From Bacteroidetes bacterium QS_8_68_28 (GTDB taxonomy: Bacteria; Bacteroidota; Rhodothermia; Rhodothermales; Salinibacteraceae), in the NCBI GenBank assembly GCA_003022485.1, contig PXTS01000085.1, forward strand, positions 1-39,194: a stretch of DNA of 39,194 bases, written 5' to 3'. Every line of letters starts with the position of its first letter. Position 1 is the first letter of the stretch. Below, one piece after another: positions 1 through 39,194 of the stretch. The notes beneath the pieces were generated by a model. That model did not search any database. It saw only the letters and a list, made by a program, of their open reading frames with translations, and had not been told where the DNA came from. The translations under genes and the position numbers were made by a program.

Positions 1-200
1 TCGTCGGCGTAGGCGAGGTCTTTTTCGTTGGCGTCGAGAATGGCGTCCTCGTGCGCTTCCAGCGCGTCGGCCATGCCGTCGAGCACGCGGTTTTTCGTCT
101 CCGTGTCGAGGCGGGCGAGCGTGCGGGAAGCGTCCTGTGCCTCGGCGGCGAGGGTTTCGACGGACGTTTCTTCAGTCGGCGGCGGGGGAGTTTTCGGCAT
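1..200 (-). CDS. proA: Glutamate-5-semialdehyde (gamma-glutamyl phosphate) reductase, N-terminal part
   Basis: Only the first 66 codons are present; the gene runs off the left edge. The minus-strand reading from the ATG at 198-200 has a short Pro/Thr-rich start and then the typical ProA N-terminal helix region (LAAEAQDASRTLARLDTETK, then NRVLDGMADALEAHEDAIL and DANEKDLAYAD). The family reduces gamma-glutamyl phosphate to glutamate-5-semialdehyde with NADPH in proline synthesis. It follows proB in the same direction, so the two form a proBA unit. The start codon sits 4 nt after a 25-nt repeat element (205-229). The call rests on the N-terminal similarity and on the neighbour. Confidence 0.88.
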   Translation of the reverse strand, partial: MPKTPPPPTEETSVETLAAEAQDASRTLARLDTETKNRVLDGMADALEAHEDAILDANEKDLAYAD

Positions 201-204
201 GGGA

Positions 205-229
205 CGTATTTCGTGTTGCGTATTTCGTA
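205..229 (-). repeat. Leader repeat before proA: 10-mer ACGAAATACG twice, 4-nt spacer
   Basis: On the minus strand the 10-mer ACGAAATACG occurs twice, separated by CAAC (14-nt period), ending 4 nt before the proA ATG. The 25-nt element is identical to 28641-28665, which lies before the P-loop gene of the arginine cluster in the same orientation relative to the gene. It is also an inverted match (20 of 25) to 333-357 next to the proB stop. Confidence 0.85.
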
Positions 230-332
230 GGATTGCTGTCTTACGAATGCTGAAAGTGTGGCAAGGGGTCTTCGCTTTCGGACGGGTTCTCGCCGGTAGA
301 ATCGAGGCGTGAGCGAATCGGGACGGCTTCAT

Positions 333-357
333 TACGCAATACGACATACGCAATACG
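333..357 (+). repeat. Repeat abutting the proB stop: 10-mer ACGCAATACG twice, 4-nt spacer
   Basis: On the plus strand ACGCAATACG occurs at 334-343 and 348-357 with ACAT between (14-nt period). The element touches the proB stop codon (358-360). As written on the transcribed (minus) strand it is the inverted partner of 205-229 (20 of 25 positions), so the proB-proA spacer is bracketed by an imperfect inverted repeat. Confidence 0.8.
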
Positions 358-1515
358 CTACCCTTCACGCATCACGACAAGGTCATCGCGCTGAACCACC
401 AACTCGGCGGGCGCATCCTTCAGAATACGACGCACCTCGTCGCTCTGGTGGCCGCGGATGCGGCGCAGGTCGCGGTGGCCGTACTGGGTGATGCCCTTGG
501 CGATAACCTCGGCGGCGTGTCCGTTCGCCTGCACGGCGATCTCGACGGCGTCGCCGCGCGCGAAGTCGCCTTCCGCCCCGACCACACCGGGGGGCAGGAG
601 CGAGGCGCCGCGGCGGCGGAGCGCCTCGGCCGCGCCTTCGTCCACGAGGATGCGTCCGGCGCTCGGAAGCGCGTGCAGCATCCAGTGCTTGCGCGCCCCC
701 ATCGGCGTCTCGGCGCGGCGAAAGAGCGTGCCGCGCACCGTGCCGTCGTGCAGCGCGTCCAGCCGGGCCGCGTCGATGCCGTTGACGATCATCGTGTCGA
801 TGCCGCGGGCGGTGGCCTTTTCGGCAGCTTCGATTTTCGTGCGCATCCCGCCGGTGGCCGCTTGCGTGCCCGCCCCGCCGCCGGCCATTGCGTAGATGTG
901 TTCGTCAATCTCATCGACCACGGGAACGATCTGAGCGCCGGGGTGGGTGCGCGGGTCGGCGTCGTAGAGGCCGTCTACGTCGGTGCACAAAACGAGCGCG
1001 TCGGCTTCGGCGAGAACAGCCGCGTGAGCGGCCAGGTTGTCGTTGTCACCGACGCCCAGCTCCTCGGTGGCGACGGTGTCGTTTTCGTTGACGACCGGCA
1101 GCGTGCCGAGGTCCAAAAGCTGGGAGAGCGTGTTTTTGGCGTTGACGAAGCGGGTGCGCTCGTGCAGGTCGCCGTGCGTGAGCAGGACCTGCGCGCAGGG
1201 AAAGTCGAACAGGCGGTTCCAGTGCGCCATCAAGAGCGGTTGCCCGACGGCGGCGAGGCCCTGCTTTTCGGGAATGGACCGATGCCCGGGCCGCACCGCG
1301 CCGTCTTGCGCGGCTCCCCCCGCCGCCACCGCCCCCGAGGAGACCAAGATCACTTCGCGCCCCCGCTCACGGGCCTCGATCACGAAGCGCGCGATGCCCA
1401 GCAGGTGTTGCGTGCTGACGCCCTCGTCGCCGGGAGCCACCAGCGCGCTTCCGACTTTGAGGACGAGGCGTTGGTATCGGTCTACTTGTGTCGTTGCTTC
1501 GTTCATTGCCCTCAT
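358..1515 (-). CDS. proB: Glutamate 5-kinase
   Basis: Phosphorylates glutamate to gamma-glutamyl phosphate, the first step of proline synthesis. The amino-acid kinase fold is clear: LVLKVGSALV near the start, then VILVSSGAVAAG, LPVVNENDTVA and GDNDNLAAHAA, and VLCTDVDGLYDADP. A C-terminal PUA domain follows (about the last 90 residues, from AGRILVDEGA to the end), as in E. coli ProB. About 385 aa from the ATG at 1515. An ATG at 1506 is an equal alternative, and a TTG at 1563 overlaps the lpd stop. It lies between lpd and proA on the minus strand; feedback control by proline is a property of the family and cannot be read here. Confidence 0.95.
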   Translation of the reverse strand: MRAMNEATTQVDRYQRLVLKVGSALVAPGDEGVSTQHLLGIARFVIEARERGREVILVSSGAVAAGGAAQDGAVRPGHRSIPEKQGLAAVGQPLLMAHWNRLFDFPCAQVLLTHGDLHERTRFVNAKNTLSQLLDLGTLPVVNENDTVATEELGVGDNDNLAAHAAVLAEADALVLCTDVDGLYDADPRTHPGAQIVPVVDEIDEHIYAMAGGGAGTQAATGGMRTKIEAAEKATARGIDTMIVNGIDAARLDALHDGTVRGTLFRRAETPMGARKHWMLHALPSAGRILVDEGAAEALRRRGASLLPPGVVGAEGDFARGDAVEIAVQANGHAAEVIAKGITQYGHRDLRRIRGHQSDEVRRILKDAPAELVVQRDDLVVMREG

Positions 1516-1559
1516 CGGTTTCAGAAGGGTCTTCCCTTCGCCCGTCCACACGCTCGGGC

Positions 1560-2937
1560 TCAAATGTTAATCGGCTGGTCGTAGGCCACGCGGCTCGCCT
1601 CCATGACCGCCTCCGAGAGCGTCGGGTGCGGGTGCATCGACTCCATCATCTCGTGACCGGTCGTCTCGAGGGTGCGCGCGCTGACGACCTCCGCGATCAT
1701 CTCGGTGGCGTTGTGGCCGATGATGTGCGCACCGAGGAGCTCGCCGTACTTCTCGTCGTAGATCATCTTGACGAAGCCCTCGGGGTGGCCCGCGCCGACG
1801 GCCTTGCCGTTGGCCTGGAACGGGAATTTGCACCGAGGCGATCTGCGGCTGGCAGTAAGTGCAGGCCGGCACGTCGGTCATCGAGAAGGGGCGCACGTCC
1901 TCTCCCGCGATCTTTTCGACGCACAGGATGCCTTCGTGGCTGGCCTTGTGCGCCAGCCAGGGCGCGCCCGAGACGTCGCCGATGGCGTAGAGGCCGTCGG
2001 CGCCCGTGCGGTAAAACTCGTCGGTGGCGATGTGGCCAGTGTCGTCGAGCTCCACGCCCACCGCGTCGAGCCCGAGGTCCTCGACGTTCGGGGCCACGCC
2101 CACGGCGCTGAGAATCTGGTCGGTCTCGACGTGTTCGGTCCCGTCTCCGGTCTCAATCTCCACGGAAAGCGCCTCGCCGTCCTCCTCGAACCCCTGCACC
2201 TCCGCGCCGGTCATGACGTCGATGCCGGCCTCCTCGAAGGATTCCCGGAGCTGGGCGGAGACGTCTGGGTCCTCGGCGGGCACGATGCGGTCCATGACCT
2301 CCACGAGGGTCACGTCGGTGCCCATGTTTTGGTAGAAGTAGGCGAACTCGACCCCGATGGCCCCCGCGCCCACGACCGCCAGGCGGTCGGGCTGATCGGT
2401 CTGGAGCATCGCCCCCCGGTAGGAGACGACGTTTTCCTCGTCGATCGGCAGCGGCGGGATCTCGTTGGGCCGCGCTCCGGTGGCGATGATGATGTGTTCG
2501 GCCTCGGCGGTCTGCTCTTCGCCGATCTCCTCACCGTCCATGTTGGTGGAGGGCTCGACCTGGACCTCGCCGTCTCCCAGCAGCGTGCCGTGCCCGTAGA
2601 GCACGTCGATGTCGTTCTTGTTCATCAGGTATTGCACGCCCTGGTTCATCTGGTTCGAGGCGCCGCGGCTTCGCTCAACGACTTTCTCGAAGTTGGGCGT
2701 GACTTCGCCGTTCAGCTCCAGCCCGAAGTCGTCGAGGTGCTGCGCGTCGGCCATGACCTCGGCGCTGCGCAGGAGCGCCTTCGTGGGAATGCAGCCGACG
2801 TTGAGGCAGACGCCGCCGAGCTTGTCTTTCTCGACGACGGCCGTGTCCATGCCGAGCTGCGCGGCGCGGATGGCAGTCTCGTAGCCGCCGGGGCCGGTGC
2901 CGATGACGATGCAGTCGTAGGATTCGCCGTTGGCCAT
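1560..2937 (-). pseudogene. lpd: Dihydrolipoyl dehydrogenase, frame broken by an apparent deletion of about 50 nt near 1830
   Basis: E3 component of 2-oxoacid dehydrogenase complexes: an FAD enzyme that reoxidises dihydrolipoamide with NAD. Frame one (2937 to about 1831, 369 codons) has the FAD motif IGTGPGGYETAIRAA, the redox disulfide GGVCLNVGCIPTK, the NAD-binding VVGAGAIGVEFA, and TYCQPQIASV. The rest (KFPFQANGKA, then KMIYDEKYGELLGAHIIG, then the catalytic HPHPTLSEAV) is in another frame, 1829 to the stop at 1560. About 17 residues that normally follow IASV, including the conserved GLTE stretch, are missing and one base is left over. The two parts plus the gap give about 475 aa, the family length. 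Either a real recent inactivation or an assembly error. All other expected motifs are intact. Confidence 0.88.
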
Positions 2938-3081
2938 CTTGTTTTGCAGAAAGGGGAGGAAGAGGGCAGCGGGGTTGCAGGAGATCCGCTAAGAAGAATT
3001 GCTCGCGTGAGGGGGCGTTCCCGGCCCGGCCAGCGGAGGCGGGCAGAATAGTCTGTGAAGCCTCGCGCGAGAGGAGCGCAC
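2938..3081. other. Spacer upstream of lpd
   Basis: About 140 nt between the lpd start and the tRNA terminator. It is purine-rich just before lpd on the plus strand (pyrimidine-rich as the lpd leader). I see no convincing promoter and no ORF with recognisable content. Confidence 0.4.
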
Positions 3082-3120
3082 AAAAAAGCGCCCGCCTGCT
3101 TTTCCTCGCAGGGGGCGCGC
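3082..3120 (-). terminator. Intrinsic terminator after tRNA-His
   Basis: Read on the minus strand: GCGCCC and CCTGC, a loop GAGGAAAA, then GCAGG, one bulged C, GGGCGC and a run of six T. This gives an 11-bp stem with one bulge followed by a T-run, 20 nt after the encoded CCA of tRNA-His. It would end the tRNA-Gln/tRNA-His transcript. Confidence 0.85.
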
Positions 3121-3139
3121 CTTTCGTCCATATCGGCTC

Positions 3140-3218
3140 TGGGGGGACCGGAGGGAATCGAACCCTCGACCTTTCGGATCACAACCGAATGCTCTGGACC
3201 AAACTGAGCTACGGTCCC
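3140..3218 (-). tRNA. tRNA-His (GTG), CCA encoded
   Basis: Folds as a cloverleaf on the minus strand: acceptor GGGACCG with CGGTCCC, D stem GCTC/GAGC, anticodon stem TTCGG/CCGAA with loop TTGTGAT (anticodon GTG), T stem GAGGG/CCCTC with loop TTCGATT, discriminator C73, then CCA. The base before G1 is C, not the G(-1) that bacterial tRNA-His genes usually encode opposite C73. The anticodon makes histidine the only reasonable identity. Confidence 0.93.
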
Positions 3219-3231
3219 GCAAAGGAAGCTC

Positions 3232-3289
3232 CGTCTCGAAATGTTCGTCACGAAACGCTTCGTCCCGAAATGCTTTCGTCTCGAAGCGT
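3232..3289. repeat. Four degenerate 14-16 nt repeats between the two tRNA genes
   Basis: Units start at 3232, 3246, 3261 and 3277 and share the core CGTCnCGAA followed by AYG or GCG and T. Where a unit is preceded by TT, the core TTCG-3 nt-CGAA is itself a small inverted repeat. The array fills most of the spacer between tRNA-His and tRNA-Gln and has no coding content. Confidence 0.7.
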
Positions 3290-3300
3290 CGATGCGGCGG

Positions 3301-3373
3301 CTGCTCCGGAAGGATTCGAACCTTCAGCCCCTGGTACCAGAAACCAGTGCTCTGCCGATTGAGCTACGGAGCA
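3301..3373 (-). tRNA. tRNA-Gln (CTG), CCA not encoded
   Basis: Cloverleaf on the minus strand: acceptor TGCTCCG with CGGAGCA (U1-A72, typical of tRNA-Gln), D stem GCTC/GAGC, anticodon stem CTGGT/ACCAG with loop TTCTGGT (anticodon CTG, codon CAG), T stem GAAGG/CCTTC with loop TTCGAAT, discriminator G73. The next bases are CCG, so the tail must be added by the CCA enzyme, unlike its neighbour tRNA-His. It lies upstream of tRNA-His in the same direction and probably shares its transcript. Confidence 0.93.
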
Positions 3374-3427
3374 TCGGCGACGTCGGCCGATGGAAATGCG
3401 TGGCGCGCGCCTTCGGTTCCCGCACGT

Positions 3428-4285
3428 CTACGAATCGGCCGGCGGCCGGGCGCCGGAGCGCACGGTATTAACAGGCTCTTCGCCCCCGGCAGGTACGTTT
3501 TCCTCGTGCGGGTCGGAGGCCTCCGGCTGGGGCGCCGGGGCCTGCGCGTCCACCAGGTGCGGGGCCACGCCGCGCCACTCGGCCACCTGCTCGACGATCT
3601 TCGAGCGCACCTCCGCGTGTAGCGCGTCGGGGTCGCGGCCCTGCGGCGAGACAGCCCCGAGCACCTTCAGGCGAATGTCGCAGTCGGTGTCGAAGCGCCA
3701 CCCGCCCTTCGGGAGCGTCCCGCGCGTGCCCTCGATGGCCAGCGGGAGCACGTCCACGCCCGCCTCGGCGGCCAGGCGAAACGGCCCTTTCGCAAAGCGC
3801 ATGACGCGCCCGTCGCGCGAGCGCGTACCCTCGGGAAAGAACATGACCGAACAGCGCTTGTCGAGGTAGTTCCTGGCCTTTGGGAAGACCGCCGCGCGGC
3901 TTTCGGCGCTCTTTCGGTCCACGGCGATGTCGCCGGCCAGGCGCATCAGCCAGCCGAAGACCGGCGCGTCGAAGAGCTCCTTTTTGACGATCCATTTCAT
4001 CTCCCACGGCAGGCGGCAGGCCGCCGGAATGTCGCCGAAGGACTGGTGGTTGGAGACCACCACGAACGGGCGGCGCGGGTCCTCCGGCCGCTCGCCGCTG
4101 ATCGAGAGGTGCCAGGCCGGGTTCAGGTACGTCACCAGGCTGCCCCACCAGCGGAAGAGCCGCCCGGTGCGGTAGTGGGCCGGATCGCGGTCGAAGAGGC
4201 GCGTGATGGCCATCGTCGGGAGCGCCGCAAGAACGATCCCCGCGATGGCCGTCCAGGTGAAAGCCGAGCGGAGCGTGGTGCGCAT
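3428..4285 (-). CDS. plsC: 1-acyl-sn-glycerol-3-phosphate acyltransferase (PlsC family)
   Basis: 285 aa. Membrane-associated acyltransferase expected to convert lysophosphatidate to phosphatidate in phospholipid synthesis. An N-terminal hydrophobic stretch (about residues 10-27) is followed by the HX4D catalytic motif (NHQSFGD, H80 and D85) and the acceptor-binding FPEGTRS (150-156); PLAIEGT follows. The last 40 residues are Pro/Glu-rich and probably disordered. Divergent from ribD with a 203-nt intergenic region, and upstream of the tRNA pair on the same strand. The acyl acceptor cannot be told from sequence; other members of the family acylate ornithine lipids. Confidence 0.88.
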   Translation of the reverse strand: MRTTLRSAFTWTAIAGIVLAALPTMAITRLFDRDPAHYRTGRLFRWWGSLVTYLNPAWHLSISGERPEDPRRPFVVVSNHQSFGDIPAACRLPWEMKWIVKKELFDAPVFGWLMRLAGDIAVDRKSAESRAAVFPKARNYLDKRCSVMFFPEGTRSRDGRVMRFAKGPFRLAAEAGVDVLPLAIEGTRGTLPKGGWRFDTDCDIRLKVLGAVSPQGRDPDALHAEVRSKIVEQVAEWRGVAPHLVDAQAPAPQPEASDPHEENVPAGGEEPVNTVRSGARPPADS

Positions 4286-4336
4286 GGAGCGAGCGGTGAG
4301 CGCGAGGCGATTGGGGCGCGGCGGTTGGGGCAGGGG

Positions 4337-4360
4337 GGCGTTTGCTCTTTAAGAAACGCC
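4337..4360. repeat. Inverted repeat GGCGTTT/AAACGCC in the plsC-ribD divergent region
   Basis: GGCGTTT (4337-4343), loop GCTCTTTAAG, AAACGCC (4354-4360): a perfect 7-bp inverted repeat between two divergent genes. The same AAACGCC/GGCGTTT core forms the 13-bp inverted repeat at 26948-26996. It could be an operator or a dispersed palindrome; no function is shown. Confidence 0.45.
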
Positions 4361-4488
4361 GAGCGTCCTGCGCTTCGCGCCACGCGCATAGGAAATGCCG
4401 CGCCGCCGCCGTTGGTTCTGTCGGCGCGCGCCGAAACGCCGCTGTCGCCCTCGGCGTTCTTCTCACGTGCCGTCTCTCGCTTCCCTCG

Positions 4489-5637
4489 ATGCATGCAGCC
4501 GTGAGCGAACGACGCAACGCAACGCACGAGCGCTGGATGCGGCGCTGCCTGGAGCTGGCGCGCCGGGGCGCCCCCCGTCCCAACCCCATGGTGGGTGCAG
4601 TCGTCGTGGACGCGCGAGGCGAGCGCCTCGGCGAAGGCTGGCACCGCGCCGCCGGCAAAGCACACGCCGAGGTCAACGCGCTTAGGGACGCCGGCGCAGC
4701 GACCAGCCTGAGAGAGGCCACGCTCTACGTCAACCTCGAGCCGTGCACGCACCACGGCCGGACGCCGCCCTGCACCGACCTCATTCTGGACAAAGGCGTC
4801 GGGCGCGTGGTCGTGGGCATGCGCGACCCACACGAGGCGGCGTCGGGCGGGGTTGAGCGGTTGCGCGCGGCGGGGGTAGAGGTGACCGTCGGGGTACGGG
4901 GAAAGGAATGTCGTCGCCTCAACGAAGCCTTCGCTCGTCGCGTGCGCACCGGCCGCCCGCTCCTTACGCTCAAGCAGGCGCAGACCCTCGGCGGTCGGGT
5001 TGCCACCCGTACCGGCGACAGCCGCTGGATTAGCTCTGAAGAAGCGCGGCGGAGAGGGCACCGCTGGCGTCGCCAGTCCGGCGCCGTGCTCGTCGGCAGC
5101 GGCACGGCTGCCAGCGACGACCCTCGTCTGACGGTGCGCCACGTGGACCTCGGCCCGCACGAAGAGCAGCCACGCCGCTTGGTGCTCGACCGTGCGGGCC
5201 GGCTCGCCCCGTCGCTGCGGCTCTTTTCCGACGCGCACGCCGCACGCACCACCGCCGTCGTCGGTGAGGGGCGCGACGCCCCGCCCTACGTCGAGGCGCT
5301 CCGGCGGGCCGGCGGGCAGGTCCTGCGCGTGAAAGAGCGTGACGGCCACCTCGACCTCGGCGCGCTCTTGGACCGCCTGGGGACGCCGCCCGACGGCGAG
5401 CGTCCCGTTCAGTCGCTTTTCGTGGAGGCTGGGCCGGGGCTGGCGACCGCGCTTTTTGAGCAGGATCTCGTGGACCGCTACTACCTCTTCGTGGCGCCCC
5501 GGCTGTTGGGGACCGGCACCCCCGCCGTCGGCGACCGGGAGGCCGAGGCGATGACCGATGCGCAGGGCTTCGCCGAGCACACCTGGGAAACGGTCGGCGG
5601 CGACGCGCTGTTCAAGGGCTTCCGCCGCCCGGTCTGA
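4489..5637 (+). CDS. ribD: Riboflavin biosynthesis bifunctional deaminase/reductase
   Basis: 382 aa from the ATG at 4489. Deaminates diaminohydroxy-phosphoribosylaminopyrimidine and then reduces the ribose with NADPH, steps two and three of riboflavin synthesis. The N-terminal deaminase has PNPMVGAVVV (31-40), the zinc and catalytic HAE (59-61) and the zinc cysteines in EPCTHHGRTPPC (C86, C95). The C-terminal reductase domain shows VGSGTAASDDPRLTVR, FVEAGPGLATALF and APRLLGTG. A pyrimidine-rich stretch precedes the start, with no Shine-Dalgarno site. Stop TGA overlaps the next ATG by one base. I saw no FMN riboswitch in the 200 nt upstream. Confidence 0.96.
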   Translation: MHAAVSERRNATHERWMRRCLELARRGAPRPNPMVGAVVVDARGERLGEGWHRAAGKAHAEVNALRDAGAATSLREATLYVNLEPCTHHGRTPPCTDLILDKGVGRVVVGMRDPHEAASGGVERLRAAGVEVTVGVRGKECRRLNEAFARRVRTGRPLLTLKQAQTLGGRVATRTGDSRWISSEEARRRGHRWRRQSGAVLVGSGTAASDDPRLTVRHVDLGPHEEQPRRLVLDRAGRLAPSLRLFSDAHAARTTAVVGEGRDAPPYVEALRRAGGQVLRVKERDGHLDLGALLDRLGTPPDGERPVQSLFVEAGPGLATALFEQDLVDRYYLFVAPRLLGTGTPAVGDREAEAMTDAQGFAEHTWETVGGDALFKGFRRPV

Positions 5638-6245
5638 TGCCTCCCCCGCCTTGCCAAACGGCCATGCCCATCGTCGAAGCGCCGGCCCCGCGAGACGCCA
5701 AGCCTCCCGAGAAGGAAACCTACACGCACGCCGACTACGCCCGGCTGCCGGAGGGCGCGCCCTACGAACTGATCGGAGGAAACCTCGTCATGGCGCCCGC
5801 CCCGACGCCCGACCACCAGCGCGTCATCGGACGCCTGTTCCGGATCTTCTCAAGCTTCGTGGAAGAGCAGGAACTGGGAGAAGTTTTCGTGTCGCCCATC
5901 GACGTGCACCTCTCCGAGCACGACACGCCCCAGCCGGACCTCGTCTTCGTAGCGACCGAGCGCGCCGAAATCGTCGGGGCGCAGGAAATTGAGGGGGCGC
6001 CCGACCTCGTGGCCGAGGTGCTCTCTCCCTCGACCGGGTACTACGACCTGCGCGGCAAGAAGCGGCTCTACGAGCGCGCCGGCGTGAAGGAATACTGGAT
6101 CGTGGATCCGGTGGAAGGCAGCGTAGAGGTCTACGAAAACGGCACCGACGGCTTCGCCCGTGCCGACCGCGCCGAGGAGGACGGCGGCGTCGCAGCGTCG
6201 GCGTTGCTGGAGGGCCTGCGCGTCGAGCCGGACGTTCTTTTCTGA
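5637..6245 (+). CDS. Uma2-family (DUF820) restriction-endonuclease-fold protein
   Basis: 202 aa. Uma2/DUF820 proteins have a PD-(D/E)XK nuclease fold; their biological role is mostly unknown. Visible family features are YELIGGNLVMAPAPTPDHQRV near the N-terminus, the acidic residue in QPDLVFV, EVLSPST, and the lysine-bearing helix KKRLYERAGVKEYWIVDP. The ATG overlaps the ribD stop (TGATG), suggesting translational coupling; an internal ATG at 5664 (MPIVEAPAP) is also possible. It lies between the riboflavin genes ribD and ribE, in the same direction. Such genes are often multicopy in some phyla, so a chance insertion is likely, but the tight overlap is unusual. Confidence 0.85.
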   Translation: MPPPPCQTAMPIVEAPAPRDAKPPEKETYTHADYARLPEGAPYELIGGNLVMAPAPTPDHQRVIGRLFRIFSSFVEEQELGEVFVSPIDVHLSEHDTPQPDLVFVATERAEIVGAQEIEGAPDLVAEVLSPSTGYYDLRGKKRLYERAGVKEYWIVDPVEGSVEVYENGTDGFARADRAEEDGGVAASALLEGLRVEPDVLF

Positions 6246-6289
6246 AAAAGCCACCCCGAGCTACCAAATCCCAAACCGCCGCAGCTTCC

Positions 6290-6931
6290 ATGTTCACCGG
6301 CATCATCGAGACCGTCGCCCCCGTCGCGGGCGTCCAGCCGATGGGCAGCGACGAGGCGGGTCGCCGTCTCGTGCTGGAGGCCCCTTTCGCTGCCGAGCTA
6401 TCCGTCGGTGACAGCGTGGCCGTCGATGGGGCGTGCCTCACTGCCGTCAGTACGGATGCAGAGGCGGGCACCTTCACCCTTGAAGCGGTCGAAGAGACGC
6501 TGCGCAAGACCACCCTCGGGGCGCTTGAGGAAGGCGACCGCGCCAACGTGGAGCGCGCCCTGAAAGCCGGCGCCCGCCTCGACGGGCACTTCGTGCAGGG
6601 CCACGTAGACACCACGGGCCGCGTCCAGTCGGTCGAAAAAGAAGAAACGAGCCGTCGCTATCGGGTTGGCTTCGAGCCTGAGTGGGCGCGCTACCTCATC
6701 CCGACCGGATCGGTCGCGCTCGACGGGATCAGCCTGACGGTTGCGCGGCTGGACCGCGCGGCAGGCACCCTCGCCGTAGCCATCGTTCCGCACACCTACG
6801 GGGCGACGGCCATCGCCGAGCGCTGGGCGGAGGGCGCGGAGGTCAACGTCGAGTTCGACATGCTCGGCAAGTACGTCGTTGCACAGGAAAAACATTCGCT
6901 GCGAAACCCGGCGGCGAGCACTGTGCGTTGA
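6290..6931 (+). CDS. ribE: Riboflavin synthase, alpha chain
   Basis: 213 aa. Dismutates two 6,7-dimethyl-8-ribityllumazines to riboflavin. Starts with the diagnostic MFTGIIE and contains two lumazine-binding repeats: first VGDSVAVDGACLTAV (about 39-53), second IPTGSVALDGISLTV, each preceded by the usual Gly/His-containing strand (DGHFVQGHVDTTG). The family length is 200-220 aa. Last gene of a ribD - Uma2 - ribE unit, 44 nt after the Uma2 stop. In Enterobacteria this gene is called ribC or ribE depending on the naming scheme. Confidence 0.97.
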   Translation: MFTGIIETVAPVAGVQPMGSDEAGRRLVLEAPFAAELSVGDSVAVDGACLTAVSTDAEAGTFTLEAVEETLRKTTLGALEEGDRANVERALKAGARLDGHFVQGHVDTTGRVQSVEKEETSRRYRVGFEPEWARYLIPTGSVALDGISLTVARLDRAAGTLAVAIVPHTYGATAIAERWAEGAEVNVEFDMLGKYVVAQEKHSLRNPAASTVR

Positions 6932-6962
6932 GAAAGACAGCTGTCCGCGCCCGGGAGACGCC

Positions 6963-6990
6963 ATCCGCCGGGGCAAATCCGCCGGGGCAA
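6963..6990 (+). repeat. Perfect 14-nt tandem duplication
   Basis: ATCCGCCGGGGCAA at 6963-6976 is repeated exactly at 6977-6990, in the ribE-lipoprotein spacer. Confidence 0.9.
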
Positions 6991-7021
6991 GCTCCTGCGC
7001 ACCGAACGCAAACCGCTGCCC

Positions 7022-7741
7022 ATGAACGGCCTGCCTTCCCGAAAAGTGCATCCTGCGTTTCGCCCCCTCGCGCTCGCAGCGGTCTTCTTGCTGGGCCTCC
7101 CCGCCTGCGACGGCTCGCAGAACGAAGAGGCCGAGCGGGCCACCGAAGAGGCCCTCGCCACCACCGCGTCTGCCCCCGACACCGCTGACACGGCCGACAT
7201 CGCCGACACGGCTGACACCGCCGGCACCTGGCGGCAGGCCGACACGACCGGCGGGCGCACTTCTGGCGGGGACACTTCCGGCACACGGGCGGCGGGTAGC
7301 ACGCCGAGCGAAAACGCGGCACCGAGCGGAGCGGTGACGTACCAGACCTACCGGAACGACAAGCACAGCTTCTCGGTGCGCTACCCGGCGAACCTGATGC
7401 AGCCGGCCGGCGAGGTAGGCAACGGCAACGGGCGCACCTTCCGCGCCCCCGACGGTTCGGCCAGCATGCTCGTCTACGCCACCGGCGAGGGCACTTCCGA
7501 GCGCGTCCGGCGTCGCTTCGAGGAGCAGACCGCCAACCCCGATCTCGACATCACCTACCGGACGCACGGGGAAAACTACGGCTGGTACGTGCTTTCCGGC
7601 TACCGGGGCGACAACATCTTCTACGAGCGCGTCGAGGCGCGCGACAACACCCTCAAGGTCGTGCGCATGTTCTACGATCGCTCGCAGGAGGCGCGCTTCG
7701 ACCCCATCGTGCGCACAGTGTCGAACTCGCTGGAGGGATGA
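7022..7741 (+). CDS. Lipoprotein of unknown function
   Basis: 239 aa. The N-terminus has basic residues, a hydrophobic core (LALAAVFLLGL) and a lipobox LPAC with the acylated Cys at 29, so it should be exported and lipid-anchored. Residues 30-110 are a low-complexity linker with a repeat of Asp-Thr-Ala/Asp-Ile-Ala (about 53-68) followed by Gly/Ser/Thr-rich sequence. The C-terminal part (about 113-239, from TYRNDKHSFSVRYP) is globular-looking, with the HSFSVRYPAN start often seen in domains of the PsbP-like or DUF1795-like kind; I cannot name it firmly. It stands alone between ribE and miaB. Confidence 0.8.
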   Translation: MNGLPSRKVHPAFRPLALAAVFLLGLPACDGSQNEEAERATEEALATTASAPDTADTADIADTADTAGTWRQADTTGGRTSGGDTSGTRAAGSTPSENAAPSGAVTYQTYRNDKHSFSVRYPANLMQPAGEVGNGNGRTFRAPDGSASMLVYATGEGTSERVRRRFEEQTANPDLDITYRTHGENYGWYVLSGYRGDNIFYERVEARDNTLKVVRMFYDRSQEARFDPIVRTVSNSLEG

Positions 7742-7849
7742 CCCGCGGCAAGGAGCGGCGCGCTGGTGCGCCAGGCCGAACCCAAGCGTGCCGCGCTGCG
7801 TTGAGCCTCTTTCCCGCCTGCCTTCTGGCGCTCGTCCGTCGCGCCCGTC

Positions 7850-9361
7850 ATGGAACCGACCGCTGACCTCCCCATCCTCGACGATGCCGATGTCCCCGGC
7901 CCGGATGCCGAGGCGCTCGCTGCCTCCGTCCCTCAAACGGCGGGGGGCGACGGCGCGCCCGCCCGGCCCCAGCAGCAGGTCTACATCGAGACGTACGGCT
8001 GCCAGATGAACGTCTCGGACTCCGAGATCGTCGCCTCGGTCCTGCAGGAGGCCGGCTACGGCCTGGTGGACGGCCCTGAGGAGGCCGACGTGGTGCTCTT
8101 GAACACCTGCGCCATCCGCGAGGAGGCCGAGCAGAAAATCCGCCGCCGCCTCGACGCGCTCCGCGCCGAACGCCGCAAGCGCAACCGGGGCCTCGAAGGC
8201 CGCCAAAAGCGCGACCTGCGCCTCGGCGTGCTCGGCTGCATGGCCGAGCGCCTGCGCGAGAAGCTGCTGGAAGAGGAGCAGAAGGTGGACCTCGTGGCCG
8301 GCCCCGACGCCTACCGCGACCTCCCGCGCCTCCTGCGCAAAAACCGGGCCGGCGGCCAGGCGGCCGTCAACGTGCAGCTCTCGAAGGAAGAGACCTACGC
8401 CGATCTCGCGCCGGTGCGCTACGCGGACAACGGCCTTCAGGCGTACGTCTCGATCATGCGCGGGTGCGACAACATGTGCGCCTTCTGCGTCGTGCCGTTC
8501 ACGCGGGGCCGCGAGCGCAGCCGGCCCACGACGACCATCCTGGGCGAGTGCGCGCGGCTCGTGGGGGAAGGCTACAAAGAAATCACCGTCCTCGGCCAGA
8601 ACGTCAACTCCTACCGCTTCGAGCGCGATGGCGAAACCGTCTCCTTCGCCGAGCTCCTGGACCGCATCAGCCGGATCTCCCCAGAGCTGCGCGTGCGCTA
8701 CTCCACCTCCCATCCCAAGGACTGCTCCGAGGAGCTGCTGGAAGTGCACGCCGCGCGGCCCAACGTGTGCAACTACATCCACCTGCCCGTTCAGCACGGC
8801 AACACTGAGGTGCTGGACCGCATGCGCCGTACCTACACGCGTGAGCAGTATCTCGCTCTCATCGAGCAGGCACGCGCCTTGTGCCCGGGCGTCTCCTTCT
8901 CGACCGACCTCATCGCCGGTTTCTGCGGCGAGACGGAGGCGCAGCACCGCGATACGCTCTCTTTGATGAAGGAGGTGCGCTACGACCACGCCTTCATGTT
9001 CAAGTACAGCGAGCGCCCCGGCACCTACGCGCAGCGCAAGTACGACGACGATGTGCCCCCCGAGGTCAAGCAGCGCCGCCTCGAAGAGATCATCCACCTC
9101 CAGCAGCAGATTGCCGAGGAAGAGAACCAGCAGGAGATCGGCCGGGTGAAGACAGTGCTGGTGGAAGGAACGTCCAAGAAGAGCGACGCGCAACTCGCCG
9201 GCCGCGCCGACAACGGCAAGACCGTCGTCTTTGACAAGGAGGACTACCGCCCCGGCCAGTACGTCAACGTCGAAGTCACCGACTGCACCAGCAGCACGCT
9301 CCTGGGCCGGGCCGTCGAGGCCACGACGCTCGAAGCCGAGCGACTGGCGATTGGCGGTTGA
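7850..9361 (+). CDS. miaB: tRNA-2-methylthio-N6-dimethylallyladenosine synthase
   Basis: 503 aa. Radical SAM methylthiotransferase acting on i6A37 of tRNAs that read UNN codons. The N-terminal UPF0004 domain provides cluster cysteines C51 (ETYGCQMN), C87 (NTCAIRE) and C130 (LGCMAER). The radical SAM motif CDNMCAFC gives C206, C210 and C213, followed by [23 protein letters not shown] and a C-terminal TRAM domain (about 420-500) complete the MiaB arrangement. The first 40 residues are an acidic, Pro-rich extension. miaB followed by a sigma-54 activator and lptE is a layout I recognise from Bacteroidota relatives. Confidence 0.96.
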
Positions 9362-9459
9362 CGGTTTGCGACTGGCTGCCGGTCCCGCCGCTCGTTGCCG
9401 GCTTTTCGGCGCGTTGCCGGTTTCTCCCACGCCCCCTTTCTCAGCCCCCTTTCTCAAAA

Positions 9460-9867
9460 GTGGTCATCTACGAAGTCAACCTCGCCATCGCGCCCGGCCG
9501 GGTCAACGAGTACAGCGCGTGGCTGGAGGAGCACGTGCGCGAAATGCTCGCCCTCGACGGCTTCGAGAGCGCCGCGCTCTACGCGCGCTCCGGCACGAAC
9601 GAACTCCCCCCGAGCCCAGGCGGGGCGGGCAGAAGCCGCGCAGACGGCGACGCCGACGACGAAACCGCCGATGCGCCCGAGCGCGTCCCCGAGGGCGACC
9701 GCCACTGGACGGTGCACTACCACCTCGAGAGCCGCGAGGCGCTGGACCGCTACTTTGAGGAAGACGCCGAGCGGATGCGCGCGAAAGGCGACGACCAGTT
9801 CGAGGAGGTCCACGCCGAGCGGCGCGTGTTGGAAAGCCGCAAGGTGTTCAGCCACCAGGAGCGGTGA
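9460..9867 (+). CDS. DUF4286 family protein
   Basis: 135 aa from a GTG at 9460 that gives VIYEVNLAI; an upstream in-frame reading to 9358 has no family similarity and overlaps miaB. The pattern VIYEVNL..., then a central acidic insert (about 48-75), then HWTVHYHLESREALDRYFEEDAERMR and a C-terminal FEEVHAERRVLE resembles the DUF4286 ferredoxin-like single-domain family, whose function is unknown. The leader is C/T-rich. The stop overlaps a possible GTG start of a small downstream ORF. Confidence 0.72.
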   Translation: MVIYEVNLAIAPGRVNEYSAWLEEHVREMLALDGFESAALYARSGTNELPPSPGGAGRSRADGDADDETADAPERVPEGDRHWTVHYHLESREALDRYFEEDAERMRAKGDDQFEEVHAERRVLESRKVFSHQER

Positions 9868-10106
9868 AGCGCGTTCTGCTGCCGGGCCTCGAAGAAGAAA
9901 CTGCCTCGAAGAAGAAACTCGAAGACGGCCGGCAGCGCAGCGATGAGGCCGGTGGGGATGACACGCTCCATCTCGTTCGACCCGCGCGTTCCTCGGGCTC
10001 GCGGATGGTCGGCCTTCGTGGCGACCGCGTCCGCGCGGGGGGCGACCTCAACGAAGCGCCCCCGCCGGGCTACCCGAACGGCTACCCGAGCGTGACGCCT
10101 GCTTGA
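9864..10106 (+). CDS. Possible small protein, 80 aa, unrecognised
   Basis: GTG at 9864 overlaps the stop of the DUF4286 gene by 4 nt (GTGA), the usual sign of coupling. Codon use is GC3-rich like its neighbours. Part of the ORF is a 17-nt tandem duplication (9887-9903 and 9904-9920). The C-terminus is Pro/Gly/Tyr-rich. No similarity is recognised, and its reality is uncertain. Confidence 0.3.
   Translation: MKRVLLPGLEEETASKKKLEDGRQRSDEAGGDDTLHLVRPARSSGSRMVGLRGDRVRAGGDLNEAPPPGYPNGYPSVTPA
9887..9920 (+). repeat. 17-nt tandem duplication
   Basis: CCTCGAAGAAGAAACT plus G or C, at 9887-9903 and 9904-9920, 16 of 17 identical. Confidence 0.85.
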
Positions 10107-10200
10107 AAGCCGCGCACCGGACGGATCTCGCGCCGGGGGCGGCGGGTGTCAAAACGGCAGGCTCGTCCCTTCTCACTTCCTTCTGGTGGCTTTCTCCGCT
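10107..10200. other. Leader of the sigma-54 activator gene
   Basis: With the doubtful small ORF, the stretch 9868-10200 has no recognised gene. The last 40 nt before the start are C/T-rich. I see no sigma-54 type -24/-12 pair (GG-N10-GC with the usual flanks) that I would defend. Confidence 0.35.
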
Positions 10201-11634
10201 ATGGACCGTGCGTCTTTCCAAGAACGCTTCGGCATTCGCGGCTCCTCCCCCGCGCTCAAGGGCGTGATTGACCGCGTGCGCCGCGTGGCCGACACCGACA
10301 TCACCGTGCTCCTCCAGGGCGAGAGCGGGGTGGGTAAGGAGCTCCTCGCCGAGGCCGTGCACGCCCTCTCGCGCCGCCGCCACCGCGACGCGGTCGTCGT
10401 CAACTGCGGGGCCATTCCCGAAGGGCTTATCGAAAGCGAGCTCTTCGGCGCCGAGAAGGGCGCCTACACCGGCGCTACGAAGCAGCGCAACGGTTACTTC
10501 GAAGAGGCGGACGGCTCGACCATCTTCCTCGACGAGATCGGCGAAATGCCGCAGGCGGCGCAGGTGCGGCTCCTGCGTGTTCTGGAGTCGGGCAAGTTCA
10601 GCCGCGTGGGGTCGAGCCGGCAGCGCCAGACGGATGTGCGCGTCGTCGCCGCCACCAATAAAGACCTCGCCGAGGAAGTCGAACGCGGGCGCTTCCGCGA
10701 GGACTTGTACTACCGCCTCTCGACGGTCTTGATCGACGTTCCTCCGCTGCGGGAGCGCACCGAAGACATCGTGCCGCTCTTCGAGCGCTTCCTGCACGAG
10801 TCTTCCCAGGAGCACGGCGCGCACGGCAAGCACCTCACGGACGGTGCCGAAGAGCTCCTGCGCCGCTACCGCTGGCCCGGCAACGTGCGCGAGCTCAAGA
10901 ACGTGGCCGAGCAGTCGGTCGTGCTCGTGCGCGAGGAAAGAATCACCGCCGAGGCCGTGCAGCCGTTCTTGCGCGGCGTCTCGAAGGACGGAGCCACCGG
11001 CGAGCTCATGCGCGTGGCGCCGGAGGAGCAAGGGCGCCGGCAACACACCGACCCCGCCGGCAGCGACCCCCAGGAGCGCGAGCTGCTCTACCGGGCCGTT
11101 CTGGAACTGCGGATGGACATGCGCGAGGTCAAAGACCAGCTCCGCTCCTTGGCCGACAACATCGGCGTGGCCGTGCCGCGCGCCCTCGTCGAGAGCGGCG
11201 ACTTTCCCGGTCACGAGGACGACTACGTGGTGATGCCGAGCCGCGCGTCCCGCCGCGCGGGCGGGCATGACGACCCGGAGGCGCCGCGCTCCGACTACGA
11301 CTCCCCCATCGAAGACGTCGTCTATGAAATCGAGGAGGAGGAAAACCGGCGCGACGGCGGCGATTTCGGCGCCGGAGGAACGAAAGCGCCGGCGGCTCCC
11401 GAGCCGTCGCCGCCCCCCGTAGAGGAGCAACGCGGGCCGGGGACCACGCCGAGCTCAGACGCGCTGGAGGCGGGTGAGAGCGACGCGCTGCCGACTCTCG
11501 AAGAAGCCGAAGAAGACCTCATCCGCCGGGCGCTGCGGCGCTTCGAGGGCAATCGGCGCCGGACCGCCCGCGCCCTGGGCATCTCCGAACGCACTCTTTA
11601 CCGCAAGCTCAAAGACATTGATGAAGACCTTTAG
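10201..11634 (+). CDS. Sigma-54 interacting transcriptional activator without sensor domain
   Basis: 477 aa. AAA+ enhancer-binding protein that remodels the RpoN holoenzyme. Walker A GESGVGKE (40-47), the sigma-54 contact loop GAYTGA (87-92, the Tyr variant of GAFTGA), Walker B TIFLDEIG (107-114), R-finger region and PGNVREL are all present. The C-terminal HTH (about 445-473, EGNRRRTARALGISERTLYRKLK) is of the Fis type. The AAA+ domain begins within 10 residues of the start, so there is no receiver, GAF or PAS domain. About 180 residues between AAA+ and HTH are acidic and low in complexity. A GTG at 10186 is an alternative start. It overlaps the lptE start. Confidence 0.93.
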   Translation: MDRASFQERFGIRGSSPALKGVIDRVRRVADTDITVLLQGESGVGKELLAEAVHALSRRRHRDAVVVNCGAIPEGLIESELFGAEKGAYTGATKQRNGYFEEADGSTIFLDEIGEMPQAAQVRLLRVLESGKFSRVGSSRQRQTDVRVVAATNKDLAEEVERGRFREDLYYRLSTVLIDVPPLRERTEDIVPLFERFLHESSQEHGAHGKHLTDGAEELLRRYRWPGNVRELKNVAEQSVVLVREERITAEAVQPFLRGVSKDGATGELMRVAPEEQGRRQHTDPAGSDPQERELLYRAVLELRMDMREVKDQLRSLADNIGVAVPRALVESGDFPGHEDDYVVMPSRASRRAGGHDDPEAPRSDYDSPIEDVVYEIEEEENRRDGGDFGAGGTKAPAAPEPSPPPVEEQRGPGTTPSSDALEAGESDALPTLEEAEEDLIRRALRRFEGNRRRTARALGISERTLYRKLKDIDEDL

Positions 11635-12247
11635 GACGGCGGGAGTGCGGGGAGGGAGGGGGGAGGGAACGGAATCTCCCATACTCCCGCCCTCCCGCCT
11701 TCCCGCCCCGTACCAGAACAGCAACGCACCGAAGGGCTGGCCGGCCGTTTTCCTGCTGGCCGTCCTCATCGGAATGACGACCGCCGGCTGCGGCTTTTAC
11801 AGCTTCAGCGGGGCTACCATCCCGGAAGGCTACCAGACCATTGCCATCGTGCCCGTCGAGAATGCCACGACCGCGACGGTATCCAATCTCGACGGCGAGC
11901 TGACCACCCTCCTGAACGAGCGCTTCGTGGAGCGCACGCGCCTGCAATTGGCAACCAATCCCAACAACGCCGATGTGGTCTTGAGCGGGCGGATCACCGG
12001 GTACAGCGACGAGTCGGCCTCCGTCGGCGGCGGGGACAACTTGGCCACGCGCAACGAGGTAAGCGTGCGCGCAGAGGTCCAGTACCGCGAGAGCGCGACC
12101 GACAGCCTCCTCATCGACGAGACCTACACCCGGTCCGAAACCTACGACCTGGCCGGCGGCCCCGCCGAGGGCGACCGCGCCGCTGCCCTGGCCGCCCTCG
12201 AAAACATCGCCGACGCCGTCTACTCCGACGCCACCTCCGACTGGTAG
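11621..12247 (+). CDS. lptE: LptE-like LPS-assembly lipoprotein
   Basis: About 208 aa if the ATG at 11621 (inside the end of the activator gene) is used. A hydrophobic segment (AVFLLAVLIG) and lipobox TAGC give a lipid-anchored outer-membrane protein; the sequence CGFYSFSGATIPEGYQTIAIVPVEN is typical of the Bacteroidota LptE family, which partners LptD in inserting LPS. TDSLLIDETYTRSETYD follows. The start is doubtful: the ATG gives an n-region of about 45 residues, part of it translated from a G-rich then C-rich tract (11638-11706) that looks like the genome's spacer sequence. No in-frame ATG lies nearer to the signal peptide; GTG 11645 is another choice. Confidence 0.82.
   Translation: MKTFRTAGVRGGRGEGTESPILPPSRLPAPYQNSNAPKGWPAVFLLAVLIGMTTAGCGFYSFSGATIPEGYQTIAIVPVENATTATVSNLDGELTTLLNERFVERTRLQLATNPNNADVVLSGRITGYSDESASVGGGDNLATRNEVSVRAEVQYRESATDSLLIDETYTRSETYDLAGGPAEGDRAAALAALENIADAVYSDATSDW
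11638..11691 (+). repeat. Inverted repeat GGCGGGAGT/ACTCCCGCC at the activator-lptE junction
   Basis: A perfect 9-bp inverted repeat: GGCGGGAGT at 11638-11646, 4 nt after the activator stop, and ACTCCCGCC at 11683-11691. The rest of the tract is G-rich on the left and C-rich on the right, so a longer imperfect stem is possible. No T-run follows. Confidence 0.7.
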
Positions 12248-12252
12248 CTCGC

Positions 12253-12414
12253 AGGCAAAAGGGAAAGAAGAGGGAGAAGAGAAAAGGGATTTTGCCCGAG
12301 GGGCGACAGTCACAGGCACGAGTCCTTCTCGCCGTCGAGGTCGGCTTTGCGCGGCGGCCTCGGCGGTCAGCGCGTCTGGCCCCCGAAGCCGCTCTTCCCC
12401 CTTCCCTTTTGCCT
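12253..12414 (+). repeat. 13-bp inverted repeat bracketing the lptE-glycosyltransferase spacer
   Basis: AGGCAAAAGGGAA at 12253-12265, 5 nt after the lptE stop, is the exact reverse complement of TTCCCTTTTGCCT at 12402-12414, 5 nt before the next ATG. Purine-rich sequence continues inward on the left and pyrimidine-rich sequence on the right. The 172-nt spacer between holds nothing else I recognise. Confidence 0.85.
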
Positions 12415-12419
12415 CAACG

Positions 12420-13949
12420 ATGATTGCCGCGCTCTATGCCGTCGCCATCGGCGGGCTGCTCCTCTACGGGGGGCACTGGGGCTGGCTCGCGCTCGTCCAC
12501 CTTCGCTCGGAGCGTCTGCAAGACGGGCCGGCGCCCGAAGCGTCTTCGGCGAGGGTTCCCGAGACGTGGCCGCTCGTCACTGTGCAGCTTCCCCTCTACA
12601 ACGAAGCGGACGTCGCCGAGCGGCTCATCGACGCCTGCGCGCGGTTGGATTACCCCCGGGAGCGCCTCGAAATCCAGATCCTCGACGACTCGACAGATGA
12701 GACGACCGCCCTCGTCCGGGAGCGCGCCGCCCACTGGCGCACCGAGCCCCCCCCTGCAAGGCACGGGCTCGACGTGACGGTCGTCCACCGCACCGACCGC
12801 ACCGGCTACAAGGCCGGCGCGCTGAAAAACGGCCTCCGGCTGGCGCGCGGGAATCTGGTCGCGGTCTTCGACGCGGACTTCGTTCCGCCGCCGGATTTTC
12901 TGCGCCGCGCCGTTCCTGCGCTTCTGGCCTCGGAGGACACCGGCGTGGTGCAGGCGCGCTGGGGCCACCTCAACGCCGAGCGCTCGGCTCTGACGAAGGC
13001 ACAGGCCGTGGGCCTCGACGCGCACTTTGCCCTCGAGCAGGCTGGGCGCCAACAGGCCGGTTGCTTCGTCAACTTCAACGGCACGGCGGGCCTCTGGCGG
13101 CGCGCCTGCATCGCGGACGCCGGCGGCTGGCACACCGACACGCTCACCGAGGACCTCGACCTCAGCTACCGTGCGCAGTTGGCGGGCTGGCGTCTGCACT
13201 ACCTGCCGGAGCTGGAAGTGCCTGCCGAGTTGCCTGCCTCCCTCGGCGCCCTGCGCGCGCAACAGGAACGCTGGGCCCAAGGCACCATCGAGACGGCGCG
13301 CAAGCTGTTGGGGCCGCTCTGGCGCTCCGCACAACCGTTGCGCGTGAAAACCGCCGGCAGCTTCCATCTCACCGCGCACCTGGCGTACCCGCTCGTGCTG
13401 CTGGCCGCGCTGACGCATCCGGCGCTCGCGTGGCTCAAAGGTAGCGGCGCAGGGCCGGGGCCGCTCTACTTCGCCGCCCTGAGCTTCGGGATGGTCGGAT
13501 TCGCGGGCGTCTTCCTGGCGCAGCTCTTCGCGCAGCGCGTCCTCTACCCCGACTGGAGGCGGCGCTTCGCGGCGCGCTTCCCGCTCTTTCTGGCCGGTAC
13601 GGTGGGGCTGGCCCTCAGCAACACGCGGGCCGTGCTGCGCGGCCTCCTGGGGCAGAGCATGTCCTTCGTGCGCACCCCCAAGACCGGCGATACCCCCAAG
13701 ACCAGCGAGCAGAAGGGCCGCCCATGGTGGCACGCGCGCTGTGCGGCGGAGGCCCTCTTTTCGGACGGCGGGGGCATCGCCTGGAGCGAGACGGCGCTGG
13801 CGCTGTACAGCCTCGCCGGCCTCCTCGTCGTCGCGGCAGCGGGCGAATGGGCCGCGCTCCCGTTCCAGGCCCTCTTCGCGGCGGGCTTCGGGCTCGTGGC
13901 CGGCCTCGACCTGCGCCAGGCGCGGCGCGTGCGGGGAGCCGCTGGGTGA
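12420..13949 (+). CDS. Membrane-bound family 2 glycosyltransferase (processive type)
   Basis: 509 aa. GT-A catalytic domain after one N-terminal membrane segment: VTVQLPLYNE (53-62), ILDDSTD (87-93), the DxD motif FDADF (150-154), TEDLDLS (243-249) and QQERWAQG (281-288), which is the QxxRW signature of cellulose-synthase-like processive enzymes. Several C-terminal membrane segments follow (about 320-350, 355-380, 395-415 and 450-490). The family makes beta-linked glycans such as mannans or exopolysaccharide using nucleotide sugars; the product here cannot be told. No PilZ domain or polysaccharide-export partner is adjacent. Confidence 0.9.
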   Translation: MIAALYAVAIGGLLLYGGHWGWLALVHLRSERLQDGPAPEASSARVPETWPLVTVQLPLYNEADVAERLIDACARLDYPRERLEIQILDDSTDETTALVRERAAHWRTEPPPARHGLDVTVVHRTDRTGYKAGALKNGLRLARGNLVAVFDADFVPPPDFLRRAVPALLASEDTGVVQARWGHLNAERSALTKAQAVGLDAHFALEQAGRQQAGCFVNFNGTAGLWRRACIADAGGWHTDTLTEDLDLSYRAQLAGWRLHYLPELEVPAELPASLGALRAQQERWAQGTIETARKLLGPLWRSAQPLRVKTAGSFHLTAHLAYPLVLLAALTHPALAWLKGSGAGPGPLYFAALSFGMVGFAGVFLAQLFAQRVLYPDWRRRFAARFPLFLAGTVGLALSNTRAVLRGLLGQSMSFVRTPKTGDTPKTSEQKGRPWWHARCAAEALFSDGGGIAWSETALALYSLAGLLVVAAAGEWAALPFQALFAAGFGLVAGLDLRQARRVRGAAG

Positions 13950-14082
13950 AGGGCCCCACTGGGCCGGCGGTCCGCAAAGCGTCCCGAAAACCCCCGGACC
14001 GGGCCGCGCGGCGGAACAAGATCCGGTGCAGACGCTGTTTGCCCTCGTTGCGCGTCGCTTGAATCCTCGCCCGTCTCGGCTC

Positions 14083-14799
14083 ATGTCTCTCCCCGACGTT
14101 CCTGTTCTCCTCGACCGCCTTGCGCAACGCGACGCCGGTCCTGAAGACCGCGAGACGCTCCGGGCACTGACCGAGACGTTTCCCGGCTACGTCACCGCGC
14201 ACGTCGCGCTGGCACGTACCTGCGAGCAAGAGGGATCCTGGGACGAGGCTCGCCGGAGCTGGAAGCGCGCGCATCTGCTCTTGCCTACCAGCCCCGCCGT
14301 GCGCGAGGGGCTCCGCCGCACCGCCGCCCCCCGTGAAGAACATTCCGGCCAGGAGCATTCCGGCCAGGAGCATTCCGGCGAACCCGCCTCCGACGATGCT
14401 CCCCGCGCGGAAGCCTTCGACGAAGCCTCGTCCGAAACGTCCCGACCTTTGGAGCCCGGCGAAGCCCCGGTTCAGGTTCCGTCCTCCAGAGAGGCCCACC
14501 TCGACACCCTGATCGAAGAGCTCGAAGGTGCGCGCATCGAGCCTTCGCCCAACCCCGACGACGACGTACCCGCCCCTGAGCTGGACGCCGACGGCGACGT
14601 CGTCTCGCCCACGCTGGCGCGCATCTACGAGGCACAGGGGCAGCTCGAAGAGGCCGCGCGCGTGCACCGCCGGCTTGCCGAGGAGCACCCCGACGAGGCC
14701 GAGGCGCACCGCCGCCGGGCCGAGGCCCTCAACGCCCGCGCCGCCGAGGAAGAGGAGAGCACGGGAGAGCGAGGCAGCGAGGGAGCAGGAGAGGAGTAG
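14083..14799 (+). CDS. TPR-like protein, function unknown
   Basis: 238 aa. Residues 1-75 and about 165-225 read as tetratricopeptide-like helices (YVTAHVALARTCEQEGSWDE; LARIYEAQGQLEEAARVHRR, then LAEEHPDEAEAHRRRAEAL). Between them is an acidic linker with three copies of a five-residue unit EHSGQ/EHSGE (14338-14380, 15-nt period, in frame). The last 14 residues are encoded by a GAG/GGGAGC-rich tract resembling the spacer repeats at 11640 and 16645, so the 3' end may have been extended by repeat DNA. A similar domain layout is common in Bacteroidota proteins that scaffold other proteins. Confidence 0.72.
   Translation: MSLPDVPVLLDRLAQRDAGPEDRETLRALTETFPGYVTAHVALARTCEQEGSWDEARRSWKRAHLLLPTSPAVREGLRRTAAPREEHSGQEHSGQEHSGEPASDDAPRAEAFDEASSETSRPLEPGEAPVQVPSSREAHLDTLIEELEGARIEPSPNPDDDVPAPELDADGDVVSPTLARIYEAQGQLEEAARVHRRLAEEHPDEAEAHRRRAEALNARAAEEEESTGERGSEGAGEE
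14338..14380 (+). repeat. 15-nt tandem repeat inside the TPR-like gene
   Basis: The unit GARCATTCCGGCCAG is present almost three times (14338, 14353, 14368). It keeps the frame and encodes EHSGQ. Confidence 0.88.
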
Positions 14800-14867
14800 C
14801 CCCGCGCACGGCCGTCGCCCCGGGGCCTCTCCCGCGCTCCCGTTCGCCCACGCCTCCACGCTCACAA

Positions 14868-16061
14868 ATGCAACATCTCCAGCAGCTTTTCGAAAAGGGC
14901 GCGCGCGTCGTCTGCGGCCTGATGAGCGGCACCTCGCTCGACGGCGTGGACGCGGCCGTCGCGCGCGTCTCCGGCAGCGGACGCGAGTTGGCGTGCGAGC
15001 CGCTGGGGTTCACCAGCCGGCCCTATCCCCGGGCGCTCAAGGAAGCACTGCTGGACAACTCTGCGCCGGAGACCTCCTCGGTGCAGGCGCTATCGCAGCT
15101 GAACGTGCGCGTGGCCCACGTCTACGCCGAGGCCGTGCGCGCCGCCGCCGAGGAGACCGATCTTCCCGGCGGGGCCGAGGGCCTCGACCTCATCGGCTCG
15201 CACGGGCAGACCGTCCACCACGTCCCCGAGCTGGAGGACTGGGCCGGCCGGGCGGTACGCTCCTCCCTCCAGATCGGCGATCCCAGCGTGCTGGCCAACC
15301 TTGCGGGCGTGCCTGTCGTGGGCGACTTTCGCCTCGCCGACATGGCCCGCGGCGGGCAGGGTGCCCCGCTGGTCCCGTACTTCGACTACGTCCTCTTCGC
15401 CTCGAGGCAGGAGACGCGCGGGATGCTCAACCTCGGCGGCATTGCCAATCTCACGGTGCTGCCCGCTGGTGCACCTGCCTCCGAGACCTACGCTTTCGAC
15501 ACCGGCCCGGCGGACATGGTGATCGACACCCTGATGGACCGGCTCTTCGATGCCCCCTACGACGAAGACGGCGCGCTCGCCGCCGAGGGCACCGTCCAGC
15601 GCGGGCTCTTGGAAGAAATCGTCGCCGAAGACGACTATTTCGACCGCCCGCCCCCGAAGTCCACCGGGCGCGAGCGCTACGGAGCCGCCTACGCCGAGGC
15701 GCTGCTACGGCGCGGGGAGGGGCTCTCCGCGCGCGACCTCATGGCTACCGCTACGGCGCTTACCGCGCGCTCGGTGCACCTCGCCTACGAGCAGTTCGTC
15801 CGGGAAAAGCATCCTTTCGACACGCTCATCGTCAGCGGCGGGGGGGTGTGGAACCGTGCGCTCATGCGGATGCTCGAGCAAGAGTTCGCCGACGTAGCGG
15901 TGCGCACCTCCTCGCACTACGGCATCGACTCGGACGCCAAAGAGGCGCTCTGCTGGGCCGTCTTTGCGCACGAGACCATCAACGGCCGGCCGGTCAACCT
16001 TCCTACTGTCACCGGTGCCGAACGCGCCACGCTCTTGGGCAAAGTCTGCGTACCGGCGTGA
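14868..16061 (+). CDS. anmK: Anhydro-N-acetylmuramic acid kinase
   Basis: 397 aa, the usual length. Phosphorylates 1,6-anhydro-MurNAc with hydrolysis of the anhydro ring, recycling cell-wall sugar to MurNAc-6-phosphate. The N-terminal phosphate-binding GLMSGTSLDGVDAAV (17-31) is diagnostic; SHGQTVHH, GDFRLADMARGGQGAPLVPYFD and LNLGGIANLT follow, and a C-terminal IVSGGGVWNR matches the ASKHA fold. MurNAc-6-phosphate etherase (murQ), the next enzyme, is not in the window. The leader before the ATG is C-rich and partly complementary to the end of the preceding gene. Confidence 0.96.
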   Translation: MQHLQQLFEKGARVVCGLMSGTSLDGVDAAVARVSGSGRELACEPLGFTSRPYPRALKEALLDNSAPETSSVQALSQLNVRVAHVYAEAVRAAAEETDLPGGAEGLDLIGSHGQTVHHVPELEDWAGRAVRSSLQIGDPSVLANLAGVPVVGDFRLADMARGGQGAPLVPYFDYVLFASRQETRGMLNLGGIANLTVLPAGAPASETYAFDTGPADMVIDTLMDRLFDAPYDEDGALAAEGTVQRGLLEEIVAEDDYFDRPPPKSTGRERYGAAYAEALLRRGEGLSARDLMATATALTARSVHLAYEQFVREKHPFDTLIVSGGGVWNRALMRMLEQEFADVAVRTSSHYGIDSDAKEALCWAVFAHETINGRPVNLPTVTGAERATLLGKVCVPA

Positions 16062-16223
16062 TGAGGCGTGGGAGTGCGAGATAAAATCAGCCCACCGAAC
16101 AACCAGCCAACCCGAAACTGTGAACCTCGACCTCCCCCGCACCGCCGCGCTCGTCAACAACGCCGGCAACGGAAGCACAGCGAAGGCCATTCCCCATCTA
16201 CAATCTACTACTCTCCCTCAACG

Positions 16224-16688
16224 ATGAGCCGCCAACTCCTCGTTCTCAACGGCCCGAACTTGAACCTGCTGGGTGAGCGCGAGCCGGGCGTCTACGGCCG
16301 CCAGTCCCTCGCCGACCTCGAGGACAATCTGCGCGCGGCTTTCCCCGAAGTAGACTTTTCCTTTTTCCAGGCCAACGGCGCAGGCGCGCTCATCGACCGG
16401 CTGCACCAGGCGCACGCGACAGGCGTCGGCGGTGCGGTGCTCAATCCCGGCGGCCTGGCGCACACCTCCGTCGCCCTGCGCGACGCAGTGGCGGCGGTGG
16501 CGCTCCCGGTCGTGGAGGTGCACCTCTCGAACGTGCACGCCCGCGAGGACTTCCGCCGGCGCCTGGTGGTGGCCGGGGCGTGCGAGGGCGTCGTCGCCGG
16601 GCTGGGGCCGCGCGGTTACCCCCTGGCGGTACAGCATCTGGTGGAGCACGGGAGCACGGGGAGCACGGGAGCACGGGAGCGCGGGTGA
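16224..16688 (+). CDS. aroQ: 3-dehydroquinate dehydratase, type II
   Basis: 154 aa. Dehydrates 3-dehydroquinate to 3-dehydroshikimate in the shikimate pathway. The motifs LVLNGPNLNLLGEREPGVYG (catalytic Tyr at the end), LNPGGLAHTSVALRDAV and VEVHLSNVHAREDFR (catalytic His and substrate loop) are clear. The usual INPGAYTHTS is here LNPGGLAHTS, a mild variant. The last 12 residues (Gly/Ser/Thr/Arg-rich) are encoded by a tandem GGGAGCACG tract (16645-16685), so the natural C-terminus may have been replaced by repeat DNA. No other aro gene is nearby. Confidence 0.95.
   Translation: MSRQLLVLNGPNLNLLGEREPGVYGRQSLADLEDNLRAAFPEVDFSFFQANGAGALIDRLHQAHATGVGGAVLNPGGLAHTSVALRDAVAAVALPVVEVHLSNVHAREDFRRRLVVAGACEGVVAGLGPRGYPLAVQHLVEHGSTGSTGARERG
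16645..16685 (+). repeat. GGGAGCACG-type tandem tract at the aroQ 3' end
   Basis: Four to five imperfect copies of an 8-10 nt unit GGAGCACGG, coding for the last residues of aroQ and ending at its stop. Confidence 0.8.
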
Positions 16689-16767
16689 TCCTCTGCTGGA
16701 AACACCTCATGCTTCTTCCGGCGTTCCCTTTCCCCGCTTTCCCCCGCCCCCGTTCCCCCGCCCCCGA

Positions 16768-17268
16768 ATGGCTGGTTACAAAGGACATCTGGCCGGGGCC
16801 GGCGTCTTCTTCGCCGTCTACTTCGCGGGGCTTTTGTACGTGGCCAGCGTCGAAGCGCTGGCGGCGCGCTTTTCGCGTATGGAGCTCATCGGCTACCCAC
16901 TGGGGCTGCTGGGGTTGTGTCTCATGTTCGGCCTTTGGCCGGATACGGACACCGACTCAAAGGGCCAAAACCTCTTCTACGCCATCTTTTTTCTCATCGA
17001 CGTGGTCTTGATCGCCACGCAGCGCTTCGAGGAGGCCGCCTACCTGGGCCTCTTCGCCATCCTCCCGGCGCTGGGGCCGCACCGGGGCTGGACGCACTCC
17101 TGGTGGGCGATGCTGCTGGTGCCCGCGCCGCTGGCGGGGCTCCCGTACCTGTTCTGGCCGGAGCGCCCGCTGGCGGGGCTGCCGTTCTACGGCGCGGCGG
17201 TGGTGGGCTACTTTAGCCACCTGTTCATGGACGGCCTCGTGGCGAAGTGGCTCAAGAAGTCGCGGTGA
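16768..17268 (+). CDS. YdjM-like (DUF457) membrane-bound hydrolase-family protein
   Basis: 166 aa, four or five hydrophobic segments. The acidic FGLWPDTDTDSKGQ and HRGWTHSWWAMLL match the metal-ligand pattern of the YdjM/LexA-regulated, membrane-bound metal-dependent hydrolase family; the final SHLFMDGLVAKW also fits. The substrate is unknown. The start ATG follows an extreme C-rich leader (CCCCCGCCCCCG tracts). Confidence 0.8.
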   Translation: MAGYKGHLAGAGVFFAVYFAGLLYVASVEALAARFSRMELIGYPLGLLGLCLMFGLWPDTDTDSKGQNLFYAIFFLIDVVLIATQRFEEAAYLGLFAILPALGPHRGWTHSWWAMLLVPAPLAGLPYLFWPERPLAGLPFYGAAVVGYFSHLFMDGLVAKWLKKSR

Positions 17269-17709
17269 CGGCACTCGCGTAGCCGGCGTGGGAAAGTGGA
17301 GCAGGGAAGCCGGGGAAGCTGGTTCCCAGAGGGTCCGCGTGGCAATCTGCGCCGGGGGCCAAAAAAGCTGGAGGGCTTTAAGGCTGGAGGACTTTCATCA
17401 CCAGCGCCCGCGTGACCGCAGGCGGCCCGCTTCTCAAAAGTATTCCCTTGCTGCTGCTCGGAGCGCCTTCCCCAGGCGCCACCCCTGCCCTGGGAGCACT
17501 TTCCTCAAGGCGCCCGCTTCGCTCGGGACACAGCAGCGGGAAACGTGCCTTTTTCGGTAACGAAGCTGCCCGGCGTTCCTTTCGCCCAGGCGGCGGCTTG
17601 CACAGAGGGGCCGCGCTGTGCGTAGTTGGATCCTGCCGCTTCCTTCGCGGCGCACCCGCCCCGCTCGTGTCTGCGCGTCGCGGGGGCTTCTTTTTCGCCT
17701 CTCGACGGC
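17269..17709. other. 441-nt spacer before murJ
   Basis: No convincing ORF on either strand. It holds a 16-nt imperfect tandem duplication starting GCTGGAGG (17367-17382 and 17383-17398, 14 of 16 identical) and a small perfect hairpin GCGCCT-5 nt-AGGCGC just after 17460. I see no promoter that I would defend. Confidence 0.5.
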
Positions 17710-19524
17710 ATGGCTGACGAAGAATCTTCCGCTCGCTCGTCTTCGCCCCAAGAGGCCGCTGCCGAGGACGCCTCGGCCGCCGGCACCACGCCCGCCGACG
17801 AGCAGACCGCCGACGAGCAGACCGCCGACGTTGCTGCCGAGGCGGCCGCAGCCGAAGAGAGCGAAGAAGAGCCCGAAAGCGCCGCCTCGACGGTGGCGTC
17901 GGGCATCTTTTCCAGCAAAGTCGCTGGGCTGCTGCGCACCGTTGCCGAGGCGCACTTCCTGGGCGTGGGCGCGCACGCCGACGTGTGGGGCGCGGCGGTG
18001 CGCATCCCCAACCTGCTCCAGAACTTGCTGGGCGAAGGAACCCTCTCGGCGGCGTTCATCCCCATTTACAGCCGCATGATCGAGGAGGGGCGCGAGCGGG
18101 AGGCCGGGCGCTTCGCGGGGGCCATCTTCGGCCTTCTGCTGGCGGTGGCCGGCGGGCTGGTCCTGCTGGGCGTCATCTTTGCCGACCCGGTGGTGACGGC
18201 CCTCGCCCCCGGCTGGACCGACGACGCGGCGAAAGTGGCCAGCGGGGAGCTGTCCGTCAACCGCTTCACGCTGACGGTGCAGGCGGTCAAGATCATTTTT
18301 CCGATGACGGGCATTCTCGTGCTCTCGGCGTGGGCGCTGGGGGTCTTGAACAGCCACCGGCGCTTCTTCGTCCCCTACGTGGCGCCGGTGTTGTGGAACG
18401 TCGCCATCATCAGCGGCCTCACGGGGACGGCGTTTTACCTGGTGGGCAACCCGTTCGTAGGGGCGGACTTCCAGACGAGCACGAAAACGACGCTGCTCTT
18501 CGCCGCCTCGTTCGGGGCGCTGGCAGGGGGGGGGTTGCAGCTCTTGGTGCAGCTTCCGCTGGTGGCGAGGCTCCTCAAAGGCTTCCGCTTTTCCCTTTCG
18601 ACGAAGGTGGAGGGCGTGCGCGAGGCCATTTACGCCTCGGGGCCCGTCATCGCCGGACGCGGGGTGTACCAGTTCTCCGCCTACCTCGACCAGTTTCTGG
18701 CCTCGTTCATCGCGGCCGGCGCCGTCAGCGCGCAACGCTACGCGATGGTGCTCTATCTGCTTCCCATCAGCCTGTTCGGCTTCTCGGTGGCCGCCTCGGA
18801 GCTGCCGGAACTCTCGCGCCTGGAGGAAGCGAACACCCAGCCGTTCCTGCGACGCGTGAACCGCTCGACACGGCAGATGCTCTTGATGATCGTCCCGACC
18901 GTGGTGGGCTACCTGACGCTGGGCTACCTCATCGTGAGTGCGTTCTACCAGCGGGGCAGCTTTGCACCCAATGACACCTGGCTCGTTTATTTCGTGCTGG
19001 GCGGCTACGCGCTGGGCATCATGGCAACGGCCGTGTCGCGCCTGCTGCAAAACTCGTTTTACGCGCTGAGCGACACCAAGACGCCCGCCCTCATCGCGGT
19101 GCTGCGCATCGTCGTCTCGGCGGCGGTGGCCGTGCCGGTGATGTTCTGGCTCGACCAGTACAGCGTTCAGGAAGTCGTTCCCGGCTTCGAGCGCGTGTCC
19201 GACCAGCCGCTCTACCTGGGCGCGGTGGGGCTGGCGGTGGGCGCCTCGGTGGGCGCCTGGATGGAGGTCGCCACGCTGCTGTACTTTCTGCGAAAAGCCC
19301 TCGGGCGGCTGGAGCTGCCGTGGCTTCGCACCTTCCAGATGACCGGCCTGGCGCTCGTGGCGCTCGCGCCGGCCGGCGGAGTGTGGGGGCTCGTTCAGGG
19401 CGCTGCGTGGCCCATCTACCTGCGCGGCGCGCTGGTGGTTGGGATCTTCGGCTTCTCGTACCTGGGCCTCGCGTGGCTGCTGGGCTTCGACGAGCTGAAC
19501 GCCTGGGCGGGAAATTACTTGTGA
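17710..19524 (+). CDS. murJ: Lipid II flippase (MviN/MurJ)
   Basis: 604 aa. Polytopic MOP-superfamily flippase that moves lipid II across the inner membrane for peptidoglycan assembly. After the extension, SGIFSSKVAGLLRTVAEAHFLG and RIPNLLQNLLGEGTLSAAFIPIYS are the family's N-terminal signature; YFVLGGYALGIMATAVSRLLQNSFYAL is also typical. Some 12-14 hydrophobic segments follow. Unusual are the first 57 or so residues, which are Ala/Glu/Asp-rich, cytoplasmic and not part of the family. With anmK nearby the region holds two peptidoglycan genes, but they are separated by unrelated ones. Confidence 0.95.
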   Translation: MADEESSARSSSPQEAAAEDASAAGTTPADEQTADEQTADVAAEAAAAEESEEEPESAASTVASGIFSSKVAGLLRTVAEAHFLGVGAHADVWGAAVRIPNLLQNLLGEGTLSAAFIPIYSRMIEEGREREAGRFAGAIFGLLLAVAGGLVLLGVIFADPVVTALAPGWTDDAAKVASGELSVNRFTLTVQAVKIIFPMTGILVLSAWALGVLNSHRRFFVPYVAPVLWNVAIISGLTGTAFYLVGNPFVGADFQTSTKTTLLFAASFGALAGGGLQLLVQLPLVARLLKGFRFSLSTKVEGVREAIYASGPVIAGRGVYQFSAYLDQFLASFIAAGAVSAQRYAMVLYLLPISLFGFSVAASELPELSRLEEANTQPFLRRVNRSTRQMLLMIVPTVVGYLTLGYLIVSAFYQRGSFAPNDTWLVYFVLGGYALGIMATAVSRLLQNSFYALSDTKTPALIAVLRIVVSAAVAVPVMFWLDQYSVQEVVPGFERVSDQPLYLGAVGLAVGASVGAWMEVATLLYFLRKALGRLELPWLRTFQMTGLALVALAPAGGVWGLVQGAAWPIYLRGALVVGIFGFSYLGLAWLLGFDELNAWAGNYL

Positions 19525-19584
19525 TCTGGTGGATATAGATGGAGGATGGGTTCCGTTCAGCAACGCCTCTGCTGCGCGAGCCCT

Positions 19585-19616
19585 CCCGCACCCCCGCACT
19601 CCCGCACCCCCGCACT
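19585..19616 (+). repeat. Perfect 16-nt tandem duplication before yqgE
   Basis: CCCGCACCCCCGCACT twice (19585-19600 and 19601-19616), ending 3 nt before the yqgE ATG. It is a C-rich version of the GGGAGTGCGG spacer sequence at 11641. Confidence 0.92.
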
Positions 19617-19619
19617 CCC

Positions 19620-20213
19620 ATGCCCGAAGACGACGACCTCGACCTCGCCCCCGGCGTGCTGCTGGTGGCGGAGCCCACGCTGGGAGACCCCAACTTCCGT
19701 CGCAGCGTGGTGCTGCTCTGCGAGCACAACGAGATGGGCAGCTTCGGCCTCGCGCTGGGGCGCCCGCTCGACGAGCAAGAGCTGACCCTCAGCGACGTGC
19801 TCGACCTGGGCGACCCGACCGTGCAGGTACGCGCCGAAGACTTCGAGCTCACCCTGGGCGGCCCCGTCCAGCCGGAGACGTTGCACTACCTGCACCGCCA
19901 CCCCGAGGCCGTGCCCGACGCCACCGAAGTGACCGAGGGCGTCTGGTGGGGCGGGGACTTCGAGGACGTGAAGCGACTGCTGGCCGGGGGCGGCGGCGAC
20001 CCGCAGCGCCTGCGCTTCCTGCTGGGCTACGCCGGCTGGGGCGCCGGCCAGCTGCGCGCCGAGCTCGACCAGGGCGGCTGGATCCTCGCCGAGGCTACCC
20101 CGTCGCTCGTCTTTCCTGAAAGCCTCGACGCCTTCTGGCGCCAGATCATGCGCCGCATGGGCGGGGAGTACGCCCTCCTCTCGAACTTCCCCGACGACCC
20201 GCGCATGAACTGA
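19620..20213 (+). CDS. yqgE: YqgE/AlgH family protein (DUF179)
   Basis: 197 aa. Conserved family of unknown biochemical role. Diagnostic segments are PGVLLVAEPTLGDPNFRRSVVLLCEHN near the N-terminus, FGLALGRPL, LGGPVQPETLHYLHR and LRFLLGYAGWGAGQLRAEL. The length is normal. ATG 19620 follows the C-rich duplication; an ATG at 19539 in the same frame would add a low-complexity stretch and is not used here. Followed by a small intrinsic terminator. Confidence 0.93.
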   Translation: MPEDDDLDLAPGVLLVAEPTLGDPNFRRSVVLLCEHNEMGSFGLALGRPLDEQELTLSDVLDLGDPTVQVRAEDFELTLGGPVQPETLHYLHRHPEAVPDATEVTEGVWWGGDFEDVKRLLAGGGGDPQRLRFLLGYAGWGAGQLRAELDQGGWILAEATPSLVFPESLDAFWRQIMRRMGGEYALLSNFPDDPRMN

Positions 20214-20223
20214 TGTTCGCGAG

Positions 20224-20245
20224 ACGCTCGGCGCAGAGCGTTTTT
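20224..20245 (+). terminator. Intrinsic terminator after yqgE
   Basis: ACGCTC (20224-20229), loop GGCGCA, GAGCGT (20236-20241), then TTTT. A 6-bp stem followed by a short T-run 11 nt after the stop. Convergent with the hemolysin III gene. Confidence 0.65.
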
Positions 20246-20279
20246 CGATGTGCGCACGCCTGCTCGATGTGCGCACGCC
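20245..20279 (+). repeat. 16-nt direct repeat containing GTGCGCAC
   Basis: TCGATGTGCGCACGCC at 20245-20260 and again at 20264-20279 (19-nt period), in the convergent spacer. Each copy holds the palindrome GTGCGCAC. Confidence 0.85.
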
Positions 20280-20318
20280 CGCGCGAAAAGAAACGCCACA
20301 CGCCAAGCGCCACGCGCA

Positions 20319-21026
20319 TCACCCGCTCCCGGCGCCCAGGTCGAACAGGTCCGGACGCGTGCAGTAGCGGTAGACGAAGGTGAAGAAAAACGCCGTCCCG
20401 GCCAGCACGAACAGGTGAAACACCTCGTGCCCCTCGACAACCCCGCGCCACAGCACCGGCCCCCCAGTGGCAAAGACGACCGCCCCGAGCGTAAACGCGA
20501 GCGTCCCGCCGAGCAAAAGGCGCCTGTGGACCGGCTCCATGCGCCCGAACAGCGCGAGAAGGCCGCTGGCGGCCGTCCACCCGAGCGTCAGGTAGATCAC
20601 TGCCGTCAGCCACAGGGGCATCGGCCAGACGAGCATCTTGATTGCGCCGCCGGCGACGGTGAGGACCCACAGCCCGGCGGTGAGGTACGTCGTCCAGCGA
20701 CGGCGCACGGCCCCGTAGATGGCCGTGCCCGTCCCTGCGATGACGAGAAAGATGGCCGCGTGATCGAGCTTCTTGAGCAACACGAGGTGCTCGGGCGCCC
20801 AGGTGGGAAAATGAAACGCCGTGGAGGCCCCGAAGACCAGCACCAGCGTCATCCCGTAGGCGACCATGCGGCGCACGCCCCAGCGCCCCAGGCCGCGCGC
20901 CCGAGCGCGCCGCGTCACCGCCACGGTGGCCACCAGTGCCAGGAGCGTCCCAGCCAGGTGGCTCAGCGCGCTCACCGGCTCGCGGATGTTCCAGAGCGGT
21001 TGAATGTCGAGGAGCAACGGCGCCAT
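20319..21026 (-). CDS. Hemolysin III / TrhA family (PAQR-like) membrane protein
   Basis: 235 aa with about seven membrane helices. The family motifs that carry the presumed metal site are visible: EPVSALSHLAGTLLAL near the N-terminus, FGASTAFHF, LDHAAIFLVIAGT and GHEVFHLFVLAGT near the C-terminus. Bacterial homologues influence membrane lipid homeostasis; enzymatic activity is unproven. ATG 21026 is chosen because a longer reading (to 21122) adds no family sequence. Divergent from pncB (195 nt). Confidence 0.9.
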   Translation of the reverse strand: MAPLLLDIQPLWNIREPVSALSHLAGTLLALVATVAVTRRARARGLGRWGVRRMVAYGMTLVLVFGASTAFHFPTWAPEHLVLLKKLDHAAIFLVIAGTGTAIYGAVRRRWTTYLTAGLWVLTVAGGAIKMLVWPMPLWLTAVIYLTLGWTAASGLLALFGRMEPVHRRLLLGGTLAFTLGAVVFATGGPVLWRGVVEGHEVFHLFVLAGTAFFFTFVYRYCTRPDLFDLGAGSG

Positions 21027-21221
21027 CGGGGGGCAGGCGAAAACGGGTCTACAAAAGAGAAGCTGCGCCCTGCTGAAAGGGCGAAGCAGGCCGATTATTC
21101 CGCCGCGCGCACCCGGCCTCACAACGTCGTTTCAGACGGCCGTTTGGATAAGACGCGGGCGAGGTTGTATTCTTCGGTCAAAAAGCATTCCATCCCGCCC
21201 TCCTACTGCCTTTTTCTGCTG

Positions 21222-22643
21222 ATGAGTGACGCTCCTGCCCGTCCCGAGGCCCCCGGTCCGGACGCCGCGCCCTTCCGCGACGCGCTCTTTACCGATCTCT
21301 ACCAGCTGACCATGATGCAGTCCTATTGGCGGGAGGGCATGACCGCGGAGGCGACCTTCAGCCTCTTCGTGCGCGACTTGGGAACACGCAACGCGCTCCT
21401 CGCCTGCGGGTTGGAGCAGGCGCTGGCCTTCCTGGAGGGCGTGCAGTTCTCCGAGGAGGCGCTGGGCTACCTCGCCGCCCAAGAGCAGTTCGACACCGAC
21501 TTCATCGACGTGCTCGCCGATTTTTCCTTCGCCGGCGACGTGCGCGCGGTGCCGGAGGGCACGCCCGTTTTCCCCGACGAGCCGCTCGTAGAAGTCACAG
21601 CTCCGCTCCCGCAGGCGCAACTCGTCGAGACATTCCTGCTCAATCAGATCACTTTCCAGACCAACGTCGCCACGAAGGCGCGCCGCGTGAAGGACGCTGC
21701 CGGGGAGGCGACCGTGGCCGACTTCGGCGCGCGCCGCACCCACGGTACCGACGCGGCCCTCGCCGGGGCGCGCGCGATGTACGTCGGCGGGGTGGACGCC
21801 AGCTCGAACGTGCGCGCGGGCCGGCGCTACGGACTGCCGATCACCGGCACGATGGCGCACAGCTACATCGAGGCGCACGAGAGCGAGCAGGCCGCCTTTC
21901 GCAACTTTTCGGACGTCTTTCCCGAAACGACGCTGCTGGTCGATACCTACGATCCCCTCGAAGGGGTGCGCAAGGTGATCCGCCTGGCCGAGAAACAGGG
22001 CCCCGGCTTCCGCGTCGGCGCGCTGCGGCTGGACAGCGGCGACCTCGGCGCGTTGGCGAAGCAGGCGCGCGAAATGCTCGACGAGGCGGGCCTGGAGGAG
22101 GTCGCGCTCTTCGCCAGCGGCGGCCTCGACGAGTTCAAAATCCGCGACCTGCTGGCGGGCGGCGCGCCGCTTGACGGCTTCGGCGTGGGCACCGCGATGG
22201 GCGTGGTGCGCGACCAGCCGGCCCTCGACAGCGCCTACAAGCTGTGCGGCTACGCGGGCCAGCCGCGCATGAAGCTCTCCTCGAAGAAGTCCAACCTGCC
22301 GGGACGCAAGCAGGTGTTTCGCTTCTCTGAAGGCGGAACGTCTGAAGGCGGAACGGCCGCGCGCGACGTGATCGCCCCCGCCGGGGAAGACCCGCCGCCG
22401 GAGGGGCGCCCGCTTTTGCAAAACGTGATGGCCGGCGGCGAACGCACCGAGGCGGGCGAGCGCACGCCTCCCGACGAGCTCCGCGCTTATGCCGAGGAGG
22501 CGACCGACGCCCTGCCGGAGCGCCTGCGCGCGCTGGAGAAGACCGAAGAGCCGTATCCCGTCGAGCTCTCGGGCGCGATGCGTGAGCGCCTGGAAGAAGT
22601 GCGCGGGCGGCTCGAGGAGCAGATGGGCACCGAGGCGGGGTAG
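21222..22643 (+). CDS. pncB: Nicotinate phosphoribosyltransferase
   Basis: 473 aa. Converts nicotinate and PRPP to nicotinate mononucleotide in NAD salvage. LFTDLYQLTMMQSYW near the N-terminus, ATVADFGARRTHG, GLPITGTMAHSYIEAHESE (catalytic His), LVDTYDPLEGV, and RVGALRLDSGDLG mark the family. Near 22326-22355 a 15-nt duplication adds SEGG-T twice in frame, in a variable loop. The start ATG is near the end of a T/C-rich leader. Confidence 0.95.
   Translation: MSDAPARPEAPGPDAAPFRDALFTDLYQLTMMQSYWREGMTAEATFSLFVRDLGTRNALLACGLEQALAFLEGVQFSEEALGYLAAQEQFDTDFIDVLADFSFAGDVRAVPEGTPVFPDEPLVEVTAPLPQAQLVETFLLNQITFQTNVATKARRVKDAAGEATVADFGARRTHGTDAALAGARAMYVGGVDASSNVRAGRRYGLPITGTMAHSYIEAHESEQAAFRNFSDVFPETTLLVDTYDPLEGVRKVIRLAEKQGPGFRVGALRLDSGDLGALAKQAREMLDEAGLEEVALFASGGLDEFKIRDLLAGGAPLDGFGVGTAMGVVRDQPALDSAYKLCGYAGQPRMKLSSKKSNLPGRKQVFRFSEGGTSEGGTAARDVIAPAGEDPPPEGRPLLQNVMAGGERTEAGERTPPDELRAYAEEATDALPERLRALEKTEEPYPVELSGAMRERLEEVRGRLEEQMGTEAG
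22326..22355 (+). repeat. Perfect 15-nt in-frame duplication inside pncB
   Basis: TCTGAAGGCGGAACG occurs at 22326-22340 and 22341-22355, adding five residues in frame. Confidence 0.92.
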
Positions 22644-22692
22644 CCGCCAACGGATCCCGCCGCCGCCAGTAGCACCCCGCGTCCCTGCCCGG

Positions 22693-23151
22693 ATGAGCAC
22701 GCCCGACGACGACACCCCCGGCCGCGACGAGCAGTTCCCGCGCAAGTGCCGGCTCAAGCGGCGGCGCCTCATCCGCGCGCTCTTCGACCGAGGCCGCACG
22801 GACACCGGCACCGTGGCTGCCGGATGTGTGCGGCTGGTCTTTCGCGTGACCACGCCCCAGGAGGTCGGCGCCGACGTGCCCGTGCAGGCGGGCTTCGCGC
22901 CGGGAACGTGCCCTACCGCCGTGGCGCGCAACCGCGTGCGGCGCCTCCTGCGCGAGTCCTACCGCCGCCACCAGCACACGCTGACCGACCTTTTCGCAGG
23001 CCGCCCCGGCGCAGTGCTCACGGTCATGGCCCTCTTTCGCGGCAATCCCGAGGCGCCCGAGGCCGTTCACCAAGACCTACCGCGCGCCCTCGAACAGGCC
23101 GCCCGCGTGCTGGAAGAGGAAGAGGCCGGCGACGCGCCGGGCGCGCCGTGA
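22693..23151 (+). CDS. rnpA: Ribonuclease P protein component
   Basis: 152 aa. Protein subunit of RNase P, which matures tRNA 5' ends. The RNR signature is clear: APGTCPTAVARNRVRRLLRESYR (about 76-98). The N-terminus has FPRKCRLKRRRLIRALFDRGR and the C-terminus is an acidic tail that appears longer than usual. It is followed by yidC and mnmE, as in the conserved rpmH-rnpA-yidD-yidC-mnmE cluster, but rpmH is not upstream (pncB is) and I see no yidD in the 212 nt before yidC. Confidence 0.9.
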   Translation: MSTPDDDTPGRDEQFPRKCRLKRRRLIRALFDRGRTDTGTVAAGCVRLVFRVTTPQEVGADVPVQAGFAPGTCPTAVARNRVRRLLRESYRRHQHTLTDLFAGRPGAVLTVMALFRGNPEAPEAVHQDLPRALEQAARVLEEEEAGDAPGAP

Positions 23152-23363
23152 AGACCGCCGGTGGACACGCCTCGAGGCTGCTTCCTGCACCGGCACGCGA
23201 AGGACGGCCGTCTGCGGTCTGCCGTCTGTGGTCGCCGTCCCGAGCGGCAACGCCGCTCGAAAGCCGCATTGAAACGGGCGCGAAACAACGGCCGCCGCAG
23301 AAACCGCGCCTCGGCGGATCGGGTTGGCCTCTCCTACCTCTTCTGCTTCACTCCCCCGCATGA

Positions 23364-25316
23364 GTGCGGGGCACGCCCGTGTCGCTTCAGTCGCAGCCGT
23401 CGCCCGAGGACCAGCGCCGCACGCTTATCGCCGTGGTGCTGATTACCCTCATCTTCGTGGTGTGGATGTGGATGCGGCCCGCTCCTGAGCCGCCCGTGGC
23501 GCAGGAGGACCCCATCACCGACACGACCGATGCGCGCCAGCGCGCCGAGAACCAGGCCGAGCAGCAGCAGCAGCTTACCCGCCAGCAGCGCCAGGCGCAG
23601 GAGGGAAAGCAGGCCCGCCAGGCCAAGCCGGACGCGCCTCCCGGCGCCAATGTGGACGATCCTGCCCTGAACGCCGCGCAGCAAGGCACCGAGCGAAAAG
23701 TCGTCATCGAGACTGAGCGCTACTGGGCGACTTTTTCCACAAAGGGTGCCACGCTCACCTCGCTGAAGCTGCGCGACTACGACAAAGCCTACGACTACGG
23801 CTCCGACAAGCGCGTCCCCGTGCAGATCGTGGACACCACCAGCGCGGGGGCGCTCTCGCTGGCCTTCACGACGCCCGAGAACCACCTCGTCAACACGCGG
23901 GCGCTCTACTTCGAGCCGACGCTGATGGGTCGCGGGAGCCAGCGTCTCGACGCGAGTGCCGCCGGCGACACGTTGCGTGTGAAGGGGGACAGCCTCTCGC
24001 TGGCCTTCGAAGCGAAGCTGGGCGAAGGCACGCTCCGGCAGGTCTACACCTTCGACGAGGAAGGCTACGAGCTGGGCCTGCGCGTGGAGCAGCAGAGCCC
24101 GCAGCAGTTCGCCACCGCCGGTGGCTACGACCTGGTGTGGGACGGCGGGCTCCCCTTCTCCGAAGCCAGCCCCGAGGCCGAGGCCAAGGAGTCCGGCGCG
24201 CACGTGCGCTACGGCGGTGAAGTCACCAGCATGAACCTCACCGAAAGCCAGAGCGACGAGCAGACCTTCAGTGGGGAGGTGGACTGGGTGGCGGCCAAGA
24301 ACAAGTACTTCACCGCCGCGATGATGCCGCAGGGAGCCACGCGCGGAGCCGAACTGGTCGGCCGGCAAGCTACCGCCGACGGGCCGACGTGGGAGGACTA
24401 CACGATGCGCCTGCAGATGCCGCAGGCGCGCGCCCAAACGCAGACCGACCGCTTCGAGCTCTACTTGGGGCCGGTGGACTACTACAAGCTGGGCGCCTAC
24501 GACCGGGGGCTCTACGACATGGTGGACTTTGGGTACAGCTTCTTCGAGTGGCTGGTCGGGCCCATCATCAAGTTCATCTTCCTGCCGGTATTCAAGTACC
24601 TCGGGTCGGTGATCCCCAGCATGGGGGTGGTCATCATCCTGCTGGCGATCCTGGTCAAATCGGCGGTATACCCGCTCACCAAGTCTTCCTACAAGAGCAT
24701 GGCCAAGATGCGCGAGCTCCAGCCGCGCATGGAAGAGATCCGGGAGGAGTACGCCGACGACCAGGAGAAGCAGCAGGAGGAGATGATGAAGATGTACAAG
24801 GAGACCGGCGTCAACCCCATCGGCGGGTGCCTGCCGATGCTCCTGCAGTACCCGATTCTCATTTCGCTCTGGATCTTTCTGCCTACCTCGATTGACATCC
24901 GGCAGGAGAGCTTTCTGTGGGCGCACGACCTCTCGGTGCCAGACGTAGTTCTGAACCTGCCGTTTAAAATTCCCCTCTACGGCGACTACGTGGCCGGCTT
25001 CACCGTCCTGATGGGCCTCTCGATGGTCGTCTCGATGAGCCTGCAGGGCGGCGGCTCGGGCGGCGGGCAGATGAAGTACCTTAAGTACTTCTTTCCCATC
25101 GTCATCTTCTTCATTTTCAATCGCTTCGCGGCAGGGCTCAGCCTCTACTACCTCTTCTACAACATCGTTACTGCCGCGCAGCAGAAGTACATCAACAACC
25201 AGATCGAAAAAGAAAAGCAGGAAGACGGCAAAGGCGCCGGCGGCAACGGGGCCGGCTCGAAAGAAGACATCCGCGAGGCGCGTCGCCAGCACCGAAGGGA
25301 AGCGGCAAAGACGTGA
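23364..25316 (+). CDS. yidC: Membrane protein insertase YidC
   Basis: 650 aa from GTG 23364 (GTG 23379 gives SLQSQPSPEDQRR and is equally likely; an ATG at 23360 is in another frame). The N-terminal membrane anchor (LIAVVLITLIFVVWMWM) is followed by a Gln-rich stretch, the periplasmic P1 domain (from about 110 to 370, TERYWATFSTKGATLTSLKL onward), then the conserved core: FEWLVGPIIKFIF, then SVIPSMGVVIILLAILVKSA, then KMRELQPRMEEIREEYADD and GVNPIGGCLPMLLQYPI. It inserts inner-membrane proteins with or without SecYEG. The C-terminus is basic, as often in ribosome-binding versions. Confidence 0.96.
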   Translation: MRGTPVSLQSQPSPEDQRRTLIAVVLITLIFVVWMWMRPAPEPPVAQEDPITDTTDARQRAENQAEQQQQLTRQQRQAQEGKQARQAKPDAPPGANVDDPALNAAQQGTERKVVIETERYWATFSTKGATLTSLKLRDYDKAYDYGSDKRVPVQIVDTTSAGALSLAFTTPENHLVNTRALYFEPTLMGRGSQRLDASAAGDTLRVKGDSLSLAFEAKLGEGTLRQVYTFDEEGYELGLRVEQQSPQQFATAGGYDLVWDGGLPFSEASPEAEAKESGAHVRYGGEVTSMNLTESQSDEQTFSGEVDWVAAKNKYFTAAMMPQGATRGAELVGRQATADGPTWEDYTMRLQMPQARAQTQTDRFELYLGPVDYYKLGAYDRGLYDMVDFGYSFFEWLVGPIIKFIFLPVFKYLGSVIPSMGVVIILLAILVKSAVYPLTKSSYKSMAKMRELQPRMEEIREEYADDQEKQQEEMMKMYKETGVNPIGGCLPMLLQYPILISLWIFLPTSIDIRQESFLWAHDLSVPDVVLNLPFKIPLYGDYVAGFTVLMGLSMVVSMSLQGGGSGGGQMKYLKYFFPIVIFFIFNRFAAGLSLYYLFYNIVTAAQQKYINNQIEKEKQEDGKGAGGNGAGSKEDIREARRQHRREAAKT

Positions 25317-25444
25317 TGCGTAGTTCGTGGGACGTGATGGACCCAGATCGCACCGCTTCGAGCAAAAATGTACTGGCGACGCCTTTCCAGAAAGCGACGT
25401 CGGGCTTTTTTGTCGGACGTAGATCAGCAGCCTTGCGCATCACG
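25312..25444 (+). repeat. 9-bp inverted repeat bracketing the yidC-mnmE spacer
   Basis: CGTGATGCG at 25312-25320 contains the yidC stop TGA; its exact reverse complement CGCATCACG lies at 25436-25444, 40 nt before the mnmE start. Confidence 0.75.
25376..25411 (+). terminator. Probable intrinsic terminator after yidC
   Basis: GCGACG, then an inner CTTT-CCAG-AAAG hairpin, then CGTC, two bulged G and GC, followed by six T (25406-25411). The nested stem and the T-run suggest transcription termination, so mnmE may have its own promoter. Confidence 0.6.
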
Positions 25445-25484
25445 CAATACCCAACACGACGGAAGCCAATAAACGCTCCCCGTC

Positions 25485-26924
25485 ATGCCTGCTGAAAACG
25501 TGGCCGAAGCTGATACCATTGCGGCCTTGGCAACCCCGCGCGGGCGGGCGGCACTGGCGGTCGTGCGCCTCAGCGGCCCGCAGGCAGTGCGCGTAGCCGA
25601 TGCGTGTCTCGAAGGCCCGGCGCTGGCGGAGGCGGACTCGCACACCGCGCACGTCGGCTTCTTTAGAGGAGCGGACGGGGAGGAGATCGACCGTGTCGTG
25701 GCGACGGTCTTTCGCGCGCCGCGCTCGGCGACGGGCGAGGATGTGGTCGAGCTCTCCTGCCACGGTGGCGACTTTGCCCCGCAGCTTATCTTGGAGCAGC
25801 TCTACGAAGCGGGCGCGCGCCCGGCAGAGCCCGGCGCGTTTACCCAGCGCGCCTTCCTCAACGGGAAGATGGACCTTGCGCAGGCCGAAGCCGTCGCCGA
25901 CCTGATCGATGCGACCAGCCGGGCGGCTCACCGCGCCTCAATGAAGCACCTGAAGGGCCGGTACTCCGACCGCCTCGCGGAGCTGCGTGAAGAACTGCTG
26001 GAGCTGTGCGCCTACATCGAGCTCGAACTCGACTTCAGCGACGAGGACGTGGACTTCGCCGACCGCGAGCGGCTCGAAGCGCTTCTCGAAGAGGCCGACG
26101 CGCTGCTGGCGGACCTCATCGGCTCCTACGCCACGGGCGAGAAGCTGCGCGACGGGGTGCGCGTCGTGATCGGCGGGCGGCCCAACGCCGGCAAGTCCAC
26201 GCTCCTCAACGCGCTGGTCGGTGACGAGCGCGCCATCACCAGTCCCACGCCCGGCACCACGCGCGACCGCGTCGAGGCCGAGGCCCAGATCGAGGGCGTG
26301 CGCTTTCGCTTCACCGACACGGCGGGCCTGCGCGTGGCCGAGGGCCAGATCGAGGCCGAGGGCGTGCGCCGCGCCGAGGAGGCCATCCGCGAGGCCGACG
26401 TGCTCTTGTACCTCTACGACCTCGCCGAGGGCCTGGCGGGCGAGGAGCGGGCCTTTCTGAACGAGCACGCACCGACGACCGGCGGCGATGCCTCCGAAAA
26501 CGGCGAAACGGGCCGCGCGGCGCTGCTCGTTGGCAACAAGGCCGACCTGCTGGACGGCGACGCCCCGACGCCCCCGACGAGCCGCGAAGCCGGGCTGCCG
26601 CACGTGTCGCTCTCGGCGCTGGAGGCCGGGCGCCACCCCGACCGGCTTGCTCCCGTCACCGATTTTCTGCGCGAGACGGTCGCCGGCGCCCTCAGCCGCG
26701 CGGAGCACTCCCCCGTGGTGATGAACCAGCGCCACCGCCGCCACCTGCGCGACGCCCGCGCCGCTGTCGAGCGCGCCCGCGAAGGATTGGCGAGCGGCCT
26801 CGGTGGCGATCTCTTGACGCTCGACCTGCGCGAAGCCCTCGACGAGATCGGCCAGATCACGGGTGAAGTGACCACCGAGGACGTGCTCGACCGAATCTTC
26901 TCGCGCTTCTGCATTGGGAAGTGA
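25485..26924 (+). CDS. mnmE: tRNA modification GTPase MnmE
   Basis: 479 aa. Works with MnmG to make cmnm5U34 in wobble positions. The formyl-THF-binding N-terminal domain begins DTIAALATPRGRAALAVVRLSG. The G domain shows G1 GRPNAGKS (231-238), TPGTTRD, DTAG (278-281) and NKAD, and the C-terminus ends in the conserved catalytic CIGK (476-479). Its length is typical. It follows yidC, as in the conserved oriC-proximal cluster of many bacteria. MnmG is not in the window. Confidence 0.97.
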   Translation: MPAENVAEADTIAALATPRGRAALAVVRLSGPQAVRVADACLEGPALAEADSHTAHVGFFRGADGEEIDRVVATVFRAPRSATGEDVVELSCHGGDFAPQLILEQLYEAGARPAEPGAFTQRAFLNGKMDLAQAEAVADLIDATSRAAHRASMKHLKGRYSDRLAELREELLELCAYIELELDFSDEDVDFADRERLEALLEEADALLADLIGSYATGEKLRDGVRVVIGGRPNAGKSTLLNALVGDERAITSPTPGTTRDRVEAEAQIEGVRFRFTDTAGLRVAEGQIEAEGVRRAEEAIREADVLLYLYDLAEGLAGEERAFLNEHAPTTGGDASENGETGRAALLVGNKADLLDGDAPTPPTSREAGLPHVSLSALEAGRHPDRLAPVTDFLRETVAGALSRAEHSPVVMNQRHRRHLRDARAAVERAREGLASGLGGDLLTLDLREALDEIGQITGEVTTEDVLDRIFSRFCIGK

Positions 26925-27058
26925 GCGCGCCTGGCGCGGAGCGATTCGCGCCTGGCGTTTCTCCGTAGGGCCGCGTCCGAAAAAAACGCCAGGCGCCGGA
27001 GGAGAGCATTAAACTCCTGTGAACAAAACAAAAAGCGCCCCGCGCTTTGCTGGTCGCC
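26925..27058. other. Spacer between mnmE and the argG promoter
   Basis: No gene. It holds the element CGCGCCTGGCG twice (about 26930 and 26947) and its inverse at 26987, forming the 13-bp inverted repeat listed next. Confidence 0.55.
26948..26996 (+). repeat. 13-bp perfect inverted repeat after mnmE
   Basis: GCGCCTGGCGTTT (26948-26960) and AAACGCCAGGCGC (26984-26996) with a 23-nt loop. No T-run follows, so this is not a classical intrinsic terminator. The inner GGCGTTT/AAACGCC core is shared with 4337-4360. Confidence 0.75.
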
Positions 27059-27088
27059 TTGACAAGTTCCCACTTCGGAGGCTATACT
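27059..27088 (+). promoter_or_regulatory. Housekeeping promoter of the argG leader
   Basis: TTGACA (27059-27064), 18-nt spacer, TATACT (27083-27088): six and five of six consensus bases. The expected transcription start is about 27093-27096, which puts the leader ORF's ATG (27100) only 4-7 nt into the RNA. This is the best promoter match I see in the window. Confidence 0.75.
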
Positions 27089-27099
27089 TCCGAGCAGTT

Positions 27100-27234
27100 A
27101 TGACGGTTTCCGCTCGCAATTTCACTACTCCGGTGCGCTGCACGACGACCGTGCGACGTGTCCGACTTATCCGCCCCGTGCACGGGCGAGGGGACATCGG
27201 CGCATCCGGAAAGTGTGCTTGCTACGTGACGTAG
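27100..27234 (+). CDS. Arginine-rich leader peptide of argG (predicted attenuator peptide)
   Basis: 44 codons, ATG to TAG, between the promoter and the terminator. Seven codons are Arg: 6, 13, 19, 20, 22, 25 and 30, with four in the window 19-25 (VRRVRLIR). Three of the seven are CGA, which I see rarely in neighbouring genes. The ORF has no signal or domain character and its second half overlaps the predicted antiterminator arm (27190-27203). Its use as a regulatory peptide is inferred from position (upstream of an arginine gene), Arg clustering and the competing RNA stems. It could alternatively be a structured RNA element in which the ORF is accidental. Confidence 0.65.
   Translation: MTVSARNFTTPVRCTTTVRRVRLIRPVHGRGDIGASGKCACYVT
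27158..27197 (+). promoter_or_regulatory. Predicted protector stem (segments 1:2) of the argG attenuator
   Basis: GTGTCC (27158-27163) can pair with GGACAT (27192-27197), six pairs with one G-U, enclosing a second hairpin CGCCC (27172-27176)/GGGCG (27184-27188). Segment 1 lies inside leader codons 20-22, so a ribosome stalled on the Arg cluster would prevent this stem. Confidence 0.5.
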
Positions 27235-27276
27235 AATAGACCGCACCTTCCGATTTGCCTCGAGGCGCCAGTCCCC
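27190..27276 (+). promoter_or_regulatory. Predicted antiterminator (segments 2:3) of argG
   Basis: GGGGAC (27190-27195) pairs with GTCCCC (27271-27276) and GGCGC (27199-27203) with GCGCC (27265-27269), giving 11 pairs with an ATC/A internal loop. It uses the 5' arm of the terminator, so the two structures exclude each other. Confidence 0.6.
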
Positions 27277-27305
27277 GAAAGAAAGGGACGGCGCCTTTTT
27301 CTTTT
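27263..27305 (+). terminator. Intrinsic terminator (attenuator, segments 3:4) before argG
   Basis: AGGCGCC, bulged A, GTCCC (27263-27275), 9-nt loop, GGGAC and GGCGCCT (27285-27296), then TTTTCTTTT. A 12-bp stem and T-run that ends 24 nt before the argG ATG and downstream of a promoter in the same direction, so it must be read through for argG to be expressed from that promoter. Confidence 0.85.
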
Positions 27306-27328
27306 GCCTCTTACGTTTTTCCCCTGAC

Positions 27329-28546
27329 ATGGCTATCCTCCTCGCCTTCAGCGGCGGCCTCGACACCTCGTTTTGCATTCCCTTCCTGCGCGAAACCCGC
27401 AGCGAGCCCGTTCACGCCGTCACCGTAGACACCGGCGGCGTGGCCGACGCGGATGCGCTGAAGGAGCGCGCCTTGTCCCTGGGGGCCGAAACCCATCAGC
27501 TGATCGACGCGCGCGAGGCGCTTTTCGAGGACCACCTGCGCTTTCTGATCGCCGGCAACGTGCTGCGCGGCCACGTCTACCCGCTGTGCGTGGGCGCCGA
27601 GCGTGTGGTGCAGGCGCGCGAGGTGGCAAAACGGGCCCGGCAGATGGGCGCTTCGGCCGTAGCGCACGGCTCCACGGGGGCCGGCAACGACCAGGTGCGC
27701 TTCGACGTGGCCCTGCGAGCTCTCAGTGGCGGGGCCTTTGACGTGCTCGCGCCCATCCGCGAGCAGGAGCGCTCGCGCGGGGAATCGGCGGCTTTCCTGC
27801 GCGAGCGCGGCTTCGACGTGCCCTCGAGCACGGCCGCGTACTCCGTCAACCGGGGCCTCTGGGGCACGACCGTCGGCGGGCGCGAGACGCACACCTCCCG
27901 CCAGCCGCTCCCGGAAGACGCCTACCCCGACACGACCCCGCCCTCCGAGTCCCCCGATGCCCCCCGCACGATCACGCTATCTTTCGAGGAAGGGCGCCCC
28001 ACCGCCCTCGACGGCCAGGCGCGGGCGCCCGTCCCACTCATCGAGAGGCTGGCGGCCCTCGGCGCAGAGCACGGCGTGGGCCGCGGCCTGCACACCGGCG
28101 ACACCGTGCTGGGCATCAAGGGGCGCGTGGGCTTCGAAGCCCCGGCGGCGAAAATTCTCATCGCGGCGCACCGCGAGTTGGAAAAACTCGTCCTGACGAA
28201 GTGGCAACGCTACCAGAAGGACCACCTGGCGGACTTCTACGGCACCCTCCTGCACGAGGGCCAACACTTCGACCCGGTCATGCGCGACATCGAAGCCTTT
28301 CTGGACTCCTCCCAGGAGGTCGTGACCGGCCCCGTGGACGTGGAGCTTTTCAAGGGCCGGGCGCGCGTGCTGGGCTGCGACAGCCCGTTCTCCATGATGG
28401 ACGCCGGCACGGCCGACTACGGAGAGACGCACCACGCCTGGGACGGGCGCGACGCCGAAGGATTTGCGAAGATCACCGGCCTACAACCGACGCTGGCAGG
28501 CAAGGCGCGTGGCGCGATGCGTGAGGGCGCGATGCGTGAGACGTAA
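27329..28546 (+). CDS. argG: Argininosuccinate synthase
   Basis: 405 aa. Joins citrulline and aspartate with ATP, the penultimate step of arginine synthesis. PP-loop AFSGGLDTS (6-14), then VAHGSTGAGNDQVRFD, STAAYSVNRGLWG and GVGRGLHTGDTVLGIKGRVGFEAPAA support the family. The last residues come from a 15-nt duplication (28511-28540, in frame). First structural gene of the arginine cluster and directly downstream of the predicted attenuator. Confidence 0.96.
   Translation: MAILLAFSGGLDTSFCIPFLRETRSEPVHAVTVDTGGVADADALKERALSLGAETHQLIDAREALFEDHLRFLIAGNVLRGHVYPLCVGAERVVQAREVAKRARQMGASAVAHGSTGAGNDQVRFDVALRALSGGAFDVLAPIREQERSRGESAAFLRERGFDVPSSTAAYSVNRGLWGTTVGGRETHTSRQPLPEDAYPDTTPPSESPDAPRTITLSFEEGRPTALDGQARAPVPLIERLAALGAEHGVGRGLHTGDTVLGIKGRVGFEAPAAKILIAAHRELEKLVLTKWQRYQKDHLADFYGTLLHEGQHFDPVMRDIEAFLDSSQEVVTGPVDVELFKGRARVLGCDSPFSMMDAGTADYGETHHAWDGRDAEGFAKITGLQPTLAGKARGAMREGAMRET
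28511..28540 (+). repeat. Perfect 15-nt in-frame duplication at the argG 3' end
   Basis: GGCGCGATGCGTGAG at 28511-28525 and 28526-28540. Confidence 0.92.
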
Positions 28547-28640
28547 AACTGTTGGCCGCTTCGAGCCGAAATCTACCGTAGACGTCGTTCAGAAGAGCAA
28601 CGCTGCTTCGGGCCTCTCCGCGCCCGCAGCCAGGCAGCCT

Positions 28641-28665
28641 TACGAAATACGCAACACGAAATACG
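28641..28665 (+). repeat. Leader repeat before the P-loop gene, identical to 205-229
   Basis: The 10-mer ACGAAATACG twice with CAAC between (14-nt period), ending 9 nt before the ATG at 28675. Same 25 nt and same gene-relative orientation as the element before proA. Confidence 0.9.
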
Positions 28666-28674
28666 CCTTTTCCC

Positions 28675-29799
28675 ATGCCGATGCCCGACGCCCCTGCCGA
28701 CCCCGTTGCCAGCCCCGATGCCGAAACAGGCGACACCGCCCCCACCGTCGACCTGATCGCCTCCAGCGCAGCCCGCTGCGGCCTCGTCCGAGAGCGCGTG
28801 CGCCTGACCGAGAAGGTGCACGCCGAGGCGGGGTACTGCGTGGGGGTGCGCGTGCTGGAAAACAAGACCCGCTACAACGAAGTCGAGGACACCGGCGGCA
28901 CCTTTCGGACGTTGCGGCGCCCGCAGGTGCTCGTCGGAGCGCTCGGGGCACGGCAGGCGCTCAAAGGATACAGCGGCGGCGTGCCCGACCGCATCGACGT
29001 CGGCGACGAACTGCACGTGCTCAACAAGGGCGGCATCATCGGGCGCTGCTCCTCGGCACACCCGGACCTGGGGCCGCCGCTGCGGGTGAAGGTGCTGGGC
29101 GGCGTGCAGGCGTCCTCCGGCGACCGAGCGGCGTGTCTTCAAGCCCACGCCCTCCCGCCGGTGGACACGCTCACCGACTCCGCCCCGCTGGTGATGGTCA
29201 GCGGGTCCTCGATGGACACCGGCAAGACGGTGGCGGCCTGCGCGCTCATCGAGCAGCTCGCCGCGCAGGGCTGGCGCGTGGCCGCCGCCAAGCTCACCGG
29301 CGCCGCCCTCCAGCGCGACGTGCGCCGCATGGCCTCCGACGGCGCCATCGCCACGGCTACCTTCACCGATGCGGGCGTCGTCTCCTCCACCGCGTGCGAC
29401 ATGCGCCCCCGGGCCAAAGGCATTATCGCCCACCTCAGCGAGGACGCTCCGGACGGGGGCGGCCCGCCCGACGTGATCGTCATCGAACTGGGGGACGGCT
29501 TCATCGGGCCCTACGGCGTGGCCGGGCTCCTGGGCGACCGCCAGCTGCGCCACTTCACGCGCGCCCACGTCGTCACCGCCGCCGACCTGGCCGGCGCCTG
29601 GGCCGCCGACCACTTCTTCCGCGAGCGCTTCGAAGCTCCCGTCACGGCCTTTACCGGCCCCGTTACCGACAACGCCGTCGGGCGTGACTACATCGAGGAT
29701 GTGCTGGGGCCCCCGGCCCACAACGCCCTCCAGCAGCCCGAAGCGCTCGTCGAGCGGGTCGCCGAGGCGCTCGGCGCGCCGGCACCGGCCTCTTCGTAG
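28675..29799 (+). CDS. P-loop protein of unknown function in the arginine cluster (BioD/CobQ or DUF1611-like)
   Basis: 374 aa. A Walker A of the dethiobiotin synthase/CobQ type, VSGSSMDTGKTVAACALIEQ (G177, G183, K184, T185), is followed by GWRVAAAKLTGAA and, further on, VIVIELGDGFIGPYG, the likely second acidic strand. The first 170 residues contain KVHAEAGYCVGVRVLENKTRY, then KGGIIGRCSSAH and are not recognised. It lies between argG and argC, where relatives often have a GNAT N-acetyltransferase. Some DUF1611 P-loop proteins (DgcN) are reported, from memory, to N-acylate glutamate. A role as the missing first-step acyltransferase of arginine synthesis is therefore possible, but it is inference only. 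Confidence 0.6.
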   Translation: MPMPDAPADPVASPDAETGDTAPTVDLIASSAARCGLVRERVRLTEKVHAEAGYCVGVRVLENKTRYNEVEDTGGTFRTLRRPQVLVGALGARQALKGYSGGVPDRIDVGDELHVLNKGGIIGRCSSAHPDLGPPLRVKVLGGVQASSGDRAACLQAHALPPVDTLTDSAPLVMVSGSSMDTGKTVAACALIEQLAAQGWRVAAAKLTGAALQRDVRRMASDGAIATATFTDAGVVSSTACDMRPRAKGIIAHLSEDAPDGGGPPDVIVIELGDGFIGPYGVAGLLGDRQLRHFTRAHVVTAADLAGAWAADHFFRERFEAPVTAFTGPVTDNAVGRDYIEDVLGPPAHNALQQPEALVERVAEALGAPAPASS

Positions 29800-29882
29800 C
29801 CCTCCCGCGACCCGGCGTTACGCGGCGCCCTCACGCAGGCAATGCGCCTTTTTTCGCACCGCGACGATCTTCCCTCCTTCCC

Positions 29883-31004
29883 ATGAACGACCTTCCACAA
29901 AAGAAACAGGTCGCCCTGATCCACGGCGCCGGCTACGCAGGCGGCGAGCTCGTCCGCCTGCTGGGGGCGCATCCCGGCGTAGCCCTGACGGCCGTCACCA
30001 GCCGCTCGCACGCCGGGCAGCCTGTGTGGAAGGCGCATCCCTCCCTGCGCGGGCAGACGGATCTCGTTTTCGTCGAAGAAGCCGCTGCCGCCCTCCCCCC
30101 GGCGGATGCGTTGGTGACTGCCGCCGCCCACGGGGAGAGCGCCCGCGAACTGCCGCCGCTGCTCGCGAGCCGTTTCGAGGGCGCGGTGGTCGACCTGAGC
30201 GCCGATTTCCGCCTGAACGATCCGGCGCATTACCAGGCGTGGTACGACGACCCGCACCCCGCTCCCGCCCTCCTCGATACCTTCGCCTACGGCCTGCCGG
30301 AGGTCCGCGCGCCGTACGCGCCCGGCACGCGCCGCGTCGCCAATCCCGGCTGCTTCGCAACGGCCGTGGCCCTGGCGCTCTGGCCGCTGGCGCAGCATTG
30401 GCCCAGCAGCGCGCCCTTCCATCCGGCGGTCACGGCCCTCACGGGGGCCTCCGGCTCTGGCGCCCAGCCGTCGGCGGCCACGCACTTTCCCGACCGTGCC
30501 GGCAACGTGCGCGCTTACAAGGTGCTTGCTCACCAGCACGAGCCGGAGATTCTCGACGTGATGGGCCGCCCGGCAGAAATGGCCTTCACGCCTGCCTCCG
30601 GCCCGTGGACGCGCGGCATCTGGGGCACGGCCCATCTCCTGCTTCCCGACGGCTACGCTGAGGATGACGTAAATCGTTGGTTTGCCGAGTCTTACGACGC
30701 GGCTCCTTTCGTTCGGTGCTCACCCGGCGCGCTCCCGGAACTGCGCCACGCCGCACGCACGCCCTTCTGCGATCTCGGTTGGCAGGTCGAGGGAGCGAAA
30801 CTCGTCGTGGGCTTCGCGCTGGACAACCTGCTGAAAGGCGCCGCCTCGCAGGCCGTCCAGAACCTGAACCGACTGATGGACCTGCCGGAGACCATGGGGT
30901 TGCTTCCGCAGAACGGTGGACCGCAGATGGCAGGCGGCGGTCCTTCGAGACGCAAACAGGCTGGCAATCCGACGAGCGCTCACGCCGCCGACGCCGCGGC
31001 CTGA
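29883..31004 (+). CDS. argC: N-acetyl(or N-succinyl)-gamma-glutamyl-phosphate reductase
   Basis: 373 aa. Reduces the acyl phosphate made by ArgB to the semialdehyde. The Rossmann motif HGAGYAGGELVRLL (14-27), VDLSADFRL, and the active-site Cys157 in RRVANPGCFATA are clear. GASGSGAQPSAATHFPDR and the NVRAYKVLAHQHEPE segment fit, and the C-terminal part ends about 25 residues beyond the usual end in a Gly/Ala/Pro-rich tail. Same strand and order as argD, argF' and argB downstream. Confidence 0.95.
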   Translation: MNDLPQKKQVALIHGAGYAGGELVRLLGAHPGVALTAVTSRSHAGQPVWKAHPSLRGQTDLVFVEEAAAALPPADALVTAAAHGESARELPPLLASRFEGAVVDLSADFRLNDPAHYQAWYDDPHPAPALLDTFAYGLPEVRAPYAPGTRRVANPGCFATAVALALWPLAQHWPSSAPFHPAVTALTGASGSGAQPSAATHFPDRAGNVRAYKVLAHQHEPEILDVMGRPAEMAFTPASGPWTRGIWGTAHLLLPDGYAEDDVNRWFAESYDAAPFVRCSPGALPELRHAARTPFCDLGWQVEGAKLVVGFALDNLLKGAASQAVQNLNRLMDLPETMGLLPQNGGPQMAGGGPSRRKQAGNPTSAHAADAAA

Positions 31005-31054
31005 CTACTCCCGCCCCTCCCACTCCTGTCCCTCACACGCAAGCAAAGCGAGCC

Positions 31055-32245
31055 ATGACCACCCCGGAGACGATCCGCCTCGAAGACGCCTACCAGATCC
31101 CGACGTACAACAAGATGCCCGTGGCGCTGGAGCGCGGCGAAGGGTGTTACGTCTGGGACGTGGAGGGGCGCAAGTACCTCGACTTCTACGGCGGCCACTG
31201 CGTCGCGCTCCTCGGCCACTGCCCGCCGCCGGTGGTCGAGGCGGTGCAGGAGCAGGCCGCCCGGCTCGTCTTTTACTCCAACGCCGCCCACAGCCCCGTC
31301 CGCGCCCGGGCCGCCGAGCGCCTCGTGCAGATGGCTCCCGCCTCGATGGCGCAGACGTTCTTCTGCAACTCCGGCTCGGAGGCGAACGAAACGGCGCTCA
31401 AGCTGGCCCGCACGTTCACCGGCAAAAGCAGCGTCGTCGCCATGGAAGGCGGCTTCCACGGGCGCACGCTGGGAGCGCTGGCCACGACCCACGCCGAGAA
31501 GTACCGCCGCCCTTACGCCGACGTGTTGCCCGACACGCACTTCGTCCCCTTCGGCGACACCGCAGCCGTGGCCGACGTGCTCGGGGAAACGAACGACGAC
31601 GTCGCCGCCGTCCTGCTGGAACCGATCCAGAGCATCGCCGGCGTCCGCGAAGCGGCGCCCACGTACTTGCGCGAGCTGCGCGCGCTCTGCGACGCGCACG
31701 GCGCCGCCCTCATCTTCGACGAGGTGCAGACCGGCGTCGGGCGCACCGGCACTTTCTCGATCAGCGAGGCGCTCGGCGCACGACCGGACCTCATCACGAT
31801 GGCCAAGAGCCTGGGCGCGGGGATGCCCGTCAGCACAGTGCTTGTTTCCGAAGAGATTGCTGCCACCGTCGAGCCGGGCGACCAGGGCTCGACCTTCGGC
31901 GGCGGCATGATGGCGATGGCCGCACTCGATGCAACGCTCCGAACGATCGAGGAGAACGATCTGATGGCGCGGGCCGCCCCGCTTTTTTCGCGCCTCGAAG
32001 CGGCTCTCGCACCGCGCGACGCCGTGCGCGACGTGCGCGGGCGCGGCTGCCTGATCGGCGTCGAACTCCACCAGCCGGCCGCTCCTCTGCGCGCGGCGCT
32101 GCGCGAAGAAGGCGTCCTCGTCGGCGGTGCCAACTCCCCGAGGGTGCTCCGCCTGATGCCGCCGCTCACCACGCCGGACGTGGCCGTGGACACGTTCGCC
32201 GACGCGTTCGACCGCGCGCTGGCGAAAACCAAACAGAAGGCGTGA
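31055..32245 (+). CDS. argD: Acetyl(or succinyl)ornithine aminotransferase
   Basis: 396 aa. PLP-dependent class III transaminase that makes acylornithine from the semialdehyde. FCNSGSEANETALKLAR (103-119), GGFHGRTLGAL, LIFDEVQTGVGRTG (219-232) and the PLP lysine K251 in LITMAKSLGAGMP are present; QGSTFGGGMMA follows. Stop overlaps the argF' start (TGATG). The specificity for acetyl or succinyl substrate cannot be read. Confidence 0.93.
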   Translation: MTTPETIRLEDAYQIPTYNKMPVALERGEGCYVWDVEGRKYLDFYGGHCVALLGHCPPPVVEAVQEQAARLVFYSNAAHSPVRARAAERLVQMAPASMAQTFFCNSGSEANETALKLARTFTGKSSVVAMEGGFHGRTLGALATTHAEKYRRPYADVLPDTHFVPFGDTAAVADVLGETNDDVAAVLLEPIQSIAGVREAAPTYLRELRALCDAHGAALIFDEVQTGVGRTGTFSISEALGARPDLITMAKSLGAGMPVSTVLVSEEIAATVEPGDQGSTFGGGMMAMAALDATLRTIEENDLMARAAPLFSRLEAALAPRDAVRDVRGRGCLIGVELHQPAAPLRAALREEGVLVGGANSPRVLRLMPPLTTPDVAVDTFADAFDRALAKTKQKA

Positions 32246-33303
32246 TGCCCTTTCAGAAAACCTCTTCCCCCGACCTGCCCCCCGACCGAATGCCCGACCT
32301 CACGCACTGGCCCGCCGTTGACGATGCCGACTGGAAGCGCCTGCTGGCGTCCGCCCGCCGCCACCAGCGCGCAGGCCAGTCCTGGACCGACGCCGCCCAC
32401 GGCAAGAGCGCGGGGCTGCTGTTCTTCAACCCGTCGCTGCGCACGCGTTGCTCGATGGAACGGGCTGCCCACCAGCTCGGCGCGCACGCGACCTCCCTGA
32501 CGCCCGGCGAGGGCACGTGGAACTTCGCCTGGGAAGAAGGCGCGGTCATGGACGGGGCGGAGGCCGAGCACGTCCGCGACGCGCTGGGCGTGCTCTCCCG
32601 CTACTACGACGCGCTGGGCGTGCGCGTCTTCGCCTCGCTCTCCGACCGCCGGCAGGACGAAACCGACGCCCTGATGCAGACGGTAGCCCGAGCCGCGTCG
32701 GTGCCGGTCATCAACCTGGAGTCCGCCCGCTACCATCCGTGCCAGGCGCTCGGCGACGCCACGACCCTGGCCGCCCACTTCGGGAAGGACGCCCTCGCCG
32801 GGAAGCGCTTCGTGCTCTCCTGGGCGCCGCACCCGAAGGCGCTCCCGCGCGCCGTGCCGCACTCGGCCCTCCTGATGGCCGCGCGCCTGGGACTCGACGT
32901 GACCGTAGCCCGCCCAGACGGCTTCGCCCTCGACGACACGGTCATGACCCAGGCGCGTGCCTACGCCGAAGCGCACGGCACCGCCGTCACCGAGGCGAGC
33001 ACTCCCGACGCGGCGTTCGACGACGCCGACGTGATCTACGCCAAGTCGTGGGCGGGCGGCCGCGTCTACGACGACCCCGCGCGCGAGGCCCAGCAGCGCG
33101 CCTCGTGCGCCAACTGGCGCGTGACCGCCGAGCGCATGGCGCGCACCCGCCCAGGGGCGGCCTTCATGCACTGCCTGCCCGTGCGCCGCAACGTCGTCGC
33201 AGACGACGCCGTGCTCGACGGCTCGGCGTCCGTTCATCTTCAGCAAGCCGAAAACCGACTCTACGCGCAGAAGGCCATGCTGGAGCATGTGTGGGAAATA
33301 TAG
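32245..33303 (+). CDS. argF': N-acylornithine carbamoyltransferase (ArgF' type)
   Basis: 352 aa. Carbamoylates N-acetyl- or N-succinyl-ornithine rather than ornithine. Carbamoyl-phosphate site FFNPSLRTR (60-68), HPCQ (164-167), SWAPHPKALPRAVPHSALL (192-210), MHCLPVRRN (308-316). Long insertion TPGEGTWNFAWEEGAVMDG, as in the N-acyl enzymes. From memory of the literature, the residue after MDG-x-x separates N-acetyl (Glu92 in Xanthomonas) from N-succinyl (Pro90 in Bacteroides) enzymes; here it is Ala107. The AENRLYAQKAM end resembles the N-acetyl form (carboxylated Lys, K343). The gene is translationally coupled to argD. Confidence 0.9.
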   Translation: MPFQKTSSPDLPPDRMPDLTHWPAVDDADWKRLLASARRHQRAGQSWTDAAHGKSAGLLFFNPSLRTRCSMERAAHQLGAHATSLTPGEGTWNFAWEEGAVMDGAEAEHVRDALGVLSRYYDALGVRVFASLSDRRQDETDALMQTVARAASVPVINLESARYHPCQALGDATTLAAHFGKDALAGKRFVLSWAPHPKALPRAVPHSALLMAARLGLDVTVARPDGFALDDTVMTQARAYAEAHGTAVTEASTPDAAFDDADVIYAKSWAGGRVYDDPAREAQQRASCANWRVTAERMARTRPGAAFMHCLPVRRNVVADDAVLDGSASVHLQQAENRLYAQKAMLEHVWEI

Positions 33304-33340
33304 TCCCGCGCCTGCGCCACGACGGTTCTCGCAATGATGT

Positions 33341-33374
33341 CCGCCGATGAATAATATCCGCCCATGAATAACCT
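33341..33374 (+). repeat. 17-nt duplication of the argB start region
   Basis: CCGCCGATGAATAATAT (33341-33357) and CCGCCCATGAATAACCT (33358-33374), 14 of 17 identical. The first copy gives a six-codon ORF (33347-33367, containing one Arg) whose TGA overlaps the argB ATG at 33364. Confidence 0.8.
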
Positions 33375-34152
33375 GAAAGCATACGTCGTCAAAGTCGGGG
33401 GGGACGTGCTGGCGGACGCCGACGCCACCGACGCGCTGTGGCGTGGCGTGGCGCAGCTGCGCGACGAAGCGCCGGTGGTGTTCGTGCACGGCGGGGGAAC
33501 GCAGGCCACGGCGCTGGCCGAGCGCTTCGGCCACGAACCGCGCGTGGTGCAGGGCCGCCGCGTGACGACCGACCTCGACCTCGAGGTGGCCCAGTGGGCC
33601 TTGCGCGGGGCCCTCAGCACCCGCCTCGTGGCCCAGGCCGGGCAGCACGGCATGAAAGCGGTCGGGCTCTCCGGCGCCGACGGCGGGCTGCTGCGCGTCA
33701 CCAAGCGGCCGCCGCGGTCGGTGAACGGCGACCCGGTAGACTTCGGGTGGGTCGGCGACGTGGAGCGCGTCGAGCCGGGGGTGCTCCGCACGCTCCTCGA
33801 CGGCGGCCTCCTCCCCGTCGTGGCTCCGCTCGGCATTGACGAGGCAGGGCAGGTCTACAACGTCAATGCCGACACGGTGGCCTGCGCCTTGGCGGCAGCG
33901 CTGGGGGCCCGTCGCCTGCTGCTCGTCACCACTGCCGGCAGTGTCCGGCAGGCCGCCGGCACCCGCCTGTCGCACTGCGACGCTTCCACTTTCGAAGCAG
34001 GCGTCGAGGCCGGCTGGATTCGCGGCGGAATGCGCGTGAAGCTCCGTGCGGCGTTGCAGGCCTGCGAAGACGGGGTGGACGAAGCCCTCGTCCTCGGGCC
34101 CGCTGACCTCGTCGCTTGCGAAGACGCCACGCGCGTGGCGCCGGAGCGATAG
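33364..34152 (+). CDS. argB: Acylglutamate kinase
   Basis: 262 aa. Phosphorylates N-acetyl (or N-succinyl) glutamate. Amino-acid kinase fold: YVVKVGGDVL (7-16), VVFVHGGGTQA, the substrate-binding RRVTT and VGLSGADGGLL, VNADTVACALAAALGA. The N-terminal arm that carries arginine feedback in some families is absent. Sixty nt after argF', with a duplicated start region upstream. Confidence 0.92.
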   Translation: MNNLKAYVVKVGGDVLADADATDALWRGVAQLRDEAPVVFVHGGGTQATALAERFGHEPRVVQGRRVTTDLDLEVAQWALRGALSTRLVAQAGQHGMKAVGLSGADGGLLRVTKRPPRSVNGDPVDFGWVGDVERVEPGVLRTLLDGGLLPVVAPLGIDEAGQVYNVNADTVACALAAALGARRLLLVTTAGSVRQAAGTRLSHCDASTFEAGVEAGWIRGGMRVKLRAALQACEDGVDEALVLGPADLVACEDATRVAPER

Positions 34153-34198
34153 TTTCGCTTCCATTCACGCGGCTTCCCTTCCAGCCTTCCATGCCTCG

Positions 34199-35287
34199 GT
34201 GCCCCAACGCGAAGCAGTTTCCCTCCTGAAGAACCTCGCGGGGTTCCCCTCCCTCAGCGGCGAGGAGTGTGCCGTGGCCGACTTCGTCGAGGAGTACGTC
34301 CGCTCTGCTGAAGCGCCTGTGCGCGTCGACCGCGTGGACGATAACGTGTACTTCTCGCTCGGCCACGGTTCGGACCGGCTCCTCCTCTGCTCCCACCTCG
34401 ACGTGGTCCCGCCCTCCACCGGCCATCCGTATGATCCTTTCACTCCCACCGAGGCGGCCGGGCAGCTCTACGGGCGTGGCACCGTCGACGCCAAAGCCAG
34501 TGGAGCTGCCATGACGACGGCCCTTCTGGCGCTGGCGCGCGAGGGCTACGATCCGCCCAGTGGTCGGCTCATCGTGGCGCTCACCGCCTGCGAGGAAACG
34601 GGCGGCGATTACAACGGGCTGCAAGCGCTACGCCCCCACCTACCGGACCTCGGGGCGGCCGTCGTCGGTGAGCCTACGTCGCTGGCGCCGTGCGTAGCCC
34701 AGAAAGGGCTGCTCGTCCTGAGAGCTCGCGCGGACGGCCGGCCGGCCCACGCCGCCCGTGCCCACCTCGGCGAAAACGCCATTCTGCGAGCGGCCCGTGA
34801 CCTGCGCCGGCTCGAATCCTTCGCCCTGGACCGCGAGGATCCCTTCCTCGGCGCCCCAACCATCAACGTGACCATCATCGAGGGCGGCTCCGCGCGCAAC
34901 GTCGTTCCCGGCGGTTGCACCTTCACACTCGACATCCGCTCCACCCCCGCCTACACGCACGAAGAGATCATCGCCGAGATCGCGGCGCATCTCGAATCGG
35001 ACGTGGAGGTGCACAGCAAACGCCTGGTGCCCGTCAGCACGCCGCCGGAGGCGCGCGTCGTAGAGGCTGCCCGCCGCGCGCTTCCCGCCGGCGCCGAGCC
35101 GTTTGGCTCCCCGACCGCCTCGGACTGGGTCTTTCTCCAGGACGTGCCGGCCGTCAAGCTCGGTCCGGGCGACAGCACACGCTCCCATACCGCTGAGGAG
35201 CACATCGCTCTGTCCGAAGTCGAGCGCGCAACGGACGTGTACGCGGAGCTGGCGAAAGCGTACTTTCGCTTGAAACGTGAGGCGTAA
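34199..35287 (+). CDS. argE: M20-family N-acylcitrulline (or acylornithine) deacylase
   Basis: 362 aa from a GTG at 34199; an ATG at 34191 is in another frame, and the in-frame upstream reading is the shadow of argB. M20 zinc peptidase motifs: LLCSHLDVVPPS (first ligands), GRGTVDAKASGAA, TACEETGGDYN and VGEPTSLAPC, then SPTASDWVF near the C-terminus. In the N-acyl pathway the enzyme removes the acyl group from citrulline after ArgF', releasing citrulline for ArgG. It lies between argB and argH in the same direction, which fits this role better than a peptidase. Confidence 0.88.
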   Translation: MPQREAVSLLKNLAGFPSLSGEECAVADFVEEYVRSAEAPVRVDRVDDNVYFSLGHGSDRLLLCSHLDVVPPSTGHPYDPFTPTEAAGQLYGRGTVDAKASGAAMTTALLALAREGYDPPSGRLIVALTACEETGGDYNGLQALRPHLPDLGAAVVGEPTSLAPCVAQKGLLVLRARADGRPAHAARAHLGENAILRAARDLRRLESFALDREDPFLGAPTINVTIIEGGSARNVVPGGCTFTLDIRSTPAYTHEEIIAEIAAHLESDVEVHSKRLVPVSTPPEARVVEAARRALPAGAEPFGSPTASDWVFLQDVPAVKLGPGDSTRSHTAEEHIALSEVERATDVYAELAKAYFRLKREA

Positions 35288-35309
35288 CACGAACCACACA
35301 ACACGAACC
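35286..35309 (+). repeat. Leader repeat before argH: 10-mer AACACGAACC twice, 4-nt spacer
   Basis: AACACGAACC at 35286-35295 and 35300-35309 with ACAC between (14-nt period), 13 nt before the argH ATG. Same architecture as 205-229 and 28641-28665 with a different 10-mer. Confidence 0.85.
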
Positions 35310-35322
35310 CCACACCTGTCCC

Positions 35323-36645
35323 ATGCCCCCCGACGAGCAACCCCTCCTCTGGCAAAAGGACACGCAAACCGACGACTGGACCACCCGCTTCACCGTCGGC
35401 GACGATCCCCAGTGGGACACCCTGCTTCTGCCCTACGACATCGCAGCTACCCGCGCGCACGCCTGGGCGCTTTCCGAAATCGACGTGCTCACCGAAACGG
35501 AGCGCGCGCAAGTCGAGGACACCCTCGACGCATTGCGGGGCGAGGTGCGCGCCGGCAACGTCACCGTAACACCTTCAGACGAGGACTGTCACACCGTCAT
35601 CGAGCACTTTCTGACCGAGCGGCTGGGCGAGACGGGCCGCAAGATCCACGCGGGCCGCTCGCGCAATGACCAGGTGCTCGTGGCCGTGCGCCTGTTTTTG
35701 CGCGAGAAGCTGCGCAAGGTGGGGCGCCAGGTGGCGGCCGCCGCCGAGGCGCTCTGCACGCTCGGCGAGCGCCACGCCGGCGACCTGATGCCCGGCTACA
35801 CGCACCTGCAGCGCGCGATGCCGACGACGGCGGGCCTCTGGGCGCTGGGCTACGCCGAAGTCCTGGCGGCCGACCTGGAGACGCTCCGTTCCGCCTGCCG
35901 CCAGGTCAACGTCTCCCCCTGGGGCAGCGCGGCCGGCTACGGCGTGCCGCACCTGAACTTGCCGCGCCGTGCCGTCGCCGAGCGGCTGGGCTTTCGCGCC
36001 GTGCAAACCCACGCCCCCGTCGCTCAGCTCACGCGCGGAAAACTGGAACTCGGAGCCGTGCATGCGCTCGTGCAGGTCGCCGCCACCCTCAACCGCTTCG
36101 CCGCCGACCTCTCACTCTTCGCCACGGCGGAGTTCGATTTCGTGCACATGCCCGACGCGCTCACCACCGGCAGCAGCATCATGCCGCAAAAGCACAATCC
36201 CGATGTGGCCGAACTTACCCGCGCTACCTACCACCGCCTTACCGCCGAGATGCAACTGCTCCAGACGCTCCCGGCCAATCTGCCCTCCGGCTACCACCGC
36301 GACCTCCAGAGCACGAAAGCCGCGACGATGAAGAGCATCCAGTTGACTGAAGACCTGCTCGAAGCCGCCCGCCGCCTCGCCGAGGGCGTGACGTTCAACA
36401 CAGAAGCCATGCACGCGGCCTGCACGCCCGAGCTCTTCGCCACCAGCGAGGCGCTCGGGCGCGTGCAGCGTGGTGTTCCCTTCCGCACCGCCTACCGCAA
36501 CGTGGCCGGTGCACTCAACACGCTGAGTTCGCCTGATGCGCCGGAGGCCCTGTCCGTCTACCGAACAGACGGCACGCCCGGCCAGGGACGCCCCGACGCC
36601 ATTCGCGACCAGCTGGCCGATCATGCGACCTGGACGGAACAATGA
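35323..36645 (+). CDS. argH: Argininosuccinate lyase
   Basis: 440 aa. Splits argininosuccinate to arginine and fumarate. KIHAGRSRNDQVLVAVRLF, PGYTHLQRAMPTTAGLWAL and the fumarase/lyase signature GSSIMPQKHNPDVAEL are present. The long HxTPSDEDCHTVIEHFL segment near residue 85 also fits. Last gene of the arginine cluster; a very short ORF (36642-36740) overlaps its stop and is probably not a gene. Confidence 0.97.
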   Translation: MPPDEQPLLWQKDTQTDDWTTRFTVGDDPQWDTLLLPYDIAATRAHAWALSEIDVLTETERAQVEDTLDALRGEVRAGNVTVTPSDEDCHTVIEHFLTERLGETGRKIHAGRSRNDQVLVAVRLFLREKLRKVGRQVAAAAEALCTLGERHAGDLMPGYTHLQRAMPTTAGLWALGYAEVLAADLETLRSACRQVNVSPWGSAAGYGVPHLNLPRRAVAERLGFRAVQTHAPVAQLTRGKLELGAVHALVQVAATLNRFAADLSLFATAEFDFVHMPDALTTGSSIMPQKHNPDVAELTRATYHRLTAEMQLLQTLPANLPSGYHRDLQSTKAATMKSIQLTEDLLEAARRLAEGVTFNTEAMHAACTPELFATSEALGRVQRGVPFRTAYRNVAGALNTLSSPDAPEALSVYRTDGTPGQGRPDAIRDQLADHATWTEQ

Positions 36646-36977
36646 TGCCAGAACACCTCACCGACGAGCTGCGGCTTCTCAGGCTGGGCCTGCCGGGGCC
36701 GGGACGCGAGTTTCGCGCAGGCCTCAAGCTGACGCTTTGAGCGCGTGGCGTTTGTGCTTTGCGGAAGAACTGGAGAGTGAAGCTCATGTCCCGAGACTGA
36801 AGCTCATGTCCCGAGTACTGGAGATAGAAAGGAAGCCGGCCCTCCGGAGGGACACGAGCTGCGCGTGCAGTGTGTAGAGAGGCCGCGTTGCCATCGAAGC
36901 GCTCTCCGGTTGACGCGGACGCCCGGATTGACGCGGGCGCCCGCGCCGCGAAGCGGCCCCGTCCGCTCCCGCGTCGG
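36646..36977. other. Convergent spacer between argH and the PASTA gene
   Basis: No recognised gene in 332 nt. It holds a 20-nt duplication (36778-36797 and 36798-36817, TGAAGCTCATGTCCCGAG core) and an 18-nt duplication (36910-36927 and 36928-36945, TTGACGCGGnCGCCCG core), and a palindrome CCCTCCGGAGGG near 36840. None is followed by a T-run, so no terminator is assigned. Confidence 0.55.
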
Positions 36978-37784
36978 CTACTGCTCCACGTACAGGCGCA
37001 CCTCGAAGCCCTGGCGCACACGCGCATCCGGCTCACGGCTCTGGCGGGCCACCGTCCGTCCGCTCATGTCGGCCTGCTCCTCCTCGGGGACGGGCTGGGT
37101 GCCCGCGTCCTCGTCCTCGCTGGGCCGCACGACGACCGAGCGAATCTTGCGCTTCAAGAGCGCTCGGCGGGCCTCTTCGACCGTCATGCCCGTCACGTCC
37201 GGCACGGTGGTGTAGGTGTCCGCGAGGCCCGGGCTGTACCACAGGTCCACCGGCTCGCCGGGGCGAAGCGAGTCGCCCGGTGCGGGGCGTTGGCGCGTGA
37301 TCGTGCCCGAGTACTTGGAGGGCAGGGAGTCCTCCTCGACCGTGCCCACCGCCAGGCCGGCTGCGCGCAGGCGGTTCTTGGCCTCGCGCACCGAGCCGCC
37401 CTTCACGCGCGGCACGCTCACCTTCTGCTCAGACCCGCTGTTGACGGTGAGGTACACGCGGCGCCCCGGCTTCACCGAGCGCCCACCCTCGGGGTTTTGC
37501 TCGATCACCGCCCCGCGCTCGACCTCCGGGTTGAAGGTCCTGCGGAGCGTCTCGACGCGCAGGTTGCGCTCCTCGAGCTGGTCCCGCGCTTGCTCGACGG
37601 GCACGCCAGCGACCTCCGGCACCGTCACGGCTACACCGTAGCGCGTGTACTGCGGCATGACGACGTCGTCGAGGAGCACGTACGCCCCAAAGGCCAGCAG
37701 GGCCAGCCCTGCCAGCCCGCCCCAGAAGTACGGGTTCGTCAGAAGCGCGAGAAGGTAGCGGCCAGCGCGGCGGAGGGAAGACAT
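36978..37784 (-). CDS. PASTA-domain membrane protein
   Basis: 268 aa from the ATG at 37784 (a GTG two codons upstream is possible). One membrane segment (about 16-40) is followed by three PASTA repeats outside the cell: about 52-115 (VTVPEVAGVPVEQARDQLEE), 120-185 (VSVPRVKGGSVREAKNRLRAAG) and 190-265 (TTVPDVTGMTVEEARRALL). PASTA domains bind cell-wall precursors in kinases and PBPs, but here no kinase or transpeptidase domain is attached. The function is unknown; a link to the cell wall is likely from the domain. No operon partner is visible. Confidence 0.9.
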   Translation of the reverse strand: MSSLRRAGRYLLALLTNPYFWGGLAGLALLAFGAYVLLDDVVMPQYTRYGVAVTVPEVAGVPVEQARDQLEERNLRVETLRRTFNPEVERGAVIEQNPEGGRSVKPGRRVYLTVNSGSEQKVSVPRVKGGSVREAKNRLRAAGLAVGTVEEDSLPSKYSGTITRQRPAPGDSLRPGEPVDLWYSPGLADTYTTVPDVTGMTVEEARRALLKRKIRSVVVRPSEDEDAGTQPVPEEEQADMSGRTVARQSREPDARVRQGFEVRLYVEQ

Positions 37785-38364
37785 TTTCACTGGTCGGAAG
37801 ATTGAGCGCCGAAAGTTGAAGGTTTTTCAGCCTGCGCCCGTGCGCGCCAAGTTCGCGGCGACGGCTCGTCCCGCTCGCAAACCCGCCCCGTAAAACATGC
37901 CGGTCGACCCAAGCAGAACGGCTTTCCCAAGAAATGTAGGAACACAGCGCCGCTGTGTCCAGCGTCCGGCAACACGCTGCCGCCGACAAACCACCGCGAC
38001 CCGCAGCGAGTCCTCTTCTCGAACACCGAAAGCAAAAAGAGTTGGTGAAGCGCGCTTTTTCCCGAAGGCATCGGAACCCGTCCCGCCTGCTCTTGTTGAG
38101 GAGCGTCCGCCTGACCGAGAAACGGGCGGCGCGGCGCTTGAGGAAAGCGGCGCGAACGGTTCTTTCCGACGTACTGACGAGCGGCGCTTTTCCTCGCCCA
38201 TCCGCCGGCCTTGCCGCCGGGGGTGAGCGGCGGAAAGCGGCCCCCAGCCCGAAGGCGCCCCGTGGCGGTTGTTGCAGCGTTCCTGAGAGACCGCGATTGG
38301 TGAAGCGTCTTTAAATCTGGCAATGGGGCCGAACACGGTCCGCCGCGTCCCATACGAATGCAGG

Positions 38365-38435
38365 CTCGCATCAAGCGAGGTGCCTGCGAGGCACCCGCCA
38401 GCTCCCGCATGCCGAGCGTCACCCAGCGAAGTGAC
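38365..38435 (+). ncRNA. Candidate structured RNA: three consecutive hairpins
   Basis: CTCGC-ATCAA-GCGAG (38365-38379), GGTGCCT-GCG-AGGCACC (38379-38395) and GTCAC-8 nt-GTGAC (38418-38435). They lie about 400-460 nt before 16S. They could belong to a small RNA, to the rrn leader, or to dispersed palindromes. Confidence 0.25.
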
Positions 38436-38754
38436 CTGCCGCGTGGGGCTTTTGTGAAAGATGCGCTGCGCTCTTGACGAGTCGGGTGCGCCCGCCGTAC
38501 CCTGATGCGTCCGCGCCGGCCTGGGGCTTGGCTCCAGAGGCGTGCCGCGAGTGGCCGAAGCGCCACCCGCTTTGTTCATTGACTTAGTGAGATAGGAAGC
38601 ACAGCGAGTCCTGTCAATTCACTTTGACACGGACGCTGCTGCCGGCGCTCGCCCTCCTGTGGCGCGCGACCGCGTAGCAGCTCCAGGCCAGAGCTTGCCC
38701 GCAAGGCCTTGCGTCTTGTCGAGGCGAGTTCGATCAATTCAACACCTTGTTTCT

Positions 38755-38781
38755 CTTCTGCCGGCTTCGGCCACGCAGAAG
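38755..38781 (+). promoter_or_regulatory. Pre-16S leader hairpin with a UUCG loop
   Basis: CTTCTGC, C, GGC, TTCG, GCC, AC, GCAGAAG: a stem of 7 plus 3 pairs closed by a UUCG tetraloop, 48 nt before the mature 5' end of 16S. Probably part of the rRNA processing or antitermination leader. Confidence 0.5.
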
Positions 38782-38797
38782 CGAGACTCCTACTTAA

Positions 38798-38817
38798 GCT
38801 GCTTTGCCAAAAGCAGC
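38798..38817 (+). promoter_or_regulatory. Hairpin next to the 16S 5' end
   Basis: GCTGCTTT-GCCA-AAAGCAGC, a perfect 8-bp stem ending 11 nt before the 16S start. Confidence 0.5.
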
Positions 38818-38828
38818 GACTCTTCATT

Positions 38829-39194
<366 letters not shown>

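Follow-up and report, generated by a model that had tools for sequence, protein, structure and literature searches.

A predicted arginine-sensing leader-peptide attenuator upstream of the argG operon in Rhodothermales

In the window, by which we mean the whole 39,194-nt stretch analysed and not the attenuator alone, mnmE ends at position 26924 and argG starts at 27329, and the gap between these genes is filled by the parts of a putative attenuator, all on the forward strand. A sigma-70-like promoter (27059-27088) is made up of a TTGACA box (27059-27064), an 18-nt spacer, and a TATACT box (27083-27088); many relatives share this kind of promoter and its distance from the leader ATG. At 27100, 11 nt after the -10 box, lies the ATG of a 44-codon leader ORF (27100-27234) that ends in TAG (27232-27234) and has Arg-rich orthologues in other genomes. 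Seven of its codons specify Arg (codons 6, 13, 19, 20, 22, 25, and 30), and codons 19-25 (27154-27174; CGA CGT GTC CGA CTT ATC CGC) form the cluster that is the predicted stall site. Farther downstream, the antiterminator 5' segment GGGGACATCGGCGC (27190-27203) can pair with 27263-27276. The intrinsic terminator (27262-27304) comprises a GC-rich hairpin (27262-27297, about -23 kcal/mol), whose left arm doubles as the antiterminator 3' segment, and a T-run that extends to about 27304 and stops some 24 nt short of the argG ATG. The first-pass annotation had placed a promoter, a 44-codon ORF with seven Arg codons, a segment capable of antitermination, and an intrinsic terminator in this gap, and the sequence bears out each of these placements, along with the complementarity that had been drawn for the protector, antiterminator, and terminator stems.

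The first structural gene behind the leader is argG (27329-28546, forward strand), which encodes argininosuccinate synthase (Pfam PF00764/PF20979; TIGR00032 over its cut-off). On the same strand, within 28675-36645, follow a conserved gene of unknown function, argC, argD, an argF-like gene (a name that rests on its sequence only), argB, an argE-like gene (M20), and argH. The run from argG to argH is probably one operon, with co-transcription inferred from gene order and spacing. The gene between argG and argC (28675-29799, forward strand) encodes 374 amino acids and is also the neighbour of argG in most leader-bearing relatives, with 50-60% identity; no Pfam or NCBIfam family matched it above the cut-off, and only a weak P-loop match was found.

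Among 109 Rhodothermales genomes, argG was found in 90, and 88 upstream regions were readable, two of them in less complete genomes that came out of the family search. An Arg-rich short ORF is present in 68 of these regions, across 13 families, and starts about 140-370 nt before argG. Typical leader peptides are MTRQPTLIAPTTRRRARRVRRLH..., MTTQTVHTTRARRRARRERRIRTR..., MQPVRPIRPVRRPRRPRGGG..., and MIISAHSTTSLRRRIR...; a common pattern of the cluster is RRRxRRxRR, and Arg accounts for 22.9% of the residues across all leaders. When each genus was represented by a single genome, ATG-initiated ORFs with at least six Arg in 14 codons occurred in 23 of 29 upstream regions, as opposed to 2% of Markov-simulated upstream sequences, although these 29 genera had been preselected for at least four Arg in 14 codons. 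Of 59 cases that scored well, 37 have the end of a sigma-70-like -10 box 7-11 nt upstream of the leader ATG. If transcription began 6-8 nt past this box, the untranslated 5' stretch would be just a few bases long, an inference from consensus matches without a mapped 5' end. Beyond the order, a sample of 12 genomes from families f17-f21 of the class showed the leader in 11, and leaders in AT-rich genomes of these families use a different mix of Arg codons.

The leader is absent from 20 of the 88 regions, namely those of all 16 genomes of family f3 (G028-G043), two genomes of genus g41, G052, and G049. In family f3, argG-argC stands without a leader, terminator, or ArgR, and in G052 argG lies at an unrelated genomic place. 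At one further locus (L102 in G210), an ORF and a terminator occupy the usual position with almost no Arg codons; this is possibly a degenerate or retuned leader. No Rfam family scored above its gathering score for the leader, and there were sub-threshold matches only. It had been proposed at the outset that orthologous leaders lacking the ORF or the Arg cluster would refute the idea of an arginine attenuator. This did not come to pass, as both are retained in the 68 regions and in the majority of the class's other families.

Automatic detection found a hairpin and T-run behind 67 of the 68 leaders, and, when genera are compared, all 11 loop-proximal positions of the terminator stem are occupied by several kinds of base pair. 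The segment 3' of the Arg cluster looks like the right arm of the terminator and is able to pair with the left arm. Examples besides that of the window are GGAACCGGCGCATCCTGTC in family f11 and GAGAGCTGGCGCT in G007. An earlier search of whole leaders for antiterminators, based on mononucleotide shuffles, gave mixed z-scores in GC-rich sequence, and a swap test was used instead. Here, the energy of each leader's own antiterminator was set against that obtained with left arms permuted among 29 genera, which avoids a circular choice of the best pairing. Own pairing averaged -13.2 kcal/mol versus -11.6 kcal/mol when permuted (z -4.2), and none of 20,000 permutations was as good. There was no significant effect in the control segments, which were the 60 nt before the cluster (z -0.4), the 60 nt farther upstream (z -1.5), and the cluster itself (z +0.5). 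Antiterminator pairing is strong in families f1, f2, f10, and f11 and weak in f4, f5, f6, part of f8, f12, and f13. A check of the stems for covariation had been suggested; the terminator stem proved to be compensated, and from genus to genus the antiterminator changes in step with the left arm of the terminator, as judged by a permutation test and not by a covariance model.

We interpret the leader as, very probably, a ribosome-mediated transcription attenuator that senses the supply of arginyl-tRNA and controls the argG-led arginine operon. As a prediction this is well supported at the level of sequence, by the ORF, the Arg cluster, the terminator, the co-varying antiterminator, the conservation of the leader, and the absence of ArgR. 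Leader translation, stalling, the response to arginine, and co-transcription of the operon are inferred, with no data on expression, 5' ends, or ribosomes behind them. In the proposed mechanism, RNA polymerase would start a few bases before the leader ATG, with a ribosome trailing behind. With ample charged tRNA-Arg, the ribosome would clear the Arg cluster and get to the stop codon, where it would disfavour the antiterminator and the terminator would form. When arginine is short, the ribosome would stall on the Arg codons, of which many are CGA, so that the next segment stays available for pairing with the left arm of the terminator before the right arm has been made. Once the antiterminator had formed, transcription would run on into argG.

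We simulated folding of RNA ending before the right arm, taking as the stalled value the mean over ribosomes on the Arg codons of the cluster. On average, pairing between the left arm and the antiterminator region had a probability of 0.36 without a ribosome; the value was 0.71 with a stalled ribosome and 0.21 when the ribosome sat at the stop codon (Wilcoxon p 6e-8 and 2e-9). With swapped left arms the stalled value was 0.58, so part of the stalling effect is generic, but own arms were higher (p 2e-4). In the complete RNA at equilibrium, the terminator is nearly always preferred; consequently, the switch must be kinetic. In several relatives, G011 and G022 among them, the antiterminator rises from 0.00-0.01 without a ribosome to 0.90-0.95 on stalling, although the per-genome simulation behind these figures takes the maximum over stall positions and is biased upward. 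In this per-genome simulation, the antiterminator of the window reaches 0.84 without a ribosome, 0.84 with a stalled ribosome, and 0.42 with a ribosome at the stop codon. In RNA that stops short of the right arm, 27190-27203 pairs with 27263-27276 with a probability of 0.79. The first-pass annotation had also invoked a 6-bp protector stem (27158-27163/27192-27197). These segments are complementary, yet the predicted probability of the stem in the window is only 0.001, and, with the antiterminator at 0.84 in the absence of a ribosome, the window copy is without a clear protector. Of the switching behaviour that had been proposed, the antiterminator forming with a stalled ribosome and less so with a ribosome at the stop codon agrees with the simulated means, whereas termination without a ribosome is not borne out by the simulation for the window, although it is for several relatives. 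Apart from this point and the protector stem, the interpretation as an arginine attenuator is supported.

The Arg codons themselves speak to what is being sensed. CGA accounts for 228 of 512 leader Arg codons (45%); the corresponding counts are 9 of 221 (4%) in the genes of the window and 10 of 118 in a set of six argG genes. Inosine-containing tRNA-Arg decodes this codon poorly in most bacteria (the tRNAs of these genomes were not looked at). Comparison within genera shows 88% conservation for Arg and 68% for the other leader residues, and codon differences are nonsynonymous in 313 cases versus synonymous in 103. The leader comparison revealed no conserved peptide sequence beyond Arg of the kind expected of an arrest peptide. 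Since the Arg codons are kept while the remaining peptide drifts, codon sensing fits better than a peptide motif. This matters for the possibility that the nascent peptide arrests the ribosome, as in the fungal arginine attenuator peptide or bacterial SpeFL, with free arginine or a related metabolite as the ligand and a stop in the exit tunnel in place of sensing of tRNA-Arg charging. Such arrest could be imagined for a peptide that is Arg-rich and strongly basic and whose cluster shows some sequence similarity within genera. However, we consider it very unlikely given the drift of the non-Arg residues and the variation of the cluster pattern between families, and because stalling at high arginine would raise argG expression, which is the wrong direction. 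There is similarly little to be said for a general sensor of slow decoding, which would respond to CGA, a polybasic stretch, antibiotics, or the supply of inosine-tRNA and not to arginine as such. The strong CGA bias would suit it, but the leader stands before the arginine operon in all families, even where its Arg codons are CGC or CGT, and CGA is only one of several Arg codons used. Attenuation governed by arginyl-tRNA supply remains the preferred reading. It is hardly credible that the terminator is an ordinary one belonging to a short transcript of no relation to the operon, that the ORF arose by chance, and that read-through into the operon is constitutive. High GC yields many ORFs and stems and the protector of the window is unsupported, but a chance ORF was rejected on the grounds of order-wide conservation, the recurrence of the terminator, and the co-variation found on swapping arms.

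Arginine synthesis in bacteria is known mainly as a pathway repressed by ArgR. In profile searches, 107 of the 109 Rhodothermales genomes and 217 of 219 from the class gave no match to PF01316 (ArgR), and no PF01316 was found in the source genome (G000, 62% complete); the same search was positive in 9 of 14 control genomes. Matches to PF01316 in G045 were rejected as ArgR, as they sit in a transposase-like gene present five times. The only genuine ArgR in the order is that of G049, which is complete and has both Pfam domains. Only a few bases separate the end of its gene (L089:238-690) from the atypical argG (52% identity) that follows, and there is no leader; the argR-argG pair is apparently an acquired unit that replaced the attenuator. 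That one member of the order carries argR directly before argG could be taken to mean that a DNA-binding arginine repressor controls the operon and the leader is irrelevant, but this is scarcely tenable with PF01316, and thus the ArgR family at least, missing from nearly all other genomes while detectable in controls. ArgR sites that alone explained control had been named as something that would weaken the idea of attenuation; ArgR is nearly absent.

Other parts of the phylum may hold a second leader architecture. In the Balneolaceae (family f16; L142, L143, L145, and L146), the arg operon opens with a GNAT gene (N-acetylglutamate-synthase-like) followed by argG, and upstream of the GNAT gene lies a short Arg-rich ORF ending in RRIPRRR or RRALPGS before its stop codon (e.g., L143:1276-1341). 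No obvious intrinsic terminator was seen with this ORF. In a flavobacteria-like family (f31; L152, L153, L167, L173-L177, L182, and L183), short ORFs with RRP or a similar ending (CGTCGCCCGTAA) precede a GNAT-argG operon, often with GAACTTAGGTGAGTCCGGTTC downstream, and are possibly a second type of arginine leader. Arg-codon leader ORFs might, then, replace ArgR in much of the phylum in at least two architectures, one with a terminator and antiterminator in Rhodothermales and relatives, where translation would start almost at the RNA 5' end, and one without an obvious intrinsic terminator before GNAT-argG in Balneolaceae and the flavobacteria-like family. We regard the case for this broader proposal as evenly balanced.

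The first-pass annotation was aware of no described bacterial arginine leader peptide of the attenuator type, and full-text searches of the open-access literature likewise found no description of an attenuator of a bacterial arginine operon (subscription papers were mostly outside their scope). The part of a survey of attenuators in Actinobacteria that was available reports no arginine case (PMC1262725). While the mechanism is known, its specificity for arginine, its class-wide use in a lineage without ArgR, and the near-leaderless start appear to be new. A whole ArgR-less class seems to apply the attenuation logic of trp and his to arginine, which would add arginine to the amino acids under leader-peptide attenuation and offers a testable answer to how arginine is regulated in bacteria without ArgR. 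The leaders are also a natural experiment on how CGA decoding bears on attenuation, and they suggest that attenuation can operate with translation starting nearly at the RNA 5' end, and G049 looks like a natural replacement.

Leader-peptide attenuators are established for trp, his, leu, ilv, thr, and phe. The fungal arginine attenuator peptide (arg-2/CPA1) resembles the Rhodothermales leader in being a short upstream ORF that controls an arginine-biosynthetic gene, but it is eukaryotic, has a conserved peptide, stalls at high arginine, and blocks translation. Two bacterial Arg-codon leaders have experimental support. In Salmonella, orf34/SpeFL before speF likewise has consecutive Arg codons in a short ORF, and pausing at low arginine alters mRNA structure and raises expression (PMC6386406). 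However, this gammaproteobacterial leader has two Arg codons, serves polyamine synthesis, and acts via Rho, RNase G, and access to the ribosome-binding site, with no intrinsic terminator described (PMC6386406). In Staphylococcus aureus, rbfL before rbf also senses arginine limitation through Arg codons in a short upstream ORF, but stalling at its rare AGG/AGA codons blocks translation initiation of a biofilm regulator and represses instead of inducing, the target is not arginine synthesis, and no intrinsic terminator is described (PMC13009471). Compared with the ribosome-mediated attenuators of the trp, his, leu, thr, ilv, and phe operons, including those of Actinobacteria (PMC1262725), the Rhodothermales leader differs in its use of arginine, in an ATG that most members have 7-11 nt past the -10 box, in the lack of a clear protector in the window, and in a lineage without ArgR. 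Like them, it has a short leader ORF in which codons for the end product abound, located before the first gene of the matching operon, and an antiterminator that excludes an intrinsic terminator. Kinetic switching is likewise common to the Rhodothermales leader and known attenuators.
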